This document shows, piece by piece, positions 1 to 36,593 of a stretch of 36,593 nt of DNA. The DNA lies in assembly GCA_016178625.1 (NCBI GenBank), contig JACOSX010000101.1, forward strand, positions 1-36,593. The letters are read 5' to 3'. Positions within the stretch are counted from its first letter, which is position 1. Every line of letters starts with the position of its first letter. Below the pieces are notes generated by a model, which did not search any database, was not told the DNA's origin, and worked only from the letters and a program-made list of their open reading frames with translations. This stretch comes from Ignavibacteria bacterium. GTDB lineage: Bacteria; Bacteroidota; Ignavibacteria; UBA10030; SZUA-254. The position numbers were made by a program, and so were the translations under genes.

Positions 1-139
1 CGACTACCACGTTCAGTGGCTGTAAACTTTGATGTAGAAGAAGTTCAGGAGCGCCGGATGAGGGAAAACCTCATGTCCGGTGCGACGAGGGTTTAATTGG
101 AAACAGGGTCAACATCCCTGCGCCATTATTCTACTCTAC
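1..139 (+). mobile_element. 3' end of a group II intron (domains V and VI)
   Basis: The sequence from about 49 to 84 folds as a group II intron domain V. It begins GAGC with the AGC triad, has an 8-bp lower stem (51-58 with 76-83), a two-base bulge TG at 74-75 and a 5-bp upper stem (59-63 with 69-73) capped by a GAAA-type loop. A second hairpin (about 96-131, CAGGG paired with CCCTG inside TGG/CCA) fits domain VI. The intron probably ends near 139 (CTAC), because group II introns end in AY, but the exact end is uncertain. The intron body and any reverse transcriptase lie to the left, outside the window. Seen: the fold. Known: domain V is the most conserved part of these ribozymes. No ORF here belongs to it. 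Confidence 0.75.
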
Positions 140-180
140 AAAGATAACGCACTCTAATGGGCAGAAGATGATGAACAAGC

Positions 181-215
181 AAAAGCCGATCTCGTTTAAC
201 GACGGATCGGCTTTT
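181..215. terminator. Strong hairpin terminator, bidirectional in form
   Basis: AAAAGCCGATC (181-191) pairs perfectly with GATCGGCTTTT (205-215) across a 13-nt loop. The A-run and T-run flanks give a U-tract on either strand. It lies 27 nt past the stop of the HerA-like gene on the minus strand, so it most likely ends that transcript. Confidence 0.85.
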
Positions 216-241
216 CGCTTTCGTGCGTTTTGATATCAGCT

Positions 242-1846
242 TTACGTCCTTATCTGTTTCCACCAATTGTTGACCACTTCTGAAACGTTGGTGGCTGTTT
301 CGCGCCGCTGCCACTTCTGGAAGAATTTAATGTCTCCACTTGCGGGCTCGGGAGAGGGCATATCCACCCTGACTCGTGTTGGGAGGGCAACTGCATCTCC
401 GATGAGAAATGCTTCCCCCTGTTGCAATGTCGGGAGGATATCGATGATCTCGGAGAGTGCGTCGGGGACGAGCTTTCGAACATAGTTCTGATCGTTCGGG
501 TTCAGGAGACGCATCGCCACAAAATTGTTACATTGTGCAGTGATTGTTTCAGAAATCTCCGATGGCCGTTGACTGACGATCATCGAGCTGACGCCGTATT
601 TTCTTCCCTCCTTTGCTATACGCTCAACGGTTTTTCGTGCGGCTTTACTTCTTCCCGTCAATGAGAGATATGTATGGGCTTCTTCGAACACAACCAACAC
701 CGGGAAGTCGTGACGCGCGGGATTCCAGAGGTTGAAGTCGAAGATGATTCTGCCGAGGAGCGAGACCAAGACGTTAATGACATCGAAGGGCACTCGACTG
801 AGGTCGAGAATGGTTACTTGCTTGCCCGAATCCAGACCAAAGAGCTTGCCGATGAGCTCGGTCAGCGTGTCCGATGAACGATACTTCTTCGGCTTGAAGA
901 GGAATTCGTAGCGCTTGTCTGTGAGCTTGCTCTCGAGACGAACCAGAAACCGTGTGAACTGACCGTAAAACGGTCCTTCTTTACCGCTCAATGTGCGCTC
1001 CGTGTCGAGTGATCGCATCCGTGCGCTTACCTCAAGGAAATCAAAATACGCAGGTGTATCGATCGTGAGATAATCTTTGAGTGGCATGTTCTTGCCGCGT
1101 TTCGAGTCGAGGATCGCTTCCTTCATCACCATCACTTGGTTGTTTGCTGATGTTTCATTTTCGTCGATGAATGTTTCCACGAGCTCATCGAAATTCATCA
1201 GCCAATACGGGAGTTCAAGTTCTGTAATCTTGATAATATTGCCGTTGGGGCTGAATGCGGGTGCGTACTCGCCATGGAGATCGAGGAGGATGATGTGAGT
1301 ATTCTCCATGGTGCTGACTTTCTGGAGAATGGATGCGGTGGTGCAGGATTTTCCTGAGCCTGTCGAACCGAACAGGGCGATATGTTTTGCAAAGAATTTG
1401 TTTGGATCCAGGTAGAGTCGTTCTTGGTCGAAGAGAGAGAGATTCCCAATCGAGAAGTCTGTCTCACGGTAAGTGGAAAAGATCGTTTTGAGATCTGCCA
1501 CATCAGCAGCGTACACAGAGCTTCCGAGCGTTGGAAAGGATGAAACACCGCGCTCGAATCTTCCATTGCGCATTGTCCCGATCAGTTTAATCTCCATATA
1601 CTGTTTGTTGGCTGTTGCGGCGAACAATTCGGTGCCCAACGAAGGTGCTTCGGATGTGCGGACTGCCGAGATACTCCCGATAATCGAGCGGTCCCCGTCT
1701 TGCATGACGACGTACGATCCGAGCTTGCCAGCATCACTGGAGATCTCGCTTAATGCACCCTGAGAAACGTTGTCGCGAAACATCGCTGAAACGCTGCTAT
1801 TACTGACCGCCGAAATTGTTCCGATACATTTTGATTGTTCATTCAC
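242..1846 (-). CDS. HerA-like ATPase/helicase with HAS-barrel (DUF87 family)
   Basis: A 534-residue hexameric-type FtsK/HerA-superfamily ATPase. The N-terminal ~110 residues are beta-rich and fit a HAS barrel. The Walker A motif GSTGSGKS is at residues 160-167, and a Walker B-like LVVFEEAH followed by a conserved TYLS/GRS region lies in the C-terminal half. A later Arg/Gln-rich stretch (SSMIVSQRPSEIS) is the usual sensor segment of this family. HerA proteins couple ATP hydrolysis to DNA translocation, classically with the nuclease NurA in end resection; no NurA is visible nearby, so the cellular role is open. The ATG at 1846 follows GGAGG at 11 nt. The gene ends at the strong terminator at 181-215. 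The phosphatase gene upstream ends 22 nt before this start, so the two are probably co-transcribed. Confidence 0.85.
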   Translation of the reverse strand: MNEQSKCIGTISAVSNSSVSAMFRDNVSQGALSEISSDAGKLGSYVVMQDGDRSIIGSISAVRTSEAPSLGTELFAATANKQYMEIKLIGTMRNGRFERGVSSFPTLGSSVYAADVADLKTIFSTYRETDFSIGNLSLFDQERLYLDPNKFFAKHIALFGSTGSGKSCTTASILQKVSTMENTHIILLDLHGEYAPAFSPNGNIIKITELELPYWLMNFDELVETFIDENETSANNQVMVMKEAILDSKRGKNMPLKDYLTIDTPAYFDFLEVSARMRSLDTERTLSGKEGPFYGQFTRFLVRLESKLTDKRYEFLFKPKKYRSSDTLTELIGKLFGLDSGKQVTILDLSRVPFDVINVLVSLLGRIIFDFNLWNPARHDFPVLVVFEEAHTYLSLTGRSKAARKTVERIAKEGRKYGVSSMIVSQRPSEISETITAQCNNFVAMRLLNPNDQNYVRKLVPDALSEIIDILPTLQQGEAFLIGDAVALPTRVRVDMPSPEPASGDIKFFQKWQRRETATNVSEVVNNWWKQIRT

Positions 1847-1868
1847 AACGAAACCTCCGTGTCTTACG

Positions 1869-3101
1869 TTATTGTATTCGTTTGATAGTGACGATGGTCT
1901 TGTCGTCGGACTGCGTCCCGACGCTATTGAACTTCTGGACGTCGTCGAGAATCAGGCACGTGATATCCTTCGCATTTTGTTCGCGGTGTTCGAGGAGACG
2001 GTCGATGATGCGTTGTTCTCCGTAGAATTCTCCATGTTCGTTCGTCGCTTCAGAGACGCCATCTGTATAGAGCAATAAGATATCACCCTTGTTCATAAGG
2101 AAATTATCTGTTTTAAATGATTCATTGGGAAACGGACCGAGGATTTGTCCCGTGGTCTCGATCATTTCCCCGGCAGTGTTGCGTGCCCGGAGAAGGATCG
2201 GGTTGTTGTGTCCACAGTTAGCATAGATGACCAATCCATTTTTATCATCAGTCAACTCACAATAGACGAGCGTGACGAAATGCTCTTCTGAAAATGTCTT
2301 GTGGAGGAGTCGGTTCACGCGCGACAAGAGTGAGCTGATTTTTGTTTGATACTCGAACCCCATCCTCAGCGCCCCCGAGGTATACAATGCTTGCGCGGCA
2401 GCGGAGAGTCCCTTACTCGCAGCATCGCCGATGACAACCCCGATCCTCTCGTTGTCGCCATCAACCTGAAGATAATCAAAAAAATCGCCACCTACAATTC
2501 TATCTGGTATCGAAACCCCGTAAAGCTCGTACGACTGGAATCGCATTTCGTGCTGCGGCAAGATGCTTTTCTGAATGTCTCGCGCCTTATCGATGTCACG
2601 TTCAAGTACCTGTGCTTTGCGCTCGATTTTCTTCGTCCGGAGGACGGAGCTCAGTGCGGAGCTGATGATATTGAGGGTCGATGTCAGCGTCTCATTCAGA
2701 TGATCGGCGTTAAACGCTAAGATATAGCGATATAAGGTGTTTCCCTTCCACCGAATCGTCTCACCGATGCCTGTTGCGGAGTAATTAAGGATGCCATGCT
2801 TCCTGAGGTATTGGTCTTGCTCGTTCCCCAACACCGTGCGAAGTTTCGGTAACTCCAGGAAAATCGGATAGTCCTTTACTTTGACGCGGTAGTGTTGTCG
2901 GATCGGAGCCATCTCGCCGAGCTGGTGGAGTAAGACATAACTCCCAGTTTTCGGATCGAATTTCCAAATGCGTCCGCCTTTGATGTTGATCTCCTCGCTC
3001 CGGACGATTTCTTGAATGACGTCTTTCAGTAGGTCTTCTTCGTTGTCGACATTGCGCGAGGCGATGTTCTCTATGGTGCGATACAGTTTTCGTAGTTGCA
3101 T
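1869..3101 (-). CDS. SpoIIE/RsbU-type PP2C serine phosphatase with N-terminal GAF-like sensor
   Basis: A 410-residue soluble protein. Residues ~1-165 look like a GAF-type sensory domain and ~165-190 form a short coiled-coil linker. From ~200 the SpoIIE PPM phosphatase domain shows its metal-binding motifs: GGDFFDY, VIGDAASKG, the NCGHN motif, and LLLYTDGVSEA near the C terminus. Such enzymes dephosphorylate anti-anti-sigma proteins in partner-switching pathways or act in stress signalling. No STAS-domain or anti-sigma kinase gene is adjacent, so the target cannot be named. The ATG at 3101 has only a weak upstream purine stretch. It lies upstream of the HerA-like gene on the same strand with a 22-nt gap. 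Confidence 0.87.
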   Translation of the reverse strand: MQLRKLYRTIENIASRNVDNEEDLLKDVIQEIVRSEEINIKGGRIWKFDPKTGSYVLLHQLGEMAPIRQHYRVKVKDYPIFLELPKLRTVLGNEQDQYLRKHGILNYSATGIGETIRWKGNTLYRYILAFNADHLNETLTSTLNIISSALSSVLRTKKIERKAQVLERDIDKARDIQKSILPQHEMRFQSYELYGVSIPDRIVGGDFFDYLQVDGDNERIGVVIGDAASKGLSAAAQALYTSGALRMGFEYQTKISSLLSRVNRLLHKTFSEEHFVTLVYCELTDDKNGLVIYANCGHNNPILLRARNTAGEMIETTGQILGPFPNESFKTDNFLMNKGDILLLYTDGVSEATNEHGEFYGEQRIIDRLLEHREQNAKDITCLILDDVQKFNSVGTQSDDKTIVTIKRIQ

Positions 3102-3206
3102 TCAATATTCTTAGTGATGAAAAAACCAGACAAAATGTAAGACGAAAAACGGTAAAACGCAATTTGTGTGATGAAAAGATAGGAAAAGATTGTTACGGGT
3201 AATACT

Positions 3207-3299
3207 TCAGTTCACCGCCTCGGATAGGGAAGTCGAGGTGATCTTCTCTTCGCGGACACTGCGGAAGAGATTGTTCAAGTTTTGGATCGTCGTTCTCAT
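3207..3299 (-). CDS. Possible 30-codon ORF coupled to the Ycf48-like gene
   Basis: The ATG at 3297-3299 overlaps the TGA stop of the preceding gene in an ATGA arrangement, which is typical of translational coupling. It encodes about 30 residues, beginning MRTTIQNLNNLF and rich in polar residues, with no membrane segment. The stop of the upstream gene follows a run of seven A's, so slippage could also fuse the two frames. No family is recognised. Length alone makes this weak; it may be chance. Confidence 0.25.
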   Translation of the reverse strand: MRTTIQNLNNLFRSVREEKITSTSLSEAVN

Positions 3300-4273
3300 T
3301 TTTTTACTGTGTGGGAGACGTGAACGTTCCACGACGAACCTGCATCAGTTGTCGTGAGAATTGTTCCATCGGATCCAACCACCCATCCGGTTCGGTCATC
3401 GGTAAAGTGCACGGCATGGAGTAATTCGCGCGAGATGCTCTTTTCTTCTATCCAATTGTCACCACCGTCGGTTGTTCGCATGATGGTCCCACGGCTTCCC
3501 ATAAGATATCCTGTCATCCGATTCAAAAAGCCCATAGCGTAGTAAAAGGTGTTGGTCTTGAAGAATTGGAAATCCGGATCTTGATTCTGTTTGATCCATG
3601 ACTTACCTCCGTCGGTGGTTTTAAGGATGGCTCCATAGCCGCCAGCGATCCAGCCGGTTGATGTGTCAAGAAATTGGACTGAGTAGTAGAAGACGGTTAA
3701 ACCGGTATTCGATTCGGTCCATGTTGTACCACCATCATCTGTTTTTAGCACAGTGCCACCTGCGCCCACAATCCATCCATGGTTTGTGTCGGTGAGCGAT
3801 AGTGCCCAAAGATCTGTGGTGGTCGGACTTGTCTGGCGTTTCCACGTTACACCACCATTGGACGTTTTCAAAATGATGCCTCTCGCTCCAACAATCCATC
3901 CTCGTCGGGGGTCGCTAAAGCGAATGCCTGATAGGCTTGAAGTAAGCTTCATATCTTGTCGGGACCAAGATATACCGCCATCCTTTGTTCTCAGCACGAG
4001 GCTGTTCCTGCCGACTGCCCAGCCATGGATCGAGTCGGCGAATGCAACAGAGTACAAATCGTCGGAAGCACCACCTGCATGGATGGTTGTTCTCCACGTT
4101 TTCCCTCCGTCGAGTGTCCGCGTAATCGTCGCGGACTCGCCAACGGCAATGATTGTTCGTTTATCGGTGCTTGTCAGGGCGTAGAGCGTTCTCTTATCTA
4201 ACCGACCACGTGATTGGGAGGGAGCTGCAGTTATGAAAATGAAGGTGAGGAATAACGATAGTAAGAATTTCAT
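3296..4273 (-). CDS. Exported Ycf48-like/BNR-repeat beta-propeller protein
   Basis: A 325-residue protein with a Sec signal peptide (MKFLLSLFLTF... to about residue 22) followed by about six or seven repeats of a ~43-residue propeller blade. Each repeat contains a GWIVG/GWAVG element and a TTDGGxTW-type Asp-box, the pattern of Ycf48-like and Photosys_II_BNR proteins. In photosynthetic organisms Ycf48 helps assemble photosystem II, but in heterotrophs the family is an exported propeller of unknown role; nothing here suggests photosynthesis. There is no C-terminal sorting or membrane anchor. It stands between the phosphatase gene and the S46 peptidase gene, with ~180 nt separating it from the latter, so it may have its own promoter. 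Confidence 0.82.
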   Translation of the reverse strand: MKFLLSLFLTFIFITAAPSQSRGRLDKRTLYALTSTDKRTIIAVGESATITRTLDGGKTWRTTIHAGGASDDLYSVAFADSIHGWAVGRNSLVLRTKDGGISWSRQDMKLTSSLSGIRFSDPRRGWIVGARGIILKTSNGGVTWKRQTSPTTTDLWALSLTDTNHGWIVGAGGTVLKTDDGGTTWTESNTGLTVFYYSVQFLDTSTGWIAGGYGAILKTTDGGKSWIKQNQDPDFQFFKTNTFYYAMGFLNRMTGYLMGSRGTIMRTTDGGDNWIEEKSISRELLHAVHFTDDRTGWVVGSDGTILTTTDAGSSWNVHVSHTVKK

Positions 4274-4456
4274 TAGTTCAACATGATAAATGAAAATAAA
4301 TGTGTCCCAATCTAACGATTAGGGGAGAGAAGGTCAAGCGGTTCGCAAGAAAAGGGTTCGGTGAAATCAAATCACGGTGGTTGTTACGTATAGACGACAA
4401 CCGAGGTATAGAGAAGACCTCTTCTGACGGAACATCGGATTAAAACCACCAAAGAG

Positions 4457-6616
4457 TCACGAAGAGGTTTGAACTCTCATCTCTTTCAAAAGAAAGTCGG
4501 CGCCGGCAAATTTCTGCATCACCCATAAGACGTAGCGGATATCAACGGCAATGGAGCGACTATAACTTTCACTCCAGGCATAATCATTGATCGTCGCTTC
4601 ATAGGCACGGTCAAAGTTCACACCGACAAGCTCGCCTCGTGCATTCAACAATGGACTGCCAGAATTCCCGCCCGTCGTATCGAGGTTGTACAGAAGAGCA
4701 ATGGGAACATCATTAAGTTTCTTATGTTTGAACCGTCCGAAGTTCTTTGCTTTGTAGAGTTCGATGATCTTCTGCGGCGTGTTATATGGTTCCTCGCCGG
4801 TTGTTTTGTCGATGACGCCACGAAGTGTCGTAATTGGAGAAGCATACAGCGCGTCGGCGGGGGAGTAACCTTTCACGTTGCCAAATGTGAGGCGAAGGGT
4901 ACTATTTGCATCCGGGATGAAATCTTTCTTCAGGAGTTGCTGCTTTACGTCGACAAGGAGGCCAGAATTCTTCGAGAGAATACCTTCGCGCCGCTGTCGC
5001 GTTTCTTTGAGCTGTTGGTATGTTGGGAATAACGCCTTCGCAAGCTGGAGGAAAGGATCGTTGAGCTGCTCGAGCTCCTCCGGCGACTTTGCCAGTGCGT
5101 CCATCACTGGCTTCTCGTCATTCATCGTTGAAGTAGCATATGCCCTGTCGATGAATCGGTCAATTGCTTCTGCAGGATTTCCACCTCTAATGATGCTGTC
5201 AACTGCAGGAATGCGCTGTCCGACAGAAAGCTTTGAAGCCCGAGTCAACATTTCTTTTAGAAAGATTTTATCCGTTAACTCATGATAGTTTTGGAGAGCT
5301 AACTGGAGGGATTCCTTCGTGCGAGGGAAATTCTTTTCCATGTAAGGAGACTCCCGCTCGAGGTCCGGTTTCTTGAGCTCCTGTGCTGCTTCAAAGAGCG
5401 TGTACCCGACGCTGAGCGAGACACACGCCTGGCGCAGGTTATCGAGTGCAAATTCGTACTGCGCTTGCGTGTGCATGTCATCGTACACTTTTCCAATTTC
5501 AGAAAGAATGTGACCGTAAAGCTTCTTGCGATCTCCATCTGCATCAATGAATGTTTGCAGCGCGGTCTCCTCCTGACGCTTCTTGTTGGTAAGCTCCAAT
5601 CGCTTCATGCCTTTGAGCTTACCGCGGTAATTCTTCATCACATTACCAAGACTTTTGATGCGGCCCGATAGCTTAATGGCAACCGCGTGATCGTTCTTTC
5701 CCATCGCCTCCATAGTGGCGATTTCCCACTGATACAGATCAGCAACATACGGCATGCGAACATCTTCTTCGTATGATAAAAAGTAGGAGGTTCGATGTCT
5801 GTACGTCCGTCCTGGATAGCCAAGGATGAATACCGCGTCATTCTCATCAACCCCTTCCGCTGCAACCTTAAGAAATTTCTTGGGGTGATAGGGAATGTTG
5901 TTGGGCGAATACTCCGCTGGTGAGCCATCCGGTGCGACATAGGCGCGCATGAACGAGAAATCACCTGTGTGGCGAGGCCACACCCAGTTATCATCCTCTC
6001 CTCCAAACTCACCGATGGAGCGTGGTGGCACATACACTGCTCGGACGTCCTTGAGAAAGGTATACACAAACATCATGTAAGATTTTCCTGCAAACATCTC
6101 TGCCACCTCTGCGCGCTTGCCAGGATTGAGCTTCTCGACTTCAGCTACCATCTCTTTGGTCTTCTTCTCGATGGCTTTAGTTCGCGCGACGAAATCCATT
6201 ATATCATTGACAGCGCTCAGCACTTCCTTCGACACATCACGATAGGAATCGGTGATTCTCGCCACGTACCCTTTTGCAGGCAGTTCTTCCGATTTGTCCT
6301 TCGCGAGGAATCCGTCGGTAACATAATCATGTTCTTTCGAGCTTGCTGCTTGCACCGCGCCGAATGCACAATGGTGGTTCGTAATGATCAGTCCCTCCGG
6401 CGAGACGAATGAACCCGTGCATCCCCCGACTTGAACGATTGCATCTATCAGCCCAATGTGCCCCGGGTTGTAGATATCCCGTGCAGTTACCTTTAATCCT
6501 TTGGACTTAAGATTGAGCTTGTGGATCTCGCTCAGTGGATACATGCCCTCATCGGCGTACACACGAGTCGCGACACATGAGAGGAGAAACACAATTGTCA
6601 GGAAGTATTTATGCAT
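4457..6616 (-). CDS. S46 family dipeptidyl peptidase, DPP11-type (Asp/Glu-specific)
   Basis: A 719-residue exported serine peptidase that removes dipeptides from the N terminus of peptides. Signal peptide residues 1-21 (cleavage after VYA, before DEG). The trypsin-like triad is visible: His in TNHHC (81-82), Asp in GGEDDNW, and Ser652 in GGNSGSP. Eighteen residues after this Ser is Arg670 in the NFDR motif; in the S46 family Arg at this spot marks DPP11 (acidic P1), whereas DPP7 has Gly. I chose the ATG at 6616 because it follows AAGGG at a 6-nt spacing and starts a signal peptide. The frame is open 48 codons further upstream, but that extension overlaps the end of efp and has no signal. It lies downstream of efp on the same strand. 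The length matches the family. Confidence 0.9.
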   Translation of the reverse strand: MHKYFLTIVFLLSCVATRVYADEGMYPLSEIHKLNLKSKGLKVTARDIYNPGHIGLIDAIVQVGGCTGSFVSPEGLIITNHHCAFGAVQAASSKEHDYVTDGFLAKDKSEELPAKGYVARITDSYRDVSKEVLSAVNDIMDFVARTKAIEKKTKEMVAEVEKLNPGKRAEVAEMFAGKSYMMFVYTFLKDVRAVYVPPRSIGEFGGEDDNWVWPRHTGDFSFMRAYVAPDGSPAEYSPNNIPYHPKKFLKVAAEGVDENDAVFILGYPGRTYRHRTSYFLSYEEDVRMPYVADLYQWEIATMEAMGKNDHAVAIKLSGRIKSLGNVMKNYRGKLKGMKRLELTNKKRQEETALQTFIDADGDRKKLYGHILSEIGKVYDDMHTQAQYEFALDNLRQACVSLSVGYTLFEAAQELKKPDLERESPYMEKNFPRTKESLQLALQNYHELTDKIFLKEMLTRASKLSVGQRIPAVDSIIRGGNPAEAIDRFIDRAYATSTMNDEKPVMDALAKSPEELEQLNDPFLQLAKALFPTYQQLKETRQRREGILSKNSGLLVDVKQQLLKKDFIPDANSTLRLTFGNVKGYSPADALYASPITTLRGVIDKTTGEEPYNTPQKIIELYKAKNFGRFKHKKLNDVPIALLYNLDTTGGNSGSPLLNARGELVGVNFDRAYEATINDYAWSESYSRSIAVDIRYVLWVMQKFAGADFLLKEMRVQTSS

Positions 6617-6731
6617 GGTTATCCCTTGGTGAAGTTGGTGTGATCGGTTCTTAGGTTGAAAATTCTGTATGGTGTCGAAAAGGGTCGGAGTGAAACATTT
6701 TCCGTTTCTGAGAAGGTTCCAATTCCCGATG

Positions 6732-7304
6732 TTACATTTTCTTAACGCTGACCCGATCAAGGTATTTCATTTTTTCCGTGTCGATCCGAACGGTATCTCC
6801 AGTAATGACGAACTGCGGAACGAGAATTTCGATACCGTTTTCGAGCGTTGCTTGTTTCATCGTGTTATCCTGCCCGTCGTGAATCCCAGGACCAGTGATA
6901 GCAACTCTCACTTCAAGCACTTTGGGCCACTGCACGTTGATTGCTTCCTCGCCAAGCAACTCAATTGTTGCCTTGGTTCCTTCTTTTAGAAATTTTTCAT
7001 GGTGGCTCACAACAGCTTTGGCGATGCCGACTTGCACAAACGTTTCAGGGTCCATAAAATAACAGGCTTCACTGTCTGAATAAATGTACTCCATTTGTCT
7101 CTTGGTTAATTCGATGTCGTCAAGTCTGTCGGCGTGTTTGAAGCGCCTTTCTGCGAAGTGTCCGAAACGGATGTCTTTAAGTTTCAACTCGATAAATCCA
7201 TGCATCTGTCCGCTTCCAGCATGCCGGACCACTTCGAGAACCCTGCACAGTTTGCCGTCGAGTTGGAGTGTCGTTCCCTCTTTAACTTCTGAAGCGAGTA
7301 CCAT
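6732..7304 (-). CDS. efp: Elongation factor P (variant tip loop without lysine)
   Basis: A 190-residue protein with the three beta-barrel domains of EF-P: a KOW-like N domain, the middle domain (QMEYIYSDSEACYFMDPETF) and an OB-fold C domain with LVPQFVITGDTVRIDTE. EF-P enters the ribosomal E site and relieves stalling at polyproline. The tip loop that normally carries the modified Lys (KPGKG type) or Arg reads RHAGSGQMHG at residues 27-36 and has no Lys, and is about two residues longer than in the E. coli protein. The usual lysylation or rhamnosylation is therefore unlikely in standard form. The ATG at 7304 follows GAGG at 9 nt. The S46 peptidase gene lies just downstream. Confidence 0.9.
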   Translation of the reverse strand: MVLASEVKEGTTLQLDGKLCRVLEVVRHAGSGQMHGFIELKLKDIRFGHFAERRFKHADRLDDIELTKRQMEYIYSDSEACYFMDPETFVQVGIAKAVVSHHEKFLKEGTKATIELLGEEAINVQWPKVLEVRVAITGPGIHDGQDNTMKQATLENGIEILVPQFVITGDTVRIDTEKMKYLDRVSVKKM

Positions 7305-7454
7305 AAGGAATGCCTCATGGGTAGTTGGATGAAACTAAGGGAATCTAAGAAAAGAGTGTGTGGAAGTCAAACCGAACAAATCACAAACCGACCAAATTGG
7401 ACGAAAGCCACTTCTTTGGTTCAGGCTTCGGCCTTTTTGACCGATGACGAATAG
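7305..7454. other. Spacer upstream of efp with no gene
   Basis: No coding frame is convincing here. It contains a short hairpin AGGC-TTCG-GCCT followed by TTTT at about 7423-7437 on the plus strand, which has terminator form, but no plus-strand gene ends nearby. The efp promoter must lie here or further upstream; no clear -35/-10 pair was identified. Confidence 0.4.
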
Positions 7455-7568
7455 TTAGAAATTATATCCAAGGCGACTCTGAAAAGAGAGGTTGGTTGAG
7501 AGTGACCCCTCCTCGGCGAACCTCCTATCGTCGTTAGGAACAAGGTTGTACTGCGGATTGGCGTCCAT
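7455..7568 (-). pseudogene. Probable remnant: C-terminus of an outer-membrane beta-barrel protein
   Basis: The minus-strand frame ending TAA at 7455 reads NPQYNLVPNDD, then SLSTNLSFQSRLGYNF at its end. It has alternating hydrophobic/polar residues and a terminal Phe, the BAM-recognised signature of the last strand of an outer-membrane barrel. The frame stays open upstream to about 7622 with no good start or ribosome site; the only ATG gives 37 residues. Seen: the barrel-like end. Inferred: a decayed gene whose 5' part is lost. It could instead be chance or a very short peptide. Confidence 0.35.
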
Positions 7569-7627
7569 GTGGATCTTCCCGCAATGATCCAAGACTGCAA
7601 GTTGGACGCAACACTAAACGCAGGGTA

Positions 7628-7732
7628 CTATTTTCGGTATTTTTCGATAAGCAGGGAAAGCCCGAGAGCGAGCATGACTGCAATAAAGAAAAATAAGACC
7701 GGAATACTATTCCGTAAAAACTCCTCGAACAT
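7628..7732 (-). CDS. Possible 34-residue single-pass membrane protein
   Basis: The ATG at 7732 opens a frame of 34 codons: an acidic start (MFEEFLRNS), one hydrophobic span of about 18 residues (IPVLFFFIAVMLALGLSLL), then a basic tail IEKYRK. This topology resembles known tiny inner-membrane proteins. The upstream ribosome site is weak (GTAAAG). It lies between the putative barrel remnant and the large BNR protein, all on the minus strand. No family is recognised; it is supported only by amino-acid pattern. Confidence 0.4.
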   Translation of the reverse strand: MFEEFLRNSIPVLFFFIAVMLALGLSLLIEKYRK

Positions 7733-7906
7733 CTTTACACACGATCACTTGAACTTGTCGGACATGTAACAAACGGATTGATATATTATATATGACAACT
7801 ACATAAATCACAACCTACCGAGTGATGCTGCTCATACCTTTCAGATAGCCGCGAGGGCGGTTCTCTAAAGTATTACCCCAACCGGTGTGCGAGTCGGGTG
7901 AGCCGC

Positions 7907-10594
7907 CTACCGAGTTTCAATTCCCTCAGCAATATTCACTTGCAGTTTTTGTGTCTGCTTGATTTTACTGTACGTTAATGTTATGGTGTATTCCCCAGAT
8001 TTGAAGAATTTTGAACCCTCACCACCATAGTCATTAAGCAAGTCTTTTGTTGGCTTGAGATCCCAAGAGAGTCGATTAAAACCTGGATGCCCAACTGTTT
8101 TGAGGTTTGCCAATGGACGCCCGGCGTCGTTCGTGACCGATAGTTTGACTTCGTCTCCAGTATATGCCTTTATGTAGAACGTCATAAGAGCGCCATCGGG
8201 CGGATTTTCGCCGCGGAACATCGTTTTGCCAGCCCACTCTACAAATCCCTCGTTCGGATAATATCCGTACGTTGCACGGAATGGAAAAAGGTACGCCGAC
8301 TGCGACTGAACCTCGGTTGTGAACTCTTCGAGGGAGCTGATATCGTCGATGATGTATAGACTTCTGCCGTGTGTAGCGATAACGAGGTCGCGATCCCGTG
8401 GGTGAATGATAATATCGTCCACGGCAACCGTCGGTAATTCACCGAATTTTACCCATGTTAGGCCGCGATCGAGACTCATGAAAAGACCAAACTCGGTTCC
8501 GGCAAACAGCAAGTGGGGGTTCTTCAGATCCTCACGGACAACCTTCACAGGACCATCCTCCGGGAGATTACCTGTGATACTCGTCCACGACTTGCCTCCA
8601 TCACTTGTGAAGAATGCCAGTGGGGCGTAATTGCCGGAGCGATGTGCATCAATGGCAAGATACGCGACATTCTTATCATGATGACTTGGCTCGATTCTAT
8701 TAATCCACTGACCCTTAGCTGTTTTCGGGAGACTGCCAGTGAGATCAGTCCAATGTCCTCCTTCATCTCGCGTGATCCAGAGTTTACCATCATCAGTTCC
8801 CGCCCATAGCACTCCTGCCTCAGTGGGAGATTCTGCCAGGGTGTACACGACGCCGTAATTTTCTGCGCCACTTCCGACAGTCATTATCTTGCTTGGGTCG
8901 TGTGCCGAAAGGTCGGGGCTGATCGCTTGCCATTGCTCTCCCCGTTCTACCAACTTAAAGATTCGGTTACCCGCGAGATACATCGTCCCTTTTTGATGGA
9001 CGCTTTCGATGAGTGGCGAGTTCCAGTGAAAGCGAAAGGCAACTTGTCCTTCCGCCGGCTCAGGACGAAGACCCTTGATCTCACCGTTACGCAAGTTAAT
9101 TCGGTGGATGTATCCCTGCTGCGATTCGGCGTACACAATATTCGAGTCTGTTGGATCGAAGACGCAGTAGAATCCATCGCCTCCACCGATATTGATCCAA
9201 TCGTTGTTCATGATCCCCTCCTTTGACCGTATCCGACTAGGACCGACCCAGTTGAGGTTATCCTGAAGTCCACCGGCGATGCGGTAGGGCGTGCTCATAT
9301 CTACAGTGATGCGATAAAATTCACCCGCGGCGATCTTGTTAAGATGTTCCCAATTTTTCCCAGCATCAAAGCTTTGATATGCTCCACCATCTGTGCCGAG
9401 AAGGATTCTCTTGGTGTTTCGGGGATCAATAACTAGTGCGTGACAATCGGGATGAACTTTTTGGAAATGATCCTCCTGGAAGGATCTTCCGCCATCATCG
9501 GAGACATGCGCCATGTAACCGAGGACATAGACGCGCTGATCGTTTGTGGGATCAACTCGAATCTGGCTGAAGTAGAAGGGACGGGGGTTCAGTTTGCTCA
9601 TGCGTGTCCAGTGCATGCCGCCATCGTCCGACCGGAACACGCCACCACGCTTGCTGTAGACATCATCAATGGAGCTTGTGCCGCCTTCCTCGGTCTGAAC
9701 GATGGCATAGACGATGTTCGAGTTTTTCTTGAAAACATCAAGTCCGATGCGCCCCGTTCCACTGGGAAGGCCATCGCTTAATTTTTTCCATGTTGACCCA
9801 CCATCCGTAGTCTTGAAAACACCTCCAACATCGTTACCGTCCGCTGCTTCCGATCCCCACATAAACGCCCATGGCGTTCGCTGTCGGGCATAGAGTGTGG
9901 CAAAAAGTATATCCGGATTCGAGGGATCGATGGCAACGTCGCCACACCCTACCTTGTCCGTCATACCCTTGGGACCTGTGAGAACAGCTTTCCATGTTTT
10001 CCCTCCGTCGGTTGTTTTGTACAATCCGCGCTCAGGGTTCGGATTCCATAGATCTCCCATCGCGGCGACCCATACAGTATTCGTGTCGGTAGGATGAACA
10101 ACGATGCGGGCGATTGTTTTACTGTTCTTCAATCCAACATTCATCCATGTTTCGCCGGCGTCCGTGGAATGATAGACACCATTTCCCCAGCTCGAACTGT
10201 TGCGGTCGTTCGCTTCCCCCGTGCCGGCCCAAACGTGTTTGGCATTCGAGGGGGCAACAGCGATGGCGCCAATCGCCGCGACATTCTCCTTTTCAAAAAT
10301 CGCATCGAACGAACCGCCATCGTTGGAAGTCTTCATCACACCGCCGGTTCCCAGTCCAACATAAAATGTATAGATGTCTTCTGGATCGAGCGCAATCGAC
10401 GACACGCGACCGCCCATCACTGCAGGCCCGATACTCCGTGCCTTAAAAGGTTTCAGCATTGCTTGCTCGGGTGTACTGACTCCCGTCTGTTCTGATTTTG
10501 GTTTCGACTTCTGACCAAATGCGGCAGGCGTGCCCGTGAAATCTATCAACATCACTACGAGAACTACGACCAATGGATATATACATATCTTCAT
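7907..10594 (-). CDS. Large exported BNR/VPS10-like beta-propeller protein
   Basis: An 895-residue exported protein. It has a signal peptide at residues 1-27 (ending AAFG) followed by two propellers made of BNR/Asp-box repeats (TTDGGKTW, STDAGETW, RSDDGGMHW). It carries the conserved start FKARSIGPAVMGGRVSSIA typical of the VPS10/sortilin-like glycosyl-hydrolase-annotated family of Bacteroidota. The last ~170 residues form a beta-sandwich-like region (TGDEVKLSVTNDAGRPL, YTITLTYSK). Members usually reach 1000-1100 residues, so this one is somewhat short at the C end. The function is unknown; the hydrolase label in databases is not supported by catalytic residues. The ATG at 10594 follows AAGGAT at 7 nt. 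Confidence 0.85.
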   Translation of the reverse strand: MKICIYPLVVVLVVMLIDFTGTPAAFGQKSKPKSEQTGVSTPEQAMLKPFKARSIGPAVMGGRVSSIALDPEDIYTFYVGLGTGGVMKTSNDGGSFDAIFEKENVAAIGAIAVAPSNAKHVWAGTGEANDRNSSSWGNGVYHSTDAGETWMNVGLKNSKTIARIVVHPTDTNTVWVAAMGDLWNPNPERGLYKTTDGGKTWKAVLTGPKGMTDKVGCGDVAIDPSNPDILFATLYARQRTPWAFMWGSEAADGNDVGGVFKTTDGGSTWKKLSDGLPSGTGRIGLDVFKKNSNIVYAIVQTEEGGTSSIDDVYSKRGGVFRSDDGGMHWTRMSKLNPRPFYFSQIRVDPTNDQRVYVLGYMAHVSDDGGRSFQEDHFQKVHPDCHALVIDPRNTKRILLGTDGGAYQSFDAGKNWEHLNKIAAGEFYRITVDMSTPYRIAGGLQDNLNWVGPSRIRSKEGIMNNDWINIGGGDGFYCVFDPTDSNIVYAESQQGYIHRINLRNGEIKGLRPEPAEGQVAFRFHWNSPLIESVHQKGTMYLAGNRIFKLVERGEQWQAISPDLSAHDPSKIMTVGSGAENYGVVYTLAESPTEAGVLWAGTDDGKLWITRDEGGHWTDLTGSLPKTAKGQWINRIEPSHHDKNVAYLAIDAHRSGNYAPLAFFTSDGGKSWTSITGNLPEDGPVKVVREDLKNPHLLFAGTEFGLFMSLDRGLTWVKFGELPTVAVDDIIIHPRDRDLVIATHGRSLYIIDDISSLEEFTTEVQSQSAYLFPFRATYGYYPNEGFVEWAGKTMFRGENPPDGALMTFYIKAYTGDEVKLSVTNDAGRPLANLKTVGHPGFNRLSWDLKPTKDLLNDYGGEGSKFFKSGEYTITLTYSKIKQTQKLQVNIAEGIETR

Positions 10595-10726
10595 GTGCTC
10601 ATCCTTGTATTGAAGATGTAAGAATTGTGTTGGGGAGTTTTAATATACTCTTTCGTTCTGCTTGAATCAAGGAAAAATCTTTGAGCTGGAAACAGGAAGA
10701 AGGGATATGATCAAATGAAGGGCAAT

Positions 10727-11512
10727 CTAACCTGATTCAGCTTCTTGATTTAAACGTTTGACGACCCCTGTCACGATTTCTCGCGGAGAAAGACGCACAC
10801 CGAACGCGACAAGTTTGTTGATGATACCCGGAACGACAATCCCCTTGCCGTTCATTAACCCACGATAACCGATGGCAGCGACAGTCGCCGCTTCCATCAC
10901 GTTCGCACTCCGGAAGAGGTTTGTCTTTTCCATGCCGGCGCGCTTTTGAAACTCAGTTCGTGTCGGACCGGGGCACAGGGTTGTAACGGTGATGCCCGTT
11001 CCTTTCAATTCAGCTCTTAACGCTTCGGAGAACGATAACACGTACGCTTTCGTCGCGTAATACACCGCCATCAACGGTCCAGGTTGAAACGCTGCCGTCG
11101 ACGCGACGTTGAGGATCCTCCCGCTGCCGCGTCTGACCATATCCTTAACGAATAATTTTGTCAGGTGTGTAAGTGCAACTATATTAAGGTCCATTTGCTG
11201 GAGTTCAAGGATGAGATCGGTACCGGTGAATGCGCCATGCGTGCCGAACCCTGCGTTGTTGACGAGGACATCAATCGTAATAGCTTGGTCATGGATGAAA
11301 TCATAAATCTCTGTTGGACTGCTACGGGATGATAGATCTTTTGTGATGATGGTTGCTGCAATTCCATGCTTCGCTGTGAGGTCACTCGCCAGCGAAGCGA
11401 GTGCTGTCTCATTGCGGGCAACAAGCAGGAGGTTGTAGCCATCGCGGGCGAACAGCTTGGAGAATTCGCGTCCAATGCCGGTTGACGCGCCGGTGATAAG
11501 CGCTGTTTTCAT
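10727..11512 (-). CDS. Short-chain dehydrogenase/reductase (SDR, DltE-like)
   Basis: A 261-residue classical SDR. The N-terminal Rossmann motif TGASTGIG (residues ~7-14) binds NAD(P). The Arg in VARN favours NADP. NNAG follows at ~90, the catalytic Ser in NVASTAA, and YxxxK in YYATKAY. The CPGPTRTEF motif after the active site is typical of the DltE-like SDR group (PRK06181-type), whose substrates are mostly unknown. The ATG at 11512 has a weak ribosome site. It is isolated: ~130 nt from the BNR gene downstream and ~200 nt of hairpin-rich sequence from the cassette upstream. Confidence 0.87.
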   Translation of the reverse strand: MKTALITGASTGIGREFSKLFARDGYNLLLVARNETALASLASDLTAKHGIAATIITKDLSSRSSPTEIYDFIHDQAITIDVLVNNAGFGTHGAFTGTDLILELQQMDLNIVALTHLTKLFVKDMVRRGSGRILNVASTAAFQPGPLMAVYYATKAYVLSFSEALRAELKGTGITVTTLCPGPTRTEFQKRAGMEKTNLFRSANVMEAATVAAIGYRGLMNGKGIVVPGIINKLVAFGVRLSPREIVTGVVKRLNQEAESG

Positions 11513-11544
11513 GTGAGATGATTGCTAAATTTCTGGCTGCTGGA

Positions 11545-11710
11545 GAATCCCGCCCTTGCTCGCAACGGGCGAGTCAGGCGAACGAAGTTCGTCTTTCTGA
11601 GCGATTATTCGCTCGGTCAATATACTCAGTTATGTTGCGGGAGTCAATGACGCCAGAGGCGCACGAGCTTCAGCAGTGATCCTACTATGCCAGAGGCATA
11701 CAAGGCGAAA
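11545..11710. repeat. Cluster of short palindromes
   Basis: Several hairpins follow each other: CGCCC...GGGCG (about 11549-11571), GAACGAAGTTC, GAGCGA-TTAT-TCGCTC, and two copies of a GCCAGAGGC core inside ACGCCAGAGGCGC and ATGCCAGAGGCAT. None is followed by a clear T-run. This looks like REP/MITE-type intergenic repeat sequence rather than a gene; it may also end the cassette transcript. Confidence 0.4.
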
Positions 11711-11719
11711 TGGGGTTTC

Positions 11720-13618
11720 CTACGTGAAGGCTCCTTGACTGCCAAGTGCCGGCACCCTGTTGAGAGATATGGCAAACTCTTTCTCAAGATCATACTGCTT
11801 GCCGTGAACGGTTCCGCGCCCATTCGCAATTGTAAGCTTTCTGTTTCTCACATCGGCTTGCCATTGTGAGGGGACGACTTCGGACCGTCGATTCGCAATG
11901 ATGATCATCTTCCGTACCTGCGCTTCGTCTTCGGAAAGTGTAGAGGGGATCGCTAGATAGTCGTGACGGATTTTTTCTCCAGCGCCATTTTTATCCACTT
12001 TCCCGTTCTGCACATTAATATCAAACATCAGTGCGACGCCTCGTTCAGTGAGCAGCTCGAATCGTCTGCAATTGTCGAGTGCAATCTCGTATCGTACTTC
12101 TGTCGTCTTCACCTGTAACGCGATCATTTCTGAAGACTTGCCGAGAGCGTTCAGTGCATTCTTCCATTTGTCAACGAGATACCAGATTGTTCGATTGTTG
12201 ACAACCTTCGTTAGTTGGATGTTCTTTGCCCATTCCACCTGCTCGTCTTTCGAAGAGTCCAACATCTTCACAAATTCATCATACAGATCACCCATGATCT
12301 TCTTGAGGGTATCATTGCGTTTGGAATCGTCGCGCATCGCTTTCCATAGTGGCTGGAGAGAACCCTGTCCGAGGTTCCACTGCAGCGCGCCAAAACTTAT
12401 TCCCTGTCCGTCGAAATTGCCGGCAACGCTGCCGAAGCAATCCGGATATCCGAGGCTTGTTTCGAACGACGCGGTCAACGCGAGGACGCGCGAAGCCAAT
12501 GGCATTTCAATGGGTATCTTCTGTGAGATTGGTATGATCTTGCCAAGAACATCTTTGGCGGTCTCGAGGATATTCGTAACGCGGATGTCCGAAGCCAGTG
12601 ATGCGATCGCAGGGCGCTCATTGGGAGGATCCTCTTGAGAAGGACTTGGTGGAACCGAAGGCGTTGAAGGCGGCAGCGATTCCTTTGTGGGAGCCGGGCT
12701 TGATGGCGTCGAGGGTGTAGCAGGTGAAGCTGGCTCTACTTTTGTGGCGGATGGTGGACTCGCAGAGCGCCCAGCTCTAAGGGCTTCGACTGCGCGTGAA
12801 CCAAAGTAAAATGCCAACACCATTTCCAGTGCGGTGATGAGACCGTTGTAATGTTTTTCGAGATCAATCGGGGATGAGAGATTGACTGCTTCAATCAGTA
12901 AGAACATCACGAGTGCCGTCAGCGCCAGTGTCCCGCGTATCGTTCCGGGAGGCAAGCCAAAAGAGTCGGACTCATAGGGGTTCTTCGGTGGTTCACTAAA
13001 AGGTGTAATTGCCGGTGCTTCAGTCTGATCTGCTGATCTGGTCTCGGAGATCACTTGATCTGATTTTGCAGCGATGAGGTCTGAGCGAATCTGGGCAAAC
13101 GTCTTGAAACCGAATCGGCCCTTGACAACCTGATCGAAGAGTCGGTCGACTGAAGATTCATACGCTTCGGGATACAATATCTTCCACTCTCGATTTGAAA
13201 GTCCATAATTGTGGACGTACCGATGGATTGCCCAGATGTAATAAATGACCACGAGAAGGAGCCAGGCAAAGAAAGCACCGAAAGCATATCGAGCTCTACG
13301 ACTGTATTCTTCATTCGTTTTGAAGTCCTTCACGAGCGTCAATGAATCCAACGCGAGTTTGATTTTCAGGTCGGTGATGATCTTGTTGAGCGAATCTGAA
13401 CAACATTTCAGGTACGACGGAACTGAAGTTCGGGGAGAAGTATCTACCGGACTTTCCTTCGGCTTGTCGGCTGTGCCTTTACGTTGGATAACGGATGTTG
13501 TTGACTTGCTTGAGCCACCAAAGATTTTTGGCGAATCACTCTCTGTTTGTGAATAAATCTGAGATGGTATTACCGTACATGTGACCAAAAGGAGGAATCC
13601 CACAGTGCGAAGGTTCAT
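11720..13618 (-). CDS. Three-TM protein with C-terminal lysozyme/GH46-like domain, function unknown
   Basis: A 632-residue protein. Signal peptide (1-23), TM at ~112-132, and two more TMs (~226-248 and ~258-276) bracketed by GLPPGTIRGTLAL and AFYFGSRAVEAL, a motif pair I recall from other uncharacterised membrane proteins. A Pro/Ser/Thr linker covers ~285-335. The C-terminal domain from ~370 contains SFETS (Glu386) and FDGQGISFGALQWNLGQGS (Asp403). The Glu-to-Asp spacing and the DGQGISFG motif resemble GH46 chitosanases of the lysozyme superfamily (DGRG motif), so a peptidoglycan or glycan hydrolase is plausible but not proven. The ATG at 13618 follows GGGAG and starts a signal peptide; an upstream extension of 38 codons has neither. 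Last gene of a tight three-gene operon. Confidence 0.8.
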   Translation of the reverse strand: MNLRTVGFLLLVTCTVIPSQIYSQTESDSPKIFGGSSKSTTSVIQRKGTADKPKESPVDTSPRTSVPSYLKCCSDSLNKIITDLKIKLALDSLTLVKDFKTNEEYSRRARYAFGAFFAWLLLVVIYYIWAIHRYVHNYGLSNREWKILYPEAYESSVDRLFDQVVKGRFGFKTFAQIRSDLIAAKSDQVISETRSADQTEAPAITPFSEPPKNPYESDSFGLPPGTIRGTLALTALVMFLLIEAVNLSSPIDLEKHYNGLITALEMVLAFYFGSRAVEALRAGRSASPPSATKVEPASPATPSTPSSPAPTKESLPPSTPSVPPSPSQEDPPNERPAIASLASDIRVTNILETAKDVLGKIIPISQKIPIEMPLASRVLALTASFETSLGYPDCFGSVAGNFDGQGISFGALQWNLGQGSLQPLWKAMRDDSKRNDTLKKIMGDLYDEFVKMLDSSKDEQVEWAKNIQLTKVVNNRTIWYLVDKWKNALNALGKSSEMIALQVKTTEVRYEIALDNCRRFELLTERGVALMFDINVQNGKVDKNGAGEKIRHDYLAIPSTLSEDEAQVRKMIIIANRRSEVVPSQWQADVRNRKLTIANGRGTVHGKQYDLEKEFAISLNRVPALGSQGAFT

Positions 13619-13652
13619 TGTTGTACTCCCGAGGAAAAGTTGAGAAACATTG

Positions 13653-14249
13653 TTATCTGATAAGCAAATAGTCGACGACGGCACCAATGATGAGCCCGAT
13701 ACCCGCTCCCGCCCAACTGAAACTGAAATCACCCTGTGCGTCTTTTCCGATCCTGCCGCCGACTACTCCACCTGTTACGCTGCCCAGCAATCCGCCGGTG
13801 ATCACGCTTGTGCGCTTCACTTGATCGACGTATTCGAGTGCCTTTTCAGTGTTTCGGGTCGATCGCACGACCAGCCCGTCGGCTGATCGGAAATCACTTT
13901 GGAGCAAACGATAGGATGAATCCTGAATCGAGATAATTGTGTTGAGATGTCTGTTAACAGAATCTTTGAGTGCGATGATTGAGTCTCTGAGAATCCGGTT
14001 GAGTCCGTTCAGACTATCAAGTGTGTGATCGACCTTTTCAATCTCGACAAGATTTTTCCAGGCTAAACTGTTGTAGATGATTGCCGAATCGCACTCCATG
14101 ATAAATGTCTGACCATTATAGATTCTCAGCGTCCGCGGTTTGTCGCAGACTGAAAACCCAATTGTGTGTGCGCGAGGACTTTGAGAATATGATTCTGTGT
14201 TGAAGAAAGCGGTAAACACACTGATAAGAAGGACGATTGTACGTTTCAT
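13653..14249 (-). CDS. Exported coiled-coil protein with C-terminal glycine zipper
   Basis: A 198-residue protein of no recognised family. Signal peptide residues 1-22 (ending SYSQ). The middle (~75-150) is hydrophilic and helical, with heptad-like Leu/Ile/Ser spacing (VDHTLDSLNGLNRIL), a probable coiled coil. The last ~50 residues are a Gly-rich, weakly hydrophobic segment (TGGLLGSVTGGVVGGRIG, then AGAGIGLIIGAVV), a glycine-zipper pattern that often inserts in membranes. Two Cys residues sit in the N-terminal half. The ATG at 14249 is preceded by GGGAGAG. The gaps are 35 nt to the upstream gene and 34 nt to the downstream gene, so it belongs to the same operon. Confidence 0.75.
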   Translation of the reverse strand: MKRTIVLLISVFTAFFNTESYSQSPRAHTIGFSVCDKPRTLRIYNGQTFIMECDSAIIYNSLAWKNLVEIEKVDHTLDSLNGLNRILRDSIIALKDSVNRHLNTIISIQDSSYRLLQSDFRSADGLVVRSTRNTEKALEYVDQVKRTSVITGGLLGSVTGGVVGGRIGKDAQGDFSFSWAGAGIGLIIGAVVDYLLIR

Positions 14250-14284
14250 AACTCTCCCTGCTTGCTGGTTAAGCCGTGGAATGC

Positions 14285-14755
14285 TTAATTAAATATTTTT
14301 CCAGGATCCTCTTCGATCTCGCCCCGAAGTTGCTCTCTGCGCTGTTGGGCAGTCTGGATTTGAGTATCGACCGTACGTGAGCGCTCTTCCAACGATGACA
14401 CTTTTTCCTGCAGTCGGTTTATCTCGGTGATCTCCCGGTGAATGCTCTCCCGCCTCCACTCGTCGAGATCTCTTACCTGCTGGCGAAGTTTCTCTAACTC
14501 TGCCTTAATATCTTCATTCTCTTTGGTGATCGCCTTCTCGGTTGAACCATCCCCGAGCAAATTTGAAAAAACACTCTTAACCTTTTCCCAGAGGTATAGA
14601 ATCGGTGCGGCAAACCCAACGAGCCAGAGAGGGAGATTGTTCTCTCTCGCCAACTTGACGGCAAAGTCCTTCACGCCCGGCACGAGGAGAGTAATGGCAA
14701 GCATCCCCCCGAACACTAGAACAAGGATAACCAAGACTTTCCAGAATTTATCCAT
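14285..14755 (-). CDS. Two-TM protein with long cytoplasmic coiled coil
   Basis: A 156-residue protein of unknown family. TM1 at ~7-27 (VLVILVLVFGGMLAITLLV) and a second hydrophobic segment at ~43-58 (LWLVGFAAPILYLW). Then a charged helix from ~75 to 150 with regular heptads (LEKLRQQVRDLDEWRRE, INRLQEKVSSLEERS). The layout is holin-like in size and topology, but nothing proves that. The ATG at 14755 follows AGGA at 7 nt. It is the first gene of the three-gene cassette. A sigma70-like promoter candidate lies 190 nt upstream. Confidence 0.75.
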   Translation of the reverse strand: MDKFWKVLVILVLVFGGMLAITLLVPGVKDFAVKLARENNLPLWLVGFAAPILYLWEKVKSVFSNLLGDGSTEKAITKENEDIKAELEKLRQQVRDLDEWRRESIHREITEINRLQEKVSSLEERSRTVDTQIQTAQQRREQLRGEIEEDPGKIFN

Positions 14756-15069
14756 CAGTTGGTCCTTTCATGTAATCAGTGATGTGGCATGGAATTATCC
14801 AAGGTATCCAACGATAAATTGCATCCCTATAGTGGCATTACTTCACTTGAGAATCTTTTCGAGAACTGCTTCGTGTTCTTAGGTGATTGCAGATGAGAAC
14901 GGGAACAAATTCCCCCCGAATTTCCCATTTCAATCAATTGCCCGCAAAATACGACTTTCAATGACCGAAGTCAAGAAATTTTTTTCTTTTCTCCACAAAT
15001 GTTTTTCATTGCTAATCAAGAGATGTGCTGTGTTTCTGCAATTGTTCTCAGTAAACCACCTGTTCAGTA
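14756..15069. other. Spacer between the cassette and the M49-like gene
   Basis: This 314-nt stretch holds no convincing ORF on either strand. It contains the candidate promoter at 14946-14974 (minus strand) and an A/T-rich tract at about 14975-15010. No terminator of the M49-like gene could be recognised with confidence. Confidence 0.5.
14946..14974 (-). promoter_or_regulatory. Candidate sigma70-type promoter of the three-gene cassette
   Basis: On the minus strand TTGACT (14969-14974) is followed after exactly 17 nt by TATTTT (14946-14951). It lies about 190 nt upstream of the first cassette gene. The match is good at -35 and fair at -10; a long leader would result. Confidence 0.35.
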
Positions 15070-16734
15070 TTACTTCATCGCGGCGAGCGGGAAGTACGGC
15101 TCAATATCAACCGGAACGTTACTGAGCTTTGTAAGAATTGATTGCATTGTCGGGCGGATAACGCCGTATTTCTCCAGTAGTTCTCTTGCACCACTATAAT
15201 TGCCTTCTGCCTGGAGTGTCATGATCATACCCGTCAATTTCTTGACTGCAACTTTGATCCTGCCAAAGTTAACGCTGAATGTTGACGTCTCTTCGTCGAA
15301 GTGAAACGCATCCTCATCAGAGAGGTAGTTGAACTGGAGGGCTGTTCCCTTCCCATGGGATTCATTGATGCCGAATCGCACCGAGCGGAAGATGCCTGCA
15401 AGATACGTAACGTAGAGTTGTTGTTCTAATGACCTTTCTATGACTCCCTTGTCCATCAGGTATTGTAATGCAAATAAGCCGGAGATATCTGCCTTTGCTT
15501 CTTCGAGTGCAGAGCCGAGTTCTTTCATCTCCTGTCGCACAGTTGATGCTTTGCCATTCGCGGTGATAGTGTGAGGTCCGAGTCCGTGCATCAATTCGTG
15601 AGCGAGGATGTGGGTGAAGAACGGTTCAAAGGCGATCATCGATCGCTGCTTCTTGTGCACAGCAATCGATGCAATGGGAACCAGGATTGTATTAAACTTT
15701 GCTTCCTGGACGTTCTTGAGCATCACACGTTTGCTCCCTTTTTCTCGCGTGACCCGCTCGTCGTTCGGTAGATTAAACGCTGCCGTCTGAACACCAGCCC
15801 GCGCTTCACCGCCGATTGCCACCTCGTCGACGACCCGGATGGGTGAAAGTGTTCCCAGTTTAGGGTTTCGGTATTTGGGATCGATCGGCAGGTGATCTTC
15901 AATCTCTTGCAAGTACAACGAAAAATTCTCGAGCTTCTTGCTTTCAGCGTCGTTGCGTATCGAGATGAATGCCTCGAAAGCTGCTTTGTAGTTAAATAAC
16001 TCATCCATGTACACTTCGTAGGGACCAATCGTCGGCTCGATGGGACTGTCGAGATCCATCCACGCAACATCGCTTTCGTAATAATCATTGCTCAGGAAAG
16101 CGTCTGCGCGCTTCGTCAGGAACGCCTTCAGCGTTGCGTTGTCTGTTGCCTCGGCGGCATCGCGAAGGAGTTTCGCTGCGGGCTCGAGCTTGTCTTTATA
16201 TTCGGTGTTATAGGGGTTCGAATACAATCGTCCCTCATCATTCCGCCGGATGGTGTAAAAGAATCCAGTCGCGTTGTTCTTAGAGTCCTCAGGCAGGGAT
16301 GAGATCCAACTGTTGAATTCTTCTTTCGTCATGTCTTCCGGATAATAATTGGCTCCCGGCGGTTTTGTTCTCGGTACGCCTTCAATGAACGGTTCGTCGT
16401 GATCGAGTTTCGACCATGGACCCATGTTGATGAGAAAGTAATGGAATTTCTCCTTTCCTCCTATTGTCGAGTCCTGCCGAAGCTTTTGCAAGAATGTTCT
16501 GTTTCCAGTCCACACTTGACGGATATACAGTGAGTCCATGAGTTTTGCTGCGGCGATCAGCTTGTCGAGAGCAATCTTGTCTCCATCAGAAAGATTGAAA
16601 ACGTTTCCAGAGATCTGTGTCGGGGCGAAGCGTTTTATTTTTCCAGCAAGTGTTGCTGGGGTTTGTTGCGCGATTGCACGTGAGCTTAGTACAAACAGGC
16701 TGGTGAGAATGAGATATCTAATGTAAGATTTCAT
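15070..16734 (-). CDS. Exported M49-like zinc metallopeptidase
   Basis: A 554-residue protein with a signal peptide (1-22, ending AIAQ) related to the dipeptidyl-peptidase III (M49) group found fused to Nudix domains in plants. The zinc site is visible as HELMHGLGP (His379, Glu380, His383) with the third ligand in EEAKAD (411-416). Classical M49 enzymes have HExxGH, while this subgroup has the shorter HExxH form. The family probably cleaves dipeptides, but the substrate of this subgroup is not established. The ATG at 16734 follows GGGGAG at 7 nt. It lies between the PKD-domain gene upstream (114-nt gap) and the membrane cassette downstream. Confidence 0.82.
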   Translation of the reverse strand: MKSYIRYLILTSLFVLSSRAIAQQTPATLAGKIKRFAPTQISGNVFNLSDGDKIALDKLIAAAKLMDSLYIRQVWTGNRTFLQKLRQDSTIGGKEKFHYFLINMGPWSKLDHDEPFIEGVPRTKPPGANYYPEDMTKEEFNSWISSLPEDSKNNATGFFYTIRRNDEGRLYSNPYNTEYKDKLEPAAKLLRDAAEATDNATLKAFLTKRADAFLSNDYYESDVAWMDLDSPIEPTIGPYEVYMDELFNYKAAFEAFISIRNDAESKKLENFSLYLQEIEDHLPIDPKYRNPKLGTLSPIRVVDEVAIGGEARAGVQTAAFNLPNDERVTREKGSKRVMLKNVQEAKFNTILVPIASIAVHKKQRSMIAFEPFFTHILAHELMHGLGPHTITANGKASTVRQEMKELGSALEEAKADISGLFALQYLMDKGVIERSLEQQLYVTYLAGIFRSVRFGINESHGKGTALQFNYLSDEDAFHFDEETSTFSVNFGRIKVAVKKLTGMIMTLQAEGNYSGARELLEKYGVIRPTMQSILTKLSNVPVDIEPYFPLAAMK

Positions 16735-16848
16735 GGGAATCTCCCCGTATCTGTTAGGAATAATTCTTGTCGCCTCATGGGATGAGATGATATTCGGAAA
16801 TTTTTCCCGTGGATATCGCCCACATGGTAAGCAATATTGAACCTAATG

Positions 16849-17334
16849 TCAATCATTTACCTTCAGTTGGTTTGAATAAAACCGCTCTCGCACGTTGATA
16901 CGTTTCTGAAAAGGCATGAGAAGATCAACCGTTCTTACCGTGAGTGAGAGTGACCTGCTGTCGGTTTGACCATGTTTGTCGTAGACAGTGAGGCTCGCCG
17001 TGAAGTCGCCCGTCGTTGTATATGTGTGTGTTGCCGATCCCGAGAAATGCTTCTGTGTACGTCGTACAAATCTTGTAAGTGTGCTGTCACCGAATTGAAG
17101 GATGAGTGAATCTAATCCCTGGTCATCGGAAGCACCGATTTGAAAGACAACGATCTCCCCTTGCCGAGGCGACACTGGCGTGTTCGTAAACGAAGAAATC
17201 TTAGGAGGATCATCTCCGGGAATTTTCACGGAAATGGTTCCATCACCGTGGCACCCTTCGAGGAGACCATACACGCAGCTTGCTGCAAGCGCGAGCATGA
17301 CGATTGATCTTCGTGTTCTCTCCCCATCTCCCAT
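16849..17334 (-). CDS. PKD-domain exported protein, possible lipoprotein
   Basis: A ~161-residue protein. The N terminus is basic (RTRRS) followed by a hydrophobic stretch containing two Cys (AASC and LEGC); either could be a lipobox but neither is canonical. Residues ~45-125 form a PKD/Ig-like domain: SSFTNTPVSPRQGEIVVFQI, then DQGLDSLILQFGDS and HTYTTTGDFTASLTVYD, the classic YxxxGxYxxxxxVxD ending. I place the start at ATG 17334, 10 nt after GGAG; a TTG at 17340 is also possible. PKD domains mediate binding at the cell surface. It precedes the M49-like gene on the same strand. Confidence 0.7.
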   Translation of the reverse strand: MGDGERTRRSIVMLALAASCVYGLLEGCHGDGTISVKIPGDDPPKISSFTNTPVSPRQGEIVVFQIGASDDQGLDSLILQFGDSTLTRFVRRTQKHFSGSATHTYTTTGDFTASLTVYDKHGQTDSRSLSLTVRTVDLLMPFQKRINVRERFYSNQLKVND

Positions 17335-17437
17335 GTGCAACTAACTCCGTCGTAATGTTTGAATCGATAACGCTATGTTGTTTGAAGACTTCCATGCCCC
17401 TCGATTTCCGCTCCGGGCCATCCGTACGAATGGGGAC

Positions 17438-18109
17438 TTACTCGAATTGCTTCCTGAACTCCGAGAGTTGTTCCTGGAGGAGACCTATCATCTCCTTCAT
17501 CTTCTTCACCTCTTCTTCGAGGAGAGTGATCCTCTCGTTATCAGCGAGCACCTGGAGGCGGGCAGCCTCCGGTCGAGCGGTCTGATCCGGTTCGTTCGAC
17601 TCAGGCGTGCCTGAAAGGAGGTGCATGTATCGGATTTCTTTTTGTCCGGTCTGCCGCGGCAATGGTACGACCAAGGACTGACGGTGTTGATTCGCGATCA
17701 ATCCATCAAGCGTTGTCTGAACGTCTTGTAACGACTCAAAGTGAAACATCGGTCCCGTTCGACCTCGAACCTCACCGACAGTCTGTGGGCCGCGTAGGAA
17801 GAGAAGACACAAAGCCGCAGATTCTTGTCGCGAGAGGTTGAATGTCTCCGTTGCATTGTGTTTGTACTTTGGCACTCGTATCCCTGCGCCCGTGATAGTG
17901 CTGACGAGTTTTTTCTCGCGTAAAGTATCCAGAGCCCGAACGACAGTTGTATCCTTGAAGGCAACAACCGGCTCACGATTGTTTTTCTGATTACAGGCGT
18001 TTGTCAGCGCATTCAAGGTGAGAGGATAATATTCCGGGGTTGTGAGTTCTTTCTCGATGAGAGACCCCAGTATCCGAACTTCAACCACATTGAGTGGCTT
18101 ATCAGACAT
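17438..18109 (-). CDS. yceH: YceH family (DUF480, UPF0502) winged-helix protein
   Basis: A 223-residue protein with the conserved DUF480 start LNVVEVRILGSLIEKELTTPEYYPLTLNALTNACNQK shortened to its key pieces: VRILGSLIEKE, YYPLTLNAL and CNQKNNREPV. Two winged-helix domains follow, with LRGPQTVGEVRGRT and FHFESL in the second. A C-terminal coiled coil (~185-223, ITLLEEEVKKMKEMIGLLQE) ends the protein. The molecular role is not established. A small membrane-protein ORF lies 42 nt upstream on the same strand. The ATG at 18109 has only a weak ribosome site. Confidence 0.9.
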   Translation of the reverse strand: MSDKPLNVVEVRILGSLIEKELTTPEYYPLTLNALTNACNQKNNREPVVAFKDTTVVRALDTLREKKLVSTITGAGIRVPKYKHNATETFNLSRQESAALCLLFLRGPQTVGEVRGRTGPMFHFESLQDVQTTLDGLIANQHRQSLVVPLPRQTGQKEIRYMHLLSGTPESNEPDQTARPEAARLQVLADNERITLLEEEVKKMKEMIGLLQEQLSEFRKQFE

Positions 18110-18151
18110 GATCGTTACGTCAAATGAACAACAATGAATGGATACAGGAAA

Positions 18152-18298
18152 TCATGGAACCGGGCAGCGTCCCAGTATCACTTGCCACAAAAAAGAGAGC
18201 GCGAGAAGAAGAACAGTAAAGCCCATCAGGTATCGGGTTCGCTGCTGTTTAGGAACCATTGAGAACGAGCCGAGCGCGTGTTTTGTCACTTCGGGCAT
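18152..18298 (-). CDS. Small single-pass membrane protein (48 residues)
   Basis: The ATG at 18298 is preceded by AAGGG at 9 nt, a good ribosome site. The frame encodes 48 residues: a polar N terminus (MPEVTKHALG), a basic stretch KQQRTR, then one hydrophobic helix (YLMGFTVLLLALSFLWQVIL) and a short tail GRCPVP. This is the usual form of a small inner-membrane protein. It probably heads the transcript of yceH, which starts 42 nt downstream. No family is recognised. Support comes from the ribosome site plus topology. Confidence 0.55.
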   Translation of the reverse strand: MPEVTKHALGSFSMVPKQQRTRYLMGFTVLLLALSFLWQVILGRCPVP

Positions 18299-18667
18299 GG
18301 TGTATTTCCCTTATCTAATGAGTAAAGCTTGTTCCATTGTCTCGTTCCGATGCTCTATATCAGAATGCCCCATAACTCCGTTCTGCGGAGACTAACGCAG
18401 AGGGTGGGAGCGAGCGGTCAAAAACTCACCGTTGCGTTCCCTCTTTTTTCAACTTGTGAAATGCGACGCACTTCGCGTTGGTTATTCTGGGGAAAGTGCG
18501 TCGCATTTACTCAACTAATTACACGCGATCTTTCGAACTCACCGAATAATCTTTAAACAAACTTTCCCTCTCCTTTTAGGAGAGGGATAAAGGTGGTGAG
18601 GTCTCATAAGCTAAAAGAAGACCCCTCCTTCAATTCCTCCCCTAAGGGGGGAGGAAGGTTTGTTCAG
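18299..18667. repeat. Repeat-rich spacer between valS and the yceH unit
   Basis: No convincing gene in this 369-nt stretch. It holds a perfect 15-bp inverted repeat (18459-18473 with 18494-18508, core ATGCGACGCACTT), a CCCTCTCC/GGAGAGGG hairpin (18566-18586) followed by a GGTGGTGAGG tail, and a CCTCCCC/GGGGGGAGG hairpin (about 18635-18655) just past the valS stop. The last may end valS on the minus strand, but the T-run is poor. Confidence 0.55.
18459..18508. repeat. Perfect 15-bp inverted repeat
   Basis: AAATGCGACGCACTT at 18459-18473 is mirrored exactly by AAGTGCGTCGCATTT at 18494-18508 with a 20-nt loop. There is no flanking T-run, so it is more likely a dispersed palindromic repeat than an intrinsic terminator. 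Confidence 0.7.
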
Positions 18668-21421
18668 CTACAATCGTGCGAGATTCCTCTGCAACTTCTC
18701 GAGATTCGCCTTAAAGTTCTCCAACTTCTCCCGTTCTTTCTCCACAACTTCTTTCGGTGCTTTGCTGATGAAGCTCTCGTTCCCAAGCTTCTTCTGGATC
18801 GAATCGAGCATCCTCCGGTTATGATCGATCTCTTTTTGAATGCGGTCGCGTTCCGCACCGAAGTCGATGAGACCTTCGAGTGGAATAAACACCTCGCCTC
18901 CATCGACAACTACGCTTGCAGCGTGTCGAGGCTTTGCCCCGTTATTCAGTCGGCCGATCTTTGTGACGCGAGCGAGTCTCTGGAAGTAACTCTGGTACTT
19001 CTCAATGATTTCCTCTTTTGTGTTGTCAGGGAAATTGATGATAAGATGGATTTCCTTCGATGGTGGAACTGCGAGTTCTCCGCGCACGTTTCTGATGCTG
19101 TTGATCGTGTTTTGTACGAACGTCATCTCTGCTTCGGTCTTTTTATCGATCCATCTCTTGTCATAGGTTGGGTAGGGCGCCACCATGATCGACTCGTCTT
19201 CCCTGCGCGGCGAGAGATGCTGCCACAATTCTTCCGTCACGAACGGCATGAAGGGATGGAGCATCCTTAACGCGTGATCGAACACGCTAATAGCGCGGTC
19301 AAGGACAATACGTTTCACCTCTGCCGATTCATCGCCGTACAGCCGCCCTTTGATCATTTCGACATACCAATCGCAGAAGTCGTGCCAGATGAAATCGTAG
19401 AGAATCTTCGTTGCCTGATTGATCTCGAACTGGGTCAGTGCTCGGTCCAGGTCGCCGATAGTCGAGTGGAGGCGAGAAAGGATCCATCGGTCGGCGAGGT
19501 CGACGTGTGTATCCGACCCTTCGACTGCGCTCAGGGTGACGGATGCACTGCCGAGCTGTTCCTTGTTCATGAGGAGGAACCTTCCCGCATTCCAAATCTT
19601 GTTCGCGAAGTTTCTGCCGATCTCGCACTTCTCATTTGAATACAACACATCCTGACCAAGGGGTGCGAGGTAGACGATAGTGAAGCGCAACGCGTCTGCA
19701 CCGTACTCGGCGATGACGTCGAGTGGATCGGGAGAGTTGCCGAGCGACTTGCTCATCTTCCTGCCTTTAAGGTCGCGGATAATACTCGTGAAATACACGT
19801 CTTTGAACGGGATGCAGTGTTCTACTGTTGAACGCTGCGAACCATCCGGCAAAGGGATTTCATTCATGACCTCCAATCCAGCCATCATCATCCGGGCGAC
19901 CCAAAAGAAGATAATATCAGGGGCAGTCACCAACGTAGCAGTCGGATAGAAATACCGGAGATCAGGATTATCTTTGGGCCAGCCGAGCGTGGAGAAGGGC
20001 CAAAGCCACGACGAGAACCAGGTATCAAGAACATCTTCATCCTGCCGCATGTTTGTCGATCCGCAATGCAGACAGCGTTCGGGTTGTGTGCGTGAAACGA
20101 TCGGCTGCTTGCATTCGAGCTTGCACATCTCATCGCCAACGCAGTACCAAACGGGGATCCGGTGTCCCCACCAGAGCTGACGAGAGATGCACCAATCGCG
20201 GATGTTGGTCATCCAGTGCTCATAAGTTTTAAGCCACCTCTCTGGATGAAACTTGATCGTTCCATCCAGTACGACCTTCAGCGCGGGTTCGGCAAGCGGC
20301 TTCATCTTTACAAACCACTGGTCGGAGAGGTACGGCTGGATGATCGTATCGCACCGATAGCAATGGCCCACGTTGTTGACGTACGGCTCTGTTTTCTCAA
20401 GAAGACCAAGCGCCTCCAAATCCCTCACGACTTGCTTGCGCGCATCGCGATGATCCATCCCTTGATACTTGTGTGGGACGTTGTCGTTCAGGCGCGCTGA
20501 TTCATCGAGGATGTTAATAAACGCCATCTGATGCCGCTGGCCAATGTTTTGATTGTGTCGTTGACCAATCCAGTAATCGTTCGGGTCATGTGCTGGGGTA
20601 ACCTTCACCATCCCTGTGCCGAACGTCGGGTCGACGAAATCATCGGTGATAATCGGAATCTCCCGATCAGCCAGTGGAAGAAGAACCATCCTTCCCAGAA
20701 GATGCTTGTATCGGTTGTCGTTTGGATGAACGGCTACGGCTGTATCGCCGAGTATTGTTTCCGGACGGGTCGTAGCGATGACCGCATATTCTTTCAGATC
20801 TTTAATAGGATACTTGATATACCAAAGATTGGTTTGTTGTTCAGCGAAATTGACTTCATCATCGCTCAGGGCTGTGTGGTCCTTCGGGCACCAATTCACA
20901 ATGTATTTTCCACGATAGATCAGTCCCTTCTCGTAAAGGCGAATGAACATTTCCTGAACAGCATCGGAGAGCCCTTCATCCATGGTGAAGCGCTCGCGCA
21001 CCCAGTCGCACGAGGTTCCCAGCTTTCGTAGCTGCTTGATAATTGTTCCTCCATACTGTTCCTTCCACCTCCAGACGCGCTTCAGAAATTCTTCACGCCC
21101 GAGATCGTGGCGGTTCTTCCCTTCCTTTGCCAGAGATTTCTCGACAACATTTTGTGTGGCGATGCCGGCATGGTCGGTCCCCGGCATCCATAGTGTCTCG
21201 AAACCTTGCATGCGTTTCCATCTGACGAAGACGTCCTGGATGGTGTTGTTCAAGACATGTCCCATCGTTAAGATGCCGGTGATGTTCGGTGGCGGAATGA
21301 CGACGGTATACGGTTTGTTCTTTAGATCGACCTCCGCGTGGAAGAAGTTATTCTTCTCCCAGAACGGGTACCATTTTTCTTCGGAGTCTTTAGGAACGAA
21401 TGCTTTTGGAAGTTCAGTCAT
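18668..21421 (-). CDS. valS: Valine--tRNA ligase
   Basis: A 917-residue class I synthetase that charges tRNA-Val and edits mischarged Thr. PPPNITGILTMGH at residues 43-55 is the HIGH region, here with Thr52 in place of the first His. The GTDHAGIATQ motif follows. The editing domain includes TTRPETILGDTAVAVHP, and KMSKS lies in GRKMSKSLGNSPDP. The anticodon-binding domain holds RWILSRL, and the C-terminal coiled coil (~850-917) is the usual tRNA-binding arm. A dispersed palindrome is embedded in frame at about residues 628-636 (TLSAVEGSD), between KMSKS and RWILSRL. The ATG at 21421 starts the conserved protein. Full length, not truncated. Confidence 0.95.
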   Translation of the reverse strand: MTELPKAFVPKDSEEKWYPFWEKNNFFHAEVDLKNKPYTVVIPPPNITGILTMGHVLNNTIQDVFVRWKRMQGFETLWMPGTDHAGIATQNVVEKSLAKEGKNRHDLGREEFLKRVWRWKEQYGGTIIKQLRKLGTSCDWVRERFTMDEGLSDAVQEMFIRLYEKGLIYRGKYIVNWCPKDHTALSDDEVNFAEQQTNLWYIKYPIKDLKEYAVIATTRPETILGDTAVAVHPNDNRYKHLLGRMVLLPLADREIPIITDDFVDPTFGTGMVKVTPAHDPNDYWIGQRHNQNIGQRHQMAFINILDESARLNDNVPHKYQGMDHRDARKQVVRDLEALGLLEKTEPYVNNVGHCYRCDTIIQPYLSDQWFVKMKPLAEPALKVVLDGTIKFHPERWLKTYEHWMTNIRDWCISRQLWWGHRIPVWYCVGDEMCKLECKQPIVSRTQPERCLHCGSTNMRQDEDVLDTWFSSWLWPFSTLGWPKDNPDLRYFYPTATLVTAPDIIFFWVARMMMAGLEVMNEIPLPDGSQRSTVEHCIPFKDVYFTSIIRDLKGRKMSKSLGNSPDPLDVIAEYGADALRFTIVYLAPLGQDVLYSNEKCEIGRNFANKIWNAGRFLLMNKEQLGSASVTLSAVEGSDTHVDLADRWILSRLHSTIGDLDRALTQFEINQATKILYDFIWHDFCDWYVEMIKGRLYGDESAEVKRIVLDRAISVFDHALRMLHPFMPFVTEELWQHLSPRREDESIMVAPYPTYDKRWIDKKTEAEMTFVQNTINSIRNVRGELAVPPSKEIHLIINFPDNTKEEIIEKYQSYFQRLARVTKIGRLNNGAKPRHAASVVVDGGEVFIPLEGLIDFGAERDRIQKEIDHNRRMLDSIQKKLGNESFISKAPKEVVEKEREKLENFKANLEKLQRNLARL
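19516..19537. repeat. Dispersed palindrome translated inside valS
   Basis: ACCCT-TCGACTGCGCTC-AGGGT forms a hairpin; the outer TCCG/CGGA bases extend it. Sequences of this type (CCCTGAGC...GTCGAAGGG) are common intergenic palindromes in many bacterial genomes. Here it lies in the valS frame and is read as TLSAVEGS without breaking it. Confidence 0.65.
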
Positions 21422-21552
21422 AGAAACGATTTAGGGTTCTGAGTTTACATTCAAGCAGCAGAGGTTATAGTATCGATGAGCAAATCAGTTTAGATAACAA
21501 GCCGCCTCGTGCTGGCAAGAAGGGACCGATGGAGATTCCTCTTACTGACTTA

Positions 21553-23856
21553 TCATTTCACGGTGAGCGTTCGCTCAAAACCGGTCTCGTTGCCTGCATG
21601 GTCTTTCAGTGTAATTGTCACGGAATGCTTGCCACGGTGCAAGGGCTCATCACCTTGATACCATGCGAGATGGTGTTCGCCATCGATTTCTGGAATGAGG
21701 AGCTTATTATCAAGGTACAGTTTTATCTCATCAGGATCAACACCTGAGAGGTTGTCATGGTAGCGAAACGAAATGAAAAGAAATCCCTTGCGAGTCTGGA
21801 CGCGCAATCGTCCAAGCGTTGGTCGTTCATCATCACGAAGAATGGCGAGATCTCCCAATGTGCGATTGAGCGTGGTGGAAAAGGTCTGATGATTCTTGTC
21901 GAGCAGTCCGGTTTGGAAGACCCATGCGCCTCTTGAGCCAAAGTATAAGCCTTGATGGCTGATGTCGCTTTCAGACTTCACTCGCATGGAGACGGTGATT
22001 CCTCTATTCAGAAGGACATCGCTGGGCTCGAGGGAGTAGAAGGTTGACCCTCGGTTGGTCTCGCTGTTGATTTCCATGCAAAGAGGTTTATACACGGCGG
22101 CGGAATCATAGCTGATGTCCAGATTGCCGTGATCGATTGTTATAGAGCCTCCTCGACCTGCGGGGATCGCGATGAGTGAGAAGGAGTCAACCGCTGACGT
22201 CGGTTTACCATTGACTTCAGCACTGACTTGAACGAGGCGTCTGTCTGCGTTCTGGTCGGATGGGACGAACATTCCTGAATACTTGTCCACGTCGATTGCT
22301 TCAAGAGTCACGGAAAGTTTATTCATTCCTTCCTGCACGGAGAGAGATGGTGTTGTTGTGAAGACTCCAGGAGTGGTGATGGTGAATTTGACATGATCTT
22401 TCAACACTTCCGTTGCTATATGAACATCCCTGACTGGACCCTGCGATTTCTTGATGAAGTAGAACACAGGCGCGGATTGCGATCCCCACTTGGTCTCTGC
22501 AACAACCTTGATGACATCGTATGGCTTTGTATTGACGGGCATTTCCATTCCTGAAGAATCAGTCTCCATACGGTCGCGAGTTAGCGTGTGCTGAGACCAG
22601 GATGGCTGAAACGCCCTCTTGCCGAAGACATAGCACTTCGCGATCGATTCCAAGTGATCTCCTGTCAAGACAATGCCATCATCGTCGACGTGATCAAGAT
22701 GAATCACAGGCCGATGGTTTGCGAGAAGCGTTCCGTTTAACTCGCTACGATTGCCGCGGATATCCAGACAAACGATCCGGTAGGTATGTTTGCCTTCAGT
22801 GATCTTTTCAGTATTAATGATTCCCGTTCCAGGTGGTTTATGTTCATAGAAAGGAAGTGTATTTCCCGCGTCGATATATAGTTTTTGAAATTCCCCTCGC
22901 CCTTCGTTGATCGCAGGCAGATCGTAATGGAGGTCGATCTGCTTTGACTCTTCCGCCGGAACGCGATTCAATTCCATCGAATATATCAAGGAATCGTCGA
23001 GATAAAACTCCATCCGATGAATCCCCGCGCGACTGGCTGTGCCATCCGACTTGTCGTCAGCCTCAACGGCAAACCCAACTTGCCCATGAACGCGGATGGT
23101 TTGCGGGATTGTCAGCACGCGCTTGCTCCGGGGAAACCGACTAAAGTATCGTGGGCCGGTGTTATTTTCGACGGACGAATTATATGTAAGTGGTGAAATC
23201 ATGACACGTCTGATGCGTGGAGGAATATCGTCCCGCGCGCCAAACTTCGTGCATAACATAGGATTAATTGGGTTAAGGCTCTCGTCCCGGATTTCAAAAT
23301 GAAGATGCGGAGGACCAAACCCGGTGTCTCCTGTGTAGGCGATGACATCTCCCTGTCTCACAGGCACAATTGATGAATCGAGGGTCAGATCGATCGAATA
23401 CGTTTCACGTCGGTACTGTTCGGCACGTGCCACCCGATTGATCTCCTGGCTAAACGTTTGGAGATGAGCGTATGTACTCACATATCCATCTGCATGTTTC
23501 ACGAACAACATTTTGCCGTAGCCAGTTGGAGTGATTCTGATCCGATAGATGTATCCGTCTCGAACAGCGAACACTTTATATCCTTTTTGTCCATTTGTGC
23601 TAATATCGATCCCTCCGTGAAAGTGGGTGGAACGATACTCAGCAAATGACGACGTGACTTTCGTACTCGCATCGGTGGGCCAGTTATAATCTTGTAAGTT
23701 TGTTCTCACAGTGTCGAAATCGACGGTGTGGACGGTCTTCGCGTGGATCGCATCGGGAGAAGAGCTTCGATCTGCCTTCCCTAGTGGAGAGGTGAAAAAG
23801 GAAAAACTACAAAGGACAGACAGGACAACACTAAAATGTGAACAACGGGTGAGCAT
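21553..23856 (-). CDS. Exported M23-family metallopeptidase with long beta-rich C-terminal region
   Basis: A ~767-residue exported protein. A signal peptide covers the first ~28 residues (SVVLSVLCSFSFFTS). The M23 (LytM) domain at ~60-205 carries the zinc motifs: HFHGGIDIS (HxxxD) and PHLHFEI (HxH), both intact, so it is probably an active glycyl/peptidoglycan endopeptidase. The remaining ~560 residues are beta-sandwich-like (VGFAVEADDKSDGTASRAGIHRMEFYLDD and VDPDEIKLYLDNKLL style), likely Ig-like surface domains. The start is taken as the ATG at 23856; a TTG three nt upstream is also open. It begins 6 nt after the stop of the FAH-family gene, so the two are translationally coupled. Confidence 0.85.
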   Translation of the reverse strand: MLTRCSHFSVVLSVLCSFSFFTSPLGKADRSSSPDAIHAKTVHTVDFDTVRTNLQDYNWPTDASTKVTSSFAEYRSTHFHGGIDISTNGQKGYKVFAVRDGYIYRIRITPTGYGKMLFVKHADGYVSTYAHLQTFSQEINRVARAEQYRRETYSIDLTLDSSIVPVRQGDVIAYTGDTGFGPPHLHFEIRDESLNPINPMLCTKFGARDDIPPRIRRVMISPLTYNSSVENNTGPRYFSRFPRSKRVLTIPQTIRVHGQVGFAVEADDKSDGTASRAGIHRMEFYLDDSLIYSMELNRVPAEESKQIDLHYDLPAINEGRGEFQKLYIDAGNTLPFYEHKPPGTGIINTEKITEGKHTYRIVCLDIRGNRSELNGTLLANHRPVIHLDHVDDDGIVLTGDHLESIAKCYVFGKRAFQPSWSQHTLTRDRMETDSSGMEMPVNTKPYDVIKVVAETKWGSQSAPVFYFIKKSQGPVRDVHIATEVLKDHVKFTITTPGVFTTTPSLSVQEGMNKLSVTLEAIDVDKYSGMFVPSDQNADRRLVQVSAEVNGKPTSAVDSFSLIAIPAGRGGSITIDHGNLDISYDSAAVYKPLCMEINSETNRGSTFYSLEPSDVLLNRGITVSMRVKSESDISHQGLYFGSRGAWVFQTGLLDKNHQTFSTTLNRTLGDLAILRDDERPTLGRLRVQTRKGFLFISFRYHDNLSGVDPDEIKLYLDNKLLIPEIDGEHHLAWYQGDEPLHRGKHSVTITLKDHAGNETGFERTLTVK

Positions 23857-23862
23857 CAAAGG

Positions 23863-24528
23863 TCAGGCTTGAACCACGCGGTGTGAGATTGTTGTGTATC
23901 CGACAAGTTCTGCCTCGATTGTGTCTCCTGCGACGATCCGGCTAACACCTTCCGGCGTGCCAGTGAAAATGAGATCCCCTCGTTCAAGCGTGAAGATGGA
24001 GGATATGTACTCGATGATGGTATCGATGGAAAAGATCATGTTCCGTGTTGAACTCTTTTGACGAATTACTCCGTTCACCTTGCACGAAATGGTGAGGTCA
24101 CGAGGATTGTTGATCTTCGCTGCCGGAATAATGTCAGAGACTGGAGCAGATGTGTCAAAGCCCTTCGCAACTGTCCAGGGATGTCCTTGTTTTTTTGCTT
24201 CATTCTGTACGTCTCTCATCGTCATATCCAGGCCGATCGCATAACCAAGAACATAACCTGCAGAATCCGAGGCTCGAATGTTTTTCCCTTCCTTTCCGAT
24301 CGCAACGACCAGTTCCACTTCATGGTGGACCTCATGAGACATTCTCGGGATCTTAATTTCATCTCCGTCTCTTATGATCGCCGTCGAAGGTTTCAAAAAG
24401 ACCACAGGCTCCTCTGGAACTTCCGACTCCATCTCTTTGGCGTGCGCAGCATAATTCTTGCCAAGGCAGAAAATCTTTCCAACAAGAATTTCTTCTCCAG
24501 AACCATTACAGCGAATCCTTTTCATCAT
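23863..24528 (-). CDS. Fumarylacetoacetate hydrolase family protein (acylpyruvase-like)
   Basis: A 221-residue single-domain FAH-fold enzyme, the length of acylpyruvate hydrolases (YcgM/FAHD1 type). The family start GKIFCLGKNYAAHAKEM is present, followed by the metal ligands in HHEVELVVAIG (Glu-x-Glu) and Asp in GLDMTMRD. The LIFTGTPEGVSRI loop near the C terminus is also conserved. Known members hydrolyse C-C bonds of acylpyruvates or decarboxylate oxaloacetate; the substrate here is not decided by sequence. The start is one of two consecutive ATGs (24528 or 24525). It is co-directional with and 6 nt upstream of the M23 peptidase, and divergent from purM. Confidence 0.88.
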   Translation of the reverse strand: MMKRIRCNGSGEEILVGKIFCLGKNYAAHAKEMESEVPEEPVVFLKPSTAIIRDGDEIKIPRMSHEVHHEVELVVAIGKEGKNIRASDSAGYVLGYAIGLDMTMRDVQNEAKKQGHPWTVAKGFDTSAPVSDIIPAAKINNPRDLTISCKVNGVIRQKSSTRNMIFSIDTIIEYISSIFTLERGDLIFTGTPEGVSRIVAGDTIEAELVGYTTISHRVVQA

Positions 24529-24605
24529 CGTACAATAAAATACTTAAGAAGGTAGTTAAATTCAACCATTCTTGCAAGGAAGAGTGTTACCCGCGATACG
24601 ATCCC

Positions 24606-24635
24606 TTGCATTTTGAAAACATTTATGACTATATT
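24606..24635 (+). promoter_or_regulatory. Candidate promoter of purM
   Basis: TTGCAT (24606-24611) is followed after 18 nt by TATATT (24630-24635), 38 nt before the purM GTG. It lies in the divergent spacer between the FAH-family gene and purM. Moderate match; no PurR-type operator recognised. Confidence 0.35.
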
Positions 24636-24673
24636 GAGCCGATTTATGAGTAACCCTAAGATAAGGAAATGAT

Positions 24674-25711
24674 GTGACGAAGACGTACGCACAGGCAGGT
24701 GTTAGTATTGCGGCCGGGGATGAATTTGTTGGACGAATCAAAGACAAAGTACGATCAACCTTTTCAACTGCGGTCCTTGCCGATATCGGTGCATTCGGCG
24801 GATTTTATGATGCGAGATTCCCCGAGATGCGCGAGCCGGTTCTCGTCTCGAGCATGGACGGGGTCGGAACGAAGTTGAAAGTCGCGTTCCTCATGGAACG
24901 GCACGATACCGTAGGGGAGGATCTGGTCAACCATTGTGTCAATGACATAGCGGTTTGCGGCGCGCGGCCGCTGTTTTTTCTGGATTACCTCGCCACGGGC
25001 AAACTTTTGCCGAAAGTCGCTGAAGACATTGTCGCTGGGATCGTGAAGGCATGTCGCGCAAACGGCTGCTCGCTCATCGGCGGCGAGACCGCGGAGATGC
25101 CCGGACTGTATCGCGAGAACGAATACGATATCGCGGGCACAATCGTCGGCGTCGCAGAGAAGAAGAGAATTTTTGATGGAAAAAAAGTGAAAGCAGGTGA
25201 CGTTCTTATCGGGCTTCCGTCAACAGGATTGCACACGAATGGATATTCACTTGCCCGGACGGTTTTGTTTGAGCGGTATGAAGTTGATGATTTTATTGAT
25301 GAACTCGGTATGAGTATTGGCGAAGCACTTCTCACTGTACATCGCTCTTATTTCACTGCAATTACGGCAATCTCGTCTTTGCCTGATGTCCATGCCTTTG
25401 CTCATATCACAGGTGGCGGCATTGTCGGCAACACGTCGCGAGTAATTCCCAATCACTGTTCGCTGAACATCGATTGGCGAAGGTGGAAACGTCCGCCGAT
25501 TTTTCAGATCATCCAAAAATCCGGCAATGTTCCCGAAGATGACATGCGGCGCACCTTCAATGTGGGAATTGGTTTGGTGATCATCGCATCAGAACGCGGA
25601 GCAGAGAAGATTATGCACATATTGCGCGAGCAAGGAGAAGCACCTTTCATCTTCGGTGAAGTTACGAGCCGATCAGCAGAACACACAACCAAGAAAGGAA
25701 CACGTGGCTAA
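24674..25711 (+). CDS. purM: Phosphoribosylformylglycinamidine cyclo-ligase
   Basis: A 345-residue enzyme of purine synthesis: it closes FGAM to aminoimidazole ribonucleotide using ATP. The family landmarks are present: SSMDGVGTKLKVAF, NDIAVCGARPLFFLDYLATGKL, GGETAEMPGLY, STGLHTNGYSLAR and HITGGGIVGN. The start is GTG at 24674, 6 nt after AAGGA; the nearby ATGs are out of frame. The sequence from ~280 on (IFQIIQKSGNVPEDDMRRTFNVGIGL) is normal for the family, with a short extra C-terminal tail. No other pur gene is adjacent. The GTG of the downstream kinase overlaps its last codons. Confidence 0.93.
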   Translation: MTKTYAQAGVSIAAGDEFVGRIKDKVRSTFSTAVLADIGAFGGFYDARFPEMREPVLVSSMDGVGTKLKVAFLMERHDTVGEDLVNHCVNDIAVCGARPLFFLDYLATGKLLPKVAEDIVAGIVKACRANGCSLIGGETAEMPGLYRENEYDIAGTIVGVAEKKRIFDGKKVKAGDVLIGLPSTGLHTNGYSLARTVLFERYEVDDFIDELGMSIGEALLTVHRSYFTAITAISSLPDVHAFAHITGGGIVGNTSRVIPNHCSLNIDWRRWKRPPIFQIIQKSGNVPEDDMRRTFNVGIGLVIIASERGAEKIMHILREQGEAPFIFGEVTSRSAEHTTKKGTRG

Positions 25712-27512
25712 AAAATCCGAACGCACGAAAATCAACGTTCGGTCTGCAGAGACCGTGAAATCCGATATGCAGGGTCGAAAAGTTAAAAGTTCCGGAGTTC
25801 TTGAACGTCTGAGGGCACTTCATGAAATCGCAGGACAGATGGACCTGGCACAATCACGGGAAGATATTCTCGGAGTGGTGCGCTCCGAGGCGAAATGGCT
25901 CTTGAACTACGAGGTGTGTTTTGCCGGATTCTTGAACCGAGCACACTCGCATTATATCATTACTACTCTCTCTTCTGTCGCAGATGCAAGCGATCTCAAT
26001 CATAAGCACGTGAGTGTGGATGAAGGAATGCCCGGATGGGTGGTTAAGAATCGAGTAGCTATCATTGAAGATATCGGTTCCGGTCCGGCATTCAGTCATG
26101 CCGTTGAAGGGAAGATTCAGGAGCTTGGAATCAAATCTCTTCTCATCGTTCCGATGCGAACGGGAAACGAATTGCTTGGCTCGCTCACGTTCGGAGCCAC
26201 GAAATCTGGGAGTTATTCGGATGAAGATGCGGAAGTCGCACAACTTTTGAGTCTTTATGTGGCGACAGCGCTCAAGAACGCTTCTGTCTTCGAAAACGCG
26301 AGAAAACGCATCACGCAGATTGAGTTGATCAATGAAATATCTAGTCAACTCACTTCCATGTTGCAACTGGACGAGCTTCTGAAAGCTGCCGCCGCGGCAA
26401 TCCATAAAAATTTCAATTATTTCGATGTTACCGTGTTTCTTCTCTCCGAGGATAGATCCGAATTGGTAGTCGAAGCTCACGCGGGTAGTTTTGTTGATTT
26501 TCTCCCTCATGGCTTTCGATTGAAAGTGGGCGAAGGCTTAGTAGGGTGGGCAGCGCAATACGGAGAAAAAATCTTATGTAATGACGTCTCCCAAGATCCA
26601 CGCTACCGTGCATATGAGTATCATAACACGAAATCCGAGTTGACTATACCCATCAAGATTGATAGTGACGTTGTTGGCATCCTCAATGTTGAAGATACAA
26701 AGCTCCATGCGTTCGATGAAACCGATGCGGTCGTCTTGGAAACGCTCTCTGGTCAGCTTGGCACCGCAATCAGAAATGCCAAGTTGTACGATGAGGTGAG
26801 AAAAGCGAATATGAAACTTACGGAACTCGACAAGATGAAGTCAGAGTTCTTAGGAATCGTCTCGCACGATTTTCGTTCGCCCCTGTCGAGTATCATCCTC
26901 GCGGGAAAGGCATTGCTGAAGAATGAGGTTGTTCAGGGGGTTCAGCGGATTAGGGAATATTTGCAGATCATGGTCGATCAGGCAAATCGACTCAACCAGC
27001 TTGCGGAAGATACACTGTCTATTACGAAAATTGAATCAGGACGGCTCAGGTATTATTTCAAGGTCGTCAACCTTGAGCGTCTGATACAGGACGCGATTTC
27101 AATGGTGCGGTTTTCCAGCAGACACCAGATCGAATATACAATAGATCCCAATCTCGTTTTCATAAAAGGCGACCAAACAAAATTGAGGCAGGTGGTTCAA
27201 AACCTTATAAGTAATGCCGTGAAGTACTCTCCGCGGGGTGGAAAGGTGACCGTTACAGTGGAGGATGATCCTCCTGAAAAGATTCTTGTCTGTGTTTGCG
27301 ATGAGGGTATTGGGATTCCGCCTGAACAAGTGGACAAGCTTTTCCAAAAGTTTTCGAGAGTCGAAACTGGAGAAGCAAAAGATATCAGAGGCGCGGGATT
27401 AGGTCTCTGGATTTGCCGTGAAGTTGTTGAGGCGCACGGAGGAAAAATCTGGATCGAAAGTGAAGTTGGGAAGGGAAGCACAATGAAGTTCACGTTGAAC
27501 AAAGCGCAATGA
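25704..27512 (+). CDS. GAF-GAF sensor histidine kinase
   Basis: A ~602-residue soluble kinase with no TM segment. GAF1 is at ~40-195 (DEGMPGWVVKN, SLLIVPMRTGNELLGSL) and GAF2 at ~205-370 (VGEGLVGWAAQYGEKI, LTIPIKIDSDVVGILNVED). HisKA has the phospho-accepting His in GIVSHDFRSPLSS, and HATPase_c shows the N box (NLISNAVKYSP), G1 (DEGIGIPP), F box and G2 (GAGLGLWI). I favour the GTG at 25704, just after AAAGGAA, over the upstream GTG at 25656, which lies deep in purM. The overlap with purM (8 nt) suggests coupling. No response regulator is nearby, so it is an orphan and its signal is unknown. Confidence 0.88.
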   Translation: MAKKSERTKINVRSAETVKSDMQGRKVKSSGVLERLRALHEIAGQMDLAQSREDILGVVRSEAKWLLNYEVCFAGFLNRAHSHYIITTLSSVADASDLNHKHVSVDEGMPGWVVKNRVAIIEDIGSGPAFSHAVEGKIQELGIKSLLIVPMRTGNELLGSLTFGATKSGSYSDEDAEVAQLLSLYVATALKNASVFENARKRITQIELINEISSQLTSMLQLDELLKAAAAAIHKNFNYFDVTVFLLSEDRSELVVEAHAGSFVDFLPHGFRLKVGEGLVGWAAQYGEKILCNDVSQDPRYRAYEYHNTKSELTIPIKIDSDVVGILNVEDTKLHAFDETDAVVLETLSGQLGTAIRNAKLYDEVRKANMKLTELDKMKSEFLGIVSHDFRSPLSSIILAGKALLKNEVVQGVQRIREYLQIMVDQANRLNQLAEDTLSITKIESGRLRYYFKVVNLERLIQDAISMVRFSSRHQIEYTIDPNLVFIKGDQTKLRQVVQNLISNAVKYSPRGGKVTVTVEDDPPEKILVCVCDEGIGIPPEQVDKLFQKFSRVETGEAKDIRGAGLGLWICREVVEAHGGKIWIESEVGKGSTMKFTLNKAQ

Positions 27513-27690
27513 CATCCCCGCTGAACAGGCACCCCTATAGGTAGAGCATTCTTAAGTACCGTGACATCATCATGGGATCGCGGGAGGCTCGAAGTGGAAT
27601 CCTGTTAAAATGTTCTCACGCAAATTCATTTCTTAAATTTGAGAGTTCGATTGCGACCGTGACGGTGCAGTCCGCTGATCTCGGCGATAG
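27513..27690. other. Spacer after the histidine kinase, no gene
   Basis: No convincing ORF. A small palindrome ACCGT-G-ACGGT lies at 27656-27666. No clear intrinsic terminator for the kinase transcript was found. Confidence 0.4.
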
Positions 27691-27822
27691 GGTGCTGGCT
27701 CAGTTTCACAGGTGTCACAGCCTGTCCCGCTGAAAAGCGGGAGTCCACACCGTGACACAAGCACAGAATTCGGTCACGGAATGGTCCGTGACCGCTGTGA
27801 TTTCTCAAAGTGAGCCAGCACC
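27691..27822. repeat. 132-nt nested multi-stem palindromic element
   Basis: The element is bounded by a perfect 12-bp inverted repeat, GGTGCTGGCTCA (27691-27702) with TGAGCCAGCACC (27811-27822). Inside are four more complementary pairs: TCACAG/CTGTGA (27706-27711 with 27795-27800), GTGTCAC/GTGACAC (27712-27718 with 27752-27758), CCCGCT-GAAA-AGCGGG (27726-27741, GNRA-type loop) and GGTCACGG/CCGTGACC (27772-27793). The pairs nest into one branched fold. It may be a structured RNA in the leader of the DUF47-pit operon or a MITE-like mobile palindrome; the sequence alone does not separate these. Confidence 0.65.
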
Positions 27823-27911
27823 GGCGATTGGTGGAGATTGGAAATCTTAACAATTTTTCCTACATTTGGGCGCTGCATTCCTTCGTCTTTCAACTCAAAG
27901 AGGTAACATCA

Positions 27912-28556
27912 ATGAAATTGGACCGCATCATTCAAATCCTTTTGCCGCACGATGAGAAGTTTTATTCATTCTTTGAGGAGTCGGCGCAGAATCTTGTTAA
28001 TGCAGTTAATCTCTTACAAGATCTTCGTCACGACAGTCGTGCAGATCGTGAGATCGTTGTTAATCGGATTCACGAATACGAGCACCAGGGAGATACAGTC
28101 GCACACAACATCTTTGCCGAACTGAATGCAACCTTTGTCACCCCGTTCGATCGAGAAGACATCCACTTGCTTGCCTCGGCGCTTGATGATGTGATGGATT
28201 ACATAGACGGAAGCGCATCGCGGTTTCTCTTGTACAAGCTCGAACAGTGTCCGCCGGACATGGTAAGGTTGATGGGCATCCTTCAGCAATCAGTACATGA
28301 GCTCCGCCGAGGTGTTTCCTTGCTGCGCGATTTTCGGAAAGCGGATGAGTTGCAGAAAATTCTTGAGAAGGTCAACGAATACGAAAACGATGCTGACCTT
28401 GTCTTTGAACGAGCGATCGCGGACCTCTTTGATCAAGAAAAAGATCCTATCCGGCTAATCAAGCTGAAGGAAATTTATGTCGGGCTTGAGACTGCCACAG
28501 ACAAGTGTGAAGACGCGGCAAATGTCATGGAATCTCTCCTCATCAAGCACGGTTGA
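27912..28556 (+). CDS. DUF47 PhoU-like protein paired with Pit transporter
   Basis: A 214-residue all-helical protein of the DUF47/PhoU-related family. Seen: the start KLDRIIQILLPHDEKFYSFFEE, acidic helices with EYEHQGDTVAHNIF and FDREDIHLLASALDDVMDYID, and the C-terminal ETATDKCEDAANVMESL that carries metal-binding acidic residues. DUF47 genes are nearly always next to pit and are thought to control Pit-type transport. The ATG at 27912 follows AGAGGT at 7 nt; an earlier in-frame ATG (27810) lies inside the palindromic element and gives a non-family N terminus. The pit gene starts 15 nt downstream, so the two form an operon. Confidence 0.9.
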   Translation: MKLDRIIQILLPHDEKFYSFFEESAQNLVNAVNLLQDLRHDSRADREIVVNRIHEYEHQGDTVAHNIFAELNATFVTPFDREDIHLLASALDDVMDYIDGSASRFLLYKLEQCPPDMVRLMGILQQSVHELRRGVSLLRDFRKADELQKILEKVNEYENDADLVFERAIADLFDQEKDPIRLIKLKEIYVGLETATDKCEDAANVMESLLIKHG

Positions 28557-28571
28557 TCGCGCGACCCCCGC

Positions 28572-29558
28572 ATGTTGACCCTTGTTGTCGTTATCATCTT
28601 CATAGCACTGATCTTTGATTTCCTTAATGGATTTCATGATTCAGCGAACTCTATCGCGACAGTCGTCTCGACACGGGTTCTCACTCCGCGCAAGGCTGTG
28701 GTATGGGCGGCGTTCTTTAACCTTATTGCGGCATTCTTCTTTGAAACACACGTTGCCAAGATGATCGGTAAAGGGCTTGTCGATATTAATGTGGTCAACG
28801 AATATGTGATCATGGCCGGACTGATGGGTGCGATTGCGTGGAACATCATTACATGGTATTACGGTTTACCCACAAGTTCTTCGCATGCGCTCATCGGGGG
28901 TTACGCCGGCGCTGCGATCGCCAAGGCTGGGCTTGGGGCGATTCTCTTCAACGGCTGGACCAAGACCATCGTGTTTATCTTCATCGCTCCTTTGATGGGA
29001 ATGATCATGGGGTTCTTGCTCATGCTTACACTCATGTGGATGTTTTACAACAAGCCTTCGGCAAAAATCAACAGAGCGTTTAGAAAGCTGCAGCTTCTTT
29101 CGGCTGCGCTGTACAGTCTCGGTCATGGAACGAACGATGCTCAGAAAACGATGGGCGTCATCACCGGATTACTCGTGACTGCTGGAGTCCTGAAAACATT
29201 TGAAGTGCCTTTCTGGGTTATCCTCATGTCGCATTTTGCAATTGCCATCGGTACGCTCTTCGGCGGATGGAGAATTGTGAAAACAATGGGGCAAAAAATT
29301 ACCAAGCTTAAACCTTCGAGCGGTTTTTGCGCAGAGACGGCTGGAGGGATTACGTTACTTCTTACCGCGTGGGGAGGAATTCCGGTCAGTACAACTCATA
29401 CCATCACCGGCGCCATCATGGGTGTGGGTGCAACGAAGCGTCTCTCAGGTGTACGATGGGGCGTTGCCGGCAATATTATCATGGCGTGGATATTAACGAT
29501 CCCCGCTTCGGCTCTCGTCGGTGCAGTCTCTTTTAAGATTGTTTCACTGTTCATTTGA
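28572..29558 (+). CDS. pit: Pit-family inorganic phosphate transporter
   Basis: A 328-residue membrane protein with about ten TM helices that carries phosphate (low affinity, cation-coupled). The two PiT signature repeats are clear: GFHDSANSIATVVSTR near the N terminus and GHGTNDAQKTMGVI in the middle. The YGLPTSSSHALIGG and GGIPVSTTHTITGA motifs frame the two halves. It follows the DUF47 gene by 15 nt. Its 3' end overlaps the 3' end of phoU on the other strand by 15 nt, so the two transcripts converge. Confidence 0.93.
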   Translation: MLTLVVVIIFIALIFDFLNGFHDSANSIATVVSTRVLTPRKAVVWAAFFNLIAAFFFETHVAKMIGKGLVDINVVNEYVIMAGLMGAIAWNIITWYYGLPTSSSHALIGGYAGAAIAKAGLGAILFNGWTKTIVFIFIAPLMGMIMGFLLMLTLMWMFYNKPSAKINRAFRKLQLLSAALYSLGHGTNDAQKTMGVITGLLVTAGVLKTFEVPFWVILMSHFAIAIGTLFGGWRIVKTMGQKITKLKPSSGFCAETAGGITLLLTAWGGIPVSTTHTITGAIMGVGATKRLSGVRWGVAGNIIMAWILTIPASALVGAVSFKIVSLFI

Positions 29559-30242
29559 AATCCTGCCGCGGTGCTGGTCGGCGTTCTCTCCTGCATGATG
29601 CTTGACGACCCTTGCCTGGGTAATGAAGATAACCTCTTCGGCAATATTCGTCGCAAGGTCTGCTACTCGTTCGAGGTTCCTGCTGATACGAATCAGCTCT
29701 AACCCTCCATCAATCGTCTTCTGATCGCTCTTCATCAATTGCACAACTTGCGCGACCATGATCCGGTTGAGTTCATCAATTGCATCGTCTTGTTCGAGGA
29801 CTGCTTTGCCGAGTTGTGCATCTTGATGGATGAAACCATCGAGTGCATTGCGCAGCATGGATTGAGCAAGCTCCGCCATCTTCGGGATTTCAAGAACATG
29901 TTCTTGAACCTCCGCTGTAAGAAGTGCGCGCGCCGATTCTGCGATGTTCACCGCATGATCGCCAATGCGTTCGAGATCATTGTTGATTTTCTGTGCCGCG
30001 AGGATGAACCGTAAATCGACTGCGACCGGCTGTTGGAGTGCAAGAAGATCAATAATGGCATTGTCAATTTCAATTTCGAGCGAGTTCACCCGTTCATCTC
30101 CATCGATCACCTTCTTTGCTAATTCCTTGTCGTACTGGTTAAGCGCCTTGATGGAGAGAGCAATGGCTTCCTCGACGACACTTCCCATCTTGATGAGATT
30201 GGTTTTCAGGCTTTCAAGTTCTTGTTGAAAATGTCGCGGCAT
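29544..30242 (-). CDS. phoU: Phosphate transport system regulatory protein PhoU
   Basis: A 232-residue protein of two three-helix PhoU repeats. Seen: the start RHFQQELESLKTNLIKMGS, the metal-binding NNDLERIGDHAVNIAE in the first repeat and RNLERVADLATNIAEE in the second. PhoU senses Pst activity and restrains the PhoR-PhoB pathway and phosphate uptake. It starts 2 nt after the pstB stop, so it is the last gene of the pst operon. Its 3' end overlaps pit (convergent). The tail beyond ~215 is a polar extension (KHHAGENADQHRGRIS) not essential to the fold. Confidence 0.93.
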   Translation of the reverse strand: MPRHFQQELESLKTNLIKMGSVVEEAIALSIKALNQYDKELAKKVIDGDERVNSLEIEIDNAIIDLLALQQPVAVDLRFILAAQKINNDLERIGDHAVNIAESARALLTAEVQEHVLEIPKMAELAQSMLRNALDGFIHQDAQLGKAVLEQDDAIDELNRIMVAQVVQLMKSDQKTIDGGLELIRISRNLERVADLATNIAEEVIFITQARVVKHHAGENADQHRGRISNEQ

Positions 30243-30244
30243 TG

Positions 30245-31021
30245 TTAACCGAACCTTCCTGTGATGTAATCTTCTGTCTGTTTTTTCTTGGGAGTAGTGA
30301 AGAGAGCTTTTGCGGTATCGAATTCAACGAGTTCACCCATATAGAAAAATGCGGTGAAGTCACTCACACGCGCGGCTTGCTGCATATTATGTGTGACGAT
30401 CACAATGGTGTAACTCTCTTTCAATTCATAGATGAGTTCCTCGATCTTTGCCGTAGCAATCGGATCGAGCGCGCTTGCTGGTTCGTCCATAAGGAGAATT
30501 TCGGGATCAACGGCAAGCGCACGGGCAATGCACAAGCGTTGTTGCTGACCACCGGACAATGCAATGCCGCTCTTTGTAACATCCTCTTTCACTTCATCCC
30601 ACAATGCAGATCGCTTCAAACTTCGCTCGACGATCTCGTCTAACCTTTTTCGGTCGTGGATTCCATTTATGCGAGGTCCGTAAGCGACGTTGTCGTAAAT
30701 TGACTTTGGAAAAGGATTGGATTTCTGAAAAATCATTCCCACGTTCTTCCTCAACTCAACAACATCGACGCCGGGATCGTAGATGTTCACGTCGCTGATG
30801 ACGACATCGCCCTGGATACTGACGTTGTCAATCAGGTCATTCATGCGATTGAGTGTGCGAAGGAACGTTGATTTGCCGCACCCGGAGGGACCGATGAGTG
30901 CAGTGACTTGTCTCTCAGGAATGTTGAAGGAAATGTCTTTGAGCGCCTGTTTCTTTCCGTAGGACAGGTTGAGATTTCTTGTTTGTATTTTTGTGACTCT
31001 TCCGCTGAGTTGGCTATCCAT
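30245..31021 (-). CDS. pstB: Phosphate ABC transporter ATP-binding protein PstB
   Basis: A ~258-residue ABC ATPase that powers phosphate import by PstCA. Walker A GPSGCGKS, the Q-loop in [22 protein letters not shown] (typical PstB), the signature [15 protein letters not shown], Walker [15 protein letters not shown] and the H-loop VTHNMQQA are all intact. The start is taken as ATG 31021, which begins MDSQLSGRV and overlaps the pstA stop by 8 nt. The frame is open 10 codons further upstream but those lie inside pstA. phoU follows 2 nt after the stop. Confidence 0.95.
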
Positions 31022-31907
31022 GATTCGATCGCATGTTGTACCGGAAGACAACAGCAGTAAGGTTGAGGGAAAATGTTAACATTAATAAAACGAATGCGCT
31101 TGCATACTGAATACTCTTTGTAGCTTCAACATCCGTAGATTGTGTTGACATCACATAGAGATGATACCCGAGCTGCATGAACTGGTCAGAGAGCGAATGC
31201 GGCAGGTGCGGCAAAAAATACGCTACACCTGTGAACAGAATCGGCGCAACTTCACCGGCACCTCGCCCGACAGCCAAGATTGTTCCGGTGAGAATTCCTG
31301 TGCTTGCATGTGGCAATACCACTTTGCGAATCGTCTGGAATTTTGTCGCACCGAGCGCAAGACTTGCTTCTCGGTAGTCTTTCGGAACAGAGCGAAGCGC
31401 CTCTTCAACTGAAACGATAACAACCGGCAGCGTCAAGAGTGCCATGGTGAGGCTTGCCCAGAGAAGGTTTGGCTGCCCCCAGTGAAGTTCGGTGCCGCCA
31501 AGGACTTTATCCATCCCACCGCCGACGAATTGCACGAAGAATCCAAGTCCAAATAACCCGAACACGATTGCGGGTACACCGGCGAGCGTGTTCACCGCGA
31601 ATCGAATCATGCGTGTAAAGATCGATCGTTGGCTGGCGTACTCGCTGAGATACATTGCCGTGATGGTTCCGACTGGTACGCCGGCAATCGACATCATCAA
31701 CACCATCAACGCTGTTCCTACAATCGCCGGGAGTATTCCTCCCGCAGTCATTCCTTCCGTCGGTGCGCTGAACAAGAAATCCAGTGTGAGTTTCTCTTTC
31801 CCGCCCATGAATATTTCCAGCAGCAGCAGGACGATCACGAGGACAATCATCACTGCAGAACATGCCGAGATGAAAACAACTGAGCCGCCAATGAGTTTGT
31901 TTTTCAT
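31014..31907 (-). CDS. pstA: Phosphate ABC transporter permease PstA
   Basis: A 297-residue inner-membrane permease. It has a TM1 near the start ([25 protein letters not shown]), a [18 protein letters not shown] helix, the conserved [22 protein letters not shown], and the EAA-type loop [22 protein letters not shown] that contacts PstB. The ATG at 31907 overlaps the pstC stop as ATGA (TGA at 31904-31906), so translation is coupled. The open frame upstream is only a shadow of pstC. It transports phosphate with PstC. Confidence 0.94.
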
Positions 31908-33058
31908 GAAGAACCTCGAAAACGTTTCAGCAGGCGCGCACGAACGTAAAACTCTGCCACGGCATTCAAAGCGAATGTAAAGATGAACAGGATGGATCCG
32001 ATAAGGAACAATACGTTGTAATGTGTGTCGCCAAAGACGACCTCCGCCATTTCCGCCCCAATCGTTGCGGACATTGTCCGGACCGGCTCGAACATACTGA
32101 GTGACATCAATGCAGCGTTCCCCGTTGCCATCAAGACGATCATCGTTTCTCCAAATGCTCTTCCAACGCCAAGGAGAATCGCTGCGAACACCCCGGGTAT
32201 CGCGGCAGGAAGAACAACGAAGAGCGCTGTTTGCCACTTCGTTGCTCCGAGGGCTAAGCTTGCTTCCGTCAGATATGTTGGGATTGCAGCCAACGCATCA
32301 TCAGTGACTGTGTAGATGATGGGAATGACAGCGAGTGAGAGGGAAATTCCTCCGACAAACGCATTCAGGCGGTATTGAGTGCCGAACAGATGTTGGAAGA
32401 GAGTAGCCATTTCTACAAGCGCAAAGAATCCGATGACAACGGAAGGGAATCCTGAGAGAAACTCAATGGTCGGTTTCAGAAATTGTTTTAGTCTCCCCGG
32501 CGCGAAGAATGCCGTGAAGAGCGCGGCGAGAATCGCTACCGGACCGCCGATGAGAACAGAGATGATTGTCACCTTAAAACTTCCGACCATCAGTGGTAAA
32601 AGTCCGTACTTGGGTTTCGAAGAAACAGGTTGCCATTCTGTTCCTAAAAGATTTTGGATTGTCGCTCCTCCTTCCTCGTCGGCATCCTCAACCAAAGGTG
32701 TTTTCTTCCCCTCTTTGGCTGTGGCGGTGGACGATGGTGTGGCAGGTTCTTCCCCGTAGGTTTCCTGTTCAAGCTCTTCACTCGTCGTTGCCGAACGCTC
32801 TTTATGGAAGAACAGCGGTGAAGCTTCTCGGAACACGAAAATGAAAATGAGAACGATCACTGCAAAGGAGAGGAACGAGATTGACTTGATGAGATATTCT
32901 GCGAGCAATTCTCCCGGTCTGAACCGCTTGCGGAAGAATGTATGCCCGTCCCCGCCCTTCATCTTCTTGTGGAATGATGGAAGGGGAGTGCTAAGCAACT
33001 TGATGATGGGAGCCTTCTCTTGATGTTTTTCAAGATTGAATGATTCGTGCTTGCTCAT
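31904..33058 (-). CDS. pstC: Phosphate ABC transporter permease PstC (with long periplasmic insert)
   Basis: A 384-residue permease, longer than the usual ~300-320. The first ~60 residues are a charged cytoplasmic tail, and TM1 is at ~56-84 (ISFLSFAVIVLIFIFVF). Then a ~45-residue low-complexity segment rich in Thr/Glu/Ser/Pro (TTSEELEQETYG..., ATPSSTATAKEGKK) precedes the normal GTEWQPVSSKPKYGLLPLMVGS. The core follows, with EFLSGFPSVVIGFFAL and the EAA loop [22 protein letters not shown]. The conserved core shows it is functional PstC. The ATG at 33058 lies 36 nt after the expected start of the Pho-box promoter. First gene of pstC-pstA-pstB-phoU. Confidence 0.93.
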   Translation of the reverse strand: MSKHESFNLEKHQEKAPIIKLLSTPLPSFHKKMKGGDGHTFFRKRFRPGELLAEYLIKSISFLSFAVIVLIFIFVFREASPLFFHKERSATTSEELEQETYGEEPATPSSTATAKEGKKTPLVEDADEEGGATIQNLLGTEWQPVSSKPKYGLLPLMVGSFKVTIISVLIGGPVAILAALFTAFFAPGRLKQFLKPTIEFLSGFPSVVIGFFALVEMATLFQHLFGTQYRLNAFVGGISLSLAVIPIIYTVTDDALAAIPTYLTEASLALGATKWQTALFVVLPAAIPGVFAAILLGVGRAFGETMIVLMATGNAALMSLSMFEPVRTMSATIGAEMAEVVFGDTHYNVLFLIGSILFIFTFALNAVAEFYVRARLLKRFRGSS

Positions 33059-33100
33059 TGAGGGGGGCGATGATTCAAGTTCTCTAACACACCAGATAAC

Positions 33101-33154
33101 AAGATAGCTAACACGTATTAAGATTGAGTAAAATCTATGTTAAGGAATTGTTAA
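33101..33154 (-). promoter_or_regulatory. Pho-box array and -10 element upstream of pstC
   Basis: On the minus strand four units lie exactly 11 bp apart: TTAACA (33149-33154), TTAACA (33138-33143), TTTACT (33127-33132) and TTAATA (33116-33121). Nine nt later comes TATCTT (33101-33106), a -10 like element, 43 nt before the pstC start codon. Direct 6-bp units with 5-bp spacers are the form of PhoB/PhoP-binding sites. The same layout recurs before the porin gene. Confidence 0.8.
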
Positions 33155-33192
33155 GTTTGACCCCCGCGGAAAGCTTATATTGGGTAGTGTAG

Positions 33193-33206
33193 GGCTGTCC
33201 CAAAAG
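33193..33206 (+). repeat. Left arm of a 14-bp inverted repeat flanking arsC
   Basis: GGCTGTCCCAAAAG; its inverted partner CTTTTTGGACAGCC is at 33873-33886, matching at 13 of 14 positions. The intervening ~670 bp carries the arsenate reductase. Next to it is a TGTCA...TGACA palindrome (33213-33232). Confidence 0.6.
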
Positions 33207-33298
33207 TCTTTACTGTCATGTTGAATCTGACAGAGAAAGAGTTCGACGAAACATCTCGATGCTCGAAAACGAGTGAGACCCCAGCTTAAGCTTGTATG

Positions 33299-33694
33299 CT
33301 ACCGAATATCGAGTCGTGTCAGAAGGTCAATGATCTTGGCGCCAACTAAGTCTCTGACTTTCCTTAACTCATCGAACGGCAGGTTCTTTGGATCGGGGAT
33401 GTCCCAGTCTTCTCGTTGCTTCGCTCTCACGAATGGGCATTCATCGCCACATCCCATCGTGACGACGGCATCGTACTCAATGTCCGGAATGTCGTTGAGT
33501 GATTTGGATTTGTGAGTGGTGAGGTCATAACCAATCTCGTGCATCGCTTCGATAGCTTTTGGATTGATGATCCCTGACGGTCGCGAACCGGCACTATACA
33601 CTTTCGCGCTGGAACCCACGTGCATTCGTGCGAATGCCTCAGCCATCTGACTGCGGTTGGAGTTTTCGACGCACACGAAAAGGATACGCTTCAT
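33299..33694 (-). CDS. arsC: Arsenate reductase, low-molecular-weight phosphatase type
   Basis: A 131-residue enzyme that reduces arsenate to arsenite using thioredoxin. The P-loop CVENSNR (CX5R) near residue 8 in VCVENSNRSQMAEAFAR holds the catalytic Cys. The second redox region MGCGDECPF contributes the resolving cysteines, and DWDIPDPKN is the family's general-acid segment. The start is the ATG at 33694 (KRILFVC); the longer frame upstream has no family match and no ribosome site is evident. It sits between pstS and pstC on the same strand, not in an ars operon, and is flanked by an inverted repeat. Arsenate enters cells through phosphate transporters, which makes the position sensible. 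Confidence 0.88.
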   Translation of the reverse strand: MKRILFVCVENSNRSQMAEAFARMHVGSSAKVYSAGSRPSGIINPKAIEAMHEIGYDLTTHKSKSLNDIPDIEYDAVVTMGCGDECPFVRAKQREDWDIPDPKNLPFDELRKVRDLVGAKIIDLLTRLDIR

Positions 33695-33801
33695 AATGAC
33701 ATCGTGGTTATATGAACTTAGAAAACCACCGTCTTTGGTCGCTTGAGGTGACCTTTGACGGTCGTTACGAGCAATAGGCTTCACCATTATGGTATGACCC
33801 C

Positions 33802-33886
33802 TCTGTCACTGCGTGACAGTGGTCGTCCAAAAAGAAGAGGACGTCATTCTGAACGAAGTGACATTGAAGGGGCTTTTTGGACAGCC
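33802..33886. repeat. Right flanking repeat region of arsC with nested hairpins
   Basis: CTGTCAC-TGC-GTGACAG (about 33803-33819) is a perfect hairpin. GTCCAAAAAG (33825-33834) pairs with CTTTTTGGAC (33873-33882). The outer CTTTTTGGACAGCC (33873-33886) is the inverted partner of 33193-33206. Between are TTCTGAACGAAGTG motifs of a common dispersed-repeat type. It lies in the pstS-arsC spacer. Confidence 0.55.
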
Positions 33887-33950
33887 TCAGGATTTTTCTT
33901 CCCCTTATTGAGAGGGAGTATGCCAATACATCGGGACTCCTTTCCCAGCT

Positions 33951-34772
33951 CTATCGTACAGGGAAGTACTTTACTTCTTTGACAATCTCTTGGCCCTCGT
34001 TGCTCAGCGTCCAGTCAATGAAATCCTTAACGGCACCGGTCGGTCTGCTGCGAGTGTACATGTAGAGAAACCGTGAGACCGGGTATTTATCTGCCTTCAC
34101 ATTTCCCTCGCTTGGTTCGTACGCCGGAGCATTAGAATCCTTTTTTACCTTCACGACTTTAATCCCCTGAGCATACGCCACCCCGCCGTAGCCGATTCCA
34201 TATTTGTCTTTTGCTACAGCATTGACCACTGCAGCCGTTCCCGGCATGCTCTGCATTGTAGAGACATAATCATCTCCTTCGAGCACGTTGTCCTTAAAGT
34301 AGACGTAGGTCCCGGAGTTATTCTCGCGTCCATAGAGAATAATTTTTGCGTCCGGACCACAAACATCTTTCCAGTTTGTTGTCTTACCAGTGTAGATGGC
34401 TTTGATTTGCGCAATGGTCAGTTCTTGAACCGGATTCGTTTCGTTTACATAGACGGCAAGACCATCTTTCGCAGCTTTGATCTCGACGCCGAGCGAATTA
34501 AACCGCATTCTCAGCTTTTCTTTTTCAGTCTTTTTCATCGGGCGTGAAGAGTTACAGATATCTGTTGTCCCATTGATGAGCGCAGAGATTCCGGTGCCGG
34601 ATCCTCCGCCCGTCACTTGAATCACTGTCCCGGGATGTTTCGACATGTACACCTCTGCCCACCGTTGTGCAAGAATCACCATTGTGTCGGAACCTTTCAT
34701 AGTGATCGTCTCGCCTTGCTGCATGAAGCCGAAGGTTGCAAGTACTGCAAGTAACAGAATTATTTTTTTCAT
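33951..34772 (-). CDS. pstS: Phosphate ABC transporter substrate-binding protein PstS
   Basis: A 273-residue exported binding protein. Signal peptide at 1-~18 (IILLLAVLATFGFM). The phosphate-binding loops are recognisable: ITMKGSDTMV, TGGGSGTGISALI and GRENNSGTYVYF. The C-terminal DWTLSNEGQEIVKEVKYFPV is typical. No lipobox Cys is seen after the signal, so it is probably periplasmic and soluble. The ATG at 34772 follows AAAGGAA at 7 nt. The gene follows the porin on the same strand with ~100 nt containing a hairpin repeat; it has no Pho box of its own and is probably transcribed from the porin promoter. Confidence 0.92.
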   Translation of the reverse strand: MKKIILLLAVLATFGFMQQGETITMKGSDTMVILAQRWAEVYMSKHPGTVIQVTGGGSGTGISALINGTTDICNSSRPMKKTEKEKLRMRFNSLGVEIKAAKDGLAVYVNETNPVQELTIAQIKAIYTGKTTNWKDVCGPDAKIILYGRENNSGTYVYFKDNVLEGDDYVSTMQSMPGTAAVVNAVAKDKYGIGYGGVAYAQGIKVVKVKKDSNAPAYEPSEGNVKADKYPVSRFLYMYTRSRPTGAVKDFIDWTLSNEGQEIVKEVKYFPVR

Positions 34773-34801
34773 TGTTGTTTCCTTTCGCGATTGTTGGTGA
34801 A

Positions 34802-34871
34802 ACCCTCACCCCGTCTCGACTTCGTCGAGTCACCCCTCTCCCAGTTTGGGAGAGGGGACGGGGGCGAGGGT
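34802..34871. repeat. Three-way palindromic repeat between porin and pstS
   Basis: The outer arms ACCCTCACCCCGTC and GACGGGGGCGAGGGT pair imperfectly. Inside are two perfect hairpins, CTCGAC-TTC-GTCGAG (34815-34829) and CCCCTCTCCC-AGTTT-GGGAGAGGGG (34833-34857). It touches the porin stop codon. It resembles the CCCTCTCC/GGAGAGGG hairpin at 18566-18586, so it is likely a dispersed family; no T-run follows. It could also attenuate pstS transcription. Confidence 0.7.
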
Positions 34872-36202
34872 CAAAACTTATACTGCATACGAAGTGTGAA
34901 CACGTTGTCTTTGATATCATCGATAAACGGTGCCAGTGCCCCGGTGGCAACGGGGTTCACCTTCTCGTTTGTCACGATGTCGTAGTATGCCGTGAACTTG
35001 ATGTTAGAATCCCAGTGGTAAATCCAGCCAAGTCCAAGTGTAGAGTATTTGATGTCGCCCGTGGTAAGGTTGCTGCCTGACGCGCCAATGTTAGAAGCAT
35101 CAACATCAGTGTTTGGATCCAGCACGTCGTACTTGACCACGAATTGGTTCTTCAAACCAAGGTTCTGGATATACATCGCATACCATCCGATGAAGTTACG
35201 AACGTAGAGCGGCGTGACAGTCGATCCAACATTGTAGAAGCTGTTAGAGGTCGTCGTGCCCGGCTGCTGGCCGAAAATGCACTCTCCACGCAACGATGAT
35301 CCCCCGATTGGAAGAACATCCGCGTATAACTGAAGGTCGGCTCCGTAATAGGTCCGCCCGTATCTTCCGTTAACATTCGTCGCAGTAGAATCAACTCGAT
35401 ACTGTTTGATCGCCGATGATTCGTCGATGCCGTACACGTACTTGGAGTTGTTTGTAACCTTTCCGAGATACGTCGAAATGCCGACATCAATCGAAACGTT
35501 TTGTTCTTCGAACGGGAGTGATACCCCTAATCGTCCGATGAAATCTTTATTACGGTCGTTCTCGTTTGCGTTGACAAGCACGCCATTGAAGACGCCGGCT
35601 TTGAGATTGAAGTTGCTGAGCGGTCCAGTCTCAGGAGCTATCTCAAGCTGCGCTCCAAGATCTCGCTCACCCGGGAAAAGAGTTTGAATGGAGCGTGCAA
35701 ACTCTGGAGATTCAATAACACTGTGTGAATGAAGAACCTCAAATCCGAATGGACGATAGAATGCACCGGTGGTGAGAGCGAACGTTTTGAGCCACGGTTC
35801 TTTAACCCACATGTATGCGTCTTTGATTGCCACACCGTTCTGTGTGACATCAACTTCTAGCACGTACTGGCTGAGATCGTTGTCGTAGTTGATCTTGAAC
35901 CGCCCACGTCGGACTTGGAAACGTGAGGCTACATTCTTCGGGAAGTCACCGCCTGCAAACGACGAGATACCAGCCGAATCCGCAATTTGGTACTGCGACT
36001 GGATGTAACCGGAAATTTTGATTTTCTTTAACGCGTCGACCGTACTTGAGATCGCGCTTAGTGTCTCATTCATACCGTCGAGTGCGCCTTTGAGGTCACT
36101 AACTTCTTCTTTGGTTGGAACCTTAGAGCTATCCGATTGGGCAAAGGCAATGACTGTGCCGCCAACACATATGAGAATTAATAGAATCAAGAACTTGTAC
36201 AT
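34871..36202 (-). CDS. Phosphate-type porin (OprO/OprP-like)
   Basis: A 443-residue outer-membrane protein. Signal peptide 1-~21 (ILLILICVGGTVIAFAQ), then a short coiled-coil segment (~30-62, VSDLKGALDGMNETLSAISS). The beta-barrel opens with KIKISGYIQSQYQ and the typical SRFQVRRGRFKINYDN. The C terminus TLRMQYKF ends in Phe as barrel proteins do. The match to the phosphate-selective porin family (Porin_O_P) fits its position next to pstS and its Pho-box promoter. The selectivity-determining Lys loop is not resolvable by eye. The ATG is at 36202, about 60 nt from the Pho-box array. Confidence 0.88.
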   Translation of the reverse strand: MYKFLILLILICVGGTVIAFAQSDSSKVPTKEEVSDLKGALDGMNETLSAISSTVDALKKIKISGYIQSQYQIADSAGISSFAGGDFPKNVASRFQVRRGRFKINYDNDLSQYVLEVDVTQNGVAIKDAYMWVKEPWLKTFALTTGAFYRPFGFEVLHSHSVIESPEFARSIQTLFPGERDLGAQLEIAPETGPLSNFNLKAGVFNGVLVNANENDRNKDFIGRLGVSLPFEEQNVSIDVGISTYLGKVTNNSKYVYGIDESSAIKQYRVDSTATNVNGRYGRTYYGADLQLYADVLPIGGSSLRGECIFGQQPGTTTSNSFYNVGSTVTPLYVRNFIGWYAMYIQNLGLKNQFVVKYDVLDPNTDVDASNIGASGSNLTTGDIKYSTLGLGWIYHWDSNIKFTAYYDIVTNEKVNPVATGALAPFIDDIKDNVFTLRMQYKF

Positions 36203-36248
36203 AGATACTCCGATGAGATGAGGGGTCTCTTGTTATTTACGCTGTCCT

Positions 36249-36302
36249 AAGATAATCACGGAATGTTACTTTGAGGTTATGGTTGGGTTAAGAAACTGTT
36301 AA
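36249..36302 (-). promoter_or_regulatory. Pho-box array and -10 element upstream of the porin
   Basis: On the minus strand: TTAACA (36297-36302), TTAACC (36286-36291), ATAACC (36275-36280) and GTAACA (36264-36269), all 11 bp apart. Then, after 9 nt, TATCTT (36249-36254). The spacing and the -10 hexamer are identical to those upstream of pstC. The downstream gene is the OprO/P-like porin, 47 nt from the -10. Confidence 0.8.
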
Positions 36303-36312
36303 GAAAATATTT

Positions 36313-36347
36313 GAGGATTATGGATGAAAGAAAATCCCATAATCCTC
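36313..36347. terminator. Perfect 11-bp hairpin, possible terminator of an upstream gene
   Basis: GAGGATTATGG (36313-36323) pairs with CCATAATCCTC (36337-36347), 13-nt loop. On the minus strand it is followed by AAATATTTT, a weak U-rich tail, and it sits just before the Pho-box array, so it may insulate the porin promoter from a gene outside the window. Confidence 0.4.
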
Positions 36348-36593
36348 ATTTCGATGACCCCTCAGTCATCAGCCCCCCCTCGAAAGAGTTGCTGGAACTC
36401 TCTGCGATCGAGCTATTCTTGCATTCTCTGACTGACCGTGAAGGAGGGGAATTTGGGAATGTGGCTTAAAGATTTAATCGTAGGAGCACACTTTGAACTG
36501 CTGGTGTAATTAAGAAAAAAGGGGGAGCTTGAAGCGCGGTAACTATTTTGGAAATGTGCCAGCATGTTTTACTCACTGATGTTACGCAGACGA

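Follow-up and report, generated by a model that had tools for sequence, protein, structure and literature searches.

A trio of genes, here designated A, B and C, was identified in the genome of an Ignavibacteria bacterium; the trio is real, recurs in other genomes and is undescribed in the libraries searched. It lies on a 36,593-nucleotide stretch of DNA (subsequently designated the window), which is one contig of a 3.36-Mb genome in 177 contigs, and is present once in that genome. Relatives of the trio were found in genomes G283 and G587, which belong to a second and a third family of the same class. We tentatively propose, at a little less than even confidence, that the trio is a chromosomal, non-phage wall-cutting cassette, in which a membrane chassis is combined with interchangeable muramidases that are tethered inside the cell and act upon opening of the inner membrane.

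Results

Organization and genomic setting of the trio

Genes A, B and C follow one another on the minus strand (positions 14755–11720; Table 1) with gaps of 35 nt between A and B and 34 nt between B and C, exactly as given in a preliminary description of this DNA. For gene C we used the ATG at 13618, which yields the 34-nt gap and a signal-peptide-like N-terminus, while a mechanical ORF call offers a GTG at 13732, inside B, as alternative start. Gene A and the M49 peptidase gene upstream of it are 314 nt apart. The promoter-like site in this interval (Table 1) is a lead only, and a scan for promoters and terminators yielded nothing beyond chance (4 promoter-like sites found, 3.6 expected). The genes flanking the trio in the window are housekeeping genes. 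Recent acquisition as judged by composition was dismissed, as GC, GC3 and codon usage of the trio are like those of its neighbours; A is too short to judge.

The M49-type peptidase is kept in most family members examined, and the genes between it and EF-P vary from genome to genome. A second M49-type copy, 33% identical, resides on contig C104 of the window genome. Another wall-acting enzyme, an M23 peptidase with a bacterial Ig-like domain, is encoded ~7 kb from the trio.

Table 1. Positions of the trio, its predicted parts and neighbouring features in the window.
Feature	Position	Strand	Size or residues	Remarks
Gene A	14285..14755	−	156 aa	Strong TM helix, residues 7–25; second hydrophobic segment, ~42–58; coiled-coil tail
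Gene B	13653..14249	−	198 aa	Signal peptide; exported region; coiled coil; C-terminal glycine-zipper hairpin
Gene C	11720..13618	−	632 aa	Signal-peptide-like N-terminus; TM ~113–131; hairpin ~229–275; Pro-rich linker ~283–337; enzyme domain 373–621
Membrane chassis of C	12728..13411	−	residues 70–297	Homologous region in G283 and G587
GH46-like muramidase domain of C	11756..12502	−	residues 373–621	Catalytic-type residues Glu386, Asp403, Ser408
Promoter-like site	14946..14974	−		TTGACT-17-TATTTT; in the 314-nt gap upstream of A; a lead only
M49-type peptidase	15070..16734
M23 peptidase with Ig-like domain	21553..23859

Predicted topologies of A, B and C

The topologies previously ascribed to the three proteins hold overall, with two caveats. 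One concerns the last TM of C (see below); the other is that the second TM in A stays under the hydropathy cut in the window and passes it in the G283 homolog. Matches of A in Pfam and PADLOC were discarded as coiled-coil artefacts. In B, residues C35 and C53 of the exported region are conserved in G283, and a match to Gly-zipper_YMGG (E 0.0017) remained under the cutoff. Weak B matches in other genomes of the class seem to be exported coiled-coil or glycine-rich proteins of a generic kind. The labels holin-like and spanin-like, which had been suggested for A and B, gained no support: neither protein matched a holin or spanin family, and the signal peptide of B contains no lipobox Cys, so that B does not correspond to the lipobox-bearing outer-membrane subunit of a spanin. 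A and the hairpin of C do have holin-like TM content, yet no holin family was matched.

Hydropathy analysis of the window C protein revealed a signal-like segment followed by TMs at residues 113–131 and 229–247 and a marginal third TM at ~257–275. The hairpin formed by the latter two reads SFGLPPGTIRGTLALT...LAFYFGSRA. Four TMs were found in the C protein of G283; in that of G587, five exceed the cut and the marginal one recurs, making six. The equivalent of the marginal last TM of window C passes the cut in two relatives. Judging from the numbers of TMs (3 after the signal, 4 and 6, with the last TM assigned partly by eye) and from the basic residues following the last helix in each protein, the C-terminus of all three C proteins is predicted to lie on the cytoplasmic side. 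A counter-sign is the presence of basic residues ahead of TM1 in window C, on what should be the outer side. In a model of full-length C, only the enzyme domain is resolved, the TM parts and the linker being of low confidence; a disordered linker of ~50 residues precedes the enzyme.

Small stand-alone membrane hairpin proteins carrying a motif of the type GLPxGSVRxxLAL...FYFGxR, like the C chassis, are encoded at L064:882-1295 and L067:8012-8437, and one of them adjoins a patatin-like gene. Such hairpins apparently represent a wider undescribed module.

The enzyme domain of C is modelled as a lysozyme-superfamily fold closest to GH46

An AlphaFold2 model of the enzyme domain, which was built from a 21-sequence alignment, reached a pLDDT of 92.7 and a pTM of 0.90. 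Foldseek searches against the PDB placed GH46-type chitosanases at all of ranks 1–13 (probability 1.00). Likewise, the top 11 matches in VIA structural alignments were GH46-type chitosanases (Z 10.9–12.9, rmsd 3.8–5.4, 202–213 residues aligned), followed by the effector domain of V. cholerae VgrG3 (Z 8.2–8.4), and Z scores of 5–6 were obtained for pesticin, P1 Lyz and T4 lysozyme. The enzyme-domain profile (A5) also detected PDB chitosanases including 7c6c/7c6d (E 3.6e-4 to 5e-4), and in its alignment to 4ily the Glu and Asp coincide with their counterparts and the Ser with a Thr. The modelling thus provides strong support for a lysozyme-superfamily fold closest to GH46, the outcome on which the earlier proposal of a GH46-like enzyme depended.

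Window C shares with GH46 (PF01374) enzymes such as the Streptomyces N174 chitosanase the fold, a catalytic Glu on the central helix and the D-G-x-G-x-[S/T] hairpin. The motifs SFETS and FDGQGISFG are present as previously noted, and the spacing between Glu386 and Asp403 is indeed 17 residues, as compared to 18 in N174. Catalysis-related residues of N174 are Glu22, Asp40 and Thr45, and its Arg42 is conserved across all characterised chitosanases (PMC3848431). Glu386, Asp403 and Ser408 are invariant in the alignment of 21 sequences; Ser408, at Asp+5, is a conservative replacement for the water-positioning Thr. In contrast, the Asp+2 position, at which the characterised chitosanases have Arg, is occupied by Gln405. 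Window C also differs from GH46 in that it is membrane-tethered and under Pfam detection: C yielded no Pfam match, its enzyme domain gave 0 matches to PF01374, and this family was matched by 3 of the 21 relatives (best 3e-6). The GH46 assignment therefore stands for the fold and the catalytic Glu/Asp pair and falls short at the Arg and at Pfam level, and due to the Arg-to-Gln405 replacement we refer to the domain as GH46-like, not as a proven chitosanase.

Relatives of the enzyme domain occur in phages, and several have peptidoglycan-binding domains

Residues 374–621 of C match phrog_30036 (E 1e-26), and the domain is homologous (~33% identity) to a protein of the Thermus phages phiYS40, TMA and MN1. 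Unlike C, these phage proteins are free-standing and come without A, B and a membrane chassis. Further relatives came from 30 viral contigs, a MAG and another two genomes within the phylum. A published listing of phage lytic proteins includes GH46 domains (PMC8310338). In G203, a Pfam-confirmed fusion joins the enzyme domain to PG_binding_1, and a peptidoglycan-binding N-terminal domain is evident from the sequences of L002, G252 and the Mu-like contig L024. In view of these fusions, peptidoglycan is more likely than chitosan to be the substrate of the C enzyme domain.

The 'peptidoglycan-binding domain containing protein' of phiYS40 and MN1 (L007:5992-6693; L008:5980-6687) belongs to this GH46-like family, and phrog_30036 thereby likely gains a candidate function. 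The PG_binding_1 and GH46-like gene of G203 (L013:9188-10129) is located inside a contractile injection locus, with eCIS_core-type HELTHVVQQ proteins on both sides, one of them Pfam-confirmed.

The trio recurs with an exchanged muramidase

The conserved synteny that had been called for as a check was found completely in G283 and in part in G587. In G283, homologs of A, B and C are present in the same order (BLASTP E 2e-20, 1e-17 and 2e-19, respectively). As this order is shared with another family of the class, the trio is more than a chance arrangement. The C protein of G283 stops after the membrane hairpin and has no enzyme domain. Directly upstream of A, G283 carries a gene encoding PG_binding_1 and an N-acetylmuramidase domain (PF11860, E 2e-63), which has no export signal. 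In G587, an A-like gene carrying a DUF5675 domain, whose resemblance to A is weak and positional (E 0.003), is followed 2 nt later by C, and B is absent. The C protein of G587 has a chassis homologous to that of window C (E 1e-17) and ends in PF11860 (E 2e-48).

Phage muralytic enzymes of the PF11860 (DUF3380) family have been studied (PMC5674055), and the PF11860 domains of G283 and G587 are unrelated in sequence to the enzyme domain of window C. Hence, two unrelated muramidases occupy the same cassette place, either fused to C or as a neighbouring gene, making wall cutting the best-supported function, and a well-supported one. This swap is the strongest indication that the cassette acts on the wall, and it strengthens the wall-perforation role considered in the preliminary description.

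In G283, a ThsB-type TIR gene and a membrane-protein gene (L012:873-1912) are located upstream of the muramidase gene and the trio. In G587, the cassette is immediately followed by two consecutive DUF4230 genes (L060:8207-10827).

The chassis is rare and absent from the mobile elements searched

Among 391 genomes of the class, the chassis profile identified three strong carriers, i.e. G000 (the window genome), G283 and G587. No further carriers were present in order-level samples around G587 and G283 or among those family members of the window genome that were sampled, and in the phylum sample only a stand-alone hairpin matched the profile elsewhere. Matches in G593 and G278 turned out to be stand-alone hairpins and not the cassette, and a match in G483 bore no resemblance to the cassette. 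The neighbouring M49 gene is kept in 12 of the 15 genomes searched, the window genome included, with other genes downstream where examined.

Searches of viral contigs and phage records detected nothing related to A, B or the C chassis, nor was the C chassis found in the plasmids searched. A prophage origin of the trio was rejected on account of the missing relatives in these phage collections and the housekeeping flanks. Taken together, computation establishes the operon layout, the fold and active-site residues, the conserved gene order, the muramidase swap and the lack of the chassis in the searched phage collections.

Discussion

In the proposed mechanism, C would hold a GH46-like glycan hydrolase at the inner membrane via a long flexible linker, accompanied by B, an exported protein combining a coiled coil with a glycine-zipper membrane end, and by A, a short inner-membrane coiled-coil protein. 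The enzyme would be parked on the cytoplasmic face and stay inert, since the wall lies across the membrane. Opening of the inner membrane, either by A, B and the C hairpin or by an insult from outside, would then allow the enzyme to reach the peptidoglycan and to cut glycan strands, resulting in controlled lysis or a large breach. This tethered-endolysin proposal derives from the predicted cytoplasmic C-terminus and the long disordered linker; we infer that peptidoglycan is the substrate, that the enzyme faces the cytoplasm, that A and B open the membrane and that lysis results. Lysis by the cassette appears plausible; the marginal last TM of C in the window and in G587, the missing B and weakly similar A in G587, the lack of a match to holin or spanin families and the restriction to three carriers speak against this model.

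The term type 10 secretion systems denotes non-phage clusters of holin, endolysin and spanin genes (PMC10847048). Like these, the cassette is a compact chromosomal group of membrane-protein genes with a predicted wall hydrolase outside of phages. However, its hydrolase is tethered, a recognised holin or spanin is missing, B is devoid of a lipobox and no cargo gene is known. Therefore, we do not count the cassette among the type 10 secretion systems.

Alternatively, the trio could form an envelope-remodelling complex, in which a periplasmic C-terminal domain of C gaps the wall locally for envelope assembly or growth and A and B serve as scaffold. We regard this as unlikely, albeit worth serious consideration: export seems to be signalled in B and at the N-terminus of C, the gene setting is that of an ordinary chromosome, the C protein of G283 carries no fused enzyme, and C has a marginal last TM. 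If this TM does not cross the membrane, the enzyme would be periplasmic and remodelling would gain weight. However, the topologies of the three C homologs favor a cytoplasmic C-terminus, and the enzymes resemble phage endolysins in their domains (PG_binding_1 plus muramidase, in G283 without export signal). Moreover, secretion or appendage genes do not adjoin the trio, a contractile sheath is found neither in G000 nor in G283, and the rare, patchy spread is ill-suited to a core role in growth.

The same patchiness would be compatible with anti-phage defence by abortive infection, the tethered muramidase lysing infected cells after membrane damage by phage entry or a holin. The sampled relatives that have the neighbouring M49 gene lack the trio, and in G283 the distance from the muramidase gene to the upstream Thoeris ThsB-type TIR gene is ~3 kb. 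Nevertheless, we consider a defence role improbable, as neither B nor C matched a PADLOC component, the matches of A being artefactual, and recognised defence genes are absent beside the trio in the window and in G587.

Even less probable is an antibacterial effector, or one linked to contractile injection, for which A and B would provide release or immunity functions. The enzyme family does occur between eCIS_core-type proteins in G203, and the nearest non-GH46 fold is the C-terminal wall hydrolase of VgrG3, which has a near-GH46 lysozyme-superfamily fold. VgrG3, however, is delivered by a type VI system and no such apparatus is linked here, a contractile sheath being absent from G000 and G283 as stated, and an enzyme tethered to a multi-TM protein is unsuited to export. 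A chitosanase acting on external chitosan, as the closest solved folds might suggest, is the least probable reading, given Gln405 in place of the Arg at Asp+2 (PMC3848431), the membrane tether and relatives that are phage proteins or PG_binding_1 carriers.

Returning to the wall-cutting cassette, it is conceivable, though rather doubtful at present, that it embodies a new design of bacterial self-lysis: a muramidase at the cytoplasmic face on a multi-TM tether, which is released by two partners upon a breach, arose outside of phages and accepts unrelated muramidases. In addition, the comparison links phrog_30036 and the Thermus phage proteins, an unannotated phage family, to the GH46 fold; the active site is unlike the chitosanase pattern. 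Lysis cassettes outside of phages are currently recognised by their holins and spanins, whereas the cassette described here is recognised by an exchangeable muramidase on an unnamed chassis. It thereby points to a class of modules for wall cutting or self-lysis that is missed by current family libraries.
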